Source of the DNA: Bacteroidota bacterium
Lineage (GTDB): Bacteria > Bacteroidota > Bacteroidia > NS11-12g > UBA955
Direction of reading: 5' to 3'
NCBI GenBank assembly: GCA_963169345.1
Contig: CAUJCT010000034.1
Span: forward strand, 1 to 64,000
DNA length: 64,000 nt
Made by a program: the position numbers and the translations under genes. Shown here piece after piece: positions 1 through 64,000 of the stretch (the stretch's first letter is position 1; each line of letters opens with the position of its first letter). The notes under the pieces were generated by a model, which searched no databases, was not told the origin of the DNA, and saw nothing but the letters and a program-made list of their open reading frames with translations.

Positions 1-153
1 TTGGATGTAAAGATTAATAAAGGTATATGTTTAGATGTGTTAAATGGGGTTTTGAATTATTTTAATCCAGAATACCCTGCTAGGGTGTTGGAAATTAAAA
101 AAAATCCAATCCTGCGAATTCCGTTAAAAAAGTATTTTACCCTATTCACATAA
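1..153 (+). CDS. C-terminal end of an unknown protein (cut by window edge)
   Basis: An open frame enters from the left edge in frame 1 and ends with TAA at 151-153, giving about 50 residues with no internal stop. The visible part ends in a basic and aromatic stretch (PLKKYFTLFT). I recognise no domain in it. It is convergent with ricT on the other strand, and the roughly 220 bases between the two stops hold nothing I can name. It may be the tail of a real gene lying outside the window, but 50 codons in AT-rich DNA can also be open by chance. Confidence 0.35.
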   Translation: MDVKINKGICLDVLNGVLNYFNPEYPARVLEIKKNPILRIPLKKYFTLFT

Positions 154-373
154 AAATAGGCGTGTTTTAATAAAGTACGCTTGGAAAATTGATTTAAAAT
201 GAAGAAGAGTTTTTTATTGGACAAATAACTCTTAACAGATAAACTTCTGTCCTCTAAAAATACAGTTGATTGAAATAACCCACTGCACTAAAAGTTTACT
301 TCGAAAGCCAACTTAGTACCTGTATTAATCAATACAATTAAGTACGTAATATTAAAAAATCAAGTCGACTGGT

Positions 374-1801
374 TTAGTCTTCTTTTTTAACATCATTAGG
401 CCTGTTGTTTGGTCTATCACCCGGTCTGTTATTCGGCCTATTGTTGTTTGGACGTCTATCGTTTGGTCTGTCGTTTGGTCTGTTGTTCTGAGGCCTGTTG
501 TTGTTCTGAGGTTGATTGCCTCTGTTGCCCTGGTTGTCGTTGTTTCTATTTTGATTACCGGGACGGTTATTGCCCTGTTGTTCGTTGTTGCGAACTTGCC
601 CCTGATTTCTAGGTTGTCCTTGGTCATTACGTGGACCTTGTCCTTGAGGGCGAGCGGATGATTTATTTCCAGGCTTCTTTTTCTTCTTTTTGTTCTTGTT
701 ATCCAGACGGGTGATGTCATCACTGGCTAAATCACTGGCTGCAATAGGAATATCCAGATCTTCATCTCCTTTTGGCTTCATGTCCAAAATTTCTCCAACC
801 AATTCAGGGGCTTTTTGTCCCTTTTCATTCATCTCTATATACTCATTCACCGTATCCAAACTTATGCAAATCCAGGCATGTCTGTCTTCGTAGGCAAACC
901 AGGTAAGACGTTTCAAAATGTCTGTTTTTTGCATATAAGCTGCTCCGGCTTCCGTCTCAATTCTAACTACTTTGGCTTTTGGAAATTCTTCCAAAGCTTC
1001 CATATAAGTATCCAGTTCGTAGTTAAGGCAACATTTCAATTTACCGCACTGACCGGATAATTTGAGCATATTGATAGAGAGATTTTGGTAACGTGCAGCA
1101 GAGGTATTGACCAGTTTATAATCTGTTAACCAGGTACTGCAACACAATTCTCTTCCGCAAGAACCAATTCCACCTAAACGAGATGCTTCTTCTCTATATC
1201 CGATTTGACGCATTTCGATTCTCAGTTTGAACTCTTCAGCAAATTTTTTAATGAGCTCCCTGAAGTCAACACGCCCCTCAGCTGTATAAAAGAAAATAAC
1301 TTTTTTATTGTCACCCTGAATTTCGATGTCGCTGAGTTTCATTTCCAGCTTCATCATCAAGGCAATGGTACGAGCGCGTTCAAGCACTTTATCTTCTCTG
1401 TTCTTGGCCTCCTGATAGCGCTCCAGATCTTTTTCAGTTGCTTTTCTCTGAATATTTTTAATGTGTTCTGAGTCTTCTCTGATATTGCGTTTTTTAAGTT
1501 GCAAACGCACCAGTTCACCACTGATAGACACGTGTCCAATGTCGTAACCCATATCTGAGTCGAGCACCACTGCATCACCGGCAAAGAGTTCCAAACCATT
1601 TTTATTTCTGAAAAACTCCTTCCTGCTGCCTTTGAAACGAATTTCTACAATATCGAAAGGCTTATAATTATCTGGCATAGCTGTATCGCTCAGCCAGTTG
1701 TATACATTTAATTTATTGCAACCGCTTGTTCCGCAAGTGCCATTGCTTTTACAGCCATTTGGCGAGCAAGAACCAGTAGTTCCACAACTTCCACATCCCA
1801 T
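374..1801 (-). CDS. ricT: PSP1 domain protein, RicT/YaaT family
   Basis: 475 residues. The PSP1 C-terminal domain (roughly residues 120-290) carries the two family cysteine clusters, C215/C220/C221 (SCGRELCC) and C252/C257/C258 (QCGKLKCC). In Bacillus, RicT (YaaT) works with RicA and RicF in a complex that affects RNA processing and phosphorelay; the role in Bacteroidetes is not settled. The first 30 residues are an extra Cys/Gly-rich segment with seven cysteines, which may add a metal site. From about residue 365 the protein becomes a low-complexity tail: a poly-Lys block followed by about 100 residues rich in Asn, Arg, Pro, Gln and Gly, ending VKKED. It starts with ATG 19 bp after the holB stop, so the two are probably cotranscribed. 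Confidence 0.88.
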   Translation of the reverse strand: MGCGSCGTTGSCSPNGCKSNGTCGTSGCNKLNVYNWLSDTAMPDNYKPFDIVEIRFKGSRKEFFRNKNGLELFAGDAVVLDSDMGYDIGHVSISGELVRLQLKKRNIREDSEHIKNIQRKATEKDLERYQEAKNREDKVLERARTIALMMKLEMKLSDIEIQGDNKKVIFFYTAEGRVDFRELIKKFAEEFKLRIEMRQIGYREEASRLGGIGSCGRELCCSTWLTDYKLVNTSAARYQNLSINMLKLSGQCGKLKCCLNYELDTYMEALEEFPKAKVVRIETEAGAAYMQKTDILKRLTWFAYEDRHAWICISLDTVNEYIEMNEKGQKAPELVGEILDMKPKGDEDLDIPIAASDLASDDITRLDNKNKKKKKKPGNKSSARPQGQGPRNDQGQPRNQGQVRNNEQQGNNRPGNQNRNNDNQGNRGNQPQNNNRPQNNRPNDRPNDRRPNNNRPNNRPGDRPNNRPNDVKKED

Positions 1802-1820
1802 GATTTATCTATAATTTTTA

Positions 1821-2939
1821 TTAAACTTTCTGAACAGTTTTTGATTTCAGATTGTTTTTAAGTGTCAAAGATAGGTTAATTAAAATTAATTTTACACTGC
1901 CATTGCGGTCAATCTCGAAAATGGCTTTGTTAAAACCGTCGTATATTTCTTTTGCAGCATCCAATCCAATCAGATTAGAAAGCTTGCCGACAAACTCCAA
2001 TTCCTGAGCAGAAAGTTTAGAAGACAGGTCCTGATGCTTGAACAACATGGCTGAACGCAACATGTGTATTCCATAGGTGAACAACATCTTTAAGCTCTCT
2101 TTGCCCTTCTCTGTGTAGTTTTCGAGCTCATCCATAATTTTATAAATTTGCCCCAGATAGCAATCCAGCATCCAGGCACGAAATAATTCGAATTGAGGAT
2201 TTTCCAATTCATTGGCCAATTTAATCGCTTTGTTGAGATTGCCTTCCGACATTAAAGCGGCATTTCGAGCCAGATCTCCTCCAGCCAGTTGATTGTTTAA
2301 CAGGAATTGCTCTATCTCTTCTATTGGATAAGCAGGTATTTTGATAAATTGAGTCCTGGAAATAATCGTACTTAATATCAAATCCTGATTTTCTGTTACA
2401 AGGAAAAACAAAGTGTTTGCAGGTGGTTCTTCAATCAGTTTAAGCAAAACATTGCCCTCTTTTCCTAAAAATTCAGGCAGCCACATGATGAGGACTTTGT
2501 AATCACTTTCATATGGTTTTAATGCCAGTTTTCGAATGATATTTCTACATTCTTTGATGTTGATATTGGCCCTTTTGTTCTCCGAATCGATGCTTTGCAA
2601 CCAGTCTCCGAAAGACATGATAGGGTTGCTTAAAAATGCTTTTCTGAAATCCTGAATATAATCGTCGCAGGTTTCATTTGAACCAATGAAAGGAAAAGAC
2701 AAATGCAAATCAGGATGTATGAGCTGATTGTACTTAACGCACGATGAGCAGGTGCCACAACTGTCGTCATCGGTTTTATTTAAACAGGCAATGTATTGCG
2801 CATAAGCCATAGCAAGTGGTAATGCACTGCTGCCTTCGCTGCCAATAACCATTTGAGCATGAGGTATTCTGCCCGAATTGGCACTGTTAATAAGTGTTTT
2901 TTTAATGCTGCTATGTCCTAGTATATCCGCGAATTTCAC
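1821..2939 (-). CDS. holB: DNA polymerase III delta' subunit (clamp loader)
   Basis: 372 residues, AAA+ clamp-loader subunit of the replicative polymerase. The order is typical of delta': an N-terminal ILGHSSIKKTL segment, a degenerate P-loop (GSEGSSALPLA, without the GKT of ATP-binding gamma/tau) and a four-cysteine zinc module (C52, C61, C64, C67). Further on, VLLKLIEEPP and TIISRTQ are the conserved box VII/sensor 1 region, although the SRC arginine-finger motif here reads SRTQ. The start codon is GTG. A TAAATTTG -7 box lies 7 nt upstream, so the message would have almost no leader. ricT follows 19 bp downstream. Confidence 0.9.
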   Translation of the reverse strand: MKFADILGHSSIKKTLINSANSGRIPHAQMVIGSEGSSALPLAMAYAQYIACLNKTDDDSCGTCSSCVKYNQLIHPDLHLSFPFIGSNETCDDYIQDFRKAFLSNPIMSFGDWLQSIDSENKRANINIKECRNIIRKLALKPYESDYKVLIMWLPEFLGKEGNVLLKLIEEPPANTLFFLVTENQDLILSTIISRTQFIKIPAYPIEEIEQFLLNNQLAGGDLARNAALMSEGNLNKAIKLANELENPQFELFRAWMLDCYLGQIYKIMDELENYTEKGKESLKMLFTYGIHMLRSAMLFKHQDLSSKLSAQELEFVGKLSNLIGLDAAKEIYDGFNKAIFEIDRNGSVKLILINLSLTLKNNLKSKTVQKV

Positions 2940-2946
2940 CTTTTGG

Positions 2947-2954
2947 CAAATTTA
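2947..2954 (-). promoter_or_regulatory. -7 box upstream of holB
   Basis: Read on the minus strand this is TAAATTTG, a perfect match to the Bacteroidetes TAnnTTTG element. Seven bases separate it from the GTG start. No TTG -33 element lies at the expected distance, so the call rests on the -7 box and its position. Confidence 0.45.
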
Positions 2955-3138
2955 TTCTTTTTATTGTATGCTTTAATCATTGTGGGCAATTTTCCTTTTC
3001 AACTTTTTTGAATGTGAAATTATCCGTTCACATGCAACTTATGTAAGGATTATAATCTGTACACATCTCATGAAAATTTAAACAGATGATTAAAGTGTTA
3101 TTCAATCTACGACAGCTTATCTGAATGTGTTAAAACAA

Positions 3139-3169
3139 AAAAGACCGGACAATTAAGGCCCGGTCTTTT
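3139..3169 (-). terminator. Rho-independent terminator after the FKBP gene
   Basis: A perfect 10-bp stem (AAAAGACCGG with CCGGTCTTTT) closes an 11-nt loop. On the minus strand it runs into a T-rich tract, 19 bp past the FKBP stop codon. Confidence 0.85.
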
Positions 3170-3187
3170 AGTGACATTTTTAGTCAA

Positions 3188-3883
3188 TTATCTTTTAATA
3201 CTTTCAAGTCTCAGACGGAAAGTCAAAACTTCATAAGGCTCAATCATCATGGCACCTGATCTGTAGTCAGACATACCTTTTTCGCCATAACCCAGTTCAG
3301 CAGGGATAACGATATCGATTTCAGAACCTTCATCCATTAAGCCCAAACCTTCCATAAAACCTTTAACAAGAAGAGAAGAGTTCATAGGAACTTTCATTGG
3401 AGATTCGCCTTCATTGGAATCGAATAGGTTACCATTGGTTTTCTTACCGGTATAGAACACCATTGCAGTATCAGTAAGAGCAGCTTTTACGCCATTACCT
3501 TTTTTAACAAATTTGTACAACAAACCTGAAGGAGATACAGAGTAGCCTTCTTTTTTCTTAGCTGCGATGAAATCAGCGCCAGCTTTTTTATTCTTACCGT
3601 ATTTGTTTTCAGCAAGATAAGTGTTGATTACTCTATCAATAGCTTCTTTATCAAGAGCCAGACCGCTGTCACCGTTTACAATACTTTTCTCAACAGCTGC
3701 TTTAAAAACATCCCAGTTGATGTCTTTAATTTCGTTGGCTTTCAACATATGAGTACCAACAAAAGTACCGAAAGCATAAGAGAAGGAATCCTTAAGGGTT
3801 TTCATGGCCGGTTTGCCTTTTGACTTGTCGCCGCAAGATGCAAACACTAGAGCAGCCAGGGCAATGATGGATAATTTTTTCAT
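3188..3883 (-). CDS. FKBP-type peptidyl-prolyl isomerase lipoprotein
   Basis: 231 residues. It begins with a lipoprotein signal (hydrophobic segment then FASC, acylated Cys17), so it is probably anchored in the envelope. Residues about 28-110 look like the helical FKBP N-terminal dimerisation domain (DSFSYAFGTFVGTHM) and residues about 120-231 are the FKBP fold (VFYTGKKTNGNLFDSNEGESP, LVKGFMEGLGLMDEGSEIDI, PAELGYGEKGM). The layout matches the FkpA/Mip class, which assists folding of exported proteins. It is a single-gene unit with its own terminator; a palindromic repeat lies in the spacer upstream. The exact periplasmic clients cannot be told from sequence. Confidence 0.9.
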   Translation of the reverse strand: MKKLSIIALAALVFASCGDKSKGKPAMKTLKDSFSYAFGTFVGTHMLKANEIKDINWDVFKAAVEKSIVNGDSGLALDKEAIDRVINTYLAENKYGKNKKAGADFIAAKKKEGYSVSPSGLLYKFVKKGNGVKAALTDTAMVFYTGKKTNGNLFDSNEGESPMKVPMNSSLLVKGFMEGLGLMDEGSEIDIVIPAELGYGEKGMSDYRSGAMMIEPYEVLTFRLRLESIKR

Positions 3884-4282
3884 TTTTAAAATTGAAGCTG
3901 CGAAATTAGTTTATTTTTTGTGATTTTTTGAGACTATGTTTTTTTTAAGATTTTGGATTAGGAGGTTCCAGAAAAATGACGAAACAAGGCAATTACACAA
4001 ATAAATTCACTGTTACTTAGGACTGGTTTTAATTGACTCGATCTTAAAATACAGGTGGAATTATCGAATAGTAAAAAAAAGCGATTGAAGAATTAAATTG
4101 AGAATGTTTTTTGTGAAAGTTGATATTTGGCCAATGAAATAGTACTTTTTCACACTATTCAACCTGGAAGGTTGAATAAGTATACAATTTACATAATAGC
4201 CCAAAAGAAATTTTACTTCAAATCAGAGTCCTCTGGAAAGTTGTTTGCTGACGTAAAATATCAAGGGAAATGAAATTTTCAA
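3884..4282. other. 399-base spacer between engB and the FKBP gene
   Basis: No credible coding region. It contains one copy of the dispersed palindromic repeat (4105-4179) and must hold the FKBP promoter. A possible degraded -7 sequence, TAATTTCG on the minus strand, lies about 20 nt before the FKBP start. Confidence 0.6.
4105..4179 (+). repeat. REP-like palindromic repeat, copy A
   Basis: The copy has the family order: TTTTTTGTGAA, a variable segment, GAAATAGTACTTTTT, CACTATT, then the terminal palindrome TTCAACCTGGAAGGTTGAA (4158-4176). The same order recurs at 8611, 8852, 24209 (inverted), 24344 (inverted) and around the RAYT gene. Confidence 0.85.
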
Positions 4283-4888
4283 CTACGATTGATTGTGTGC
4301 CTTAACATCCTTTAGCACATTGGCTATAAAATCCAGTATCGGCTTTTTGCCCAGTTTTTCAGTGGCCGAAGTCACGAAAATCTGAGGTAATTCTTCCCAT
4401 GTTTCCAGCAGTTTGTTTTTATACAGTTCAACATTATTCTCAACTTCTTTTGGCTTCAACTTGTCGGTTTTGGTAAAAGCAATGCAGAATGGAACGCCTG
4501 TTACTCCAAGCCATTCCATAAATTCCAGGTCTATTTTCTGAGGTTCCAGACGGCTGTCTATCAGCACAAACACACAGATCATAGTTTCCCTGGTCAGCAG
4601 ATAATCCTGAATCATTTCGCCGAAAAGTTTCCTAGAATCTTTGGATACCTTGGCATAACCATAGCCCGGTAAATCTATAAGGTACCATTTGTTGTCGATT
4701 TCGAAGCGGACTATATGCTGGGTTTTGCCGGGTTTGGAGGAGGTTTTAGCTAAATCTTTATGATCGCACAACATATTGATGAGCGAGCTTTTGCCGACAT
4801 TACTTCTGCCTATGAAGGCAAACTCATATAACCTGTCGTTAGGCATGAGACTGACACTGGGGTATGAACCTTTGAACTCGGCTTTCAT
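4283..4888 (-). CDS. engB: Ribosome-biogenesis GTP-binding protein EngB/YsxC
   Basis: 201 residues, the usual size for this GTPase, which helps assemble the large ribosomal subunit. All G motifs are visible: P-loop GRSNVGKSS (27-35), G2 region SKPGKTQH, G3 DLPGYGYAK (72-80), G4 TKTD (139-142) and G5 SATEK. The ATG start leaves the typical short N-terminal strand before the P-loop. It is divergent from ubiE with about 70 bp between the starts. Confidence 0.95.
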   Translation of the reverse strand: MKAEFKGSYPSVSLMPNDRLYEFAFIGRSNVGKSSLINMLCDHKDLAKTSSKPGKTQHIVRFEIDNKWYLIDLPGYGYAKVSKDSRKLFGEMIQDYLLTRETMICVFVLIDSRLEPQKIDLEFMEWLGVTGVPFCIAFTKTDKLKPKEVENNVELYKNKLLETWEELPQIFVTSATEKLGKKPILDFIANVLKDVKAHNQS

Positions 4889-4916
4889 TTTATGCTGTTT
4901 AATAGGATGAATGGAT

Positions 4917-4924
4917 TATCTTTG
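4917..4924 (+). promoter_or_regulatory. -7 box for the ubiE-porT-tgt operon
   Basis: TATCTTTG matches TAnnTTTG and lies 33 nt before the ubiE TTG start, in the engB/ubiE divergent spacer. I see no clear TTTG -33 element. Confidence 0.45.
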
Positions 4925-4957
4925 CGGACAATTCTGCAAATTTAATCAAAATACGTT

Positions 4958-5686
4958 TTGGCCACTATAAAACCTATACAGACTTCTGATAAAAGTAAAA
5001 AACAACAAGTGGAAGAGATGTTTGACAGCATTTCCAAACGCTATGATTTTCTGAATCATTTTCTCTCACTTGGTATTGATAAACTTTGGAGAAGGAAAGC
5101 AGTAAATTATCTAAAGAAGGATAATCCGAATATGATTCTGGATGTGGCTACCGGTACGGCAGATCTGGCTATAGAGTGCCTTAAACTGAATCCGGACAAG
5201 GTAATTGGAGTCGATTTAAGTGAAGGTATGCTGAGTATGGGGCGCAAAAAACTGGCAGCTTCAGGGCAGGATGCTAAAATTGAATTAAGAAAAGGGGATA
5301 GCGAAAAGCTGTTGTTTGAAGATTCAACCTTTGATGCCTGCACTGTTGGATTTGGAGTTAGAAATTTTGAAGACCTGGATAAAGGTTTAGCCGAAATTTA
5401 CAGAGTCTTGAAACCAGGAGCCAAATTAGTGGTGCTGGAATTCAGCAAGCCGCGTACATTTCCGGTTAAACAATTGTATAACTTATATTTCAATACAATT
5501 TTGCCATTGTGGGGGCGTTATATCTCAAAGAGCAATTCAGCCTACTCTTATTTACCTGAATCGGTTAAACACTTCCCCGATGGACAGGATTTTCTGAATC
5601 ACCTTGAAAAAGTTGGTTTCAAACAAATGAAGATGCAGGCTTTAAGTTTTGGTATATGCAGCATTTACGTCGGAACAAAGTCATAG
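4958..5686 (+). CDS. ubiE: Demethylmenaquinone/ubiquinone methyltransferase
   Basis: 242 residues. Class I SAM methyltransferase acting on the C-methylation step of quinone synthesis; Bacteroidetes normally make menaquinone, so the MenG role is likely. Motifs: FDSISKRYDFLNHFLSLG, SAM loop ILDVATGTADLAIE (about 60-73), GFGVRNFEDL, VLKPGAKLVVLEFSKP and YLPESVKHFPDG. The start is TTG; an in-frame stop 15 nt upstream excludes a longer form, and the first internal Met (MFDSIS) would cut off conserved residues. The porT gene starts inside its 3' end (31-nt overlap). Confidence 0.93.
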   Translation: MATIKPIQTSDKSKKQQVEEMFDSISKRYDFLNHFLSLGIDKLWRRKAVNYLKKDNPNMILDVATGTADLAIECLKLNPDKVIGVDLSEGMLSMGRKKLAASGQDAKIELRKGDSEKLLFEDSTFDACTVGFGVRNFEDLDKGLAEIYRVLKPGAKLVVLEFSKPRTFPVKQLYNLYFNTILPLWGRYISKSNSAYSYLPESVKHFPDGQDFLNHLEKVGFKQMKMQALSFGICSIYVGTKS

Positions 5687-6354
5687 TTATATTGTTTATG
5701 TTTTATGCGTCCAATGTTTTGGCGCAGGGCTCAGAGCATCGTCCAAATGACGACTCCAGAAAATGGCACTTTGGAATTACAATTGCCCCTAATTTTGCAA
5801 AAGCGAAAGTTACTACTGCAGCAGATTTTTATCAGAGAGATTCAGTAAGAAGTATCTCTACACAAGGGTTTGCGGGTCTTAATTTCGGTGGAATTGCCGA
5901 TTACCGCATAGGTCGCTTTTTTACTGTCAGATACTTGCCTCAAATTGAATTTTCTCAAAGAAATTTTACTTTTAGTTTTGCCGATAGGGTGCAAACAGCT
6001 AAAACTGAAACTGTCTCCATCAATCAATGTCTGTTGCTCAAACACCATTCTGTCAGACATGGCAATCACCGTTTTTATGTGATAGGTGGATTTAGATATA
6101 CTCACGATTTCCAAAGCAATGAAAACACAGTGAGAAGTCCAAACCTGCCGATGGTGGCGTTTAAAGCCAATTCTTACTATTATGAGCTGGGTGTTGGTTA
6201 CGATCATTTTGGACTTTGGTCACTGATTTCAACAGAAATTAAAATGAGCAACAGTTTGGGTAATATGCTGAGCCCCGACCCATATATTTACGCAAGTTCT
6301 ATCAGCAGAATTCAAGCCCGTTTGTTTCAAATATCTTTTCACTTCCACAATTGA
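5656..6354 (+). CDS. porT: PorT-like type IX secretion protein
   Basis: 232 residues with a signal peptide ending around VLAQ and a beta-rich outer membrane body. Matches to the PorT/SprT type include WHFGITIAPNFAKAKV near the start, a central FGGIADYRIG..FTVRYLPQIEFSQR segment, and the terminal SRIQARLFQISFHF strand. PorT is a component of T9SS, which exports cargo with a C-terminal signal, and this window encodes two such cargo proteins. Position directly after ubiE is, as far as I recall, common in Bacteroidetes. The ATG lies inside ubiE and the stop overlaps the tgt TTG start (TTGA), so translation is probably coupled. Confidence 0.82.
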   Translation: MQHLRRNKVIVILFMFYASNVLAQGSEHRPNDDSRKWHFGITIAPNFAKAKVTTAADFYQRDSVRSISTQGFAGLNFGGIADYRIGRFFTVRYLPQIEFSQRNFTFSFADRVQTAKTETVSINQCLLLKHHSVRHGNHRFYVIGGFRYTHDFQSNENTVRSPNLPMVAFKANSYYYELGVGYDHFGLWSLISTEIKMSNSLGNMLSPDPYIYASSISRIQARLFQISFHFHN

Positions 6355-7469
6355 AATTCGATTTACAGCATAAAGATTCCGGTTCTAAAGCCCGAGCCGG
6401 AGAAATCAGCACCGACCACGGGATTATTCAAACGCCCATTTTTATGCCTGTTGGTACGGTTGGTACAGTTAAAGCTATTAACCAACAACAGTTAAAAACA
6501 GATATAAAGGCTCAGATTATATTGGGCAATACCTATCATTTATATCTGCGTCCTGGAACTGAAGTACTTCAGGAAGCAGGTGGTTTGCATCAATTTATTT
6601 CGTGGGACAAACCCATTTTGACTGATAGCGGTGGTTATCAGGTGTATTCTCTGGCTGAAAAACGCAAACTTACTGAAGAAGGCGCCAAATTTCAATCGCA
6701 TATTGATGGTAGCAGACATTTGTTTACTCCTGAAAATGTGATGGATATTCAAAGGCAGATTGGAGCTGATATCATTATGGCTTTCGATGAATGTCCACCT
6801 TATCCAAGTACCTATCAGTATGCTGAAAAAAGCATGCACATGACACACAGATGGCTGGAGAGATGTGTTAACCGATTCAATGAAACAACGGGATTATATG
6901 GTTATTCTCAGGCATTGTTTCCAATATTGCAAGGCAGTACGTTTAGAGATTTGCGTATTCAAAGTGCTGAATTTGTAGCTAAAATGGATTGCCCCGGAAA
7001 CGCCATTGGTGGTTTAAGTGTCGGAGAACCTCATGATATTATGTATGAATTGACTGAGTTGGTTTGCGGTATTTTGCCGGAAAACAAACCAAGATATTTA
7101 ATGGGTGTAGGTACTCCTGAAAATATATTGGAATGCATTGCTTTGGGTGTCGATATGTTTGATTGCGTTATGCCTACCAGAAATGCCCGCAATGGAATGC
7201 TGTTCACTAAAGAGGGTATCATTAATATTCGAAATAAAAAATGGGAGAAGGAATTTAGTCCTGTTGATGAGCTGCATTTGCCTCAATATTCGAAAGCCTA
7301 TTTACGACATTTGTTTATAGCTGGAGAAATGTTGGGACCTCAATTAGCAAGTTTGCATAATTTGAGTTTCTATTTGTGGCTGGTTGGTGAAGCCAGAAAG
7401 CATATACAGAATGATACTTTTTCGACCTGGAAACCTCAAATGGTACAGAAATTGAGAAACAGACTTTGA
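6351..7469 (+). CDS. tgt: Queuine tRNA-ribosyltransferase (tRNA-guanine transglycosylase)
   Basis: 372 residues. Exchanges guanine 34 for the queuine precursor in GUN-anticodon tRNAs. The catalytic aspartates are in place: D92 (TDSGGYQ) and nucleophile D271 (FDCVMPTRNARNG); GGLSVGEP and MGVGTPENI form the base pocket. The segment that carries the CxCxxC zinc ligands in the E. coli and Zymomonas enzymes is shortened here (VDELHLPQ, about 305-312) and has no cysteine. The start is TTG overlapping the porT stop; no nearby ATG gives a complete N-terminus (MKFDLQHKD is conserved). Confidence 0.95.
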   Translation: MKFDLQHKDSGSKARAGEISTDHGIIQTPIFMPVGTVGTVKAINQQQLKTDIKAQIILGNTYHLYLRPGTEVLQEAGGLHQFISWDKPILTDSGGYQVYSLAEKRKLTEEGAKFQSHIDGSRHLFTPENVMDIQRQIGADIIMAFDECPPYPSTYQYAEKSMHMTHRWLERCVNRFNETTGLYGYSQALFPILQGSTFRDLRIQSAEFVAKMDCPGNAIGGLSVGEPHDIMYELTELVCGILPENKPRYLMGVGTPENILECIALGVDMFDCVMPTRNARNGMLFTKEGIINIRNKKWEKEFSPVDELHLPQYSKAYLRHLFIAGEMLGPQLASLHNLSFYLWLVGEARKHIQNDTFSTWKPQMVQKLRNRL

Positions 7470-7472
7470 TTT

Positions 7473-8555
7473 ATGATAAAGAAGTTCGACTGGTACATCA
7501 TTCGCAGGTTTATAACCACTTTTGCTGTGACGCTGAGTCTCTTCATTATTATCATCATCATCTTTGACATTTCAGAAAAACTGGATGATTTTCTCAAGAA
7601 ACAAGCACCTTTAAAAGAGATAATATTCAATTATTACCTCAATTATGTGCCTTTTTTTCTCAATCTTTTCAGTCCGGTTTTCATTTTTATTTCAGTCATA
7701 TTTTTTACGTCTAAACTCGCTTCCAAAAGTGAAATTGTCGCAACACTGTCTTCAGGTGTCAGTTACAATCGTTTTTTAAGACCATATATTATAACTGCAT
7801 TTTTACTGGCGGTTTTGTCTTTTGCTCTCAATGGATTTGTAATTCCTCATTCTGAAAAAGTCAGACTGAAATTTGAAAATAAGTACATCAGAAACAACAG
7901 TGACAATTACATCAACAATGTACACAGCCAGATCCGTCCTAATACTTTTTTCTACATGGAGTACTTTGGATATGGAGACAGTACGGGCGGGGGAGTGCAT
8001 CTCGAAGTGTATGATAATCAAAAACTAAAAACGAAACTTTTTGCCAAGCGCATATCTTTCAACCACAAATTAAAGAAATGGCATTTAGAGGATTACCTCG
8101 CTCGAGAGTACAATGAAGATGGTTCACAGACCATCAGCAGGGGGCGCTATATGGATACTTTAATTCCTTTCAACCCGGTTGACTTTTTCAGACATACCGA
8201 AGATGTGCAGTCACTGGATTTGATTGAATTGAATAAGTTTATTGAAGAAGAGAAAATGAAAGGTGCCGGCAATTTGTATTTTTATATTACAGATAAGTAT
8301 CGCCGTTATTCTTTGCCCTTTTCCACTTTTATACTTACCATAATTGGCGTATGTGTATCGAGTAAAAAAAGCAGGGGAGGGGTCGGATTGAATTTAGGTA
8401 TTGGAATTTTTCTGAGCTTCATTTACCTTTTTGTTATTCAATATTTCAATACTTACGGAAATTCAGGTTTGATGCATCCAATGCTTGCTGTTTGGATTCC
8501 GAATTTTATTTTTGGCATCGTCGCATTTTATCTTTACAAGAAAGCTCAGAAGTAA
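7473..8555 (+). CDS. LptF/LptG (YjgP/YjgQ) family permease
   Basis: 360 residues. N-terminal IIRRFITTFAVTLSLF with a first membrane helix, two more helices by residue 125, a periplasmic beta-jellyroll middle (about 130-270) and three C-terminal helices. This is the layout of LptF/LptG, inner membrane subunits that lift lipopolysaccharide onto the Lpt bridge. LSSGVSYNRFLRP is the cytoplasmic coupling region that contacts the ATPase. It starts 3 nt after tgt and closes the ubiE-porT-tgt run. I cannot assign it to LptF or LptG by eye. Confidence 0.88.
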   Translation: MIKKFDWYIIRRFITTFAVTLSLFIIIIIIFDISEKLDDFLKKQAPLKEIIFNYYLNYVPFFLNLFSPVFIFISVIFFTSKLASKSEIVATLSSGVSYNRFLRPYIITAFLLAVLSFALNGFVIPHSEKVRLKFENKYIRNNSDNYINNVHSQIRPNTFFYMEYFGYGDSTGGGVHLEVYDNQKLKTKLFAKRISFNHKLKKWHLEDYLAREYNEDGSQTISRGRYMDTLIPFNPVDFFRHTEDVQSLDLIELNKFIEEEKMKGAGNLYFYITDKYRRYSLPFSTFILTIIGVCVSSKKSRGGVGLNLGIGIFLSFIYLFVIQYFNTYGNSGLMHPMLAVWIPNFIFGIVAFYLYKKAQK

Positions 8556-8610
8556 TTTAAGTCTGAGATTTAAGTCTTGAAAAATTACAGTAGGACATTG
8601 ATTTTATAAA

Positions 8611-8686
8611 AGTGTTTTGTGAATGGTCGTTTTTTGATGTTGAAATAGCACTTTTTTGCACTATTCAACCTTCCAGGTTGAATAAG
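8611..8686 (+). repeat. REP-like palindromic repeat, copy B
   Basis: Begins AGTGTTTTGTGAATGGTCG, then TTGAAATAGCAC-T6-GCACTATT and the palindrome TTCAACCTTCCAGGTTGAA (8664-8682). Nearly identical to copy C in the same spacer. Confidence 0.88.
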
Positions 8687-8851
8687 AAAACAACAAAGAC
8701 GAAGCGCAGGGAAGCCTTCCAGCAATAAAATTTAGTTCTTAAGACTTTGTTTGACAATTAAAATTCATTCCCCCAATTTTTAGTCTACTCAAGCTGGTAG
8801 GTTTTTTTAAATTTTAATGTAATTTTTTGTACTACTTACTTCGGTTTTAAG

Positions 8852-8926
8852 AAAGTGTTTTGTGAATGGTCGTTTTTAGGGGTTGAAATAGCACTTTTTT
8901 ACACTATTCAACCTGGAAGGTTGAAT
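8852..8926 (+). repeat. REP-like palindromic repeat, copy C
   Basis: AAAGTGTTTTGTGAATGGTC, then GGGGTTGAAATAGCAC-T6-ACACTATT and the palindrome TTCAACCTGGAAGGTTGAA (8907-8925). The centre reads GGA where copy B has TCC. Confidence 0.88.
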
Positions 8927-9051
8927 TTCTTTTAAAAAATGTTTTATCCAATCAATCAGCTATTTATAAATTAATACTCCAAAATTGCAGCGAATTTTTC
9001 GGCACTTTCGTCTAATTTTATAATACCAGCCGGAAACAAAATAATCAGCTT

Positions 9052-9948
9052 ATGAAACTACCTTTTTTAACACTACTCCTTTGCCTGTTTTCTTCCGAAA
9101 GCATGGCTCAATTGCTCAATGGAGGATTCGAAAATCTTAATAGCAACGGCACAGCTCAGTTTTGGACTGCTAAAACGTATAGTTTTAATGTTCAAATTGA
9201 CTCCAATGGTCAAACTATTTCCGATTCAGTCGTCTTTGACAAAACCAACTATGCTATTACCAACACACCTTTTACAGGCAATTTTGCTCTTGAACTTAGA
9301 AATGGATTCAATTTTACAACCAATAAAGCGCTACCTGGTATAGCTTTCTCTTCATCCGACTCAAATAATTATGGTGGTTTTGGTTCCAGAATGATAGAAG
9401 TGAACTCTACCCCTGATTATCTTAGTTTCTATGGGAATTTCAAATCTGTAGGTAACGATACAGCTTATGCTTTGATTAAAGTATTTAATTCCAGTTTGGA
9501 TGAAATCGGCAGTGGTATGCTTTTAATTACCTCTACCAGCAACAATTTTGCTCAGTTTAATGTGCCAGTTAATTATCTGTCTACTGATGACGCAGCATTT
9601 GTATCAATAGAGTTTGGTACTGCACAACCTGAAGCAAGCGCTCACCTTGGTTCTGTATTTAAAATAGATGATGTGCAATTAACTTATTCAACTGAAATGG
9701 ATATGGTAGGAAGTGGCGAACTCATCACATTTTTCCCTAACCCGGCTTCAAGTTCTTTTAGAGTGAATACCAAAAAAGTTCCAATGGGTAAAGGCCTCAT
9801 TTTAGTGGATATGAGTGGAAAGGCTGTCCATATTTTTGCGGATACTGAAGGTGTTTACCTGGTAGATAATTTCCGTGAAGGTATCTATGTTGTCATTGTT
9901 CCGGGATTAAGTACCAATTTCAGATACAAACTGGTAGTTAGAAGGTAA
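9052..9948 (+). CDS. Secreted protein with T9SS type A C-terminal signal
   Basis: 298 residues. Signal peptide MKLPFLTLLLCLFSSESMAQ. The body (about 21-220) begins LLNGGFENLN and is a beta-sandwich-like, Asn/Ser-rich domain of the kind found in carbohydrate-binding or adhesin modules (IDDVQLTYS near its end). The last about 75 residues are a T9SS sorting domain: TFFPNPASSSFRVN, ILVDMSGKAV, EGIYVVIVPG and a final RYKLVVRR. It would cross the outer membrane by T9SS and be attached or released; porT lies 3 kb upstream. No catalytic motif is visible. Convergent with the GT4 gene, with 11 bp between the stops. Confidence 0.85.
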   Translation: MKLPFLTLLLCLFSSESMAQLLNGGFENLNSNGTAQFWTAKTYSFNVQIDSNGQTISDSVVFDKTNYAITNTPFTGNFALELRNGFNFTTNKALPGIAFSSSDSNNYGGFGSRMIEVNSTPDYLSFYGNFKSVGNDTAYALIKVFNSSLDEIGSGMLLITSTSNNFAQFNVPVNYLSTDDAAFVSIEFGTAQPEASAHLGSVFKIDDVQLTYSTEMDMVGSGELITFFPNPASSSFRVNTKKVPMGKGLILVDMSGKAVHIFADTEGVYLVDNFREGIYVVIVPGLSTNFRYKLVVRR

Positions 9949-9959
9949 GTCAGCCCCCA

Positions 9960-11093
9960 TCAGAGTCCAGCTACTTCCATCAGCCCATTCATGATATGGT
10001 CCCAGCTGAATTTTCGTTTATATAACTCAGCTTGTTTAGAGAATGTATCCTCCAGTTTTTCATCATAGAACCTTCTTAAAGCTTTAGCAATAACTTGTGT
10101 GTCTTTGGCGCAAACAAATCCGACCTCTCCATCGGGAACTGTTTCTGCCAAACCTCCCACATCTGTTACAAGCATAGGCTTATTAAAGTGATAGGCTATT
10201 TGTGTGACTCCGCTTTGAGTTGCTGAATGGTAAGTTTGTACAACCATATCTGAAGCTGAAAAATACGCTGCCACTTCGCTGTTCGGTATAAAATCATTGC
10301 GTTCCACAACAGCATTTTCTAAATTTAATTCTTTTATTAATGACTTGTATGGAGCTGAATCTTCGTAGTATTCACCAGCAATCAGCAATTTGATATTTTG
10401 ATTTTGCAATCCACTTGCTGCAAATGATTTTAATAATAAATCGAGGCCTTTATACTGACGAATAAACCCAAAAAACAATAAGTAGCCGGTATCAGGATCT
10501 AACCCCAGTTGTTTTTTAGCAGATTGTTTATCTAAGCCCATCCCAAAATTATCGTACATAGGATGTGGTACGTATTTAGAAGGTTTATCAGGCACAAGAA
10601 CTTGCAAATCATGTAATACTGATTGGCTCATAGTCACAAATCCGTGCATGGAATTTACAAAGTAATTGGTGCATGGTTTATCATAGAAATGTTTTTCGTG
10701 AGGATAAATATTATCCGCGATAGCAACCATGCGAGTGTGTTTATTTTTCTGAGCTAGGCGTGCAATGGTTCCTAAAGAAGGTGCCATAAAAGGCATCCAA
10801 TATCGGAAAACCATTAAATCTGGAGCCAGTTTTTTGTATTTAGTACCAACCGATAACCAGTTAAGTGGATTGACTGAGTTAACTGCTGTATCTATGCTGA
10901 TATTTTCCGGGGCAAGGTCTGTACTGAACTGCGTTTTTCCCGGAAAGAGAAAGTTAGGGTATTGTAAGCTAAAACTCAGTATGGAACAATTGTGGCCGGC
11001 ATCGTTGAACCCTTTACACAGTCTCTCGTCATACGTACTTAAACCTCCTCTAAGAGGATATGCTGGTCCAACAATTACAATGCGTTTCCCCAT
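9960..11093 (-). CDS. Glycosyltransferase family 4 (GT-B fold)
   Basis: 377 residues. N-terminal Rossmann part begins RIVIVGPAYPLRGGLSTYDERL with the glycine-rich acceptor loop; the C-terminal half has LLFFGFIRQYKGLDLLLKSF, IAGEYYEDS and a donor-site region DMVVQTYHSATQSGVTQIAYHF. The canonical ExFGxxxxE glutamates of GT4 are not obvious in that region, so retaining activity is likely but not proven. It is the last gene of the operon and overlaps the GT2 stop by 1 nt. Probable role: adding a sugar to a lipid-linked or envelope glycan; the substrate is unknown. Confidence 0.82.
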   Translation of the reverse strand: MGKRIVIVGPAYPLRGGLSTYDERLCKGFNDAGHNCSILSFSLQYPNFLFPGKTQFSTDLAPENISIDTAVNSVNPLNWLSVGTKYKKLAPDLMVFRYWMPFMAPSLGTIARLAQKNKHTRMVAIADNIYPHEKHFYDKPCTNYFVNSMHGFVTMSQSVLHDLQVLVPDKPSKYVPHPMYDNFGMGLDKQSAKKQLGLDPDTGYLLFFGFIRQYKGLDLLLKSFAASGLQNQNIKLLIAGEYYEDSAPYKSLIKELNLENAVVERNDFIPNSEVAAYFSASDMVVQTYHSATQSGVTQIAYHFNKPMLVTDVGGLAETVPDGEVGFVCAKDTQVIAKALRRFYDEKLEDTFSKQAELYKRKFSWDHIMNGLMEVAGL

Positions 11094-12049
11094 TATAAAT
11101 TAATTTTTTCTGATACGGAGTATTGATTGCGTTCTCCGCTCGAGCGACTGATGAGTTCGCCAAGAAAACCAGCTAAAAATAATTGTACACCAATGATCAT
11201 GGTTACCAGTCCTAAATAGAACAATGGAGAATCCGCTACCAAAGGCGCAGGTTTGTGGTTCATCAGATGAATAAGTTTATCGATGATGATATAAAGAGCA
11301 ATACAAACTCCAATTATGAAACTCAACAATCCATATACACCAAAAAAGTGCATTGGCTTTTTGCCGAATTTACCCATGAAAAAGATGGTGAGCAAGTCGA
11401 GAAAACCATTGACAAATCTGTCTAATCCAAATTTGGTAGTCCCGTATTTTCTGGCTCTGTGTTCTACAACCTGTTCGCCAATTTTTTTAAATCCTGCAGA
11501 CTTGGCAATGACAGGTATATATCGGTGCATTTCACCATATACTTCAATGTTTTTCACCACATCATGGCTATAAGCTTTTAAACCACAATTAAAATCGTGA
11601 AGATAAATACCGCTCATTTTACGAGTGGCCCAGTTAAATAACTTGGTTGGAAGTGTTTTAGTGATTGGGTCGTAACGCTTTTTCTTCCAGCCTGAGACCA
11701 TATCAAACTGACCTTCTGTTATTTTTTTATAAAGCTCAGGAATTTCATCAGGACTATCTTGCAAGTCGGCGTCCATTGTGATAATGACCTTAGCATTAGA
11801 TTCAGCAAATCCAATGTTTAATGCAGCTGATTTGCCATAATTTCTTCTGAATTTGATGCCTTTGATTTGACTGTTTTTGGAGGCTAATTGTTGAATTGTT
11901 TCCCAACTGCCGTCGCTACTGCCATCATCTATAAAAATAATTTCATAGCTGTAATTGTTTTGAGTCATTACCCTCACAATCCATTCCTCTAATTCGGGAA
12001 GTGATTCTTTTTCATTTAATAGTGGTATGACAATCGATATGTCGTGCAT
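11093..12049 (-). CDS. Glycosyltransferase family 2, polyprenyl-phosphate sugar transferase type
   Basis: 318 residues. GT-A fold with ISIVIPLLNEKESLPEL at the N-terminus, the DDGSSDGSW nucleotide site and DADLQDSPDEIPEL (DxD). Two C-terminal membrane helices (FFGVYGLLSFIIGVCIALYI and LFYLGLVTMIIGVQLFLAGF) give the GtrB/DPM1-like architecture, which loads a sugar from a nucleotide onto a polyprenyl phosphate. It ends ELISRSSGERNQYSV, a common ending in this subfamily. It sits between DUF4199 and GT4 in one operon, so the two transferases may act in one pathway. Confidence 0.9.
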   Translation of the reverse strand: MHDISIVIPLLNEKESLPELEEWIVRVMTQNNYSYEIIFIDDGSSDGSWETIQQLASKNSQIKGIKFRRNYGKSAALNIGFAESNAKVIITMDADLQDSPDEIPELYKKITEGQFDMVSGWKKKRYDPITKTLPTKLFNWATRKMSGIYLHDFNCGLKAYSHDVVKNIEVYGEMHRYIPVIAKSAGFKKIGEQVVEHRARKYGTTKFGLDRFVNGFLDLLTIFFMGKFGKKPMHFFGVYGLLSFIIGVCIALYIIIDKLIHLMNHKPAPLVADSPLFYLGLVTMIIGVQLFLAGFLGELISRSSGERNQYSVSEKINL

Positions 12050-12071
12050 GTTTTGGACGCCCGTATTTTTA

Positions 12072-12644
12072 TTAATTTGAAGTTGATGGATTTCGTTTTG
12101 TGATAGCAGCTATTATCAATGCGAATATGGCATACAAAACAATAAAGGCAATACTCGAAAAGGTGAGCATACTACCGATATTACTGAATTCTTTGGTTCG
12201 TTGAATTGCAATTGTCATGTCTTTTTCACTCATTCCGCGTTCTTTCATTTGTCTCATGCTTTCATCTAACATATTGGAAACCATTAAGTCGAAATCAACC
12301 TGATAGCTTAAAAATACATACATGAAGATGGTTGTGATGAGTATGATGAATAAACCTGTTATATAAGAAACAGTAAAGCCTTTTCCAAAAGTTAAAAAGC
12401 CTCCATTTTCTTTATCTCGGTATTCCTTGTTTGCCATATAAAAAGCAACAAGAGATATGACTAAATCCAATAAACCTAAAGCCATTCCACCCTTTTGTGG
12501 ATGATAGGTGGCGGGGTCAGACAAGTAGATGGCATAGGTTTTAATTATCATGTAGGCTGAAGTGATTAAAGCCCATTTGTAGGCGACATTCAAGAAACTT
12601 TTGTTGCCTGGCATTGCTTGATCTGTAATCATGTTGTCGTTCAT
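12072..12644 (-). CDS. DUF4199 family membrane protein
   Basis: 190 residues with four predicted membrane helices (around 25-45, 53-72, 93-113 and 160-182) and a charged loop after helix 3 (MLDESMRQMKERGMSEKDMTIAI). This matches the Bacteroidetes DUF4199 family, whose function is unknown. It lies 12 bp after the dihydroorotase-like gene and 22 bp before the GT2 gene; the same neighbourhood, as I recall it, is common in the phylum, which hints at an envelope or glycan role. Confidence 0.8.
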   Translation of the reverse strand: MNDNMITDQAMPGNKSFLNVAYKWALITSAYMIIKTYAIYLSDPATYHPQKGGMALGLLDLVISLVAFYMANKEYRDKENGGFLTFGKGFTVSYITGLFIILITTIFMYVFLSYQVDFDLMVSNMLDESMRQMKERGMSEKDMTIAIQRTKEFSNIGSMLTFSSIAFIVLYAIFALIIAAITKRNPSTSN

Positions 12645-12656
12645 TTTTTTGAAGAT

Positions 12657-13949
12657 TTAATGATGATGAATATTAAAAAGACAATTTTTATTTATAAAGG
12701 TTGCCTCAATAAAATAAGGCAATGGTTTATTCAAATAATAAGTATTATCAGAAAGTGAATGATTGTTTTTTCTGGTTATAATGGTTTGTTTGTGAGGATT
12801 GATAACTGTAAAATTGGCTTCTGCTCCTTCATCAATACTATCTATTATACAGTTGAGAATTTTAGCTCCTCCGTAATTGAATTTTTCCAGTAAAGCTTCA
12901 TCACTCATAGAAGGACAGAATCTGTTGCGGCCTTCAACGCCTAAACTGAAAGCTATTTGCAATGTGATAACCCCATTGGCAGCATATTCAAATTCAACTC
13001 TTTTGCGTTCTACTTCCTGTGGATGGTGATCGCTGCATATTGCGTCGATTGTGCCATCAAGCAAGCCCTGCCACAAAGCTTTAACATCATTAGCCTGACG
13101 CAAAGGTGGATTCACTTTAAGATTGCTGTCAAAGTCCATTATGGCTTCATCAGTCAAAACCAGATTCATTACAGCAACATCACTAGTCACTTGTATGCCT
13201 TGTAATTTAGCTTGACGAATGAGTTCAACAGACTTTTCGGTACTCACTTTAGAAATATGTAATCGAGTCTGATGATAATCTGCCAGTTCTATATCTCTTT
13301 GAACTCTGAGATATTCCGCCATTTGGGGAATTCCTTTCAATCCTAAACTTACAGCTACCGGGCCTTCTGCAACGTAAGCACCTTTTGTTAATTCACTTTC
13401 TTCGCAAAAAGAATAAATCAGTCCATTGAAACTCTTGGTATATTGCAGTGCACGGCTCATTGTGCCAATATTTTCCATAGGATTGTTGGCATTGGCAAAT
13501 GCAACAGCACCCGATTGTTTCATATCGAACATTTCGCAAAGATCATCTCCTTGCATGTTATGTGTTATAGCACCCAAAGGTAAAAACTGGACAGGAAGTT
13601 CTTCGGTTTGGTGAATGACAAATTCGACTCCGGACTTATCATCTCTAGCAGGTTGGCAATTAGGTAGAAGAGCAATTTTGGAGAATCCACCGGCCATTGC
13701 ACACTGATTAAGTGACTGAAGCGTTTCTCTGTGTTCGTATCCGGGTTCACTGCTATTGCATCTCACATCCACAAAAGCAGGACTGACGATACATTCACTA
13801 AAATCCAGTACTTTAGAGTAAGCTGATTCATCCAAATCAACACCGAAAGCACTGATTTTACCATCTATTATTCCCAGGTCGCCGGTTTGACCATTGTATT
13901 TTGAGCCCTTGTCCGCAACCGTAATATTCTTAAGCAGAAAGCTTTGCAT
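12657..13949 (-). CDS. Dihydroorotase-like protein lacking metal-binding histidines
   Basis: 430 residues. The overall fold and landmarks are of type I dihydroorotase (amidohydrolase): LLKNITVAD, SPAFVDVRCNSSEPGYEH, GLKGIPQMAEYLRVQRDIELA, VNPPLRQANDVKALWQGLLDGTIDAICSDHHP. However the metal ligands are mostly gone. The DxHxH motif is D61-V-R-C-N, the HCED-type His is Phe181 (FCEE), HISHVS reads HISKVS (Lys234), and the PHH site reads VMN (260-262). Only the catalytic-type Asp307 remains. Similar ligand-free homologues (PyrC') support aspartate transcarbamoylase in other bacteria. A structural or non-pyrimidine role is therefore more likely than dihydroorotase catalysis. The start overlaps the end of the BatA-like gene by 20 nt. 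Confidence 0.85.
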   Translation of the reverse strand: MQSFLLKNITVADKGSKYNGQTGDLGIIDGKISAFGVDLDESAYSKVLDFSECIVSPAFVDVRCNSSEPGYEHRETLQSLNQCAMAGGFSKIALLPNCQPARDDKSGVEFVIHQTEELPVQFLPLGAITHNMQGDDLCEMFDMKQSGAVAFANANNPMENIGTMSRALQYTKSFNGLIYSFCEESELTKGAYVAEGPVAVSLGLKGIPQMAEYLRVQRDIELADYHQTRLHISKVSTEKSVELIRQAKLQGIQVTSDVAVMNLVLTDEAIMDFDSNLKVNPPLRQANDVKALWQGLLDGTIDAICSDHHPQEVERKRVEFEYAANGVITLQIAFSLGVEGRNRFCPSMSDEALLEKFNYGGAKILNCIIDSIDEGAEANFTVINPHKQTIITRKNNHSLSDNTYYLNKPLPYFIEATFINKNCLFNIHHH

Positions 13950-15972
13950 TTGTCTTAAAAAATCTGATCAAAAGTATTTCAATAAGTAGGAAAAACAAAA
14001 CAAAAGTAATACACCATTTCCACAGGCTAATTCCTCTGCGGTTTTTTGCAAATTCAGCCGACAATTTTTCAGCACTGCCTTGAAATTCCTCAATACCAAA
14101 ATTGTCACATTGTTTTTCAAATTCTTCTATCGTTAATGTACGAGTATCACTCTCGTTTCTGTTGATGTTAAAGGCTATTGAACCAATTGCACTGTCTCGG
14201 TCCTTTCTCAAAATGTCATAATGACCCTGAGTTTCTATCTCTCCATTTGTGTTTAACAGCATCTCTCCATCGCTGTTAATAACTTCAGGAACCAATACAA
14301 TTTTTTCATTTTTTAGAGTAATACCTGTCTCTGTTTCATAAGGCAAGCCTGTTCCAATAGCGCTAGTGGTTGCGCAGAGTTGATACAAACTCGACCTGTA
14401 AGCGCCTAACATAGCCGATTTAATTAATGTGGGCGGAAATAAGGCATGGTTCTGAAAATTCCCCCAGGTTTTATCGGTTGCAGATGCGCATAGTATAAAA
14501 TTGCCTTTCCCAAAGGAATTGTTCTGTATGAAAGGTTTGCCGTTTGCCAGCCTTGCAATGGCAGTTCCACCAACTGATTGAATGTTTAAAGTTTTACTGA
14601 GTGTTGGATAATCCGGGTTCTTAGGAACTTTTTCAAATACGTTTTTATAAATAGGATGCTCAAGTTCAAGTTGACTTACTTTGAGTGGAGTATTGTCAAC
14701 GAGTTCGGCTACTTGTATTCCAAAATTAGCACACAATGCATCTAAACCAGATTCTGAAATGCCTGAAGCAGCGTTGGGAAATACGAATAAAGTACCTCCG
14801 TTTTGAACAAATTTTTTCAGTTCACTTTGCAGTCCTGTATTGATTTGACTAATGCCCTGCAATACAATCAGGTCAAGGTTCTTGAAGTCGCTGTAATTGA
14901 TGTTTCCGCTGTTTTCGCGTTTGTAAATAAAGCCTGGATTATCTGAAAATACTGCATCTGCATAGGGTTCAGAGTTGTCGCTGATTACACTGACCTTGTA
15001 ATTTCTATTGATTGAGAAAGCAAAGAAAAGCTCATCATCGATAGCAATGTTATCTCCCGGTAATTTCAACTCGCACCGATGATAACCTCCGCTTTCGAGT
15101 GTGAAATTAATGTTTTGCCTGTCATTGGAATAAGGTTGAAGATTGAAGTTGGCAATGCCTTTTGGTTTGTTGTCAATCCATAATTCGAGCGTCATGTTTT
15201 CAACAGGATTCTCGGTGTAATTGCTCACCTGAACTACCAGTGTAATGTTTTGCCCGACTTGTAAAACAGGAGATTCCAAATAACATGTATCGATACTGAT
15301 ATTGTCGTGCCCAGCATTTTCAAGTTTAATCCATGTTTGTCTGATATTGCTGTCCAGTGGATTTTTAGCTAAAGTACTTTGCTTTTTCTGGAAGTCAGAA
15401 ATAATAAAACTTAATTTCTCGCCACTGCGCTCTTTTAGCAAACGATTTTGAATTTCAAGAATATCAGATATTTGTCTGGTAGATACACTCAGTTTAATTT
15501 TATCAATGTTTTCGAGAGTGGCCTGTTTGCCTCTGAAATGCATAAACGAAGCGTTTAAATCAGTTGTTATGATGTTAAATTCATCGGCATTTGAAGCGGC
15601 GTTTATGATGGCTCTGGCCCGGTTTTTTGCAGCTTCAAGCAATTGACCTTCCTCTCCTGAAAGATTCATGCTGTAACTATTATCAATGTACAAACTGATG
15701 GAAGTTTTGCCATTTTCACCGGAAGATTTTTCTTTTTTTATAACCGGTTGTGCAAATGCAAAGACAAGAAATGTGAATGCCAGCAATCGGCTTGCCAGTA
15801 TCAGGTATTTTTTAAGTTGATTACCTGTTTTAGTCTGTCTGTTGATTTGAGTAAGCAGTCTGACATTCGAAAATTCAATCCGTTTATAACGTCTGAAATT
15901 GAATAAGTGAATGGCGATGGGCACCAAAAGAGCCAACAGAGCCCAAAGAAATTGCGGATACAGCCAAACCAT
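13930..15972 (-). CDS. BatA/vWA-type membrane protein
   Basis: 680 residues. The N-terminus (YPQFLWALLALLVPIAIHLFNFRRYKRIEFSNVRLL) is the aerotolerance/BatA N-terminal domain, followed by a second helix around residues 58-78. A von Willebrand A-like domain follows with a MIDAS-like DNSYSM (about 92-97) and FIISDFQKK. Then come a beta-sandwich module (about 215-320), a glutamine-amidotransferase-like segment (LIVLQGISQINTGLQSELKKFVQNGGTLFVFP) and a C-terminal helix. Relatives are common in Bacteroidetes but poorly defined. It is the first gene of the minus-strand operon, divergent from fumC by 244 bp. Confidence 0.82.
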   Translation of the reverse strand: MVWLYPQFLWALLALLVPIAIHLFNFRRYKRIEFSNVRLLTQINRQTKTGNQLKKYLILASRLLAFTFLVFAFAQPVIKKEKSSGENGKTSISLYIDNSYSMNLSGEEGQLLEAAKNRARAIINAASNADEFNIITTDLNASFMHFRGKQATLENIDKIKLSVSTRQISDILEIQNRLLKERSGEKLSFIISDFQKKQSTLAKNPLDSNIRQTWIKLENAGHDNISIDTCYLESPVLQVGQNITLVVQVSNYTENPVENMTLELWIDNKPKGIANFNLQPYSNDRQNINFTLESGGYHRCELKLPGDNIAIDDELFFAFSINRNYKVSVISDNSEPYADAVFSDNPGFIYKRENSGNINYSDFKNLDLIVLQGISQINTGLQSELKKFVQNGGTLFVFPNAASGISESGLDALCANFGIQVAELVDNTPLKVSQLELEHPIYKNVFEKVPKNPDYPTLSKTLNIQSVGGTAIARLANGKPFIQNNSFGKGNFILCASATDKTWGNFQNHALFPPTLIKSAMLGAYRSSLYQLCATTSAIGTGLPYETETGITLKNEKIVLVPEVINSDGEMLLNTNGEIETQGHYDILRKDRDSAIGSIAFNINRNESDTRTLTIEEFEKQCDNFGIEEFQGSAEKLSAEFAKNRRGISLWKWCITFVLFFLLIEILLIRFFKTNAKLSA

Positions 15973-16184
15973 ATTTGAGTTAAACGCAAACTTAATCTTT
16001 TTTTGTGATAATGATCATTTAAATTGACCGAAAGCGGACATTCCTGGTTAAATTTTGCGTCAATCAGCATCATTTCAGGCTTTATTTAAGGCAAGCAGGG
16101 TGTTTAATACCATTATAGTAGCAAACAGTATAGTTTTGAAAGGATTTGAATTGTTAAATGTATCAGGAATTAACATTTAAACAT

Positions 16185-16192
16185 TAAATTTG
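16185..16192 (+). promoter_or_regulatory. -7 box upstream of fumC
   Basis: TAAATTTG fits TAnnTTTG and lies 24 nt before the fumC ATG. No TTG at the usual 19-21 nt upstream, so only a moderate call. Confidence 0.4.
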
Positions 16193-16216
16193 CCGTCCAT
16201 TTAGATTTAATATATC

Positions 16217-17629
16217 ATGAATCAGACACAAGAATTCAGAATCGAACGCGATACTATGGGCGAAGTTAAAGTACCTGCTCATGTATACTGGGGCGCGCAA
16301 ACTCAAAGATCATTGCAGAATTTCAAAATTGGCAATCAGAGAATGCCTATTGAAATAATTCGCGCTTTTGCGGTTTTGAAGAAAGCAGCAGCTATCACTA
16401 ATAACAAACTTGGTGCTTTGTCACTTACTAAATGCGATCTTATTTGCAGTGTTTGTGATGAGATTCTTGAGGGTAAACTGGATGATCAGTTTCCTTTGGT
16501 AATATGGCAAACCGGTAGCGGTACCCAAAGCAATATGAATGTTAATGAAGTTATTGCCAACAGAGCACATGTTATAAATGGCGGTAAACTTTCAGATGAA
16601 GAGAAAATATTGCATCCTAATGATGATGTCAACAAATCTCAGAGCAGCAATGATACTTTTCCTACTGCTATGAGTATTGCAGCATATCAACAGGTGATTG
16701 ATTACACTATTCCGGGTTTACAGGCTTTGAAAACTACTTTAAAGCACAAAGCACGTGAGTTTAAGGATATCATTAAAATTGGCAGAACCCACTTTATGGA
16801 CGCTACTCCTTTGACTCTGGGTCAGGAGTTCAGTGGTTATGTTCAGCAATTGAAAAATGGAATTGAAGCCATTAATCGCGCTTTAGTTCCGGCAAGTGAA
16901 ATTGCATTGGGTGGAACAGCAGTTGGTACCGGCATCAACACACCTAAAGGATATTCTGAACTTGTTGCCAAAACTATCGCTGAATTGTCTGGATTGCCAA
17001 TAGTAAGTGCTGAAAATAAATTTGAAGCTTTGGCTGCTCACGATGCCATGGTTGAACTTCATGGAGCTTTGAAACGTGTTGCAGTCAGTTTGATGAAAAT
17101 TGGCAATGACATCAGAATGTTAAGTTCAGGTCCTCGCAGTGGTATTGGTGAAATACTGATTCCGGATAATGAACCGGGCAGCAGTATTATGCCAGGTAAA
17201 GTGAACCCAACTCAATGTGAAGCTTTAACAATGGTTTGTGCTCAGGTAATGGGCAATGATGTAGCTGTTACTATTGGTGGTTCAAATGGTCATTTTGAGC
17301 TTAATGTATTCAAGCCTTTGATTGCTTCCAATGTTCTTCAGTCAGCCAGATTATTAGGAGAAGCATCCTTGAGTTTTGATATTAATTGCGCTCAGGGGAT
17401 TGAACCAAACTTACCTGAAATTAAAAATAAACTTGAGAATTCATTAATGCTGGTGACCGCTTTAAACACGCATATTGGTTACGAAAATGCAGCTAAGATT
17501 GCAAAGAAAGCGCACAAAGAAAACACCAGTTTAAGACAAGCTGCATTAGATTTGGGTTTATTAACCAACGAGCAGTTTGATGAGTGGGTGAGACCAGAGA
17601 AAATGGTAGGTATAATAGATATAAATTAA
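16217..17629 (+). CDS. fumC: Fumarate hydratase class II
   Basis: 470 residues, standard length for the iron-free fumarase of the TCA cycle (fumarate + water to malate). Signatures: [72 protein letters not shown] and the superfamily signature [15 protein letters not shown]. The terminal EWVRPEKM is also characteristic. Single gene with its own terminator, divergent from the BatA-like operon. Confidence 0.96.
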
Positions 17630-17649
17630 TAAGATTGTTTTTATAGAAT

Positions 17650-17674
17650 AAGCGGATTTCGGTCCGCTTTTTTT
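17650..17674 (+). terminator. Rho-independent terminator after fumC
   Basis: Stem AAGCGGA/TCCGCTT (7 bp) with a 6-nt loop, followed by TTTTT, 20 bp past the fumC stop. Confidence 0.88.
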
Positions 17675-17687
17675 GTGGGCAAAAACT

Positions 17688-17769
17688 TTAACCTGTCAGG
17701 TTGAAGTTTTTCGGAATAAAATGCAGTGATACAGTATTTTATAGAAATAAATTGGGACCTGACAGGTTG
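17688..17769. repeat. Pair of short palindromes related to the REP family
   Basis: Two short palindromes, TTAACCTGTCAGGTTGAA (17688-17705) and ACCTGACAGGT (17757-17767), lie 50 bases apart in the fumC/GT9 convergent spacer. They share the AACCT..AGGTT arms of the REP-like repeats but have centres TGTCA and TGACA and lack the rest of the unit. Confidence 0.6.
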
Positions 17770-17827
17770 TTTTAATTTACAGCTTATCGCAAAAAAGTAC
17801 CATTTCAAAAAGAAAAATGCACTTTGA

Positions 17828-18778
17828 TTAAATATGCTCAAAACTCTGATTGACCATGCATTTAAAATGACCTTTCGGACATTTATCATATCCAATTTTA
17901 CTGCATGGTCGGCAACCTAAATCTTCAACTTCTAAAATTGTGCTTAAAGCATCGTCTACATCCTGGGGATAGTAGGGTGTCATGCCAAATTCAGGTATTG
18001 TGTTTCCCCAGATAGATACAATTGGTTTTCTCAATGCAGCTGCAATGTGCATCATGCCGGTATCATGTGCATATACTTTTTGGGCGTTTTTCATAATCAA
18101 TGCACTTTGGTCTATATTGAGCTGACCACATAAGTTTATTGCATTTGAACAAGCCCGACTTAATTTTTCGCCTGCTTCTTTATCTTCATTTCCACCTATT
18201 AATACCAATGGAGAATTGACTTTTTGACAAAGTTCAACCTGTTTTAAAAATGGCAGTTTTTTGGTATTGTGTTGCGCACCTAGTGCATAAACTGCATACG
18301 ACTCAGGTAAGTCAAACTGACTGACATTGGTTTGTTCAGGAATGAAATAGTCAAGTCCATTTCCGTCATTTTCTATTCCAAAATGTGAAACAGTATCCAT
18401 ATAGCGGTCTACTATATGCATGTAGGGAAGAACATTCACTTTAAGACGCACCATCAACCATTTTTCCCAATTTAATTTGTCTAATTTATATCGCTTTACT
18501 CTTAATTGCGACCAAATATTTACAGTGCGTAAATTGTTGTGAAGGTCGATGATATAATCAAAATTTTCCTTTTTAAGATTTTGAATCAGGTCGGTCATGC
18601 TGCTTTCCAGAAAATGCAATTTGTCTATATACGGGTTGTTGATTAATAGTCCCCTATATTGCTTTTTGGTAGCATAGTGTACCTCCAACTCAGGTTTTTG
18701 AGTTTTGAGACATCTTATTACAGGCGTTGTCAGTACAATGTCTCCTATAGAGCTAAATCTTAAAATGAGTACTTTCAA
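17828..18778 (-). CDS. Glycosyltransferase family 9 (heptosyltransferase-like)
   Basis: 316 residues. N-terminal ILRFSSIGDIVLTTPVIRCL and C-terminal VYAHDTGMMHIAAALRKPIVSIWGNTIP are the hallmarks of the ADP-heptose:LPS heptosyltransferase family; YALGAQHNTKKLPF and LIGGNEDKEAG form the nucleotide-sugar pocket. It probably adds a core sugar to LPS, though the sugar is uncertain in Bacteroidetes. It ends with a cluster of cysteines (LGCRPCSKIGYDKCPKGHFKCM) often seen in this branch. The start is TTG, supported by the conserved first residues KVLILRFSS. Third gene of the gpsA-polX-GT9 unit. Confidence 0.88.
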   Translation of the reverse strand: MKVLILRFSSIGDIVLTTPVIRCLKTQKPELEVHYATKKQYRGLLINNPYIDKLHFLESSMTDLIQNLKKENFDYIIDLHNNLRTVNIWSQLRVKRYKLDKLNWEKWLMVRLKVNVLPYMHIVDRYMDTVSHFGIENDGNGLDYFIPEQTNVSQFDLPESYAVYALGAQHNTKKLPFLKQVELCQKVNSPLVLIGGNEDKEAGEKLSRACSNAINLCGQLNIDQSALIMKNAQKVYAHDTGMMHIAAALRKPIVSIWGNTIPEFGMTPYYPQDVDDALSTILEVEDLGCRPCSKIGYDKCPKGHFKCMVNQSFEHI

Positions 18779-18817
18779 TTTATTTGCAAAGGTAAGTCAA
18801 TGCATCGAATGCATCGT

Positions 18818-20500
18818 TTAACCTAATTTTTTCTTTTTAGTAGCTTCCAGCCAGGATTCGAATTCGGAGAGATTCTTGGCGTTCAGACAGTTTTCTGCAG
18901 TGAGGTATGCTTTTCTTGCTACATTAACACCATAACGCATATCGTCTAGCCCCTCTTTTTGGTGAGCATCCGGATTAATGCTGATAATGCCTCCTTTGGT
19001 AATAGCATAATCTATCCATCTCCAGTCAATGTCCAATCGATATGGGTGAGCATTGAGTTCAATAGCCACATGATTGCTTATGCATGCATCAATAATATAT
19101 TTATGATCGATTGGATAACCAGGTCGCATCAGCAATAATCTACCAGTCGGGTGACCTAAAATAGTAGTATACGGATTTTCAATCGCTTTTATCAGTCGGG
19201 CATGAGCTTTTTCCATTTCCATTTTGAGATTGCTGTGAATACTGGCAACTACTATATCGAATAATTGTAAAATATCAGGTGTGTAATCCAGACTACCATC
19301 TCCAAGTATATCGCTTTCTATCCCTTTAAATATTTTTATCGGTTTGGATTCTTTAGTATAAACAGCATTTAGTTTATCAATGGCCTTCATTTGCTCGAGT
19401 ACTCTTTCGGGTTTCAAACCATTGGCATAAGCTGCAGTTTGAGAGTGATCGCAAATGCCTATGTATTCGAGACCCATACTTCTGGCAAACAATGCCATTT
19501 CCTCGAGTGTATTGATACCATCGCTGTATGTTGTGTGATTATGTAATACGCCTTTCAGTTGATTGTATTGAATCAGATTGTCTTGTATACCTGTAATTTC
19601 GAGCTCTCTCAGTCCTTCTCTGAGTTCTGGAAGTATATATGGCAAACCTAGTGATGAATAGATTTCTTCTTCAGATTCAAATTCAGCAGTGACATTGGTA
19701 TAAGCAATTTTATTCAAATGTTCGGGCATAGAACTTAATTCAAGTAAACGATTGCCCCAATTGTCATAACTGCATTTATACAAATGGATATGCACTGTTT
19801 CCAGATAACTGAGTTGATAATGGTCATCTGTACAATCTACCAATTGAAAATTGCCATTGCATAGCGCATCGCTGACAATTTCAAGATTATCACAAACCAA
19901 CAGATAGTCAATACTGTTGACAATATCGTTTAGTCTTCTATAATCCCCGCAAACCTGGAATTGCAGGACTTCTTCCATTTCTTTAAAGAGTCCGTCTATA
20001 AATGCAACTATGCTCTCCATTTTAGCCCAATGGAATTTGCCCTCATTGCTAAATTTGAATTCTATATCCGACAAAATCTGTGATTGAGTCTTAAATCCAA
20101 ATCCTTTGATCTCTACTAATCGGTTTTCTCTGCAGGCGTCCAGTAATTCAGGAATGGAAGTGATGCCGACCTGTTTCCAAAGCACTTCTACCTTTTTGGG
20201 TCCAAGTCCTTTAACTCTTAAAATATCAATCACCCCTGCAGGAGTTTCCTTTATTAAATCTTCAAGTTCCTTAAATGTGCCGGTCTTAATAATTTCGTAA
20301 ACTTTAGGAGCCAGACTTTTGCCTATCTGAGGCACTTTTAAAAGGTCTTCCTCACTAAGTTCCGAAAGAGGTTCTCCAATTTTCTTAATATTATAGGCTG
20401 CACCAGCAAGCGATTTTACTTTAAAGGGATTGCCATCATGCAACTCGTAAAGCTTAGCGTATTGGGTTAAAATATCCGATATGTCGTGATTGTCAATCAT
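18818..20500 (-). CDS. polX: PolX family protein: HhH, nucleotidyltransferase and PHP domains
   Basis: 560 residues. Order: helix-hairpin-helix region (about 1-125; GKSLAPKVYEIIKTG, GLGPKKVEVLWKQVG), a nucleotidyltransferase-like core (about 150-300) and a C-terminal PHP phosphoesterase (about 315-550). The PHP metal motifs look complete: HNHTTYSDG, GICDHSQ, GIESDIL, VASIHSN, ILGHPTGR and NPDAH. The polymerase core looks degraded: GDYRR is kept, but the usual GDIDxL metal-binding pair reads NSIDYLLV, leaving one Asp. The exonuclease/phosphoesterase part is therefore more likely active than the polymerase. It starts 3 nt after gpsA ends. Confidence 0.88.
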   Translation of the reverse strand: MIDNHDISDILTQYAKLYELHDGNPFKVKSLAGAAYNIKKIGEPLSELSEEDLLKVPQIGKSLAPKVYEIIKTGTFKELEDLIKETPAGVIDILRVKGLGPKKVEVLWKQVGITSIPELLDACRENRLVEIKGFGFKTQSQILSDIEFKFSNEGKFHWAKMESIVAFIDGLFKEMEEVLQFQVCGDYRRLNDIVNSIDYLLVCDNLEIVSDALCNGNFQLVDCTDDHYQLSYLETVHIHLYKCSYDNWGNRLLELSSMPEHLNKIAYTNVTAEFESEEEIYSSLGLPYILPELREGLRELEITGIQDNLIQYNQLKGVLHNHTTYSDGINTLEEMALFARSMGLEYIGICDHSQTAAYANGLKPERVLEQMKAIDKLNAVYTKESKPIKIFKGIESDILGDGSLDYTPDILQLFDIVVASIHSNLKMEMEKAHARLIKAIENPYTTILGHPTGRLLLMRPGYPIDHKYIIDACISNHVAIELNAHPYRLDIDWRWIDYAITKGGIISINPDAHQKEGLDDMRYGVNVARKAYLTAENCLNAKNLSEFESWLEATKKKKLG

Positions 20501-20503
20501 GGA

Positions 20504-21499
20504 TTATATGATTTTGGCACTCAGTTCTTTCATTACTTTTCGGGCATTGGCACTTTTGTAAATGATATCATAAACTGCATCTAAAATTGGCATTTCAGCT
20601 TGAACATTTTCATTGATTTCCTTCATGGTTTTAGTAGCATAAAAGCCTTCTGCAATCATATTCATTTCCATTTGAGCACTTTTGACCGTATATCCCTTAC
20701 CCAGCATATTACCAAATGTTCGATTTCTGCTAAATTGAGAATAAGCGGTAACCAATAAATCTCCCAGATAAGCATTCTCTTTTACATCTCTGTGGATTTG
20801 ATGCCCTGCTTCGAGAAACCGTTCCGTTTCACGTGAAGATGCGGATACAAGAACAGATTGAAAATTATCTCCATAACCTAAGCCATGACAAATACCACAT
20901 GCTATAGCGTAAACGTTTTTCAAAACAGCGGCATACTCAATTCCATAAATATCCTCGGTTGTTTTACAATAGATATAATGACAAGATAAAATATCTGCAA
21001 TTTCATTTGCTAAATTAACGCTGGTGGAGGCAATCGTCAGGTAGCTGAGTTTTTCCATTGCAACTTCTTCCGCATGACAAGGGCCGCTGATAGCGCAAAT
21101 AGAATCGCTTGGAACATTCCAGCTGCCTTCAAAATAATGACTAATTATCTGATGAGTTTCAGGGTTTACGCCTTTAACTGCCGAAATAATAAGCTTACCT
21201 TCAAAAATATTTTTAGGCAAATTTTCGAGAACACTGGCCACAAAAGCTGAAGGTACAGCAATCAGAATAATATCGTTACCTTTTATGGTCGCCTCAAGTT
21301 CATGACTTAATGATACCTTTTGTAAATTGTGATTGACATCTGTTAAATACCTTGGATTGTGACCATATTCTCTGATAAAAGCAATATCGTCGGTATTTCT
21401 CCACCACCATTCAATGCTTTTTGCAGAGGCATTGTCGCTTAGAATTTTAATCAGAGCAGTTGCCCAACTACCATTTCCAATTATACCTATCTTTCTCAT
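20504..21499 (-). CDS. gpsA: Glycerol-3-phosphate dehydrogenase [NAD(P)+]
   Basis: 331 residues from the ATG at 21499 (MRKIGIIGNGSWATAL); a longer TTG-initiated frame from 21529 adds ten non-conserved residues and is unlikely. It makes sn-glycerol 3-phosphate for phospholipid synthesis. Motifs: GIIGNGSWATAL (NAD site), SAVKGVNPETHQ (catalytic Lys), ISGPCHAEEVA and AVLKNVYAIACGICHGLGYGDN. First gene of a gpsA-polX-GT9 run on the minus strand, divergent from aroA. Confidence 0.94.
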   Translation of the reverse strand: MRKIGIIGNGSWATALIKILSDNASAKSIEWWWRNTDDIAFIREYGHNPRYLTDVNHNLQKVSLSHELEATIKGNDIILIAVPSAFVASVLENLPKNIFEGKLIISAVKGVNPETHQIISHYFEGSWNVPSDSICAISGPCHAEEVAMEKLSYLTIASTSVNLANEIADILSCHYIYCKTTEDIYGIEYAAVLKNVYAIACGICHGLGYGDNFQSVLVSASSRETERFLEAGHQIHRDVKENAYLGDLLVTAYSQFSRNRTFGNMLGKGYTVKSAQMEMNMIAEGFYATKTMKEINENVQAEMPILDAVYDIIYKSANARKVMKELSAKII

Positions 21500-21594
21500 C
21501 CTTTGTTGCGAAATTAAAGGTTTTGTCAAAATATGATGCTTTTTTTATTTGAAAGTTTATTCTGCCCTTGTCCGTTAATATCCTTTATGTTGAT

Positions 21595-21602
21595 TAATAT
21601 TG
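21595..21602 (+). promoter_or_regulatory. Possible -7 box before aroA
   Basis: TAATATTG (one mismatch to TAnnTTTG) ends 7 nt before the aroA ATG. The identical octamer lies 6 nt before the kmo ATG on the opposite strand at 24175-24182. Confidence 0.3.
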
Positions 21603-21609
21603 CGTCGTA

Positions 21610-22851
21610 ATGCTTCGTATACCAAAGTTTGTTAGAAAAAGTATTTCAGGAAAAATTACTTTGCCTGTATCCAAAAGTTTAGCCAACCGAAGTTTGGTAA
21701 TTCAGGCTATTGCGGGACAAGCTTTGCCTGAATTAAATGAAAATTTATCTAATGATGTTGTGCTGCTTTACAGAGCATTAAGTGGCAAAGAATCTGTAAT
21801 TAACTTTGAAGACGCAGGCACACCTCTTAGGTTTTACCTGGCATTTGCAGCATTAGAAGGTAATGGGGCTAAATGGATTAAGGGTTCTGGTAGGTTAATG
21901 GAAAGACCAATTAAGGATTTGCTTATAGCTTTGGAGCAACTTGGGGCTAATTTCGAATTTGAGTCGGTGCCTTATCAGCTTCCGCTTAGAATTACACAAA
22001 CAGTCGATTTGGCAAAAGATTCTGTTGAAATTAATGCAGAATTAAGTTCGCAATTTGTAAGTGCTTTACTGCTGATTGCTCCAAAATTCAGAAATGGATT
22101 AAACATTTGTTTAACAGGTGAAATTACCTCTGAACCCTACATTGAAATGACCATTCATTTAATGCAGAAAAGTGGTATTAATGTGCATAAAACTTCTGTA
22201 GGTTTTAATGTTCCTAATGGTCTATATAAACCTGTCAACATGCCTTTGGAAGGTGATTGGAGTTCAGCTTCTTTTGTTTATGCTTTGCTAAGTCAAGCTG
22301 AAGAAGCTGATGTATTAATCAATAACATCAGTTTAGATTCTGTGCAGGGAGATAAGATTGTTGCTCAGATTTTTGAATCATTTGGAATCCATTCGACTAA
22401 AGAAGAGAATGGTATAAGATTAAAGAAAGTGCCGACAATTATTCATGATTTTAAGATGGATTTCAAACATTGTCCGGATTTGTTTCCTCCTGTTCTGGCA
22501 GTATGTGCAGCCTGCGGTATCACTGCAAGATTTACAGGTATTGAAAGTTTGAAATTAAAGGAAAGTGATAGGGTAGAGGCTATGAAAACAAATCTCGAAA
22601 ATTTTGGGTTTGTACTTAAAATAGGTGAGGATTTTATAGAATTGCCTGCATCAGAACAGACATTAAATTCGGATATTGAAAAAATAATCAGATCATATAA
22701 TGACCATAGAATTACTATGGCAATGACATTGATGGCCTATCAAGTTCCAATCCTTGTTGATGAACCAGATACAGTCCGGAAATCATTTCCGGGTTATTGG
22801 CAGTTATTGGAAGAGTTATTCGGCATCATAACCGAGAAAGTCGCGAAATAA
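21610..22851 (+). CDS. aroA: 3-phosphoshikimate 1-carboxyvinyltransferase (EPSP synthase)
   Basis: 413 residues. Condenses shikimate 3-phosphate and PEP in the chorismate pathway; shikimate kinase is encoded at 32947. Motifs: LPVSKSLANRSLV (PEP/S3P Lys, Ser, Arg), DAGTPLRFYLA, ELSSQFVSALLL, GDWSSASF, LKLKESDRVEAM and NDHRITMAMTL. The N-terminal loop is shorter than in the E. coli enzyme, as is usual in Bacteroidetes. Its last 36 nt overlap the 3' end of the convergent kmo gene. Confidence 0.93.
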   Translation: MLRIPKFVRKSISGKITLPVSKSLANRSLVIQAIAGQALPELNENLSNDVVLLYRALSGKESVINFEDAGTPLRFYLAFAALEGNGAKWIKGSGRLMERPIKDLLIALEQLGANFEFESVPYQLPLRITQTVDLAKDSVEINAELSSQFVSALLLIAPKFRNGLNICLTGEITSEPYIEMTIHLMQKSGINVHKTSVGFNVPNGLYKPVNMPLEGDWSSASFVYALLSQAEEADVLINNISLDSVQGDKIVAQIFESFGIHSTKEENGIRLKKVPTIIHDFKMDFKHCPDLFPPVLAVCAACGITARFTGIESLKLKESDRVEAMKTNLENFGFVLKIGEDFIELPASEQTLNSDIEKIIRSYNDHRITMAMTLMAYQVPILVDEPDTVRKSFPGYWQLLEELFGIITEKVAK

Positions 22852-24168
22852 TGGCATCATGACAGTAGGATCATCCAGTTTATCTTCAAGTTTGTGTTCG
22901 GTTATATAACCAATGAGAGCTTCATTTTTAAAACCTTGAGCAAGGGCTTCACTGTAAGGTGCAGTTGAAAAGCTCACAAGAGAATATTGACTTTTATAGA
23001 TATTCGGATATTTTTCGGTCAATTCTTGTTCAATTTTTTTGAAATGGATAAATGATGATTTACCGACAAGGTCGCGCATTTCAACAAAATTTTTGCAAGC
23101 TAAATCTGCAATGGCATTAGCGTTGACGATTCTCGCTTCCTGGTATTTAGTGAAGATTTTATTCCAGTCGGGATAATAGGTTTCAATTATTTCATCAATT
23201 TCACTCACATCTTCAAAGCTGCAGTTCATACCCTGACCATAGAAAGGGATAATAGCATGAGCCGCATCACCTATGAGGGCGAAGTTGTTATAAACCCATG
23301 GATTGCTTCTAATTGTAACCAGATTACCAGTAGGGTTATTGAAGAAATCTTCGAGGTATCCGGGCATCAAAGCCATTGCATCCGGGAAATGAGTTTCGAA
23401 GAAAGCGGTCACATCGACTTTAGTTTTAAGATTTTCGAAGCTGTGTTTGCCTTCATAAGCAAGGAAAAGTGTGCAGGTAAAACTACCATTCGGATTAGGT
23501 AATGCGATCATCATAAATTCGCCTCTTGGCCAAATATGTAGAGCATTTTTGTCTATCAGGAAAGAACCGTTTGGTCCCGGTGGAATTTCAAGTTCTTTGT
23601 ATCCGTAATTTTCGTATACCTGAGAGTAATTAAATCGATTGGTTTTTTGCATTTCGCTTCTTACAGCAGAGAAAGCGCCGTCAGAGCCGAAAATGATATC
23701 AGCAGCGATATTGATTTTTTGTCCATCTTTAGTTTCTAGTGTAGCAGTGTTGATGTTGAGGTCGATATCAATACAGCGGTGATTAAAGAACAATTCAACA
23801 TTTTCAAATTCGTCGGCCAGTTCGAGCAGCTTAATATTGAGTCCTGAACGAGAAACGGAATTAATAAACTGACCTGACTTTCCGTATGCCTGGTAGGTAA
23901 GTTCACCTTTAACACTGTGCATCATACGCCCATTCATTGGTATAGCGTCACTCAGAACTTTTTCGGCCAGATCAACTTTTTTAAGAGCTTCAATTCCGCG
24001 GGTTGAAAGAGCCAGATTGATAGATCTACCGGCTTCAGCCTGACCTTTTCTGATATCGCCACGTCTTTCAAAAAGTTGCACTTTGAATCCTCTTTTAGCG
24101 AGACAAATTGCGAGCAGAGATCCGCTAAGTCCACCTCCAATAATTGCGATTTTTTCTTTAGACTGCAT
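22816..24168 (-). CDS. kmo: Kynurenine 3-monooxygenase
   Basis: 450 residues from the ATG at 24168 (MQSKEKIAIIGGG); a TTG 9 nt upstream is possible but less likely. FAD-dependent aromatic hydroxylase turning L-kynurenine into 3-hydroxykynurenine with NADPH and O2. Motifs: GGGLSGSLLAICLAKRG, ERRGDIRKGQAEAGRSINLALSTRG (typical KMO), ADIIFGSDGAFSAVR (DG motif) and GDAAHAIIPFYGQGMNCSFED (second FAD site). No other kynurenine-pathway gene is adjacent. The 3' end overlaps aroA by 36 nt in antisense. Confidence 0.92.
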   Translation of the reverse strand: MQSKEKIAIIGGGLSGSLLAICLAKRGFKVQLFERRGDIRKGQAEAGRSINLALSTRGIEALKKVDLAEKVLSDAIPMNGRMMHSVKGELTYQAYGKSGQFINSVSRSGLNIKLLELADEFENVELFFNHRCIDIDLNINTATLETKDGQKINIAADIIFGSDGAFSAVRSEMQKTNRFNYSQVYENYGYKELEIPPGPNGSFLIDKNALHIWPRGEFMMIALPNPNGSFTCTLFLAYEGKHSFENLKTKVDVTAFFETHFPDAMALMPGYLEDFFNNPTGNLVTIRSNPWVYNNFALIGDAAHAIIPFYGQGMNCSFEDVSEIDEIIETYYPDWNKIFTKYQEARIVNANAIADLACKNFVEMRDLVGKSSFIHFKKIEQELTEKYPNIYKSQYSLVSFSTAPYSEALAQGFKNEALIGYITEHKLEDKLDDPTVMMPLFRDFLGYDAE

Positions 24169-24208
24169 GAGATGCAATATTAAGGAATTTTATTGAACTG
24201 ATTTTTAA

Positions 24209-24276
24209 ATCAACCTTCCAGGTTGAATAGTGCAAAAAAGCACTATTTCAACCCCAAAAAACGACCATTCACAAAA
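24209..24276 (-). repeat. REP-like palindromic repeat, copy E
   Basis: Reverse orientation: palindrome TCAACCTTCCAGGTTGA first, then AATAGTGC-A6-GCACTATT, TTCAACC, and CGACCATTCACAAAA at the end. In this copy the second stem (GGTTGAATAGTGC with GCACTATTTCAACC) is complete except for a one-base bulge. Confidence 0.88.
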
Positions 24277-24343
24277 GGTGTCTTGTAAATCAGCGTATTA
24301 GTTTGGAGTGAAGACATTTCTAAATTATTAAATCAACCTTTAA

Positions 24344-24412
24344 ATCAACCTTCCAGGTTGAATAGTGTAAAAAAGCACTATTTCAACCCCTAAAAACAAC
24401 AATTCACAAAAA
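24344..24412 (-). repeat. REP-like palindromic repeat, copy F
   Basis: Same orientation and order as copy E, 68 bases further on: TCAACCTTCCAGGTTGA, AATAGTGT-A6-GCACTATT, TTCAACCCC and CAATTCACAAAAA. Preceded by an extra AATCAACCTTTAA half-arm. Confidence 0.87.
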
Positions 24413-24523
24413 GGACATTATATACCTGCTTTTTTATCCTTTTAAAACTTTTAAAACTGTACAGTCGATTTCGTCGAGTCAGTTGCATCTTAACTATAAA
24501 TTCAACCATATACATTTAATACT

Positions 24524-24531
24524 TAAATTTG
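24524..24531 (+). promoter_or_regulatory. -7 box 4 nt before the saccharopine dehydrogenase start
   Basis: TAAATTTG, a perfect TAnnTTTG, with only GCGC between it and ATG. A transcript from here would begin at or next to the start codon (leaderless). No clear -33 TTG. Confidence 0.5.
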
Positions 24532-24535
24532 CGCA

Positions 24536-25858
24536 ATGTCTCAAATTTCTATTATAGGTTCAGGAAGATCTGCCACATTTTTAATTGAATATCTTTTCAA
24601 TTACTGCAGTTCAAATCAGTTAAACTTAAAAGTATACGACAGGGACTTACAATTTGCTCAACAAGCATTACCTAATCTTGATAAAAGCATTTTCGAAGTA
24701 ATGGATGTTTCTGACAATGAGTTATTAGAACAAGTAGTCCTAAAATCCAATATAGTTGTCTCAATGTTGCCTGCATTTATGCATCCGGTAATTGCTGAAC
24801 TTTGCATTCAACATTCAGTTCATTTTGCCACAGCTTCTTATGTTTCAGATATGATGATTCAAAATTCTGAACTCATTAAAAACAAAGGATTAATTTTTTT
24901 AAATGAAATGGGACTAGATCCTGGAATTGATCATATGAGTGCAATGAAAATATTGGATGAAATCAGAAGCAATGGTGGTAAGATAACTGGTTTTAAGAGC
25001 TTTACAGGTGGTTTGGTTGCTGATGAAGATGATGGTGATAATCCCTGGAAATATAAATTTTCATGGAATCCCCGTAATGTTGTATTGGCGGCTCAAGGTG
25101 CACCAGCATTGTATCTTGAAAATGGGAAAATTAAAATAAGTTCATATTTAAACATATTTTCAAATGCTGAAACTATTCATGTTGATGGTTATGGCGTCCT
25201 GGATGCATATCCCAATAGAGATTCCCTAAAATATCTTGATATATATCAACTTAAAAATTTAAATACTATGCTCAGAGGAACATTTCGCAAATCAGGATTT
25301 TGTAAGTCCTGGCATGTGTTTGTGGCATTGGGAATGACCGATGATAATCTGGTTTTAGAACTTGACAAGGAATGCAGTATATCTGATTGGTTGCGGATGT
25401 ATTTACCCGGAGATTCTGAACTTAAAAGTGATTTTGAAAAATATGTTAATAATGATTCAACAATTTTTAAAAACTTTGAATGGCTTGGTTTTTTTGCGGA
25501 TGAAAAATTGCCTTTAAGTAAGGGTACTTCTGCGCAAATTTTAGAAGAATTATTAAAATCAAAGTGGTTCCTTTACCCTGAAGATAAAGATTTGGTAGTT
25601 ATGCAACACATATTTGAATTTGAATATAACGGGAAAGCTTCAACTTTGAGGTCTAATTTGGTATTGAAGGGTGAAACTAATATTCGCACTGCCATGGCTA
25701 AAACAGTTGGATTGCCGTTAGCTATAGGTTGTAAATTGATTATTGAAAATAAAATACAATCTAAAGGGGTTTTAACACCGGTTTCTAAAGAAATATATGA
25801 ACCTGTATTAAAAGAATTAAGGGAGTATGGAATTGTTTTTAACGATACATTGAATTAG
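24536..25858 (+). CDS. Saccharopine dehydrogenase family protein (glutamate-forming type)
   Basis: 440 residues. N-terminal Rossmann fold ISIIGSGRSATFLIEYL, then VVSMLPAFMHPVIAELC, and the C-terminal-domain signature FLNEMGLDPGIDHMSAMKILDEI followed by FKSFTGGLVADEDDGDNPWKYKFSWNPRNV, characteristic of LYS9-type saccharopine dehydrogenase. A lysine-degradation role is likely, but carboxynorspermidine dehydrogenase belongs to the same superfamily and cannot be fully excluded. Single gene with REP-like repeats on both sides. Confidence 0.85.
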   Translation: MSQISIIGSGRSATFLIEYLFNYCSSNQLNLKVYDRDLQFAQQALPNLDKSIFEVMDVSDNELLEQVVLKSNIVVSMLPAFMHPVIAELCIQHSVHFATASYVSDMMIQNSELIKNKGLIFLNEMGLDPGIDHMSAMKILDEIRSNGGKITGFKSFTGGLVADEDDGDNPWKYKFSWNPRNVVLAAQGAPALYLENGKIKISSYLNIFSNAETIHVDGYGVLDAYPNRDSLKYLDIYQLKNLNTMLRGTFRKSGFCKSWHVFVALGMTDDNLVLELDKECSISDWLRMYLPGDSELKSDFEKYVNNDSTIFKNFEWLGFFADEKLPLSKGTSAQILEELLKSKWFLYPEDKDLVVMQHIFEFEYNGKASTLRSNLVLKGETNIRTAMAKTVGLPLAIGCKLIIENKIQSKGVLTPVSKEIYEPVLKELREYGIVFNDTLN

Positions 25859-25865
25859 TGTATGT

Positions 25866-25927
25866 CTTCAACCTGCCAGGTTGAATAATAAAAAAAAGTG
25901 CTGTTTCATATTTGAAAATTGACCTTT
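25866..25927 (-). repeat. REP-like repeat, copy G (degenerate)
   Basis: TTCAACCTGCCAGGTTGAA (25867-25885), then AATAATA8GTGCTGTTTCA and a decayed tail. Orientation is opposite to copies I-K on the other side of the RAYT gene. Confidence 0.75.
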
Positions 25928-25999
25928 CAAAGAATCACTTAATTAATTTTGAAGTTGCAACTTTATCTAAGGTTTAAGATTTGTGTTTTTTTATTTTTT

Positions 26000-26020
26000 A
26001 TTCAAACTTCAAGGTTGAAT
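26000..26020. repeat. REP palindrome remnant, copy H
   Basis: TTCAAACTTCAAGGTTGAA, an imperfect version of the family palindrome without the rest of the unit. It lies 145 bases from the RAYT stop codon. Confidence 0.6.
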
Positions 26021-26165
26021 GTACTACGAAATACAATCAAGTTTGAACTTAGCTTCGGTTTAATAAATTTAAGGGTAATTTTATCCATATTGACTTTTTT
26101 CAAAATCAAATGAAAATGAAGTGAAGCTGAAAAATAGAGAGATAATTTCTTTAGTTCAAATACAA

Positions 26166-26846
26166 TTAGAATCTTACACTAAAAGATTTGAAATTACTGG
26201 GTAAATCATCGATATCTATCTCTGGATATTTACCTGTTTGCCGATTAAATAAACTTGTTCTGAAATCTTCAATATCTTTAAAAACTTGAAAGAGGTATTG
26301 AAAGCTCAGAAAATCACTAGATTTATTGATTATATTATTAAGCGAACTATATCGCCAATTTTCAGGTTTTCTTCTATATTTATGTTTGATAGGATTGAGA
26401 TGAATATAGAAATATAATTCTTTCAAATACAATTCATCCTCTACTTTTTTTCTTTTAAAATTTTTTAAAAATAAGGAGCCCTTTCTATCATTTTTAATAT
26501 TGAAATATTTGGCATAAGCGTTGAAACAATTTGAGAAACTTTTAATTATGAATTTCTCAGCATCTCTTTTTACAAGTGGTTTGAGTCTTACATTTGGATG
26601 ACCTCTTTTTCTTTGAGCGTTTTTAATGTTAAGATTGTCAATATGATCGAGGATTTCGCTTTCACTTCGAGTTCTAATCAACAAATGGAAGTGGTTTGGC
26701 ATTAAACAATAGGAGAGTATCTCTGCAACTGGTAAAATATGTACTCTACAATACTTTAAAAATCTTTCATAACTGGAGTCGTCGTCAAATAGGTTGTCTT
26801 TAGCATTTGCATGATTAAAAACATGGTAGATCGAATTAAATTCCAT
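26166..26846 (-). CDS. REP-associated tyrosine transposase-like protein (RAYT, IS200-like fold)
   Basis: 226 residues. It has the Y1 transposase landmarks: YHVFNHANAKDNLF at the start, SYCLMPNHFHLLIR with the HUH motif (H52-F-H54), then GSLFLKNFKRKK (123-134) and LYFYIHLNPIKHKYR (144-158), WRYSSL. These give single-strand nicking and joining in IS200-type enzymes and in RAYTs that act on REP palindromes. Palindromic repeats lie on both sides in inverted orientation (G/H downstream, I/J/K upstream), while no IS ends or target duplication are seen, so a domesticated RAYT is more likely than an insertion sequence. The catalytic Tyr cannot be assigned by eye. The gene is clearly AT-richer than its neighbours. 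Confidence 0.87.
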   Translation of the reverse strand: MEFNSIYHVFNHANAKDNLFDDDSSYERFLKYCRVHILPVAEILSYCLMPNHFHLLIRTRSESEILDHIDNLNIKNAQRKRGHPNVRLKPLVKRDAEKFIIKSFSNCFNAYAKYFNIKNDRKGSLFLKNFKRKKVEDELYLKELYFYIHLNPIKHKYRRKPENWRYSSLNNIINKSSDFLSFQYLFQVFKDIEDFRTSLFNRQTGKYPEIDIDDLPSNFKSFSVRF

Positions 26847-26911
26847 AGCACTATATCAATTTCACAGACTCGAAATTATAACTAAAAAATATAACTAGAT
26901 AACAATTTGTA

Positions 26912-26985
26912 AAGTTTTTTGTGAATGGTTGTTTTTGGGTAATGAAATGGTCGATTTTTTTATTATTCAACCTGCCAGGTTGAAT
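26912..26985 (+). repeat. REP-like palindromic repeat, copy I
   Basis: AAGTTTTTTGTGAATGGTTG, GGGTAATGAAATGGTCGA, T-run, ATTATTC and palindrome TTCAACCTGCCAGGTTGAA (26966-26984). It lies 66 bases upstream of the RAYT start. Confidence 0.85.
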
Positions 26986-26998
26986 TAGGATATTCGCT

Positions 26999-27079
26999 CA
27001 AAAAATCTACTTTATTGAAACTGCAATTTTAGACAAAGAAATAGTACTTTTTTATACTATTCAACCTGGAAGGTTGAAT
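26999..27079 (+). repeat. REP-like repeat, copy J (long form)
   Basis: Starts AAATCTACTTTATTGAAACT and GCAATTTTAGACAA, then GAAATAGTACTTTTTTATAC and palindrome TTCAACCTGGAAGGTTGAA. The first 37 bases are shared only with copy K. Confidence 0.85.
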
Positions 27080-27116
27080 AGTAGATTGCGTATTATTAAA
27101 TACGGAAAATCGATTA

Positions 27117-27194
27117 AAAAAATCTACTTTATTGAAACTGCAATTTTAGACAATGAAATAGTACTTTTTCACACTATTCAACCTGGAAGGTTGA
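27117..27194 (+). repeat. REP-like repeat, copy K (long form)
   Basis: Almost identical to copy J over its whole length (one change in the GACAAA/GACAAT region, two in the T-run), ending TTCAACCTGGAAGGTTGA. J and K are a recent tandem-like duplication with 37 bases between them. Confidence 0.85.
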
Positions 27195-27325
27195 TTTAGT
27201 GTAGCGGTTGATTTAGTTTAACTATTGTTTTTTGTAAAGAAGTTCAATCCAGTTTTGTTATTAATTCATCCCCCTATGTTTAAGCCATCTCTGCCATTCA
27301 TTTAACACACCCCCCTCAACCCAAA

Positions 27326-28156
27326 CTACCCCAATCCTACATCCAATGCCATCATCGTGATAAAACCTACCACAAATCCCATTGTCGCAAAATCTGCATA
27401 CTTGTCTCTCTGTGTTTCCGGTATCACCTCTTCCACAACCACATACAACATCGCTCCGGCCGCAAACGATAAGGCATAAGGCAATATGGGCTGCGCATAC
27501 ATCACCGCTACTGCACCTATTACTCCCGCTACTGGTTCGACAATTGCACTTAATTGCCCCCACCAAAAACTCTTAAATGGACTCACGCCTTGTCGTCTCA
27601 ATGGCATCGAAACCGCCAAACCTTCCGGAAAATTCTGAATGCCTATTCCAATAGTCAGTGCAACTGCCGAAGCTATCGTGAAATGTGGATCTCCCATCGC
27701 TACTGCTCCAAATGACACTCCTATTGCCAGTCCTTCAGGTATGTTGTGTAAGGTTATTGCCAATACCAACAATATAGTCCTGTCCCAGGTGGTTTTTAAA
27801 CCTTCACTCTCTGACATGTTTGCATTCAAATGTAAATGAGGAATAATTTTGTCTATCAGATAAATAAAGCCTGCTCCCATTATGAAGCCTACCGCTGCTG
27901 GTATCCAGGCCAATGCTTTTCCATAAGATTCTTCTGACATTTCAATTGCAGGTGTCAACAAACTCCAAAAACTGGCCGCTACCATTACACCTCCCGTAAA
28001 TCCCAAAAGAAAATCCAGCCATCTGCGCCCCATGTTTTTGAAAAACAAAACCAATGAAGCCCCGGCTGCCGTCAGCAACCACGTGAATGTCGTGGCCAAT
28101 AAGGCTTGCATTACCGGACTGAGTCCCAGAAAATAGTCAACCAATTGTTTATACAT
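27326..28156 (-). CDS. ZIP family metal transporter
   Basis: 276 residues from ATG (MYKQLVDYFL); a TTG 12 nt upstream is less likely. About eight membrane helices, with the two ZIP metal-site signatures HNIPEGLAIGVSFGAV (helix IV) and NFPEGLAVSMPLRRQG (helix V; Asn replaces the usual His, as in several ZIPs), and a histidine-bearing loop IPHLHLNANMSESEG. It moves divalent metal such as zinc into the cytoplasm. Two sampled 60-base lines inside the gene are about half G+C, compared with roughly 40 per cent in neighbouring core genes, and it is C-rich on the plus strand, which may indicate transfer or unusual codon use. Confidence 0.88.
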   Translation of the reverse strand: MYKQLVDYFLGLSPVMQALLATTFTWLLTAAGASLVLFFKNMGRRWLDFLLGFTGGVMVAASFWSLLTPAIEMSEESYGKALAWIPAAVGFIMGAGFIYLIDKIIPHLHLNANMSESEGLKTTWDRTILLVLAITLHNIPEGLAIGVSFGAVAMGDPHFTIASAVALTIGIGIQNFPEGLAVSMPLRRQGVSPFKSFWWGQLSAIVEPVAGVIGAVAVMYAQPILPYALSFAAGAMLYVVVEEVIPETQRDKYADFATMGFVVGFITMMALDVGLG

Positions 28157-28333
28157 GCTGTGTGGCAAATATATGGAATCCTATATATTATATTCTACAG
28201 TGTCGATGATAATCGCTTTTTAATCTTTTAGTTGCTTGAGCGGAAATTGGGGATTACATTCATTTATTGTACTCGTGCCGTTTAATCCTGCATAAAATTT
28301 TTTCAATTATTTAGATTGTAAATGAGATAAATC

Positions 28334-28341
28334 TATATTTG
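28334..28341 (+). promoter_or_regulatory. -7 box 4 nt before the 28346 gene
   Basis: TATATTTG, a perfect TAnnTTTG, followed by TCAA and ATG. This is the same geometry as at 24524 and 33942 and implies a leaderless transcript. Confidence 0.5.
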
Positions 28342-28345
28342 TCAA

Positions 28346-28945
28346 ATGAAACTAAAATTTGCCCTTATTATTTTGCTTTTGTCCAATGCCTGGATGTCGC
28401 TTTCGGCACAACAAATGGAGTCCAGTTATTATTTCACAACCGAGCCTCTGCGTTATCTTTCCAGAACAGTCAATTTTCAATATGGTTCTAAAAGTCATGG
28501 CGATCGTCTGGCATATTGGCAGATTGGTGCTGCTTCAACATTAGGAAAATATGGCAATGATTTCTTTACCGGACTTTTTAACATTATAGATTTCTCCGAA
28601 ATTAAAGTCGAGAAACGTTTGAACCTCGCTATAGACATTCAATATAGAATAGTTGTTCGAAACCGGAATTTTTGGGCACCATTTGTTACAGGCTATGTTG
28701 ACCATTTTGTTTTCAGAAACACGAATACACAAGAGAGATTTAATAACACGACTTTAGGGGCTGGTGTAGGTGTTGTAAATGGTCGTTTTTATAACCGAAA
28801 TGATATGGGCTTTCTCGGTGTTTTATATTGGGGCGTAGGTGCTGCCTATTTAAAGGATTATATGTATTTTCCGAAACCTGATGGTGGTTATAATACTTTT
28901 TCGCCAATTATTATGTTAGGATGGCAATTTGGTCTTAAGCGTTAA
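28346..28945 (+). CDS. Small outer membrane beta-barrel protein, unknown function
   Basis: 199 residues. Signal peptide MKLKFALIILLLSNAWMSLSAQ, then alternating hydrophobic strands with aromatic girdle residues (FNIIDFSEIKVEKRLNLAIDIQYRIVV, FWAPFVTGYVDHFVF, TLGAGVGVVNGRFY, FSPIIMLGWQFGLKR). This is the pattern of an eight-to-ten-strand barrel ending in an aromatic/basic strand. I do not recognise the family. Its stop codon overlaps the stop end of the convergent folP gene by 4 nt. Confidence 0.75.
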   Translation: MKLKFALIILLLSNAWMSLSAQQMESSYYFTTEPLRYLSRTVNFQYGSKSHGDRLAYWQIGAASTLGKYGNDFFTGLFNIIDFSEIKVEKRLNLAIDIQYRIVVRNRNFWAPFVTGYVDHFVFRNTNTQERFNNTTLGAGVGVVNGRFYNRNDMGFLGVLYWGVGAAYLKDYMYFPKPDGGYNTFSPIIMLGWQFGLKR

Positions 28946-29787
28946 TGGTTCAATGCCTCAACAATCTTAATGCATTCCTTTGCTTGCCTTACATCGTGAA
29001 CTCTCAATATATGTGCGCCTTTCAACAAAGCAATCGTATTCAGTGCGCTGGTGCCGTTTAAAGCATGCTTTGGTTCGGTTTCCAATAATTTCCATACCAT
29101 GGATTTTCGGGAGATGCCTACTAGAATTGGTTTTCCAAACTCTTTAAATTCCTCCAGCCTGTTCATGATTTCGTAATTGTTCTTCAGTGTTTTGCCAAAT
29201 CCAAAGCCCGGATCCACTATGATATCTCTATGCCCTAAGCTTTCAATTTCACTGATTTTATTTTGAAAATATGATTTAACTTCACCAACTACATCGCTGT
29301 ATTCAGGGTTGTCCTGCATGGTTTTTGGCCGACCTTTTTTATGCATGGCAATATAGGATACACCTGATTTAGCAATGAATGGCAGCATATCCTTATCATC
29401 GTCTCCTGCACTTACATCATTCACAATCTGTGCACCATTGTCAACGCATCTTCGGGCTACCTCTGCTCTGTACGTGTCAATACTAATGATACACTCCGGC
29501 CAGCGTTCAGAAATGGCTTTAATTACCGGAACAGTCCTGTTTAATTCAGTTTCCAAATCAATGATATCAGCTCCGGGACGGGTGCTTTGTCCGCCTAAGT
29601 CAATTATTTCTGCACCTTCCAGCAACATTTTTTCACATTGCCTTAAAGCCAAATCGATGGTATGATATTTGCCTCCATCAAAGAACGAATCATTGGTGGT
29701 GTTGAGGATGCCCATCACCATTGGTCTTTGGAAGGTTTTTATGCCCTGTCTCAATTTTATTTGGTAGGGTTTGAATTCTGACAACAT
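28942..29787 (-). CDS. folP: Dihydropteroate synthase
   Basis: 281 residues from ATG at 29787 (MLSEFKPYQIKL). A longer open frame up to 29931 is unlikely because its extra 48 residues are Cys/aromatic-rich, not conserved, and run through the divergent gene. Joins p-aminobenzoate to the pterin diphosphate in folate synthesis. Signatures: RPMVMGILNTTNDSFFDGG, GAEIIDLGGQSTRPGA, IISIDTYRAEVARR, IVNDVSAG, DIIVDPGFGFGKTLKNN and ILVGISRKSM. Divergent from the DUF1599 gene. Confidence 0.94.
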   Translation of the reverse strand: MLSEFKPYQIKLRQGIKTFQRPMVMGILNTTNDSFFDGGKYHTIDLALRQCEKMLLEGAEIIDLGGQSTRPGADIIDLETELNRTVPVIKAISERWPECIISIDTYRAEVARRCVDNGAQIVNDVSAGDDDKDMLPFIAKSGVSYIAMHKKGRPKTMQDNPEYSDVVGEVKSYFQNKISEIESLGHRDIIVDPGFGFGKTLKNNYEIMNRLEEFKEFGKPILVGISRKSMVWKLLETEPKHALNGTSALNTIALLKGAHILRVHDVRQAKECIKIVEALNH

Positions 29788-29799
29788 TGGATATATTTG
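29770..29799 (+). promoter_or_regulatory. Promoter of the DUF1599-BT_3928-permease-aroK operon
   Basis: TTTG (29770-29773), 18-nt spacer, TATATTTG (29792-29799), close to the Bacteroidetes sigma consensus. The box overlaps the start of folP on the other strand and gives a short leader before the GTG at 29826. Confidence 0.55.
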
Positions 29800-29825
29800 C
29801 AAAGGTAATCCGCAACAGACAAATA

Positions 29826-30365
29826 GTGAACAATACCTTACAACAATATAATACTGAAATTGCCAAATGCAGGCAATTGTTTGAAAATAAAAACCGAGAT
29901 TACGGCACAGCCTGGCGTATATTGCGTCCAAAGAGCATCACTGATCAGATTCTGATTAAAGCCCTCCGCATCAGAAGTATTGAAGAAAAAGGTGAAACCA
30001 AAGTAGGGGAGAGCATCGAAGACGAATTTATTGGCATTTATAATTATTGTATCATCGGTCTTATTCAGTTGAAAAACTGGGATACAAACAAAGAATTCAG
30101 TGCATCTGAAATAATGGCTTTCTATGATCATGAACTGGAAGCTACCAGAGAACTGATGCTCAAAAAGAACCATGACTATGGAGAGGCCTGGAGAGAAATG
30201 AGGGTGAGCAGCTTTACTGATTTGATTTTAATGAAGCTCAACCGTACAAAGCAAATTGAAGACAATGCCGGCATAACTATTGTCAGTGAAGGTATTGACG
30301 CTAATTACAGAGATATGATGAATTACTCTATCTTCGCACTTATTACTATAAATAACAACGCATAA
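29826..30365 (+). CDS. DUF1599 family protein (two-repeat)
   Basis: 179 residues from GTG (VNNTLQQYNTEIAKCRQLF). A TTG at 29787 is open in frame but would overlap the -7 box and the folP start. The protein is a duplicated module: KNRDYGTAWRILRPKSITDQILIKALRIRSIEE (about 24-55) and KNHDYGEAWREMRVSSFTDLILMKLNRTKQIED (about 115-147). The family is widespread in Bacteroidetes; it has been described as a possible nucleotide-modifying domain, but no activity is established that I know of. First gene of an operon with the BT_3928-like gene. Confidence 0.82.
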   Translation: MNNTLQQYNTEIAKCRQLFENKNRDYGTAWRILRPKSITDQILIKALRIRSIEEKGETKVGESIEDEFIGIYNYCIIGLIQLKNWDTNKEFSASEIMAFYDHELEATRELMLKKNHDYGEAWREMRVSSFTDLILMKLNRTKQIEDNAGITIVSEGIDANYRDMMNYSIFALITINNNA

Positions 30366-30368
30366 ACC

Positions 30369-31913
30369 ATGAATATAGCTAAAATATTGACATCCGTTTC
30401 CAGAGTACTGGTTGGATGCCTTTTTATTTTTTCGGGATTGATTAAAAGCAATGACCCTAAAGGAACCGGAATAAAATTTAATGAATATTTTGACGTATTC
30501 GCCGCCAGTCAGAAACAAGTTCAGGATACCATTCATGTTATGGTGAAAGGTATCGACCTCGATATAAATGATTTTGTAAGCTTTAATCTGAGTCCTAATG
30601 ATACTGCTTTTAAACTTGAATTTAATCAGGCAACACCCGGTAAAATGTACTTCGAGGACGAAGCTGATTCTTTATATGGCAGTATGCTGTATGTATTAAA
30701 GAACAATGAGGAGATTTTCTCTTATTTTATTCCATTTTCGGATTCAACTGTCCTCGATAGAATTATTTTTCAAGCACGTGTAGCTGGTTCAAATAATCAA
30801 AAACTGGTTGATACAACTTTATTTATCAATCAAAATAGTAAATATGAAATTGCAGAGAATATTCCGGTCAATCAATTTATTAAAAAGGAGAATTTTCTGG
30901 TCGGATTTTTTACAGGTATGAAGGATTATTCTTTATCCTTGTCCATCATCATGTGTATTCTGGAGGTCATTTTAGGATTCGCTATTCTAATTGGATGGCA
31001 ACCAAAATTGATGAGTTGGCTGATCTTGTTAATGATTGTCTTTTTTACATTCCTGACCTGGTACAGCGCTTATTACAATAAAGTAACAGATTGCGGATGT
31101 TTTGGTGATTTTATTAAACTCAAACCATGGACCTCCTTCTTTAAAGATGTTGTATTGCTCTTTTTTATCCTCATTATATTCTTTAGAAGAAGCAAAATCA
31201 TTCCTTTGTTCTCGCCATTGTTCAGTATTAATGCAATGATAGTGGTTACTTTGGCATCTACAGTTTTTGCAATTTACAGCAATATGTTTTTGCCGGCATG
31301 GGATTTCCTGCCATTTAAGGAAGGTGCCAATATAAGAGCTGCCATGACTGCTCCTAAGGGTGTAAGAGAAGTCGATTCTTTTGTCAATGTACTGGTTTAC
31401 AAAAAGGGGGATAAAATAGATTCTTTTGTTTTCCCTAAAATGCCACCTGATAATTCCTGGACATTCGTCAATAGAGTTGACAAACTGGTGGCTGAAGGAT
31501 GGAAATCTCCAATTCACGGTTTCTCATTCGATAAAAGAGATGAACTGGATATAGATTTGAAAGATACTCTGCTTTACAGCAAGGGATTCCATTTGTTAAT
31601 TGTCAGTGCTCACCTTGAAGATGCCAATGATGCTGCCTGGGAAAAAGTCAGACAGTTGGCTCAGGGCTTGGCAAATACCGGAATTCAGGTTCATGCTGTA
31701 ACTTCATCTTCTTTAGAACTGGCCGATAAATTCTGTAGTGATAAGCAATTGCCTTTCCGATTCAGAAATGCTGATGAAACATTGCTGAAAACCGTTATCA
31801 GAAGTAATCCGGGTATAATGCTCTGGCACGATGGTTTTGTTCTCGAGAAATGGAGCTGCCGAAGCGTACCTAGTGCCGAAAAAATTGTAAAAGTCTCCAA
31901 AAAAAGGAAATGA
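30369..31913 (+). CDS. BT_3928-like DoxX/MauE membrane protein
   Basis: 514 residues. N-terminal helix with RVLVGCLFIFSGLIKSNDPKGTG (DoxX signature), an inserted periplasmic segment (about 45-175), then three more helices (ILEVILGFAILIGW, LILLMIVFFTFLTWYSAYY, VVLLFFILIIFF) with VTDCGCFGDFIKL, the MauE/DoxX-type Cys motif. After a further helix (about 290-310) comes a soluble C-terminal domain (about 390-514) resembling a thioredoxin fold without a CxxC. Related proteins are linked to thiol or quinone chemistry; the specific role is unknown. Starts 3 nt after DUF1599 and overlaps the permease by 4 nt. Confidence 0.82.
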   Translation: MNIAKILTSVSRVLVGCLFIFSGLIKSNDPKGTGIKFNEYFDVFAASQKQVQDTIHVMVKGIDLDINDFVSFNLSPNDTAFKLEFNQATPGKMYFEDEADSLYGSMLYVLKNNEEIFSYFIPFSDSTVLDRIIFQARVAGSNNQKLVDTTLFINQNSKYEIAENIPVNQFIKKENFLVGFFTGMKDYSLSLSIIMCILEVILGFAILIGWQPKLMSWLILLMIVFFTFLTWYSAYYNKVTDCGCFGDFIKLKPWTSFFKDVVLLFFILIIFFRRSKIIPLFSPLFSINAMIVVTLASTVFAIYSNMFLPAWDFLPFKEGANIRAAMTAPKGVREVDSFVNVLVYKKGDKIDSFVFPKMPPDNSWTFVNRVDKLVAEGWKSPIHGFSFDKRDELDIDLKDTLLYSKGFHLLIVSAHLEDANDAAWEKVRQLAQGLANTGIQVHAVTSSSLELADKFCSDKQLPFRFRNADETLLKTVIRSNPGIMLWHDGFVLEKWSCRSVPSAEKIVKVSKKRK

Positions 31914-32950
31914 AATTCCTACTGAGTAAACTTGTCTCAGCCTTTTTGGTTTTATCAGGCGTAGTATTACTCATTTTCGCCCTTTTCATACTTTTTCCTT
32001 CAGCCGAAGAAATTGCAGCCGGTCAACGTTCGGATGCTTCAACTCTTCAGGCTATGAAAACTGAGATGGGACTGGATAAATCTAAACCGGAACAACTCTT
32101 ACTTTACTTAAGGGATTTATCGCCAATTGTCATTTGCAAAGACAATCCCAACTATAAAGGCTTGACATTTTCTATAATGGATGATGTGTCTCTTTATTTT
32201 AAATTGCCGTATCTGCGAAAAAGTTATTTAAGTAAAAAGCCCGTTTCCGATATATTATCCGAAGCATTTGTTGGGTCGCTGGTCCTTGCCACATTCGCTA
32301 TGTTGATAGCCTTGGTGCTGGGAATTGGAACAGGCATACTATCTGCTTTGAAACCCGGAAGTATTTTGGATAGATTCAATCTGGCTTTTGCAACCATAGG
32401 TGTTTCATTGCCCTCTTTTTTTCTGGCGGTTTTGTTTGCATGGATATTCGGTTATCTGCTGAAATCATTTACAGGGTTATCTATGACAGGCAGTTTATAC
32501 AGCATCAATCCTTCCAATGGCGAACACTATATAGATATTAAACATATTATTTTACCTTCCATTGCTTTGGGTATCAGACCGTTTGCCATTATTATGCAGT
32601 TGACAAGAAGCAGTCTGATCGATGTGATGAAGCAGGATTATATCAGAACAGCAAGAGCTAAAGGTTTAAGTGAATTTAAGATCATTTATAAACATGCTTT
32701 GCGAAATGCTTTAAATCCTGTCGTTACTGCAGCAAGTGGTTGGTTTGCAAGTTTGTTGACTGGTGCATTTTTTATTGAATATATATTCAGTTGGAAGGGT
32801 TTAGGGAAAGTGACCATCGATGCACTGCAGCAAAGTGACTTACCGGTAGTAATGGGTTCGGTTCTTTTGGTTGCGTTGATTTTTATTATCGTTAATTTAA
32901 TTGTAGACCTCTTATATGTTCGATTAGATCCGCGTGTAAGGCTATCATGA
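31910..32950 (+). CDS. ABC transporter permease, OppB/DppB type
   Basis: 346 residues. Six membrane helices, with the BPD_transp_1 core from about residue 115 and the EAA loop DYIRTARAKGLSEFKIIYKHALRNALNPVV, which contacts the ATPase. The N-terminal region contains the OppB-type ATLQAMKTEMGLDKSKPEQLLLYLRDL segment. It would form half of the pore of a peptide/nickel-class importer, but no OppC, ATPase or binding protein is encoded nearby. The ATG overlaps the previous stop (ATGA) and its own stop overlaps aroK the same way. Confidence 0.88.
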   Translation: MKFLLSKLVSAFLVLSGVVLLIFALFILFPSAEEIAAGQRSDASTLQAMKTEMGLDKSKPEQLLLYLRDLSPIVICKDNPNYKGLTFSIMDDVSLYFKLPYLRKSYLSKKPVSDILSEAFVGSLVLATFAMLIALVLGIGTGILSALKPGSILDRFNLAFATIGVSLPSFFLAVLFAWIFGYLLKSFTGLSMTGSLYSINPSNGEHYIDIKHIILPSIALGIRPFAIIMQLTRSSLIDVMKQDYIRTARAKGLSEFKIIYKHALRNALNPVVTAASGWFASLLTGAFFIEYIFSWKGLGKVTIDALQQSDLPVVMGSVLLVALIFIIVNLIVDLLYVRLDPRVRLS

Positions 32951-33483
32951 AACTGAAACTATATATAATAGGTATGCCTGGTACCGGGAAAACTCATTTT
33001 GGGAGAACTTTGGCCCAAAGTATGAAAATGCAGTTTTTTGATTTGGATGAAATGATTGAGAAGAGGGAAGGATGCACCATACGAAAACTGGTTCAGGATA
33101 AGGGAGAAAAATATTTCAGGGAAACCGAGCACGATGTCTTGCTCAGTACAATCAACTATAATAATTGTGTAATAGCCTGCGGAGGTGGTACTCCACTCCA
33201 CTATAATAATATGGAATGGATGAAATCGAGAGGAATTGTTGTTTGGTTAAATACCGATTTGCGCATAATTACAACCCGAATAGCGAATAACATCACGAGA
33301 AGACCGATGTTTTTGGGTTTAAATGATGCTGAATTGTACCAAAAACTTAAAGATTTGTATGAAAAAAGACGCAAAGTATATGTAAAAGCTGATGTTTCCA
33401 TCGAACAAAACTCTGGAGGCGGTATTTCGTTAAGCGCTGTAATTCAGAAAGTTATGAAATTTTCCAGGAGCTTTCGAACATAG
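32947..33483 (+). CDS. aroK: Shikimate kinase
   Basis: 178 residues. Phosphorylates shikimate at the 3-OH, one step before AroA. Walker A GMPGTGKTHFGRTLA, shikimate site FDLDEMIEKREGCTIRKL and RETEHDVL, Walker B region VIACGGGTPLHYNN, and lid NNITRRPMFLG. Typical length. Last gene of the operon; overlap ATGA with the permease gene suggests translational coupling. Confidence 0.93.
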   Translation: MKLKLYIIGMPGTGKTHFGRTLAQSMKMQFFDLDEMIEKREGCTIRKLVQDKGEKYFRETEHDVLLSTINYNNCVIACGGGTPLHYNNMEWMKSRGIVVWLNTDLRIITTRIANNITRRPMFLGLNDAELYQKLKDLYEKRRKVYVKADVSIEQNSGGGISLSAVIQKVMKFSRSFRT

Positions 33484-33531
33484 TTGTGAATTCTATGTTA
33501 ATATTTTTCATGAAAAAACTTATCGCACCCC

Positions 33532-33561
33532 TTGATTTTACTAATCCTTGCTTTACTTTTG
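33532..33561 (+). promoter_or_regulatory. Promoter of the HU gene
   Basis: TTG (33532-33534), 19-nt spacer, TACTTTTG (33554-33561), which matches TTTG-N19-TAnnTTTG. The leader would be about 40 nt. Confidence 0.6.
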
Positions 33562-33607
33562 ACCTCAATAATTCACAAAAAAAACATTAACTTAATTATT
33601 TTTAATT

Positions 33608-33880
33608 ATGAACAAATCAGATCTAATCAGCAAAATGGCAAATGATGCCAAAGTAACCAAAGCTCAAGCTCAAGCTGCTTTGAACTCCTTTATCTCCGCT
33701 ACAACTGGCGCTTTGAAAAAAGGTGACAAATTGATCCTAGTAGGTTTCGGTACTTTCTCAGTAACTAAGAGAGCCGCTAGAACCGGTCGTAACCCACGTA
33801 CTGGTAAAGAAATCAAAATCGCAGCTAAGAAAGTTGTGAAATTCAAAGCAGGTGCTGACCTGTCTAGCAAAGTAAAATAA
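33608..33880 (+). CDS. hup: HU family DNA-binding protein
   Basis: 90 residues, a complete HU/IHF-type histone-like protein: MNKSDLISKMANDAKVTKAQ, LVGFGTFSVTKRAARTGRNPRTGKEIKI (beta arms with the RNP tip) and VVKFKAGADL. Bends and compacts DNA and would be an abundant nucleoid protein. Monocistronic, with a recognisable promoter and a strong terminator. Confidence 0.95.
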   Translation: MNKSDLISKMANDAKVTKAQAQAALNSFISATTGALKKGDKLILVGFGTFSVTKRAARTGRNPRTGKEIKIAAKKVVKFKAGADLSSKVK

Positions 33881-33909
33881 TCTTATTTAGATTACTATTA
33901 ACTTTTAAG

Positions 33910-33942
33910 AAACCTCTTGCTTTTAGCAGGAGGTTTTTTTTT
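33910..33942 (+). terminator. Rho-independent terminator after HU
   Basis: An 11-bp stem, AAACCTCTTGC/GCAGGAGGTTT with one T-G pair, a 5-nt loop and a run of T. It also contains the upstream part of the next gene's likely promoter. Confidence 0.9.
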
Positions 33943-33949
33943 AGCTTTG
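33942..33949 (+). promoter_or_regulatory. -7 box 4 nt before the aminotransferase start
   Basis: TAGCTTTG matches TAnnTTTG and is followed by TATC and ATG. A TTG 22 nt upstream falls inside the HU terminator stem. Leaderless geometry as at 24524 and 28334. Confidence 0.45.
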
Positions 33950-33953
33950 TATC

Positions 33954-35150
33954 ATGCATTTAAGCACTAACCGCTCTGCCTTTTTTAATCATGTTGCTCA
34001 AACTTCTGATGCTCCTTTGGCTATTGAAATTACTCATGCCAGTGGTGTTTATATGTATGCAAATGACAAGCAATATATAGATTGCATCAGCGGTATTTCA
34101 GTCAGTAACCTTGGTCATGCCAATGCTAAAATAAATGAAGCAATTAAGCATCAACTCGACAAACATACTCATTTAATGGTGTATGGCGAATTGATACAAT
34201 CACCTCAAGCCCTGTTGGCTGAAAGACTCTCTCAACTTCTGCCTCCTACTCTTAATAATGTATACTTTGTCAATAGTGGAAGTGAAGCTATTGAAGGTGC
34301 CATGAAACTGGCCAAACGTTATACAAAAAGACAAAGATTCGTTGCTTTAAAAAATGCTTATCACGGCAGTACTCAAGGTGCTTTGAGTTTAATGAGCGAT
34401 GCTTATTTCAGTCAGGCTTTTACGCCTTTATTACCCGGTATTTCATTTATAGATCAAAATAATTTAGAGCAAATTGACTGTATCGACCAAACTGTTGCAG
34501 CTGTATTTGTTGAACCGGTTATGGGTGAAAAAGGATATGAACCCTGCACCCTCGAATTTTTAAGAGCGCTTAGAAACAAGTGCAATGAAACCGGATCCTT
34601 GTTAATTTTTGATGAAATTCAGTCGGGATATGGTCGTACCGGTAAATTGTTTGCCTTCGAACATTATGATGTGTTGCCGGATGTTCTGGTCTTGGCAAAA
34701 GGATTCGGTGGAGGGATGCCTTTAGGTGCATTTATAGCTTCTGATTCAATTATGTCAGTATTGAAGGACAATCCTGTATTGGGACATATCACCACTTTTG
34801 GGGGACATCCTGTATCTTGTGCTGCCAGTCTTGCTGCTTTAAATTGCATCATAGATGACCATCTTTTATCCAACATAGAGGGGAAGGAAACCTTGTTCAG
34901 GTCCTTGTTAAAACATGAAAAAATAAAATTCATTAGTGGTAAAGGTTTAATGTTAGCGATTCATTTTGAGGATGAAGTTTTTTGCAGAAAAGTTATAGAT
35001 GCTTGTGTATCATCCGGTTTGCTCATCGATTGGTTTCTTTATGCTCCAAACAAGATACGTTTAGCCCCACCTTTAATCATCGAAGAACGGCATATTCAGG
35101 ACATTTGTGGCATAATTCTTGAAAATATTTCGAAGGCTATGCAACCTTAA
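33954..35150 (+). CDS. Class III PLP aminotransferase (acetylornithine/ornithine type)
   Basis: 398 residues. Fold-type I PLP enzyme: YIDCISGISVSNLGHANAKI, VNSGSEAIEGAMKLAKRYTKR, FVALKNAYHGSTQGALS, LLIFDEIQSGYGRTGKLFAFE (Asp220 contacts the pyridine nitrogen) and VLVLAKGFGGGMPLGAF (Lys249 forms the Schiff base). The family transfers the omega-amino group of acetylornithine, ornithine, lysine or GABA; arg-cluster genes are absent, so the substrate cannot be fixed. Single gene. Confidence 0.88.
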   Translation: MHLSTNRSAFFNHVAQTSDAPLAIEITHASGVYMYANDKQYIDCISGISVSNLGHANAKINEAIKHQLDKHTHLMVYGELIQSPQALLAERLSQLLPPTLNNVYFVNSGSEAIEGAMKLAKRYTKRQRFVALKNAYHGSTQGALSLMSDAYFSQAFTPLLPGISFIDQNNLEQIDCIDQTVAAVFVEPVMGEKGYEPCTLEFLRALRNKCNETGSLLIFDEIQSGYGRTGKLFAFEHYDVLPDVLVLAKGFGGGMPLGAFIASDSIMSVLKDNPVLGHITTFGGHPVSCAASLAALNCIIDDHLLSNIEGKETLFRSLLKHEKIKFISGKGLMLAIHFEDEVFCRKVIDACVSSGLLIDWFLYAPNKIRLAPPLIIEERHIQDICGIILENISKAMQP

Positions 35151-35196
35151 TACAATTGCTTAGTCTATACACACACATAACAAATCAAATTACAAA

Positions 35197-36072
35197 ATGA
35201 AAAAGTTGAATCTTTCAGTTGCCTTTATGTTTTTAGCCGTAGCATCAGTTTCTCTGACCAGCTGCCGCAAAGACAAAAACGAAACAGCCGAAACCATTGT
35301 ATCTGCCGAAGACAATGCGACTGCTGAAAACGAATTTACATCTCTGTTTGATGTTGCTGATGACTTCTCCAGTAACGATGCCCGTACCAGAGCAGGTAAT
35401 ACCATTCTGCCGAGTGGTGCTGTTGTCACATTCCAGGATAGTTCTTTTATGGATGGTGACGGTGTTGAATGCACCATCGATTTTGGTCCTTTAAAAACAT
35501 CTGTGCCTAAAGGTACTCTTTGTCAGGATGGTCGTTTCAGAGCAGGTAAAATTCATTTAAGTATTACCAAACGTTACTTCATGGATAGTGCTCAAGTAAC
35601 TATTACCGCTGATGAAAATGATAATTTCTTTGGAGGTTCAGACGGTGTTAATATGACCAAATTAACAGGTTCTATCGTTTTAACCCGTATGTCTGAAACT
35701 TCAATCAAAATTGATGTAAGCAATGCCAGAGCTATTAACGACAAAGGTACTGTTAGCTGGCAGAGTACCCGTACGATTACCAAGTTGCTGGATAACGGTC
35801 CTGGTATATTGGGCGACCAGTTTCAGGTAACCGGAAGTGCAAGTGGTATCAATCGCAATAACGAAAACTTTACTGTTAATATTGATGAACCTTTGCTTAA
35901 AAAAGTAGAAATGGGTTGTGCAAGAACATTCGTAAAAGGTAAAATCACATTAACTAATACAAGTTCAGGTAAAACTTTGAAAATTGATTACGACCCTTTC
36001 AACAATCAGGCTTGTGATTTAAGTGCCAAAGTGACAATTAATAACAAAGAGTACTTCTTTACAGTTAGATAA
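35197..36072 (+). CDS. Hypothetical lipoprotein
   Basis: 291 residues. Lipoprotein signal MKKLNLSVAFMFLAVASVSLTSC (lipobox LTSC, Cys23) followed by a Glu/Lys/Asn-rich linker (KDKNETAETIVSAEDNATAEN). The rest is predicted beta-rich: GAVVTFQDSSFMDGDGVECTIDFGP, KIHLSITKRYFMDSAQVTITAD, GTVSWQSTRTITKL, and a final DLSAKVTINNKEYFFTVR. Related proteins seem common in Bacteroidetes but I know no function. Single gene with a good terminator. Confidence 0.75.
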   Translation: MKKLNLSVAFMFLAVASVSLTSCRKDKNETAETIVSAEDNATAENEFTSLFDVADDFSSNDARTRAGNTILPSGAVVTFQDSSFMDGDGVECTIDFGPLKTSVPKGTLCQDGRFRAGKIHLSITKRYFMDSAQVTITADENDNFFGGSDGVNMTKLTGSIVLTRMSETSIKIDVSNARAINDKGTVSWQSTRTITKLLDNGPGILGDQFQVTGSASGINRNNENFTVNIDEPLLKKVEMGCARTFVKGKITLTNTSSGKTLKIDYDPFNNQACDLSAKVTINNKEYFFTVR

Positions 36073-36104
36073 TTATAGTTTAGCATAAATAATTTTTCAT
36101 AATG

Positions 36105-36138
36105 AATGTCCGTCTTTTATTGGCGGACATTTTTTTTG
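36105..36138 (+). terminator. Rho-independent terminator after the 35197 gene
   Basis: Perfect 8-bp stem AATGTCCG/CGGACATT, 11-nt loop, then eight Ts. Confidence 0.9.
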
Positions 36139-36349
36139 CTTAGGACTCTTAGCGGAAAAGTTAAAATTGTTATGAATGCTCTGATTTTTGCAGTGTTGCC
36201 ATACATTCTTTTTGTAATTAATATTAACCATCGCTTCAACTGTATTAGAGTCATTTAAAAGGGCTTTAAATTTTTTGATAATTTGACTCAATACAAAAGT
36301 CTTTCATCTTTTTTTTCATCTGTATAGGTATTATTTTCACGACTTCAAG

Positions 36350-37486
36350 ATGGGGGTTATCAAGCACAGTATTTACTGCATATTTATTTTATTTTTCATT
36401 GTAAGCGCATGTAACAATGGCGTAAAGAAAAAACAGCTTATCAAAAATCAGGATAAGGATAGTTTTTATGTTGAAAAGCGAAAATTTAAATCTTTTGATA
36501 AACGCTTCATTGATAGTTTGGAATCTTTTTTTGAACCTGGATTTTCCGGAACAGTTCTGGTTTACAAAAAGGGAAAATTATATAAAAGGGCCTTTGGATA
36601 CAGGGATTTGGGTCGAAAGGACAGCATGTGTATGGATGATATTTTTCAGTTGGCTTCGGTGTCTAAAACAGTGACTGCAACTGCTATTATGATACTAAAA
36701 GAAAAAGGCAGGATTGGATTAGATGTTCCGGTGATTCAATACCTGAACGATTTTCCGTATCCAAAAGTCACCGTCAGACAATTGCTCAATCACAGAAGTG
36801 GATTAGCCAATTATATTTATTATACGGATACCTTCTGGAAAGATACTTCTAAACACATGGATAATGGAGCATTTTATGATTTTATGATAAAACATAAACC
36901 GACACCTTATCTCGACCCTGATGTCAGTTTTAGTTATTGCAATACCAATTATGCATTTCTCGCTGTCTTGATTGAGAAAGTAAGTGGTATGAAGTTTACA
37001 AAATTTGTTGAAGAGCATATTTTTAAACCCGCCGGCATGAGGAATTCCTTTTATAAAGGATATAAGCCTGCCCGAATAAAATCGAGGGTATTGACTGGTC
37101 GGTATGACCGATATGAATACACAGGTACCTATTATCTGGATGGGGTTTTGGGTGATAAAAGTCTGTACAGTTCTGCAGAGGATTTATGGATGTTTCATTT
37201 GGCCCTCTCAGAAGGACGATTGGTCAACAAAAAATCATTAGCAGAAATGGAGCGTCCATCTTATGATTACAATGTGTATGGTGGAAGTTATGGATTGGGT
37301 TTCAGGCTGATGAATACACCAAATGGTCAATGGACTTATCACAATGGCTGGTGGAGAGGCTTTTGGACTTCATTTTGGAACAAGTTCGATCAACGCAGCT
37401 GTTTCATCATTTTAACCAATAATAAACACAGCAGTCATGTCAACAAATTGTCATTTGCGAATTATATTCTCAGAAATAACAAATGA
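36350..37486 (+). CDS. Class C beta-lactamase/PBP4-like serine hydrolase lipoprotein
   Basis: 378 residues. Lipoprotein signal ending VSAC (Cys21). The serine beta-lactamase fold is intact: SVSK (S103 to K106), YCN (Y196 to N198) and HNG (H331 to G333). The family contains class C beta-lactamases, D-aminopeptidases and esterases; the HxG in place of KTG is frequent in the esterase/peptidase members, so antibiotic hydrolysis is not implied. Acts in the periplasm or on the outer membrane. Single gene. Confidence 0.85.
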   Translation: MGVIKHSIYCIFILFFIVSACNNGVKKKQLIKNQDKDSFYVEKRKFKSFDKRFIDSLESFFEPGFSGTVLVYKKGKLYKRAFGYRDLGRKDSMCMDDIFQLASVSKTVTATAIMILKEKGRIGLDVPVIQYLNDFPYPKVTVRQLLNHRSGLANYIYYTDTFWKDTSKHMDNGAFYDFMIKHKPTPYLDPDVSFSYCNTNYAFLAVLIEKVSGMKFTKFVEEHIFKPAGMRNSFYKGYKPARIKSRVLTGRYDRYEYTGTYYLDGVLGDKSLYSSAEDLWMFHLALSEGRLVNKKSLAEMERPSYDYNVYGGSYGLGFRLMNTPNGQWTYHNGWWRGFWTSFWNKFDQRSCFIILTNNKHSSHVNKLSFANYILRNNK

Positions 37487-37500
37487 TTTACAAATTAGAC

Positions 37501-37532
37501 TTGACAATTTAAATTCTTTCAACTTATCTTTG
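37501..37532 (+). promoter_or_regulatory. Promoter of the DUF349 gene
   Basis: TTG (37501-37503), 21-nt spacer, TATCTTTG (37525-37532). The leader would be about 135 nt, long for this window, and contains the small hairpin GGGA-AGACG-TCCC. Confidence 0.55.
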
Positions 37533-37674
37533 TACCATTAGGGAAGACGTCCCATAAATTGCGACATGACGCAGTATCAATCTTACATATCGAATATGGC
37601 ATAATTCAATCTAAGGAAAAGTAAACGACGACTTTCTAATCAATTATATACTCTGAATTTTATTCTATTAATTA

Positions 37675-39552
37675 ATGAGCGAAACTAACAAGCATTTGAA
37701 CGAAACGCATGTGGATGCCCACGATGAGGCACTTGAAAATGCAATTAGCCATCTGGAAAAAAAAGGCGATTCTGAAGACCACGATGAATTTGCCGAGGCG
37801 GAAGATGACAAGCGCGATCAAACAGATTACTCGGGCTTTGGAAAAGCTGAATTTTTGGCTAAAGCAGAACAACTGGTCTATCATCCTAACATCAAAGAAG
37901 CTCATGATATTTTTAAGAAAATACGCATTCTCTTTGATGACGCCATTAAAGCTGAACGAATTGTTCAGGTAAAAGAATGGGCAGATGCAGGTCATGATGT
38001 CAGAGAATTTAAACCTCCTTACGACGAATTAAAAGAGAAGTTTTATAAAGTTTACACCAGTTTCCTGGAAAAACGTGCTGAAGAAAAACGACTGGCAGAA
38101 GAAGAAAAACAGAAAAATCTTCAGGCTAAACGCAAAATCATTGAAAAACTCAAGGAGCTTTCTTCAATGGATGAAACTGAAACGATTTTCAAAGAAGTAC
38201 TCGATCTTCAGAGACAATGGAAGCAAATCAGAACCGTGCCTCGTGAGCACATGCAGGAGCTTTGGGAAAGCTATAGATTTTATCTGGATAAATTCTATGA
38301 TAACCACGCTATCAATAATGAACTCAAAGAAAAAGACAGACAAAAAAATCTGGAAACTAAAATTGAGCTGATTAAAAAAGTGACGTTATTACATGAAGAG
38401 AAGTCTATAAAAAAAGCACATATCCTCTTAAATAAATACCATGAGGAATTTAAAAATGCCGGTCCTGTTCCGGGAAAGGATGTTGCAGAGGATATCTGGA
38501 AACGTTTTAAAGAAGCTTCTGATAAAGTGTTGTCTGAGAAACGCGGTCAACTGGAGCAGATTAAAGCCAAGCGCAATGAAAATCTCGAATTAAAGAAAGT
38601 GCTTTGCGAAAAAGTGGAGCATATCAATCAGTTGCCTTTAAGTTCACCTAAAGTTTGGAAGGAAAAAACGGAAGAAATTACCGCCATTTTTAATGAATGG
38701 AAAACCATCGGTCCAGTGCCTGAAAGTGTTAACGATCAGATTTGGAAAAGATTCAGAGAAGCTCAAAACATTTTCAATCACAATAAACGTCACTTCTTTG
38801 ATCATTTAAACAGTGGTAAGGAGAAAAACCTTGAATTGAAAACAGCACTTTGCGAAGAAGCTGAGAAACTTTCTGAAAGCACTCAGTTCGACTCAACAGC
38901 CAAAATGCTGATTTCTTTGCAGGAGAAATGGAAATCTATTGGCCCTGTTCCGGATAGTAAAAATGACCTTATCTGGTCGAGATTCAGAGCTGCTTGTGAT
39001 AAATTCTTTAAACGCAAGGAAGAATTTTATAAAGAGAAAAGTTCCAGTGAAAAAGAAAATCTGGCAGCTAAAGAGCAAATTATAGTAAGTGTAAGTAAAT
39101 TGATTGACTCTGAAGATTCAGGTCATGTTTTTGCCGAATTGAAAAAACTGCAACAGGAATGGATGAGTATAGGTTTTGTGCCAATTAAAGTGAAGGCAGA
39201 TTTACAAAACAGATATGGGAAAGCAGTTGATGCAGTGTATAAGAAATTTAAGCAGTCTGCCGAAGAATCGAAGAGCATGAGAATGAAAGAACATTACGAA
39301 ATGCTGGCCACTGCTCCTAATGGCGACGATAAAATGCGTCATGAGGAAAGAATTTTGAATGACAAACTCAGAATGCTGCGTGAAGATGTTGCAACCCTGA
39401 ATAACAATATTGAGTTTTTTGCTAAGTCTAAAAATGCAGATGCATTGAAAAGACAAATTGAACAGAAAATTGAAGCAGCAACTCATCAAATCAGTAAACT
39501 GCAGGAAGAGCTTAAAGTATTGAGATCATACAGAAACAATTCAGGTAGATAA
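37675..39552 (+). CDS. DUF349 repeat protein
   Basis: 625 residues, highly charged and nearly all helical. The acidic N-terminus (1-60) is followed by about five tandem DUF349 modules, each ending in W..IGPVP..... W.RFR.A.D.FF type blocks: WKQIRTVPREHMQELWESYRFYLDKFY, FKNAGPVPGKDVAEDIWKRFKEA, WKTIGPVPESVNDQIWKRFREA, WKSIGPVPDSKNDLIWSRFRAACDKFF and WMSIGFVPIKVKADLQNRY. The last about 80 residues form a coiled coil (LREDVATLNNNIEFFAKS). The family occurs across bacteria without a defined function in Bacteroidetes. Followed 17 bp later by the methyltransferase gene. Confidence 0.85.
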   Translation: MSETNKHLNETHVDAHDEALENAISHLEKKGDSEDHDEFAEAEDDKRDQTDYSGFGKAEFLAKAEQLVYHPNIKEAHDIFKKIRILFDDAIKAERIVQVKEWADAGHDVREFKPPYDELKEKFYKVYTSFLEKRAEEKRLAEEEKQKNLQAKRKIIEKLKELSSMDETETIFKEVLDLQRQWKQIRTVPREHMQELWESYRFYLDKFYDNHAINNELKEKDRQKNLETKIELIKKVTLLHEEKSIKKAHILLNKYHEEFKNAGPVPGKDVAEDIWKRFKEASDKVLSEKRGQLEQIKAKRNENLELKKVLCEKVEHINQLPLSSPKVWKEKTEEITAIFNEWKTIGPVPESVNDQIWKRFREAQNIFNHNKRHFFDHLNSGKEKNLELKTALCEEAEKLSESTQFDSTAKMLISLQEKWKSIGPVPDSKNDLIWSRFRAACDKFFKRKEEFYKEKSSSEKENLAAKEQIIVSVSKLIDSEDSGHVFAELKKLQQEWMSIGFVPIKVKADLQNRYGKAVDAVYKKFKQSAEESKSMRMKEHYEMLATAPNGDDKMRHEERILNDKLRMLREDVATLNNNIEFFAKSKNADALKRQIEQKIEAATHQISKLQEELKVLRSYRNNSGR

Positions 39553-39569
39553 CTGAATTTAGAGTCTCT

Positions 39570-40355
39570 ATGCTGGATGCCATTCAATACGCTTTTAACT
39601 ACCTTATTTATTTCCTGACATCAGGGAACAAACATTCTGTACATTCACCTTTTGTTTACGATTTCGTCTGCAAGGTTTTAAATGTAAGAAAGAATAAACC
39701 CATTTATCACGATTTTGAGTTGGTGCGTTCTAAAATGCTTAAAAGTGATGCAGAGATTAAATTATTACCTTTGGGTGCAGCAGCTGCTAAGGATGTAAAA
39801 GTTGAGAAACTTAAAAAAGTAGCAGCCCGTACTTCTAAATCGGCTAAGTACGCCGAACTTCTCGAAAGAATTTGTGATGCTTTTCAGCCTGAAATAGCCT
39901 TAGAAATCGGAACAAGTTTGGGCATGAGTACCTTGTATCAGGCCAGTGCCATTCCCAATGGATATCTGTTTACGCTGGAAGGCAATCCGGATAGTGCGAA
40001 AGTTGCCAGGCATAATTTTGAAAAACTTGGTTTTAATAATATTCAATTGGTTGAAGGGGAGTTTGACCGTACAATTCCAATGGTATTGGAACAGTTGCCA
40101 CGACTCGATTACGTTTTCTTTGACGGCAATCACAGTTACGATGCAACCATGAGATATTTTGAATGGTGCAAAGCTAAAGCACATAATAATACAGTCTTTG
40201 TTTTTGATGATATCAGATGGAGTCATGAAATGGAAGTGGCATGGAATAAAATAATTGATGATCCAAAAGTTACAGTGAGCATTGATTTATTTGCTATGGG
40301 AATTGTATTTTTCAGGCAGGAACAAGTGAAGGAAAATTTTGTTATTCGTTATTAA
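39570..40355 (+). CDS. SAM-dependent O-methyltransferase-like protein
   Basis: 261 residues. Class I methyltransferase: ALEIGTSLGMSTLYQA (motif I), LFTLEGNPDSAKVARHNFEKLGFNNIQLVEGEF (motif II and following), LDYVFFDGNHSYDATMRYFEWC and TVFVFDDIRWSHEM. The HSPFVYDFVCKVL segment in the N-terminus is typical of the Bacteroidetes version. The substrate is unknown. Its TAA stop overlaps the YihY ATG by one base (TAATG). Confidence 0.85.
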   Translation: MLDAIQYAFNYLIYFLTSGNKHSVHSPFVYDFVCKVLNVRKNKPIYHDFELVRSKMLKSDAEIKLLPLGAAAAKDVKVEKLKKVAARTSKSAKYAELLERICDAFQPEIALEIGTSLGMSTLYQASAIPNGYLFTLEGNPDSAKVARHNFEKLGFNNIQLVEGEFDRTIPMVLEQLPRLDYVFFDGNHSYDATMRYFEWCKAKAHNNTVFVFDDIRWSHEMEVAWNKIIDDPKVTVSIDLFAMGIVFFRQEQVKENFVIRY

Positions 40356-41332
40356 TGGATAAAAAGGAGAAGCTAACATTCGAACAAAGGTTCATGAGAT
40401 TAAAGCCTGTCAGAAAAATAGTGCTTTTTCTGGATGGTATATTCCCGCCCGGTTTCGAAGGAGCGTCTTTGTACAATGTGTTCCAATTCTTTTTTAAAGG
40501 TATTTTTAACTCCAGATTCAATTTATATGCAGGGTCATTATCCTGGAATTTCTTTTTGGCAATATTCCCTTCCATGATTTTTCTATTTACGTTGATAGCC
40601 TATTTCCCGGGGTATAATTTCGAAAGGGCTATTTTTAAATGGATGAATGCTTTCTTGCCAAAAGATACCTACAAATTGATAAAAGATACCATTGCAGATA
40701 TAGTACACAATCAAAGATCGGGACTATTATCAGTTGGTTTCTTTGCAGCTTTGTTTTTTGCAAGCAATGGCGTGTTTTCTATGATGCTGGCGTTTGACAG
40801 CAATTTTAATGAAAGTGAAAAAAAGAAACGCAATTTTTTCCAAAAGCGATTCAAGTCAATATTGCTGACCATTGGTATTACCACTTTAATTCTCTTATTG
40901 CTAACAGTGTTGATTGGAGGTAACCAGATGTCGAGTTATATAATCAAACACGAGATTTTAAACCGCACAGCCATGTTGTTTTTTATCAAAGCCCTGCAGT
41001 TTCTTTGTTTGATAACACTTGTGTTTTTTATCATGAGCAGCTTGTATTACTTTGGTCATTCGGCCAAACTGAAGTTCAGGTTTTTTTCGCCGGGTGCAAT
41101 AGTTGCTACGATATTGTCATTGGCAGCCACGTATGGATTTTCGCATTATGTAGAGAGTTTCGACAGTTATAACAAACTATATGGAAGTATTGGAGCAATC
41201 ATCGTTTTAATGTTGCTGATCTACTTTAATACCTTATGTGTTTTGGTCGGATTTGAGTTAAACAAGAGCATTAAGACTGTTGTAAAATTAGCTCAGGAGA
41301 AGCGAAAACTGGAGAACAGATTCATGAATTAG
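40355..41332 (+). CDS. YihY/BrkB family membrane protein
   Basis: 325 residues. Amphipathic N-terminus (PPGFEGASLYNVFQFFFKGIF) followed by six membrane helices; RFNLYAGSLSWNFFLAIFPSMIFLFTLIAYFP and GSIGAIIVLMLLIYFNTLCVLVGFELN are characteristic. The family was once called ribonuclease BN but is now treated as inner membrane proteins of unknown function. Last gene before the tRNA-Ser. Confidence 0.88.
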   Translation: MDKKEKLTFEQRFMRLKPVRKIVLFLDGIFPPGFEGASLYNVFQFFFKGIFNSRFNLYAGSLSWNFFLAIFPSMIFLFTLIAYFPGYNFERAIFKWMNAFLPKDTYKLIKDTIADIVHNQRSGLLSVGFFAALFFASNGVFSMMLAFDSNFNESEKKKRNFFQKRFKSILLTIGITTLILLLLTVLIGGNQMSSYIIKHEILNRTAMLFFIKALQFLCLITLVFFIMSSLYYFGHSAKLKFRFFSPGAIVATILSLAATYGFSHYVESFDSYNKLYGSIGAIIVLMLLIYFNTLCVLVGFELNKSIKTVVKLAQEKRKLENRFMN

Positions 41333-41450
41333 TCAATGAATTAGCGGGCTAGAGCGTAACAATAACACAAACTTCATATAAATTTCAAAAATGGCGCAAG
41401 CATGTATTGTGTTATCAATTTATTTTCTTTATTTTTGCCCACCTTTTTAG

Positions 41451-41538
<88 letters not shown>

Positions 41539-41545
41539 ATCGAGG

Positions 41546-41665
41546 CAGTAACCCCAAAACTTTGTTTTGGGGTTTTTTGTTTGATAAGGAATCCCGCCAA
41601 GTGGCTCTGCACTTGAGTGGGATGACGAATCAAACAAAATGACCCTGACGGAGTCAGGGTTACTG
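41546..41665. repeat. Nested palindrome module 1 after the tRNA
   Basis: CAGTAACCC (41546-41554) pairs with GGGTTACTG (41657-41665). Inside it lie the terminator hairpin, TTTTGTTTGAT (41575-41585) paired with ATCAAACAAAA (41629-41639) enclosing ATCCC..CAAGTG/CACTTG..GGGAT, and ACCCTGAC-GGA-GTCAGGGT (41642-41660). Confidence 0.8.
41551..41579 (+). terminator. Rho-independent terminator after tRNA-Ser
   Basis: Perfect 9-bp stem CCCCAAAAC/GTTTTGGGG with a 3-nt loop, then six Ts. Confidence 0.85.
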
Positions 41666-41721
41666 ATGAGATTGTAGCCACCTCTTAAGGGATCACATTG
41701 TAATCCCTCTCTCTCCGCAAA

Positions 41722-41879
41722 TCGAGTTCAAGCCTACACATTGTGTAGGCTTGAACTTTGTCCAGAATAGCAAGCTAAGCGCCCGGTTTCGCGCTTAAGC
41801 TTGACAAGCTGGACAAAGAAAAGAAGATCGCCCAAGCGATCTTGAACTTGATTTGCAAGGCCACCCCATTCGGGATGGG
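41722..41879. repeat. Nested palindrome module 2 after the duplicated tRNA end
   Basis: GTTCAAGCCTACAC/GTGTAGGCTTGAAC (41726-41756, 14-bp perfect stem), CTTTGTCCAG (41756-41765) with CTGGACAAAG (41809-41818) enclosing CAAGCTAAGCGC/GCGCTTAAGCTTG, AAGATCGC-CCAA-GCGATCTT (41824-41843), and CCCAT-TCGGG-ATGGG (41865-41879). An outer arm ATCGAGTTCAAG pairs with CTTGAACTTGAT (41841-41852) with one mismatch. Confidence 0.8.
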
Positions 41880-42149
41880 CACAGCCAACAAAAATGATTA
41901 AAAAATATACCTTGGCTTGTCCCTTAATTTGTTGCTTCAAACTTTTCCCATCATCCTACAACTAATTTCATGATTTGGGTCAGCCACATCAATAAACAAT
42001 CTAAAGCACTATTAATGAAAGTGTTTTATTTTTTTTAGATTGAAAATAGTAAGCTAATTAAGGAGAATTGAGACTGAATAGTGTGTAATTTTATTATCTG
42101 AATGATGTAAGTCATATTAAATCAATACTATATATTTTTAATTTGTGTA

Positions 42150-43829
42150 ATGCACAAACAAACATTTGGTGAAATTTTATCTGGAAATCACCGAGTTCAC
42201 ACCATCATTTCCCCCTTTAAAATTGTACTTCCATATCTTGCCCTGGGTCTGGGTTACATATTTTTTTCCGATTTTGTTATCTCTTTACTGATAAAGGATC
42301 CACATAATTTGCAGGTGATTCAGTCGCTGAAGGGCGCCGGATTCATCATAACCACTTCTGTGCTCTTGTACTTTCTTGTTAAGAAACATTCGGATATACT
42401 GATTGCCAATTATGAAACTCTAATTGCTAAAATACGAAATTCTGAGAAAGAGCTAAGACTTTCTGAGGAAAAATACATCACCTTGTTTGAGGAAAGTCCA
42501 ATTCCTATGTGGATTTACGACAAGGAATCACTGCGCTTTTCTCTGGTTAATAAGGCTGCTGTTTTAAAATATGGTTACTCCAAAGACGAATTTTATTCGA
42601 TGACCATTAAAGATATCCGCCCATCTGATGATTTAGGTTTACTATACTCTGCCTTAAATGATAGAGGAAATGAAAAACATAAAGTCTGGCCAAGCGTCTT
42701 CAGACATATTGATAAGTATGGTCGACTTTTATATGTCAGAATCGAAAGCGTTATTGTACCTTTTGATGATAGTTTATCCATTATGGTTATAGCAACCGAC
42801 ATAACACAGGATTTAGTCAATCAGGAAAATCTTCTAATCGCTAATTCAAGATTGGTATCTGCAAGTGAAATGGCCAGATTGGGTTATTGGAATCTGGAGA
42901 TATCTAATAAAAAATTATATTGCTCAGAAATACTTTGTATGATTTTGGGTGTGTCTGGAACCCATCATACTGAATTTAGAACATTGCTTCATCTTATACA
43001 TCCTGGGGATTTAAATATGATGCTCTCCAAATTTAAACAGCTTTTTAAAAATGGGCAGGTCGACGATTTTGAACACAGAATATATACCCCGAGTGGAGAA
43101 TTAAAGTGGGTTCAGCAAAAGATAAAAATAGTTAAAAACCGTATTGGCAACTGGAAAAGTATTGAAGGTATTGTCTATGATATCAATGAAAGAAAAATTG
43201 CTGAAGAAGCTGCTCATAAAAGCCTGGAGAGATACAATATGTTGTCGAAGACTGTTTTTGAAGCAATCATTGACTGGGATTACACAAAGAATGAAGTGTA
43301 CATTGGGGATGGATTTTCAAAATTATTTGGTTTTGATTTAAGCAATGTTTCTAAAGACGTTTGGTTGGATAATATTTATTTTGAGGATAAGGAAAGAGTG
43401 CTTCAAAACTTCAAAGCCTCACTTTCTGATGTGCATCAATTGGAGTTCTTTGATGAATATCGATTTGTCAAATCAGATGGAGAAATTGCTTTTGTACAAC
43501 ATAAAGGGGTATTCGACAGAAACAGCGAAGGCAAAGTAATACGTGCTCTGGGCGCTATAATTGACATCACTGAATCCATTAAAAAAGCGGATAAGATAAA
43601 GAGTCAGAATCTCAAAATTTCAAATATGATCTGGACTCAGTCGCATATACTTCGTTCTCCTGTTGCATCGATATTAGGGTTGGTTGATATTCTTAAAAAT
43701 AAAGCCAAATATAAGGTGGATGATGAGGAAGAAGTGATAAAAATGTTGGGTATCAGTGCTGAAAAACTGGATGAAGTCATTCATTCAATTACCAGTGAAG
43801 CTAATGATGAAATACATGAATTAAATTAA
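42150..43829 (+). CDS. Membrane PAS sensor with HisKA-like helix but no ATPase domain
   Basis: 559 residues. Two N-terminal membrane helices (about 24-48 and 60-80), a short coiled coil (IRNSEKELRLSEEKY), then three PAS/PAC units (about 105-220, 230-350, 360-480: YITLFEESPIPMWIYD, FEHRIYTPSGELKWVQQ, VFEAIIDWDYTKNEVYIGDGFSKLFGF). It ends with a phospho-acceptor-like helix, MIWTQSHILRSPVASILGLVDIL (His499), and stops 60 residues later without an N, G1 or G2 box. No ATPase frame exists in the 91 bp before the next gene. It may act as a receiver of phosphate or a dimerising sensor for a partner kinase encoded elsewhere. Confidence 0.85.
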   Translation: MHKQTFGEILSGNHRVHTIISPFKIVLPYLALGLGYIFFSDFVISLLIKDPHNLQVIQSLKGAGFIITTSVLLYFLVKKHSDILIANYETLIAKIRNSEKELRLSEEKYITLFEESPIPMWIYDKESLRFSLVNKAAVLKYGYSKDEFYSMTIKDIRPSDDLGLLYSALNDRGNEKHKVWPSVFRHIDKYGRLLYVRIESVIVPFDDSLSIMVIATDITQDLVNQENLLIANSRLVSASEMARLGYWNLEISNKKLYCSEILCMILGVSGTHHTEFRTLLHLIHPGDLNMMLSKFKQLFKNGQVDDFEHRIYTPSGELKWVQQKIKIVKNRIGNWKSIEGIVYDINERKIAEEAAHKSLERYNMLSKTVFEAIIDWDYTKNEVYIGDGFSKLFGFDLSNVSKDVWLDNIYFEDKERVLQNFKASLSDVHQLEFFDEYRFVKSDGEIAFVQHKGVFDRNSEGKVIRALGAIIDITESIKKADKIKSQNLKISNMIWTQSHILRSPVASILGLVDILKNKAKYKVDDEEEVIKMLGISAEKLDEVIHSITSEANDEIHELN

Positions 43830-43920
43830 TAGATATTAACCATTATTTGTTCTCAGTTCTTGATTATCTTTTGTAGGGACTTTTCAAATAAATAATGAAT
43901 ATTCCATTCAAATTATCTGC

Positions 43921-45171
43921 TTATTCTTTTTTGTTACCTTTCAATATCAACCTCAGGGATGTATCCTTAGTCATATAAGCCCAGGCCCAGTTAATGAATA
44001 TAATCAGTTTGTTCCTTGTGCTTAATATCAACATTAAATGCAAAGACATCCAGATGAACCAGGCTATGTAGCCCTTTAAATGCAGTTTTCCAAAATCAAC
44101 AACCGCCTTGTTTCTGCCTATGGTTGCCATAGTGCCGAGATCCTTGTATTCATAGTCTTTTAAGGTTTGTCCTTTGAGTTGAAGACCGAGGTTTTGAGAC
44201 AAATTTTTAGCCTGATTGATGGCTACATTGGCCAACTGTGGATGTCCTTTGGGGTAAAGGGGTGTTTCCATATAGGCAATATCTCCTATGGCGTAAATGT
44301 TCTCGTATCCTTGAATCAAATTTTGTCTGTTTACCTTGATGCGATTACCAGGTGCAATACTATCGTTGCTTAAACCTTTAATGCCATTGGCTACAACTCC
44401 GGCCGCCCAAATAACGGTGTAGGTTTCTATCGTTTGCCCGTCATTGAGAGTTAATGTCCGGCCATCGTATTGCTTTACAAATTTGGAAGTTAAGATACTG
44501 ACACCCATTTTACGCAGGTAATTTTCCGAATCTCTTTTCGACTTTTCGCTCATATTGTTGAGGGTATGAGCGCTGCCCTCAATCAGGTAAATATTGAATT
44601 TCGAAAAATCAATACCGGGATAATCTTTAGGCAAAACGTGGTGTTTGATTTCTGCAAATGACCCGGCCAGCTCCACACCTGTTGGTCCTGCGCCTACAAT
44701 CACCAGATTTTGTAAGGCGGCTTTGTCGTAGTCGTTGCTGGAGATGATGCTTTCGAAAGTTTCAAGCACATGATTACGGATATTAATAGCCTCTGCTGTT
44801 GATTTCAATGTCAAAGCATGTTTTTCAATTTCACTGTTGCCAAAGAAGTTGGTTTTGCAACCCATGGCGAGCACCAGATGGTCGTATTGAAAATTACCTA
44901 TGCTCGTAACAAGTGTCTTTTGTTCAGCTTGAATTTCCAAAGCTTCGGCCATTCTTATCTGAATATTTTTCTTTCTTTTGAAAATATTTCGGATAGGGAA
45001 GGAGATGCTGGAAGGCTCAATCTGAGAGGTGGCGACCTGATAAAACAGAGGTTGAAACTGATGGTGATTTATCTTGTCAATCAGAAGTATGTCGAAGACA
45101 TCTGAATCGAGATTTTGAGCCAATTGAATACCGGCAAAACCGGCACCAATAATGACAATTTTTTGTTTCAT
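43921..45171 (-). CDS. ndh: Type II NADH:quinone oxidoreductase (NDH-2)
   Basis: 416 residues from ATG at 45171 (MKQKIVIIGAGFAGIQLAQ). The open frame runs on to 45393, but that extension crosses nonamer repeats and is not coding. Single-subunit, non-proton-pumping NADH dehydrogenase. FAD site GAGFAGIQLA, NAD site LVIVGAGPTGVELAGSFAE, ENIYAIGDIAYME, PLFYQVATSQIEPSSISFPIR, and a C-terminal membrane-associated segment (YIAWFIWMSLHLMLIL). It hands electrons to menaquinone. Confidence 0.92.
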   Translation of the reverse strand: MKQKIVIIGAGFAGIQLAQNLDSDVFDILLIDKINHHQFQPLFYQVATSQIEPSSISFPIRNIFKRKKNIQIRMAEALEIQAEQKTLVTSIGNFQYDHLVLAMGCKTNFFGNSEIEKHALTLKSTAEAINIRNHVLETFESIISSNDYDKAALQNLVIVGAGPTGVELAGSFAEIKHHVLPKDYPGIDFSKFNIYLIEGSAHTLNNMSEKSKRDSENYLRKMGVSILTSKFVKQYDGRTLTLNDGQTIETYTVIWAAGVVANGIKGLSNDSIAPGNRIKVNRQNLIQGYENIYAIGDIAYMETPLYPKGHPQLANVAINQAKNLSQNLGLQLKGQTLKDYEYKDLGTMATIGRNKAVVDFGKLHLKGYIAWFIWMSLHLMLILSTRNKLIIFINWAWAYMTKDTSLRLILKGNKKE

Positions 45172-45196
45172 AAAATGCTTGCTTAAAGAAGCGCCG

Positions 45197-45204
45197 CAAA
45201 GGTA
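45197..45204 (-). promoter_or_regulatory. -7 box for NDH-2
   Basis: Minus strand TACCTTTG, a perfect TAnnTTTG, 25 nt upstream of the ATG at 45171. The nonamer array begins 12 nt further upstream, where the -33 region should be. Confidence 0.5.
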
Positions 45205-45215
45205 ATGAGAAAATT

Positions 45216-45256
45216 TTAAGTTGTTAAGTTGTTTAGTCGTTAAGTTGTTAAGTCGT
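45216..45256. repeat. Nonamer tandem array next to the NDH-2 promoter
   Basis: About four and a half copies of a GTTAAGTTG/GTTAAGTCG-type unit (TTAAGTTG, TTAAGTTG, TTTAGTCG, TTAAGTTG, TTAAGTCG) ending in GTGGGG. Confidence 0.75.
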
Positions 45257-45481
45257 GGGGCTTTTTTATAAAATTGAAGCTTTCGTTCAATAGGCAGATA
45301 TATGCACGAAGCTCCTTTGTCTTGAAAACTTAAAATTTTTCGAAATCTATCTGCGTTAATCCCTCCGCTTAAGGCGGATAGTTCGCTCAACATTTTGGAA
45401 TCAGATTATATAGATTTCCTGAAACCAAATTTATCATAATGCCATTATTCTGTGCAGTTCTGCGTTAAAAAGAACGAAACT

Positions 45482-45852
45482 GTTAAGTCGTAAAGTCGTT
45501 AAGTCGTGGGGTGATTGGTTGGGATTGAGATTGGTGGAATGGGGAGTTGAGGGCATGTAGAACACAGAACGAAGAAAGAACCCGCTAATCACACAGAAAA
45601 TTTATCCCGTAGGTACGGGATTGACACGGCAATTGGTTTGCTTGCGCAAACGGGAACGCACGGAATGATTAAGATAAGCTAAAAGATATTTACAAGCCCA
45701 AGAACTTAACGTTTGAAGAGCGTCGCGATCAGCCTAAGGCTGACAGGTAACGACGACGCCTACGGAAGCGACAAAAATGATTCAGGACTTTAATTTCAGT
45801 TTGTTTAAAGTCTATCCACAAGCAATACGACTTAACGACTTTACGACTTAAC
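45482..45852. repeat. 26-bp perfect inverted repeat bracketing 319 bases
   Basis: 45482-45507 (GTTAAGTCGTAAAGTCG, continuing TTAAGTCGT) is the exact reverse complement of 45827-45852. Both arms are built from the GTTAAGTCG nonamer. The right arm continues with one more unit (to 45860). Confidence 0.85.
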
Positions 45853-45885
45853 GACTTAACAGCGAAGCCCTCTACCGCGACACAA

Positions 45886-45989
45886 TTCAGCTATTCAGCA
45901 ATTCAGCTATTCAGCAATTCAGCAATTCAGCAATTCAGCAATTCAGCTCTTCAGCTATTCAGCTCTTCAGCTATTCAGCTCTTCAGCCT
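45886..45989. repeat. Octamer tandem array (13 copies) upstream of the receptor gene
   Basis: Thirteen uninterrupted 8-bp units of TTCAGCNN: the last two bases run TA, AA, TA, AA, AA, AA, AA, TC, TA, TC, TA, TC, CT. It ends 26 bp before the -7 box of the 46040 gene. Confidence 0.92.
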
Positions 45990-46015
45990 TTCTTCCTTTC
46001 TTCCTTAAACCTTCT

Positions 46016-46023
46016 TATCTTTG
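46016..46023 (+). promoter_or_regulatory. -7 box of the outer membrane receptor gene
   Basis: TATCTTTG, perfect TAnnTTTG, 16 nt before ATG. The -33 position falls in the TTTCTTCC tract that directly follows the octamer array. Confidence 0.5.
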
Positions 46024-46039
46024 CTTGGTCTAACGAATA

Positions 46040-48868
46040 ATGTCTTTTCTAAAACGAATCTCCGCACTGTGTGTTTTTTCGCTTGCCCTTATTGGTAATA
46101 GCTTCTCTCAAACAATTGTTGGTCGAGTTATCAATGCCAAACAAGCTCCCGTCGCCTATTCTTCTGTTTATCTTTATCACCTGCCAGATTCAGCTCTGGT
46201 GGCTTCAAGTGATGCCGATTCTACAGGTCGGTTTCGACTTAAAGGCTTTGGAATTGGTAACTATTTTATAAAAGCTGAAAACATGAATTATTTGCCTGGG
46301 TATGCTTCTATAAATGTTGACAGTGCTAAACTATACAGAAAGCAAATTGAACTTGGACCGGAAGTGACGCAGTTTGCAGGTGGTGGTGTTAAAATTACTC
46401 GTACCATGAATCAGAAAAATGATACGGTCGAATTCAATGCCAGTAGTTATAAAGTCAATCCCGATGCCAGTGCCGAAAATTTAGTTACTAAAATGCCCGG
46501 GGTGACCAATGAAAATGGTACAATTAAAGCCCAGGGTGAAGAAATTAAAAAAGTGACAGTAGATGGTCAGGACTTTTATGGTGATGATGCAGCAGCAGCG
46601 CTTAAAAATTTGCCGGCTGAAATAGTCGATAAAATACAGATTTACGACAGGGCTTCCGATCAGTCACAATTTACCGGCATGGACGATGGTAATTCTCAGA
46701 AAACATTGAATATTGTTACTAAAAATGGGAAAAACAACGGACAGTTCGGAAAGATTTATGGTGGATATGGTACCGACAATCGTTGGGCTGCCGGGGGGAA
46801 CATCAATTTTTTTAAAGGGAAAAACAGATTATCCGTAGTTGGGATGAGTAACAATATCAACCAGCAAAACTTTACCTCTCAGGACATAACCGGATTGACT
46901 GGTAGCACAGGTGGAGGTGGTATGATGGGTGGTCCGGGTGGAGGCAATTTCAGACGTCCTGGTGGTGGCGGAGATATGAATAATTTTCTAGTTGGTCAGC
47001 AAAGTGGTATCAATACAACGAATTCACTAGGCTTAAACTTTTCATCTTTTGGAATGAAGAATCTGAAGCTGACAGCCAGTTACTTTTTTAACAATGGCAT
47101 TAATAACTCATCTTCATTTTTAAACAGAACCTACTTTCTCACAGCTCTTGCCAATCAATTGTATTCACAAGGCGACACCAGTAAAAATACGTCTTACAAC
47201 CATCGCTTTAATATGCGTTTGGAATATACCATAGACTCTGCAAATTCAATCATTTATACGCCTTCATTCCGATACCAAACCAATCAGTTGTATTCGGTGT
47301 TTGATGCGCGTACCAAAACTCAGGAAATGGATACCCTGAACAGCAGCGGCAGCAAAAGCAACAGCAAAGCCAATGGTTATACCATCTCCAATAATCTGTT
47401 GCTCCGTCACAGATTTAAATTGCCGGGTCATACGCTTTCACTCAACTTGTCGCATACTTTAAACTCTAATATTGGCAACAGCGATTTAAATTCAAATAAT
47501 CAGTTTTACGAACCTGTTTACAGTATTTCAGCTTTTAAACAAATAGCGGATAACAACACCAACTCGAGTAATTTTTCACCTAATATTTCTTATACTTTTC
47601 CTATAAAGAAGAAGTCGACAATCGAGTTGAATTACAACCCTACATTTAATTACAGTAAGTCGTATAAATACACCCAGAGATTTGATTCTTTAACCAACGA
47701 ATATTCTGCTGTCGATTCTTTGTTGAGCAGTACATTTAACAACGTTTCAAACACACATAGAATCGGTGGTACTTACCGATACAAATCTGATAAATTTTCA
47801 TTCAATATAGGTGCCACAGCACAAAGACTTACCCTGAGAAGCGAACAGACTTTCCCAAGAAATTACACGATTTCGAAACCATTCGACAATCTCTTGCCCA
47901 ATGCCATGATTACATATCAGCCGGCTAAAAATAAAAATCTGCGGGTTTATTTCAGAGGAAGTACCAATATCCCAAGTGTGAGTCAATTGCAAAATGTCAT
48001 CAACAACTCCAACCCACTTATTTTATCCAGTGGAAATTCCAGTTTAAGGCAGGAAGTCAGTTACAGAGCATTTTTCAGATACAGTTCTACCAATGTTTCT
48101 AAAGGACGTTCATTTTTCTTGTTTGGGAATGCATCAACAACAGCTGACTATATAGCCAATAACAACGTACTGGCTCAATCGGATACTACAGTGCAGTTGA
48201 GTGAAACCAAAGTGAACCTGAAAAAAGGAGCACAAATTAATTTACCAGTCAATTTAGATGGATATCGCAATTTCAGAACCTTTATCACGTATGGTATCCC
48301 AGTCAAAAAAATAAAGTCTACTTTGAATTTTAATGCAGGTCAAACCATTACCCGTTCACCTGCCATGATCAATGATAAGATTAATTTCAGCAATACATAT
48401 AATTCAAATGCCGGTTTAGTGGTAGCCAGTAATGTCAGTGAGAGACTCGATTTTACCATTTCATACGGAGCCAATTATAACATTGTGAGAAACTCTATTC
48501 AGAGCTCAGCCAATTCCAATTATCTGATTCAGAATTTCAATTTTAAACTGAACTATATGCCGACAAAGCATATTGTTTTCAATACAGACATTACCAATTC
48601 GTCTTATTCAGGTCTTGGCAGTGCGTATAATTTAAGCATCTGGCTCGTGAATGGCGGCATAGGTTATAAGTTTTTAAAAGACAACAGAGGTGAATTGAAA
48701 TTATCTGTTTTCGATGCATTAAAAAAGAACAACAGCATTTCAAGAACTGTGACTGAAAACTATATTGAGGATAAAACAACTCAGATTCTGACACGTTTCT
48801 ACATGCTGACCTTTACATATTCGATAAGAAACTTCAACGCGAATGCAAAAAAGACAACTACAAAATAA
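46040..48868 (+). CDS. TonB-receptor-like outer membrane protein with carboxypeptidase-regulatory domain
   Basis: 942 residues. Signal peptide ending SFSQ, a carboxypeptidase D regulatory-like beta sandwich (about 25-110; IVGRVINAKQAPVAYSSVYLY), a plug-like domain (about 130-230; NPDASAENLVTKMPGV, KKVTVDGQDFYGDDAAAALKNLPAEIVDKIQIYD) and a long barrel ending in MLTFTYSIRNFNANAKKTTTK. This is the 'outer membrane beta-barrel' group related to TonB-dependent receptors, without an obvious TonB box. A Gly/Met-rich loop (about 290-315) lies in the first barrel part. The ligand is unknown. Tandem octamers precede the promoter. Confidence 0.85.
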   Translation: MSFLKRISALCVFSLALIGNSFSQTIVGRVINAKQAPVAYSSVYLYHLPDSALVASSDADSTGRFRLKGFGIGNYFIKAENMNYLPGYASINVDSAKLYRKQIELGPEVTQFAGGGVKITRTMNQKNDTVEFNASSYKVNPDASAENLVTKMPGVTNENGTIKAQGEEIKKVTVDGQDFYGDDAAAALKNLPAEIVDKIQIYDRASDQSQFTGMDDGNSQKTLNIVTKNGKNNGQFGKIYGGYGTDNRWAAGGNINFFKGKNRLSVVGMSNNINQQNFTSQDITGLTGSTGGGGMMGGPGGGNFRRPGGGGDMNNFLVGQQSGINTTNSLGLNFSSFGMKNLKLTASYFFNNGINNSSSFLNRTYFLTALANQLYSQGDTSKNTSYNHRFNMRLEYTIDSANSIIYTPSFRYQTNQLYSVFDARTKTQEMDTLNSSGSKSNSKANGYTISNNLLLRHRFKLPGHTLSLNLSHTLNSNIGNSDLNSNNQFYEPVYSISAFKQIADNNTNSSNFSPNISYTFPIKKKSTIELNYNPTFNYSKSYKYTQRFDSLTNEYSAVDSLLSSTFNNVSNTHRIGGTYRYKSDKFSFNIGATAQRLTLRSEQTFPRNYTISKPFDNLLPNAMITYQPAKNKNLRVYFRGSTNIPSVSQLQNVINNSNPLILSSGNSSLRQEVSYRAFFRYSSTNVSKGRSFFLFGNASTTADYIANNNVLAQSDTTVQLSETKVNLKKGAQINLPVNLDGYRNFRTFITYGIPVKKIKSTLNFNAGQTITRSPAMINDKINFSNTYNSNAGLVVASNVSERLDFTISYGANYNIVRNSIQSSANSNYLIQNFNFKLNYMPTKHIVFNTDITNSSYSGLGSAYNLSIWLVNGGIGYKFLKDNRGELKLSVFDALKKNNSISRTVTENYIEDKTTQILTRFYMLTFTYSIRNFNANAKKTTTK

Positions 48869-49064
48869 TCAACTCTATTTAAATAAATTAGTTATCAAAA
48901 CTAATTATTAAATTGAATTTAGTGTCAATTTTGATGAATGTATAAAAACCAAATATCTTATCAGAAATAATTCTCTTATTAAAATAAACTTGATTTTTGT
49001 TTCATTAGAGTTTTAAGCGTTTAAAGCAAGTGTATCTTACGAATTATCTTTAACGAATCTTTAG

Positions 49065-49315
49065 TGGAAACGGATGTGCGGGTTGAGTCCACGAACTTAG
49101 CGGAGCGATCTCACGACCGGAGGGAGTAACTTAGCGGAGCGATCTCACGACCGGAGGGAGTAACTAACGCGTAGAATTTAAATCATGGCAGCCACGAGCA
49201 GGTTGGATATGCAGCGGCAAAGCCATGATTGAAATTTTGGTTCGTGGTGGCCTTTTTTTGTTTACTTTTTTTTGCCATAAAAAAAAGTAAATGCCAAACC
49301 TGCGGCATGAGCAGG
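49065..49315 (+). repeat. Structured intergenic repeat, copy 1 (with tandem insert)
   Basis: Shares about 179 bases with 51272-51450. Elements in order: GTCCACGAAC, ATCATGGC, GCCACGA, GCCATGAT, TTCGTGGTGGCC followed by T7, a hairpin TTTACTTTTTTTT-GCCAT-AAAAAAAAGTAAA (this arm pair is perfect), and CCTGC-GGCATGA-GCAGG. It differs from copy 2 by a 72-base insert (49097-49168). Confidence 0.88.
49097..49164 (+). repeat. Perfect 34-bp tandem duplication inside copy 1
   Basis: Units 49097-49130 and 49131-49164 are identical (TTAGCGGAGCGATCTCACGA then CCGGAGGGAGTAAC), followed by TAAC. The insert is GC-rich and absent from copy 2. Confidence 0.9.
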
Positions 49316-49342
49316 GAAAAATAAATGTTATAAAACAACTTA

Positions 49343-51016
49343 TTAAGGTGTTTTTTCACCACTGATTTTAATAAACTCCCCCCTTACCAGCTTATAAGAT
49401 TTATCTTCTATTTTTATCACCTGGCCTTCCGTTACTTTAGATAAATCATACAGGTCTTGTGTCATTGTATGGATACTGCCTTTATTGGCTCGTATCATGT
49501 TTAAATAAGCCGGATTTATGCCCTTTGAAGTATGAATACCACATAATATCAAATGTATTGGAACTTTGACCAGCTTAAGCAAGTCAAGGTCGCGGGGTGT
49601 GGCGAAATTATCAGCAATCATTATCACTTCTTTGATATTGGGATTCTTTTTTAAACCTTCGATTACCGCTTCAATATTGTTCTCAGGTCTGTCGCCTCCA
49701 TTGCCTCTCAGCATAGCTTTTTTCATGGTAATGGAAAGCACTTCGAAGCTGGTAGTATTGATGTAATAAAGTCCACCAACTTGACCATTTATTTTTATCA
49801 GATCGGGTTTGTTGTCGCCGTCGTTAAAGAATATAAAATCGTGATTGCCGTTGTTTTGTTCCAGGTTGAGTTTGTGCCACATCTGGAATTGAGCCAGGTA
49901 AGGGTACATGCTGGCTGTAACATCTGTTGCCACCAAACAGTTTTTCCAGTTTTTGTTTCTGTCCAGTACTTTAATAACCAGGTCAGGAGTAGATGAAAAT
50001 AAACCTTTACCGACTTTGATAATACTGGTGTCAAGATAATCGCAAACAGTTTCAACTCTTGTTATAAATAAAAAGCGATCGAGGTCAGTTTGTACCTCAC
50101 CATCAACAATAGGATAGGCAATAAATTGGAGCTTATAGCCATGTTTACTTTTGTATAATCTGGCCGTTATTTTACTGGCTACTTTCTTTTTCTCATATTT
50201 TCCGCTGGTAACAGTTAAATCGTTTTTAAACAAGCGAATTAATTTTTTGTATTTGATGAAAGATTCAGCGTTTTCCAATGATTCAAATTCACCTTTTTCA
50301 TTGGTGTAAATGGTCATTTCAACTGTATCATCGCGCTCAAGTTCTGTTTTTAGTACCCTGGCGAGTTGCTCTGTTTTATCGGCGTCCCATGAACGTGTTT
50401 TAGGTAATTTGTTGTCTTTGATTTTGGTTCTCAAAGTCATTGTATCACATTTCTTGATAAAATTGGTTTTACCGGTAGCAATGAGAGAATCCATTTTCCT
50501 ACTGTCTCTCAAACCTTCATATATGCTGCTGTAGTAGTCAAGTAGGGCGAGTTCGGCTTCTTTATAAAGGGCGAGTTCAGGAGATTTAAGTTGAATAATG
50601 AAGCCATGGAAATAACCCTTACATGTTTCAGGGTCTTTGCAGCCTGTTTGTTCGGCCCAATACCAATCGATGTTTTTATTGTTTTTTAAACCCGGAACCT
50701 GAGCAAACAGCATATCCATTCTGCGCATGTTCAAATCAAACTGGTCGAAGGTTTCGCTTAATCTGTATCTTGAATAGGCTAAAGTAACGGAAGCAATTCT
50801 GTCAATTGGAATTTTTTCTAATCTTGATTTGGGAATAGAGCCATTGAAAGACATTTCAAGCAGAAGAAGATTGGTGTCCCAGTCGGCAATTTCGAGTTGT
50901 TTGGTGGTAATTTTAACGACATAGGAGGGCAGTTCCTTACTAGTGGCTGCCGGACTTTGAGCGTATAAGCCCAATTGCCCTATAAAGCACAATATAATGA
51001 AAACCCCTTTTTTCAT
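49343..51016 (-). CDS. Secreted protein with vWA-like domain, unknown function
   Basis: 557 residues from ATG at 51016 (MKKGVFIILCFIGQLGLYAQ, a good signal peptide); a TTG frame from 51043 adds nine unlikely residues. N-terminal half is helical with QTGCKDPETCKGYFHG. The C-terminal half (about 360-520) looks like a von Willebrand A fold: CLVATDVTASMYPYLAQFQMW (MIDAS-like DxTxS), FIFFNDGD, GGDRPENNIEAVIEGLKK, KEVIMIADNFATPRDLDLLK, HLILCGI. It ends with a small YKLVRGEFIKIS module. I do not know a characterised relative. Copies of the structured repeat flank it on both sides. Confidence 0.72.
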   Translation of the reverse strand: MKKGVFIILCFIGQLGLYAQSPAATSKELPSYVVKITTKQLEIADWDTNLLLLEMSFNGSIPKSRLEKIPIDRIASVTLAYSRYRLSETFDQFDLNMRRMDMLFAQVPGLKNNKNIDWYWAEQTGCKDPETCKGYFHGFIIQLKSPELALYKEAELALLDYYSSIYEGLRDSRKMDSLIATGKTNFIKKCDTMTLRTKIKDNKLPKTRSWDADKTEQLARVLKTELERDDTVEMTIYTNEKGEFESLENAESFIKYKKLIRLFKNDLTVTSGKYEKKKVASKITARLYKSKHGYKLQFIAYPIVDGEVQTDLDRFLFITRVETVCDYLDTSIIKVGKGLFSSTPDLVIKVLDRNKNWKNCLVATDVTASMYPYLAQFQMWHKLNLEQNNGNHDFIFFNDGDNKPDLIKINGQVGGLYYINTTSFEVLSITMKKAMLRGNGGDRPENNIEAVIEGLKKNPNIKEVIMIADNFATPRDLDLLKLVKVPIHLILCGIHTSKGINPAYLNMIRANKGSIHTMTQDLYDLSKVTEGQVIKIEDKSYKLVRGEFIKISGEKTP

Positions 51017-51575
51017 CCCCTGAATTATGAACGCAAAATTCAATTAAATGTTACGTTAAACAAAATAAATTAGTCACTTCGGTTTAACTTTATTTATTTT
51101 GAATAAAAAAAGATAAATAAATTGATTTTGAATTTTTCTGATGTGATTTTGCCTGAATTAATGAAGTCTATATAAATTTATGACTCTTTTATTTCAAAAT
51201 AAAGTTTAAGCGAATGCCGATTGATCTGTTAGTTTAGATATTCCAAACTTAGAAATTTAACAAAACATTAATGGAAGCGGATGTGCGGGTTGAGTCCACG
51301 AACGCGTAGAATTTAAATCATGGCAGCCACGAGCAGGTTGGATATGCAGCGACAAAGCCATGATTGAAATTTTGGTTCGTGGTGGCCTTTTTTTGCTTAC
51401 TTTTATTTGCCATAAAAAAAAGTAAGTGCCACGCCTGCGGCATGAGCAGGCAAATTAGATAATAAGTATTTTTTAAATCATAATTGATGGAATTGGTTTT
51501 CTTCACGCATGTTTCGCAGAAACATTTATAAGTATAAAATTATATGCTCAGTGAAAATTTCATAAATTCGCAGCT
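51017..51575. other. 559-base divergent spacer with structured repeat copy 2
   Basis: Divergent spacer between the vWA-like gene and the peptidase. About 255 bases of AT-rich DNA, then copy 2 (51272-51450), then about 125 bases leading to the peptidase start. No gene seen. Confidence 0.6.
51272..51450 (+). repeat. Structured intergenic repeat, copy 2
   Basis: Same order of arms as copy 1 without the 72-base insert. The last-but-one hairpin reads CTTACTTTTATTT-GCCAT-AAAAAAAAGTAAG: the closing T-A pair of copy 1 is C-G here, a compensatory change, while TATTT against AAAAA adds one mismatch. Confidence 0.88.
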
Positions 51576-53732
51576 ATGAAGAAGTTCATCGCAATTTTAT
51601 CTCTGTTTGTCATCCATTCAGCTTTTGCTCAGTTGTCCCTCGAAAATATATGGAACAGCAGAGAGTTTACGCCTAAGTTTATACCAGGTTACAGCTCTTT
51701 GAACGATGGGCAATCCTACTGTCAGCTCGACCTTAATCCGGATAAATCCAGAGCCTGCAACCGCTACGACTTCAAAACGGGAAACAAACTCAGTACCATC
51801 TTCAGTACAGATAAAATATTGGTTGATTCAGCTCCGATTGTTATCGAATCGTATACTCTAAGTCAGGATGAATCAAAAGTGCTTATCACCAATGGTTTCG
51901 AATCTGTTTACAGACACAGTGGTAAAAGTAATGTGTATGTTTACGATATTAAAGCGGGTACTCTGACCAGAATTTCCAATAAAAAAATCATGTATGCGAC
52001 TCTAAGCCCTGATGCGTCGAAAGTGGCTTATGTCAGTGATAACAATTTGTTTTACTATGACCTGAAGAAAAAGAAAGATGTTCAGATTACTAAAGACGGT
52101 TTGAAAAATCAGATCATCAATGGTGCTGTCGATTGGGTGTATGAAGAAGAGTTCTCCATGAGCAGAGGATTCGAATGGAGCCCGGATGGTCAGTTTATCG
52201 CTTATTATAAATTTGATGAAACAGCTGTTCCATTCTTTAGTATGGATATTTATGGCAAATTGTATCCGAATCAAGAGGTATGGAAATACCCTAAAGCTGG
52301 AGAGCCCAACAGTAAAGTGGATGTTTATATTCATAAACTGGGCTCTAAAAAGAATGTTTTGTGCGAAACCGGTTCTCAAAACGATCAGTATTTGCCACGT
52401 ATCAAATGGATGAGTGAAAACTATCTGAGTGTACAAAGATTAAACAGATTGCAAAATACACTGGAGGTACTCAGATTCAGTTATTATTACAACAAACCAC
52501 AGGTCATCTACACAGAAACCAATAAGTGGTACTTAGAAATTGAAGACTGGAATTTTTTCACTGAAGCAGGTATGCCAATGGCTTTGTTTATCTCCGAGAA
52601 AGATGGATACAAGCATCTGTATAGCTTGAATGATAAGTTTGAAGTGAAACAAGTTACCAGTGGTAATTGGGAAGTTGATGTTTATTACGGTTCAAATGGT
52701 AAGCTTGCCTATTTCTCTTCCGGAAAAGACAAGCCTTCAGAAAGACAGATTTTCTCTGTTGATTTAGCAAGTGGTCAGGTAGTACAGTTAACCAGGGAAA
52801 CAGGTTGGCACAGTGCAAGTTTTTCGAGTACTTTCGAGTATTTTTTAGATAATGTCAGTACATTTTACAGTCCGGCAGTCTACACGCTTAAAAATGCTTC
52901 GGGAGATGTGGTCAGAACACTCGAAGACAATTCTGCATTAAAACAAAAGCTGTCAGCATTGAATCTTACCCAGCCTGAATTTGGCAGCTTTAAATCTGAA
53001 GCAGGGCATGTATTGGACTACTGGAAAATCAATCCACCCAATTTTGATTCCGGCAAACACTATCCGATTTTGTTTTTTGTATATGGTGGTCCGGGATATC
53101 AAACTGTGAAAAACCAGTGGGGAGGCGCCAATTATCTCTGGTATCAGTATATGGCAACAAAAGGTTATGTTGTGATTTCCATTGATAACAGAGGCAGCGG
53201 TGGGAGAGGTGAGCAATTCAAAAAAATGACCTACCTGCAACTTGGGAAATACGAAACAGAAGATTATATATTTGGTGCTAAATATTTTGGAGCACAATCC
53301 TGGGCAGACAAATCCAGAATTGGTATTTTTGGCTGGAGTTACGGCGGTTTTATGGCAAGCAATTGTATCACTAAAGGTGCCGACTATTTTAAAACCGCTG
53401 TTGCAGTAGCACCTGTTACCAACTGGAGATTTTATGATAACATTTACACTGAGCGGTACATGCGTACACCTCAGGAAAATCCGGCTGGTTACGACGATAA
53501 TTCACCTTTGCGTCATGTTTCCAAAATCAAAGGCCATTACCTCATTATTCACGGAACAGCTGATGATAATGTTCATTTTCAGAATGCAGCCGAAATGGTG
53601 AAGGCTATGAATGACCAGAATATTCCTTATGATGCGGAATATTATCCCAACAAAAATCACGGAATCGCCGGAGGCAAAACGAGATTGCATCTCTTTACCA
53701 AGATTTCAGGGTTTTTGCTTGAAAATTTATAA
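51576..53732 (+). CDS. Dipeptidyl peptidase IV (family S9)
   Basis: 718 residues. Signal peptide MKKFIAILSLFVIHSAFAQ, beta-propeller (about 40-460) and alpha/beta-hydrolase domain (about 470-718). Catalytic triad S588 (GWSYGG), D663 (HGTADDNVHF) and H695 (NKNHGI). The double-Glu motif DWVYEEEF (in the propeller), which binds the substrate amino terminus, marks it as DPP IV rather than an acyl-aminoacyl peptidase. It removes Xaa-Pro dipeptides from peptides in the periplasm or outside. It starts 125 bp after structured repeat copy 2 and converges with the caspase-like gene (7 bp between stops). Confidence 0.93.
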   Translation: MKKFIAILSLFVIHSAFAQLSLENIWNSREFTPKFIPGYSSLNDGQSYCQLDLNPDKSRACNRYDFKTGNKLSTIFSTDKILVDSAPIVIESYTLSQDESKVLITNGFESVYRHSGKSNVYVYDIKAGTLTRISNKKIMYATLSPDASKVAYVSDNNLFYYDLKKKKDVQITKDGLKNQIINGAVDWVYEEEFSMSRGFEWSPDGQFIAYYKFDETAVPFFSMDIYGKLYPNQEVWKYPKAGEPNSKVDVYIHKLGSKKNVLCETGSQNDQYLPRIKWMSENYLSVQRLNRLQNTLEVLRFSYYYNKPQVIYTETNKWYLEIEDWNFFTEAGMPMALFISEKDGYKHLYSLNDKFEVKQVTSGNWEVDVYYGSNGKLAYFSSGKDKPSERQIFSVDLASGQVVQLTRETGWHSASFSSTFEYFLDNVSTFYSPAVYTLKNASGDVVRTLEDNSALKQKLSALNLTQPEFGSFKSEAGHVLDYWKINPPNFDSGKHYPILFFVYGGPGYQTVKNQWGGANYLWYQYMATKGYVVISIDNRGSGGRGEQFKKMTYLQLGKYETEDYIFGAKYFGAQSWADKSRIGIFGWSYGGFMASNCITKGADYFKTAVAVAPVTNWRFYDNIYTERYMRTPQENPAGYDDNSPLRHVSKIKGHYLIIHGTADDNVHFQNAAEMVKAMNDQNIPYDAEYYPNKNHGIAGGKTRLHLFTKISGFLLENL

Positions 53733-53739
53733 TTAGAGC

Positions 53740-54318
53740 TTACTGATAAACCATTACAAACTGAAGTTCTTTCATCAGTTTGCCGTAGTAGTTTTTCATG
53801 TGTTTTTCGATGATGTGCATTTGTTTGTAATACTGGCACATCTCGAAGTACAGCACGTCAAACAGCGTTGAACTGACAAATGGCACTTCCTTTTTGAATC
53901 CTGAAACACAGATTGCACCGGTTTTATTCAGAAATTTTTTAATCTGACGTCTGTCGATATTCAGCGTTTCACAACTACCCAGGTGTAAGATTTTATTGTG
54001 CAGTTTATTCTCAGCCATTTCGGCTAATTCGTCCAGAGAAAGGATATTTTTAGGGCTCAGTTTAAGTCCGTTAGGCACACCGTGAAAGGCTAAATAAAAA
54101 ATACTGAACTGGTTGTAACGGCGTTTTGAATACTCTTCAATGCGATTTCTCAGTTCTTCGGAAGTGCTGCAGTGGCGGTGTATGTATTGAATTTTAGTGC
54201 CGCTTGCAGTTTCCATAAATCTCAGGGCATTTTCAATAGTGTCCTTCTGACGCAGATCCGGATGCCAATCTCCTTCTATACAGAATATTTGTTTGGCATA
54301 AGAACTGGCTGTTTTCAT
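53740..54318 (-). CDS. Small caspase-fold (CHAT-like) protein
   Basis: 192 residues, no signal peptide, so presumably cytoplasmic. IFCIEGDWHPDLRQKDTIENALRFME is the first strand/helix; then FSIFYLAFHGVPNGLKL gives the caspase-type His (H79, hydrophobic strand followed by HG) and KILHLGSCETLN gives the Cys (C116, strand followed by GSC). The 37-residue spacing and the order are those of CHAT/caspase-like peptidases. I think a Bacteroidetes domain of unknown function (possibly DUF6642) covers this protein, but cannot verify it. The C-terminus is a helix-rich tail (MCQYYKQMHIIEKHMKNYYGKL). It is divergent from the giant PKD gene with 104 bp between the starts. Confidence 0.7.
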   Translation of the reverse strand: MKTASSYAKQIFCIEGDWHPDLRQKDTIENALRFMETASGTKIQYIHRHCSTSEELRNRIEEYSKRRYNQFSIFYLAFHGVPNGLKLSPKNILSLDELAEMAENKLHNKILHLGSCETLNIDRRQIKKFLNKTGAICVSGFKKEVPFVSSTLFDVLYFEMCQYYKQMHIIEKHMKNYYGKLMKELQFVMVYQ

Positions 54319-54339
54319 TTGTCGATTTTGTTAAATTAA

Positions 54340-54372
54340 TTTGCTGTTTTTAAGTGTTTTTACTTATATTTG
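54340..54372 (+). promoter_or_regulatory. Promoter of the giant PKD protein gene
   Basis: TTTG (54340-54343), 21-nt spacer, TATATTTG (54365-54372); leader about 45 nt. It lies in the 104-bp spacer shared with the divergent caspase-like gene. Confidence 0.6.
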
Positions 54373-54422
54373 ACAAAAATAGCGCTTTTTTAAGAGAAAT
54401 CCACAATAAACCCACATTTTGA

Positions 54423-57400
54423 ATGATTAGAAAATTACTGTTTGTCGTCATTTTAATTTTGATAAATCCTTGTAAATCAGACGCTCAAGGTACTGCAGGG
54501 AAGGATTTTTGGGTGGCATTTATGGCTCAGGACTGGGGTTGTTATTACAACCAGTATTATTATAATAACGATACTGCCGAGTTGTTTTTATCTTCACAAT
54601 ATGCTGCAAATGTTAAAATTAAGGCTCCGGGACAGAACTATCAGACTACAATCACTTTAGTGCCTAATATTACCACTATGGTGCGTTTACCTCGTGAGGT
54701 TGTTTGTCGTTATTCGGATTCCGTAACTACCAATGGGGTAAATATTACTGCCGATACCATCATCAATGTATATGCAGTTAACCGATACTGGTGGTCGAAA
54801 GGCGCTACTGTTGTCATTCCTACTACTTCGATAGTCAACTCACCTGAGTATTTTATCACTACCCAGGCTGATGCCGCCAACTGGAACTGGGGATGGTATT
54901 GCAATGGTAAAAATATTCAGTCACCTGAGTTTACCATAGTTGGTATTGCCGATTCTTCAGTCATAGAAATAGTGCCCACGGGGGCCTCGTCGCGGAACAG
55001 TCCTGCCGGAGTACCTTTCCAGATTACTCTCAAAAAAGGCCAGACTTTCCAGTATATGACAACGGATTTGGACTTAACCGGAAGTATAGTCAGATCAAAA
55101 TACCCACAATCCAAATTTTCTGTTTTTGCCGGAAACAGGCAAGCATATACAAACAGACAAGTCAATAATCAAACCTGTTACAGCAGTTGGGATCACATAT
55201 ACGAACAGATGATGCCAACTGTCAACTGGGGACAGAACTATACAGCCTTACCATTTAAAAATAACACAAGGGGATATACACTTAAAGTCGTAGCAGCCGA
55301 AAATCAAACAAATATTTACATCAATGGATTGTATACAACTCAATTGAGTCAAGGTGAATATTATACCCATCAGGTATACACCGATACATTGATTAGAGTG
55401 ACTTCCAATAACAGAATATCTGTAGCTCAGTTTACTCTGGGAGGTGGTTATAGTGGAGGGGCTTGTCAAAATCACCCTACTAAAAACTGGATAGGTGACC
55501 CGGCCATGGTGATGTTGTTCCCTGATGAGCAATTTGGTACTTCTGCAACCGTTAACACAGTTTCTCAAACTCCATGGTGGTGGTGGTGGAACAATTGGTG
55601 GTGGCAACAGAATTCGCCTGAGCACTACATCAATGTAATGACTAAGTCGGTTGACACAAGCTATTTCTACTGGAATAATAAAAAGTTACCTGTTAATGCC
55701 TGGAAAACAGCCCCGAACTTCACCAATTACCACTTCGCACAAATTCAAATTGACACCGGAAGTCACCATATTCGCAGTACCAAAGGCTTCTTGTCTTATG
55801 TCTATGGATACGGCTGGTTCGAAGGTTATGCTTATGCGGCTGCCGCAAATTTTAAACCTATTCAGAATAATTTTCTAATTGTCAATGCTCAATGTAAGCG
55901 TGATACAGTTAGGTTTCAGGCTATACAAAATGACAGTTTCCGAAACTATTCCTGGGATTTTGGGGATGGCTATACCGATACTGGTGCAAAAGTCAAACAT
56001 AAATACAGAGATACGGGATGGTACGACGTTAAGATGGTGGCACGGCATATTAGAACCAATGCCTATGATACCGTAAAGAAAACGCTGTATGTTGCAGATA
56101 CTAAAATAAAATCGCTCTTTGGTGCCGATACCGCTATTTGTGGTAAGGTAGATATGGTTGTCATTTCAAAAGGTTTTTATATAGATAACGAGTATTCCTG
56201 GAATGACGGACACCCCGTTTATTATCGGGCTATTAAGCAACCCGGCATATACTGGCTGGATGTTAAGGAAAGAAATGGTTGCGTTTTCAGAGATTCATTA
56301 ATCGTTACCAACTCCACTATTCCGTTTGCTAATTTTACTCAATCTCACGAACAGTTCTGTCTGAACAGAAATGTGGATGTGCAATTTAACAATCACTCCA
56401 CTTATAAAGACAGTATCAAACAATTTCGCTGGGATTTAGGCGATACAGTTATCTATACCACCGATACCAATACGACAGTTACCCATAGGTTTAAAAAGGC
56501 TAATATGTTCCCTATCGTCCTTACAGCAGAAACTAAATTTGGCTGCAAGCATGATACATTTATGGTGGTAGATGTTTTGCCTTCTCCTAAATCTAAATTT
56601 ATTTTCACTAAGAAAGATACCTGTTTCAATACAAACGGCATTCAGGTTAAAAACAATACAGTGCCTCTTAAAAACGAACTGAAACGCTACAAGTGGTATT
56701 TCACGGAAGGCTTTGTACAAAGTAACAGCGACCCGGGACCTCGTTCTTATACAGCTACAGGTAAGTATAAAGTGATGCTCATTTACGAGTATAATAATGG
56801 CTGTATAGATACCTCGGTTCAAAATGTGAACATATTGGCTAATCCTAAAGCCGGATTTACTTTCCCTAATGCTACATACTGCTCTTTAGATTCTATTCCT
56901 TTCCAAAGTACAACAACAGGTAATGGCCGTCCTTTTAATTTTACATGGAATTGGGGTGATAATACAACATCTGTTGATTCAAGCGCTAAAAAAGCATTTA
57001 CGAAAATAGGCAATACCTCTGTAAAACTTCAGGTAATCGATAAATTTGGATGCAAAGACAGTATCATTAAATCCTTATTTGTAAATGAAACACCAATAGT
57101 AGATTTTACTATTGATAATGATACGCAATGTTTCAATGGACATAACTTCAATTTTGTCAATAGTACCAAATTTGGAGGTGGTTCTCTCAATTATATATGG
57201 ACTCTTGGAGATGGCAATACGAGTACCGATAGCAATGTTTTGAATAAAACTTATGCTAAAGACTCAAGCTATACAATTAAACTGGCCACTACAACCAGTG
57301 TCGGCTGTAATGCCTCCAGAACGCGTTCTGTTTATCTTGGCGGTTATCCAAATGTTCAATTTGCGGTCAATAAAGATACTCAGTGTTTCAAAAGCAATGC

Positions 57401-60400
57401 CTTCACTTTTACCAATTCTTCTACTATTAAAAGAGGTTCATTGCAGTCTTATGTATGGAGTTTTGGCAACAGCGATACCAGCCACAAAATATCCATTAAC
57501 AATTACAGATACAGCAGTGAAGATACATTTAATGTTCAACTGATAGGCATATCCAATCTAGGTTGTTCAGATACATTCTCTAAGTCGGTTGTGACTTTTG
57601 CTCAGGGAAAATCTGTTTTCAGTACTGCCTCTTCAGCTCAGTGTAAAGACCAGAACGGTTTTGCATTTACCAATTCTTCCAGTATTAAATATGGTAATAT
57701 CACCTATCAATGGAGCTTTGGAGATAATACCAGTTCCGGCGTCCAAAATCCTTTTAAAACTTATAACAGTCCCGGTGTCTATCAGGTTCGTCTCATATCC
57801 ACCAGCAACCACAATTGCAAGGATACTATGACTCTTCCTGTAACCGTTTACGCTAGTCCTGTTGCTTCTTTTAATATCAATAACGACAAACAGTGTTTTA
57901 GAAATAACAGATTTGTTTTCAGCTCTAGTTCCACCATTTCTCAGGGAAGTATTTCCAGATTCGACTGGAACCTGGGTGATAATTCGATAGATTCCGGTTC
58001 TAATATCGTAAAGCAATATTCAATTGAAGATTCTCTTCAGGTCAGGTTAATTGTTACATCCGATAATGGATGTAAAGATACCATTCTTAAAAATGTGGTG
58101 ATTCATCCACAACCAAAAGCTGCCTTTAATGTTAACAATGATATTCAGTGTTTCAAACAACAGAAATTTGTTCTTACCAATAAAACCAGTATTAAAGAAG
58201 GCGCCCTGACTTATAATTGGTCTTTTGGAGACGCAAGCAGCTCTAACGATACCAATATTGTTAAAACTTATCTTAAAGATTCTGTTTACAATGTGCGTTT
58301 AATCAGCAGCAGTTCAAATAACTGCAGAGACACCGTTTATAAAACACTTACATTGAATCCTAGTCCGAATGCCAAATTCATTATCGACAAGGATACACAG
58401 TGTTTCAGGGGTAATGTTTTCAATTTTACCAACCAAAGCAATACTCCAAGGTCTGTCATTACTTCATACGAGTGGAATATGGATGATGGCAAAACATTCT
58501 TTACTCCGGGCGTTTCTAATTACACATTCTTATTGGAGGATACATTTAAGGTTTCACTGGTAGTTACTAATAACAAGGCTTGTACTGATACTCTAATAAA
58601 ACCTGCAGTTACATTTGCCCAACCTGTAGTAAGCTTTACTGTTCCGAATGACAGTCAGTGCTGGCAAAAGAACTACTTTGTTATCAATAACAAAACAAAA
58701 CTTAAGTACGGCACACTTAAGAATTCATGGGACTTTGGAGATAATACCAAATCAACAGAATTTGTACCAAGTACTAAAAAATATCCGAATAAATCTGCTT
58801 CCTATACTATAAAGTACAAAGCTGTGAGTGATCATGGTTGCTCAGATTCGGCCAGTCACCGTATCGTATTGCTCGAACGTCCTGTATCCGACTTCAGTAT
58901 CAACGATTCTATTCAGTGTTTCAGAAGTCACCAGTTCAGTTTTGCCAACACAACCAACTTTAGTGCCATGAGTACTTTAAGTTACTGGTGGGAATATGGC
59001 AATGGTAACAAACACACTGGATTTGCCCCGCAGAACGCTACTTATAGTACACCAGACAAATACAATGTTCAACTGGTGTCCTATTCATCATTGACCAACT
59101 GTTACGATACAGCCATTAAGATAGTCATTCCGGCACCTCATGCCAATGTGAATTTTGCAATGAACAATGACTCTCAGTGTTTCAGATACAACAAGTTCGT
59201 TATGAATAATAGTTCAAATCTGCAGTTTGGAACTATGAAATACAACTGGCAATTTGGAGATAACACATCTGATACTGCCCGCAACCCGATTAAGTCATAT
59301 AAGAATGAGGGTTCGTATACAATTAAACTGGTTATAACAACCAATTACGATTGTGCAGACTCAAGTACAAAAGGCATTGGCTTCTTTGCTACTCCTAAAG
59401 CTGCCTTTGCAATTAATGACAGTTTGCAATGTCTCAATGCACAGTCATTTAATTTTACCGATCAGACACAACTTAACAGAGGTACATATACAGCTTCATG
59501 GGCATTTGATGATAACACAAGCGCCGGTGGATTGACAGTCAGCAATAAGCAATTCAACACCGCTGACTGGCATATAGCACAGTTGTCTGTAATAACCGAT
59601 AAGCTTTGTGTAGACACCGTTCAAAGACGAGTTTACCTTGAAAATAACAAGAATTCTACTATAGTCTTCAACGAGGATGATTCTCAATGTCTGAGAGGCA
59701 ATGTCTTTAGTTTCAAAAATCAAAACAACAATTCTAAAGTAAGCTTCGTAAGCAGTCAGTGGGTTTATGGTGATGGTCAGCAATCCAATCTGGCATTACC
59801 TGCTACAATGAGTTTCGTTAAAGATGGTAAATTCAAAGTAATGCTGGCTACAGTTTCAGCTTTAGGATGTAATGATACTGCATACGCTGATATTATAGTA
59901 CATCCGCACCCTGTTACCCAGTTCAGCGCTGATGTGGTTTGTTATCCTGAGCCTGTTGTATTTAAAAATACTTCTTCTATTAGTTCAGGTACTATCGACC
60001 AGTTTATTTGGGATTTGAGTGATGGAGCACAATACCTCAACCAGTACCCTTCTCATAAGTTTAGTTCTTCCGGTTCGTATAATGTGCGCCTGCAAACTGT
60101 TTCCAATTATGGTTGTCGCGATACTTTATTTATCAATTCAGCTGCAGTTGTAAGGGAAAAACCAAAAGCTTTCTTTACGTTTGATGTTCTGCCGGCTTTA
60201 CAGCAAGACCAAACCAGATTGCAAATGAACAATCAGTCTTCTTCCAGTTCTACGCGATTTAACTGGGATTTCGGCAATGCAAGCAGCAGTACAGACAGAG
60301 ACCCAATAGCGTACTATCAGGATACCGGACGCTGGGGCATTACTTTGGTAGCTTTCTCAAGTGAAGGTTGTTCGGATACATTCACAGTCAATACCGGTCG

Positions 60401-60689
60401 TATAGTGCCAGATTTTGTATACTATCTGCCGTCCGCTTTCAGTCCTAATGGTGATATACACAATCCGCTATACAAAGGTTATGGTACTTTGTTTGCTTTC
60501 AAATTCAAAATGGAAATTTTCAATCGCTGGGGTGAGAAACTTTGGGAAACCGAAGACATCAATCAGGGTTGGGATGGTTACTATGAAGGCGAATTATGTA
60601 TGGAAGGTGCCTACTTGTGCCGCGTTCAGATTGTGCCGTTTAAAGGACCAATGCAGTATTTCGAACAAATGTTTGTACTGTTGAGATAA
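54423..60689 (+). CDS. Giant T9SS type B cargo with IgGFc-binding domain and PKD repeats
   Basis: 2088 residues. Signal peptide MIRKLLFVVILILINPCKSDAQ, an IgGFc-binding N-terminal-like domain (about 25-470; GKDFWVAFMAQDW, IINVYAVNRYWWSKGATVVIP, TCYSSWDHIYEQMMPTVNWG, GDPAMVMLFPDEQFG), then about 17 PKD-type beta sandwiches (about 480-1990). Eleven repeats in the middle share a signature: D-x-QC-F near the start, W.FGDN in the centre and C-x-D-T/S near the end, giving a cysteine pair per repeat. The last about 90 residues are the gliding-associated C-terminal domain (PSAFSPNGDIHN, MEIFNRWGEKLWETEDINQGWDGYYEG, FVLLR), a T9SS type B signal. Probably a surface adhesin or fibre. Confidence 0.9.
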   Translation: MIRKLLFVVILILINPCKSDAQGTAGKDFWVAFMAQDWGCYYNQYYYNNDTAELFLSSQYAANVKIKAPGQNYQTTITLVPNITTMVRLPREVVCRYSDSVTTNGVNITADTIINVYAVNRYWWSKGATVVIPTTSIVNSPEYFITTQADAANWNWGWYCNGKNIQSPEFTIVGIADSSVIEIVPTGASSRNSPAGVPFQITLKKGQTFQYMTTDLDLTGSIVRSKYPQSKFSVFAGNRQAYTNRQVNNQTCYSSWDHIYEQMMPTVNWGQNYTALPFKNNTRGYTLKVVAAENQTNIYINGLYTTQLSQGEYYTHQVYTDTLIRVTSNNRISVAQFTLGGGYSGGACQNHPTKNWIGDPAMVMLFPDEQFGTSATVNTVSQTPWWWWWNNWWWQQNSPEHYINVMTKSVDTSYFYWNNKKLPVNAWKTAPNFTNYHFAQIQIDTGSHHIRSTKGFLSYVYGYGWFEGYAYAAAANFKPIQNNFLIVNAQCKRDTVRFQAIQNDSFRNYSWDFGDGYTDTGAKVKHKYRDTGWYDVKMVARHIRTNAYDTVKKTLYVADTKIKSLFGADTAICGKVDMVVISKGFYIDNEYSWNDGHPVYYRAIKQPGIYWLDVKERNGCVFRDSLIVTNSTIPFANFTQSHEQFCLNRNVDVQFNNHSTYKDSIKQFRWDLGDTVIYTTDTNTTVTHRFKKANMFPIVLTAETKFGCKHDTFMVVDVLPSPKSKFIFTKKDTCFNTNGIQVKNNTVPLKNELKRYKWYFTEGFVQSNSDPGPRSYTATGKYKVMLIYEYNNGCIDTSVQNVNILANPKAGFTFPNATYCSLDSIPFQSTTTGNGRPFNFTWNWGDNTTSVDSSAKKAFTKIGNTSVKLQVIDKFGCKDSIIKSLFVNETPIVDFTIDNDTQCFNGHNFNFVNSTKFGGGSLNYIWTLGDGNTSTDSNVLNKTYAKDSSYTIKLATTTSVGCNASRTRSVYLGGYPNVQFAVNKDTQCFKSNAFTFTNSSTIKRGSLQSYVWSFGNSDTSHKISINNYRYSSEDTFNVQLIGISNLGCSDTFSKSVVTFAQGKSVFSTASSAQCKDQNGFAFTNSSSIKYGNITYQWSFGDNTSSGVQNPFKTYNSPGVYQVRLISTSNHNCKDTMTLPVTVYASPVASFNINNDKQCFRNNRFVFSSSSTISQGSISRFDWNLGDNSIDSGSNIVKQYSIEDSLQVRLIVTSDNGCKDTILKNVVIHPQPKAAFNVNNDIQCFKQQKFVLTNKTSIKEGALTYNWSFGDASSSNDTNIVKTYLKDSVYNVRLISSSSNNCRDTVYKTLTLNPSPNAKFIIDKDTQCFRGNVFNFTNQSNTPRSVITSYEWNMDDGKTFFTPGVSNYTFLLEDTFKVSLVVTNNKACTDTLIKPAVTFAQPVVSFTVPNDSQCWQKNYFVINNKTKLKYGTLKNSWDFGDNTKSTEFVPSTKKYPNKSASYTIKYKAVSDHGCSDSASHRIVLLERPVSDFSINDSIQCFRSHQFSFANTTNFSAMSTLSYWWEYGNGNKHTGFAPQNATYSTPDKYNVQLVSYSSLTNCYDTAIKIVIPAPHANVNFAMNNDSQCFRYNKFVMNNSSNLQFGTMKYNWQFGDNTSDTARNPIKSYKNEGSYTIKLVITTNYDCADSSTKGIGFFATPKAAFAINDSLQCLNAQSFNFTDQTQLNRGTYTASWAFDDNTSAGGLTVSNKQFNTADWHIAQLSVITDKLCVDTVQRRVYLENNKNSTIVFNEDDSQCLRGNVFSFKNQNNNSKVSFVSSQWVYGDGQQSNLALPATMSFVKDGKFKVMLATVSALGCNDTAYADIIVHPHPVTQFSADVVCYPEPVVFKNTSSISSGTIDQFIWDLSDGAQYLNQYPSHKFSSSGSYNVRLQTVSNYGCRDTLFINSAAVVREKPKAFFTFDVLPALQQDQTRLQMNNQSSSSSTRFNWDFGNASSSTDRDPIAYYQDTGRWGITLVAFSSEGCSDTFTVNTGRIVPDFVYYLPSAFSPNGDIHNPLYKGYGTLFAFKFKMEIFNRWGEKLWETEDINQGWDGYYEGELCMEGAYLCRVQIVPFKGPMQYFEQMFVLLR

Positions 60690-60697
60690 CAAACAAC

Positions 60698-60726
60698 AAG
60701 AAATCATTCAATCATGGCGATTTCTT
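60698..60726 (+). terminator. Possible terminator after the PKD gene
   Basis: AAGAAATC/GATTTCTT, 8-bp stem with a 13-nt loop, followed by a weak T-rich stretch (ATTGTATTTAT). It lies 9 bp past the stop. Confidence 0.45.
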
Positions 60727-60876
60727 ATTGTATTTATCTAACGTCACCGCTTTAAATAATTTAATTGTTGTATTAACGCAATTGAGTCGTGATTCTTTGC
60801 TGAGTTGAAATTCTTTTGTACTTTTGATTGGAATTTAAAGCTCTAAGAAAGATTGGCTTTAAATACGAAATCATTT

Positions 60877-61698
60877 ATGAAGTCACTTTTAAGAGTTTTA
60901 AAACAAGTTTGGATACTTAATTTTATCAGAAGGATTTATCAGGCATCTAAATATTATAATTATAAATATCTGCAGATTTTAAAATGGGGAATTGCCTCAA
61001 GAGAAGATACCAATTACACCTATCATCTGACTTCTGATAATCTGATTTGCCTGGCTCAAACAATTGCTTTGGTAACCAATAAAGATTATCAAACTATTAT
61101 TCAATACATCAATGAGCTTGAAAACAATAAGGAATTAGAGAAGTATTTATTAGAGGCTACTCAAAATTCAGATGAGCGAAAATTTGCAGATAAGGAAGCC
61201 AGATATGGTCGAAGAGTTGGATGGTATGCACTTGCCCGTGCCATAAAGCCTAAAACTATCATTGAAACTGGTGTCGATAAAGGATTGGGTTCGGTTGTAT
61301 TGTGTGCAGCCCTCGAAAAAAACGCCTTGGAAGGTTATCAGGGCAGATATTATGGTACTGATATTAATCCAAAAGCAGGTTATTTATTAAATGGAAAATA
61401 CAAAGCTTTTGGTGAAATTTTATATGGAGACTCTATCGCCAGCTTATCTCAATTTAAAGATACCATCGACCTCTTTATAAACGATAGCGACCATTCTGTG
61501 AATTACGAATTCAACGAATATAAAACTATCCAACATTTATTAAATCCACAATCTATCATATTGGGGGACAATTCACATTTTTCAAATAGTTTATCTCGAT
61601 TCTCACTTGAAAACAACAGGCACTTTTTGTTTTTTCAGGAGAAACCAAAAAACCACTGGTATCCCGGTTGTGGAATTGGTATTTCTTTTCTTAAATAA
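60877..61698 (+). CDS. Class I SAM-dependent methyltransferase-like protein
   Basis: 273 residues from ATG (MKSLLRVLKQVWILNF); a TTG 24 nt upstream is open but less likely. The core (about 120-273) has KTIIETGVDKGLGSVVLCAALE (motif I with E-x-G), YYGTDINPKAG, ILYGDSIASLSQF, DLFINDSDHSVNYEFNEYKTI and SIILGDNSHFSN. The first about 110 residues are helical and basic. This is the Methyltransf_24-like layout often found with surface-sugar genes. The substrate is unknown. Convergent with the FAD dehydrogenase gene. Confidence 0.78.
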   Translation: MKSLLRVLKQVWILNFIRRIYQASKYYNYKYLQILKWGIASREDTNYTYHLTSDNLICLAQTIALVTNKDYQTIIQYINELENNKELEKYLLEATQNSDERKFADKEARYGRRVGWYALARAIKPKTIIETGVDKGLGSVVLCAALEKNALEGYQGRYYGTDINPKAGYLLNGKYKAFGEILYGDSIASLSQFKDTIDLFINDSDHSVNYEFNEYKTIQHLLNPQSIILGDNSHFSNSLSRFSLENNRHFLFFQEKPKNHWYPGCGIGISFLK

Positions 61699-61744
61699 CT
61701 TCAACAACGGATTGGTTTTAAGAAGAAATTAATACCAGATTCAT

Positions 61745-63286
61745 CTAAAGAACAAGGGTTGCTTTAGCACAAGCCATACCATCCAGTGCGGCGCTCACTA
61801 TACCGCCTGCATAACCTGCTCCTTCACCGCATGGAAATAAATTGCTTATTTGCGTATGTCTCAGCGTTTCTTTGTCTCTGGGTATGCGAACAGGGGAGGA
61901 GGTCCTGCTCTCAACACCAACTAAAATGGCCTCATTGGTTCTGTAACCCTTCATACTTTTTCCAAAATGCGCCAGTCCTTCACTCAATGAGCGCGAAATA
62001 AAACCTGGTAATACCGTTCGCAAATCATAAGTGCCTATTCCCGGTAAATACGAACAGGATGGCAAATCTCCGGAGACTTTGTTTTCAATGAAATCGTTGA
62101 CTCTCTGAGCAGGTGCTTTAATGCTGTTGAATGCACGGTAAGCTTTATGCTCTATGTCTTTTTGAAATTGAAGTGCTGATAAAGGTGTATCTCCGTATTG
62201 TTTTATCCAGTGTTCAGGGTTGACAGTAACAACCATGCCGCTGTTGGCAAATTGACCGTTTCTTTTACTTGGACTCCAGCCGTTGACTACTACTTCTTCT
62301 ATATCAGTTGCAGCCGGAGCAATGATTCCACCCGGACACATACAAAATGAAAATACCCCGTTTCCTGCAGCCTGTGTTACTAATGAATAGGCGGCCGGAG
62401 GTAAATTTTCAACCCTTTCAGGCATTCCGTATTGTATAGTGTCAATAAGCGATTGACTGTGTTCTATTCTTACTCCTAAAGCAAATGGTTTGGCCTCAAT
62501 GTGCAAATGTTTATTATTGAACAATTCAAAAATATCTCTGGCACTATGACCTGTTGCCAGTATCATGGCGTCCACTTCTATTTTTGTTTGATGATTGATT
62601 TCAATAGCGGAAATTCTGTTGTTCGAAATATCAAAATCTGTCAGCTTGCTTTCGAAACGAATTTCACCTCCTGAGCGGATAATAGTTTCCCTTAAATTTT
62701 CAATGATTCCCGGCAGTTTGTTTGTGCCAATATGCGGATGGGCATTCACCAATATATCTGAATCGGCTCCATGGTCAACAAACGTTTTTAATACCTTTCT
62801 GACATCACCTCTTTTTTTGCTTCGGGTATATAATTTGCCATCGCTGTAGGTTCCGGCACCACCTTCTCCAAAACAATAATTGCTTTCAGGATTCACCAGC
62901 AACTCTTTATTCAGTCGGGCTAAATCGCGCCTTCTTTCCTTTACCTTCTTGCCTCTTTCAATAACAAGTGGCTTGTACCCAAGTTCAATTAATTGCAATG
63001 CTGCAAAAATACCTGCCGGTCCAAATCCAACAACTGCAATGGTTTTATTCAGTTTTTGTGGGGTAAGTTCAAATCCTTTCTCTTCTTCATCCTGTACTTC
63101 CCCAATTTTAAATACCTTTATTTTTAATACATAGTGTACAGGTTTTTTGCGAGCATCAATAGAGCGCTTGAGATAACGCAGTGCCTGTATTTCATTTACC
63201 GGAATGCGGCAAGTTTGTGCGCATACCTGACGAATATAATCTTCATCAAATAGTTTTTCAGGAGATAACTTTATTTCAATTTCCAT
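61745..63286 (-). CDS. Uncharacterised FAD-dependent dehydrogenase (COG2509-like)
   Basis: 513 residues. N-terminal ferredoxin-like lobe (about 1-85; RYLKRSIDARKKPVHYVLKIKVF), then the FAD site TIAVVGFGPAGIFAALQLIELGYKPLVIERG and CFGEGGAGTYSDGKLYTRSKKRG. Further motifs: AMILATGHSARDIFE, FSFCMCPGGIIAPAA and a C-terminal LFPCGEGAGYAGGIVSAALDGMACA. The family is widespread and flavin-dependent but its physiological substrate is unknown. The TPR gene lies 11 bp upstream on the same strand. Confidence 0.87.
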   Translation of the reverse strand: MEIEIKLSPEKLFDEDYIRQVCAQTCRIPVNEIQALRYLKRSIDARKKPVHYVLKIKVFKIGEVQDEEEKGFELTPQKLNKTIAVVGFGPAGIFAALQLIELGYKPLVIERGKKVKERRRDLARLNKELLVNPESNYCFGEGGAGTYSDGKLYTRSKKRGDVRKVLKTFVDHGADSDILVNAHPHIGTNKLPGIIENLRETIIRSGGEIRFESKLTDFDISNNRISAIEINHQTKIEVDAMILATGHSARDIFELFNNKHLHIEAKPFALGVRIEHSQSLIDTIQYGMPERVENLPPAAYSLVTQAAGNGVFSFCMCPGGIIAPAATDIEEVVVNGWSPSKRNGQFANSGMVVTVNPEHWIKQYGDTPLSALQFQKDIEHKAYRAFNSIKAPAQRVNDFIENKVSGDLPSCSYLPGIGTYDLRTVLPGFISRSLSEGLAHFGKSMKGYRTNEAILVGVESRTSSPVRIPRDKETLRHTQISNLFPCGEGAGYAGGIVSAALDGMACAKATLVL

Positions 63287-63297
63287 GAACCTACTGT

Positions 63298-64000
63298 TTA
63301 TTCATCAGTAGCACCGGTTTCTTCTTTTTTGCCCTCAAGAATGGCCAGCTTTTCTCTGGCTATTGCCAGTATTTCAGGATTGTCAAAGTTTTCGAGCACA
63401 CTGTTCAATGTTGCCTTGGCCTGAAATATATCGCCTTTCTTAACATAGTAATCTGAGAAAAGTATGAAAGTCTTGCCAAGCCAGTAATCGTAATTGGAAA
63501 ACTGGTGATTGAACTCCATGATGCTTTTGCGGCATTTATCCAGACTGTCCTGACTATAGCGTATGTATGCTTCAAAATATTTGGCTTCTGCTGCGTACTC
63601 GTCCTGTTGGTTCTTAAGCGTGCGACTGAAATAAATCTTGGCTGAATTGTAGAAACCGCTGTCTAATAAACTTCTGCCAATGGTGTTGTTGCATAAGCCT
63701 TTCTCAGTATTGCTCAGCTGATCATAACGCAATAATTGTTTTGATTTTTCAGCTGCTAACCCTGTATTTCCGGCTTTATTGTAGCACTGAATCTGATAAA
63801 ATAAAGCTTTACGAATGGATAAGGTGTTATTGGCGTATTTCTCCAACATTTGATAATAAGGCAATCCACTGTCGCAATCTTTTTTGAGAATATAGATGTT
63901 GCAAAGCTTTAAAATAGCATCTTCTTTAAATTCTGAATTCTGATTATCTGCAACATATTTTAAATGAGTTATGGCAGCTTCATCATTTTTCTCTTTTAAA
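63298..64000 (-). CDS. TPR-repeat protein, 5' end beyond the window
   Basis: The frame is open to the window edge, so about 234 residues of the C-terminal part are visible and the start lies outside. Several tetratricopeptide-like helical pairs can be seen (DEAAITHLKYVADNQNSEFKEDAILKLCNIYILKKD, GNTGLAAEKSKQLLRYDQ, GFYNSAKIYFSRTLKNQQDEYAAEAKYFEAYIRYSQDS, KGDIFQAKATLNSVLENFDNPEILAIAREKLAIL). It ends in a charged tail, KKEETGATDE. A scaffold or outer membrane assembly role is possible but cannot be told. Probably cotranscribed with the FAD dehydrogenase. Confidence 0.8.
   Translation of the reverse strand, partial: LKEKNDEAAITHLKYVADNQNSEFKEDAILKLCNIYILKKDCDSGLPYYQMLEKYANNTLSIRKALFYQIQCYNKAGNTGLAAEKSKQLLRYDQLSNTEKGLCNNTIGRSLLDSGFYNSAKIYFSRTLKNQQDEYAAEAKYFEAYIRYSQDSLDKCRKSIMEFNHQFSNYDYWLGKTFILFSDYYVKKGDIFQAKATLNSVLENFDNPEILAIAREKLAILEGKKEETGATDE

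Follow-up and report, generated by a model that had tools for sequence, protein, structure and literature searches.

The window, the 64,000-nucleotide stretch of DNA analysed here, carries a gene for a 226-residue RAYT-like protein of the HUH/Y1 type that is flanked on both sides by short palindromes (Table 1). The protein matches Y1_Tnp of Pfam (8.3e-6) and the NCBIfam model NF047646, "REP-associated tyrosine transposase", the latter with 1.7e-12 and 47 bits, under the model cut-off of 80. All 21 homologs of 21 match the same NCBIfam model, and N51, H52, H54, Y147, N151 and P152 are invariant across their alignment. The window protein has the HUH motif followed downstream by a tyrosine in a YxxxNP motif. 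A search of the PDB with the single 226-residue sequence alone gave no match; a profile built from the 21 homologs has a sole match there, the E. coli TnpA-REP (4er8, 1e-7). An AlphaFold prediction on two sequences reached a pLDDT of 37 and was left unused. The genome to which the window belongs has a second homolog. The two are not copies of an insertion sequence, and the family is present in low number.

Table 1. Coordinates of the RAYT-like genes, the ~70-nt units and the related palindromes. Positions refer to the window unless another contig or locus is named.
Feature	Position	Strand	Remarks
RAYT-like HUH/Y1 protein gene	26166-26846	-	226 aa; HUH H52/H54; catalytic-type Y147 in YIHLNP
Unit, 3' side of gene	25865-25935	-	Palindrome 25867-25885; E 1.2e-10; inverted relative to the 5' set; orthologous to L110 3179-3249
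Degenerate palindrome TTCAAACTTCAAGGTTGAA, 3' side of gene	26001-26019		Without unit body at the scan threshold
Unit nearest the 5' end of the gene	26916-26986	+	70 bp from the start codon; orthologous to L110 4351-4421
Unit, tandem copy, 5' side of gene	27010-27080	+	E 2e-13
Unit, tandem copy, 5' side of gene	27127-27197	+	E 3.6e-13
Unit upstream of saccharopine dehydrogenase-like gene	24207-24277	-	Covariance-model match
Unit in tandem with 24207-24277	24342-24412	-	Orthologous to L110 1651-1721
Dispersed unit	4108-4178	+	Covariance-model match
Dispersed unit	8614-8684	+	Covariance-model match
Dispersed unit, direct repeat of 8614-8684	8857-8927	+	Covariance-model match
Family B doublet AACCTGTCAGGTT / GACCTGACAGGTT	17687-17768		Related but distinct palindrome
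Second RAYT homolog (genome G000, contig C48)	22549-23178 (L138 2549-3178)		35% identical to the window protein

The palindrome at the window gene has the form AACCT-nnn-AGGTT and sits within an ungapped unit of about 70 nt (family A). With up to 3 mismatches, TTCAACCTnnnAGGTTGAA occurs 12 times in the window compared with 0.6 expected, a number reached in 0 of 100 shuffles. Genome-wide, 84 copies are found at up to 2 mismatches and none of the reversed-pattern control; the copies that lie outside unit A belong largely to the related families B and C. Twenty-six copies of the unit align without gaps over about 70 nt as TTTATTGAAA..GCAATTTT....TTGAAATAGTACTTTTTNNACTATTCAACCTnnnAGGTTGAAT. The arms of the palindrome are near-constant among the aligned units and the 3-nt centre varies. 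A covariance model (R2) recovers 38 full units genome-wide at E<=1e-8, in about 22 places. All of the locations examined are intergenic and the units frequently form direct tandems, with spacings of 70, 85, 94-95, 117 and 135. No Rfam family was found at the units, the one match being a chance one (E 0.61). Within the unit, ATAGT..ACTAT had seemed by eye to form a convincing second hairpin, which was rejected after its covariation proved not to exceed that of shuffled alignments. The canonical REP foot GT[AG]G is absent: looked for on both strands up to 6 nt away, it accompanies 0 of 43 palindromes of family A, 0 of 6 at the L110 locus and 0 of 19 of family D.

The sets that flank the gene are inverted with respect to each other. 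The 3' unit points to the left and the three 5' units to the right, so that the palindromes lie outermost; AACCTnnnAGGTT is repeated on both sides of the gene, as happens in 0 of 100 shuffles. The preliminary description had placed the gene, with its H52-F-H54 motif, between inverted sets of palindromes, and this arrangement was borne out, as were the proposed unit size of 65-75 bases, the dispersal of the cognate palindromes, the low copy number of the gene and the assignment to a Bacteroidetes lineage, the relatives being Bacteroidota. It had counted two palindromes on the 3' side, of which one belongs to a full unit; the other is degenerate, with no unit body detected at the scan threshold. 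Away from the gene, the window contains five further units (at 4108, 8614, 8857, 24207 and 24342), and the palindrome at 17687 is of a related but different family.

Other repeats were observed beside the units and elsewhere in the window. A minisatellite of about 8 bp (GACTTAAC/AACTTAAC) lies to the left of the unit arrays L123, L125 and L126, and at several arrays it passes directly into a truncated first unit. Similar minisatellites occupy 45214-45511 of the window, and an 8-bp tandem array of the AATTCAGC / TATTCAGC type, with about a dozen copies, lies at 45867-46010. Further on are a perfect 34-bp tandem duplication (49094-49161), a 157-bp repeat whose two copies are 95% identical and about 2.1 kb apart (49163-49319 and 51298-51454) and repeats spaced by about 255 bp within an apparent coding region, where they would represent repeated protein domains (57091-59719).

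The second homolog of the genome is bracketed by inverted palindromes of another sequence, ACCCT-nnn-AGGGT. Three copies of ACCCTGCTAGGGT lie on its 3' side at a spacing of 166 bp, and ACCCTAGCAGGGT lies on its 5' side. The palindrome of this pair, ACCCTnnnAGGGT, has 53 copies genome-wide compared with 1 for the control; palindromes of this type were also seen in tandem at about 166-172 bp. The closest homolog from the same genus (genome G015, 44% identity) is accompanied by about 11 double palindromes of GACCTGGAAGGTGTCG and its inverse, which have the core ACCTGGAAGGT in common. Two of these flank the gene, one per side, and none was seen as such in the other congeners. The third version of the palindrome in this genus reads GACCT-gga-AGGTG.

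A scan of 84,980 species, one genome per species and possibly without the window's own genome, detected the unit in just one other contig, JAEUTR010000169.1 (L110), labelled as a Bacteroidia MAG. Its RAYT gene is orthologous to that of the window (74% amino acid identity, 79% DNA identity at the locus), and the saccharopine dehydrogenase-like neighbour is common to both (83% amino acid identity). L110 has units at three orthologous sites (Table 1). The inverted bracketing is present at the window gene, at its L110 ortholog and at the second homolog on C48. Since one unit per site is common to the window and L110 while the additional tandem copies are not, so that the copy number differs at each site, the bracketing is old and the tandem copy number changes. 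The genes next to the dispersed units have no synteny in the sister MAG G117, in which the unit matches are confined to a 4.5-kb contig. Identity over selected flank genes in G117 is mostly 40-78% at the amino acid level, compared with 74-83% at the shared locus. Because G117 is far more distant elsewhere than at this locus, the 4.5-kb contig may be misbinned, and the confinement of matches to it is not taken to mean that G117 lacks dispersed copies; the higher identity in L110 relative to most other G117 matches suggests either transfer or misbinning. A predicted 328-aa transposase-like ORF adjoins the shared locus in L110 (416-1402).

Among the relatives, the window palindrome is specific to its carrier: at up to 1 mismatch it occurs 57 times in the carrier genome and 0-1 times in each of 116 relatives; sixteen congeners have 0-1 copies each. 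Equal abundance in relatives without a close homolog, named beforehand as evidence against a link to the gene, was therefore not found, nor were multiple copies of the gene, its single other homolog being the one at 35% identity. More distant homologs are associated with double palindromes of the form AACYYTnnnARRGTT-nnn-inverse, which lie beside the gene, within the gene in its reading frame, and at other genomic sites. When phylogeny is ignored and gene-proximal copies are counted, the double palindrome is present in 13 of 25 genomes with a homolog and in 5 of 92 without (Fisher, 4e-7); leaving out the genomes with gene-proximal copies alone gives 6 of 25 and 3 of 92 (p 0.003, phylogeny again ignored). 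In-gene palindromes and a variable segment were seen in the relatives G071, G073, G082, G098, G112 and G114. The window protein has the variable segment, and there is no palindrome inside its gene. In the homologs L028, L030 and L021 the in-frame palindromes encode short peptides, for example LEGL, so that the REP is translated.

The gene and its palindromes very probably constitute a REP/RAYT (REPtron) system, whose cognate hairpin is carried on a non-autonomous unit of about 70 nt. The observations that support this interpretation are the protein family, the conserved HUH motif and tyrosine, the inverted bracketing, the intergenic tandem copies, the co-occurrence of gene and unit, and the second gene/palindrome pair. 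Inverted REPs around the gene together with copies throughout the genome are the defining arrangement of a RAYT (Nunvar 2010, PMC2817692), and for both genes of this genome the palindrome found at the gene is also abundant and extragenic genome-wide.

A reading of the palindromes as ordinary regulatory elements or terminators of intergenic regions, spread by recombination, with the gene merely lying among them, is very unlikely. REPs can affect transcript ends, the units are intergenic and one palindrome is terminator-like by its score. Terminator-like sites are, however, at the level of chance (2, compared with 1.8 in shuffles), on which ground the terminator reading of the units was rejected, and the T-run of the unit precedes the hairpin with none after it. 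By inspection, the neighbouring genes show no preference of orientation (convergent, tandem and divergent at roughly 1:2:1). Two homologs in one genome, each bracketed by a different palindrome, and the recurrence of the pairing in L110 and G015 also speak against such elements.

An insertion sequence of the IS200/IS605 type, with palindromes that are remnants of its ends, would account for the Y1_Tnp domain and for the presence of palindromes on both sides of the gene. This explanation is very unlikely given that the gene is single, without the multiple near-identical copies of an insertion sequence, and that its place beside the neighbour gene is conserved in a second organism, whose DNA at the locus is 79% identical. 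The ends of IS200/IS605 elements are directly oriented, whereas the palindromes on the two sides of the window gene are inverted. This family is not known to make target duplications.

Two further families of palindromes are related to unit A. Family B consists of CAACCTGTCAGGTTG palindromes, often paired 65-99 bp apart, at L159-L170, L175, L177 and 17687-17768 of the window. Family C consists of TCAACCTGGCAGGTTAAAT...TTCGTTAAAATAATTAAGTCAACCTGCCAGGTTGA doublets about 67-69 bp apart, at L172-L174, L176, L178 and L130 1742-1823. No gene of their own was found for families B and C in the window's genome. The left body of family B, of about 45 nt, is that of unit A although the palindromes differ; the copies of B were retrieved by their similarity to the A model, and the shared body is thus partly selected for. 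This common left body suggests that the body of the unit also matters. That the palindromes belong to some other, unseen system, such as the site of a nucleoid or segregation protein, and serve the RAYT just as landing sites, would fit the two families without a gene and the common left body with unlike palindromes, but hardly deserves credence in view of the species-level co-occurrence of unit A with the gene and the orthology of the gene-proximal units between the window and L110.

In the REP/RAYT system proposed here, the window gene is predicted to encode a domesticated, single-copy Y1/HUH endonuclease of single-stranded DNA. Its cognate substrate would be the hairpin of (A)ACCT-nnn-AGGT(T) at one end of the ~70-nt non-autonomous unit. 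The palindrome would fold out in single-stranded, lagging-strand DNA, and the enzyme would cleave the folded palindrome and so copy or move the units, which may seed new sites and expand the tandem arrays. Each RAYT would prefer its own arm sequence. We infer cleavage, strand transfer and copying by the window enzyme from its family, in which TnpA-REP acts on REPs in single-stranded form in vitro (PMC8266576). A tentative and rather doubtful extension is that the whole unit, and not the palindrome alone, is mobile as a miniature single-strand element, conserved at its left end (CTTTATTGAAA) and palindromic at its right, which the RAYT copies head-to-tail; one left body with differing palindromes, as in families A and B, would then imply modular recognition, in which several palindrome families may use one enzyme.

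The system resembles the gammaproteobacterial RAYT/REP systems (E. coli TnpA-REP 4er8; Stenotrophomonas, Pseudomonas; PMC2817692, PMC3116915) in its low-copy HUH/Tyr protein, in the inverted REPs that flank the gene, in the many extragenic copies of one palindrome and in the presence of several gene/REP pairs in a genome. It differs from them in that the window palindromes lack the GT[AG]G head at their foot, in that the palindrome, with 8-bp arms and a 3-nt centre, is short and embedded in a conserved unit of ~70 nt, and in that the protein has a phenylalanine (F126) at the position of a conserved tryptophan. REPINs are typically inverted doublets, whereas the dispersed units of the window's genome are direct tandems.

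Two subclasses described by Quentin 2018 (PMC6006769) are also close: 2.4, in which RAYT genes have REPs inside, and 2.6, which comprises Bacteroidetes RAYTs whose palindromes do not carry GT[AG]G. The former (2.4, Bertels group 4) occurs in Bacteroidetes and has, like the window lineage, a variable insertion that follows the HUH strand and precedes the next helix; the relatives of the window gene likewise have in-frame, in-gene REPs and double palindromes. The published double-foot REPs of this subclass bear GT[AG]G / C[TC]AC, which here accompany 1 of 18 palindromes in the relatives and none in the window's genome (0 of 43 and 0 of 19); moreover, the WQ motif is not conserved and no palindrome lies inside the window gene. 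With subclass 2.6 (Bertels group 5) the window lineage shares its occurrence in Bacteroidetes, palindromes that are atypical and weaker, lack GT[AG]G and recur elsewhere in the genome, a Y motif of the YIHxNP type and a Trp/Gln region that is not conserved. The published 2.6 insertion of 21 aa, located after helix C and ahead of strand 4, is not evident, and the insertion of the window lineage follows the HUH strand instead. Compared by the published descriptions, the window lineage combines features of the two subclasses.

Because both the missing GT[AG]G and the in-gene REPs have already been described in RAYT subclasses (Quentin 2018), the system is a variant of RAYT/REP and not a new kind. 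The preliminary description had expected a new recognition code, which is supported in part: the literature searched gave no description of the exact arm sequences or of the 70-nt composite unit. A wholly new code is not supported, since Bacteroidetes palindromes without GT[AG]G and RAYT genes with internal REPs had been reported (PMC6006769). Judged by the literature searched, three things appear to be new: the particular arm code, the arrangement of the 70-nt composite unit in direct tandems and the occurrence, within a single Bacteroidota genome, of two RAYT paralogs with matched palindromes.

How RAYTs recognize REPs and how REPs multiply are still open questions in the field. The two paralogous enzymes and their two simple palindromes without GT[AG]G, together with the third from the same genus, form a natural set for swapping specificities, and the composite 70-nt unit with its tandem arrays offers a testable picture of how copies are formed.
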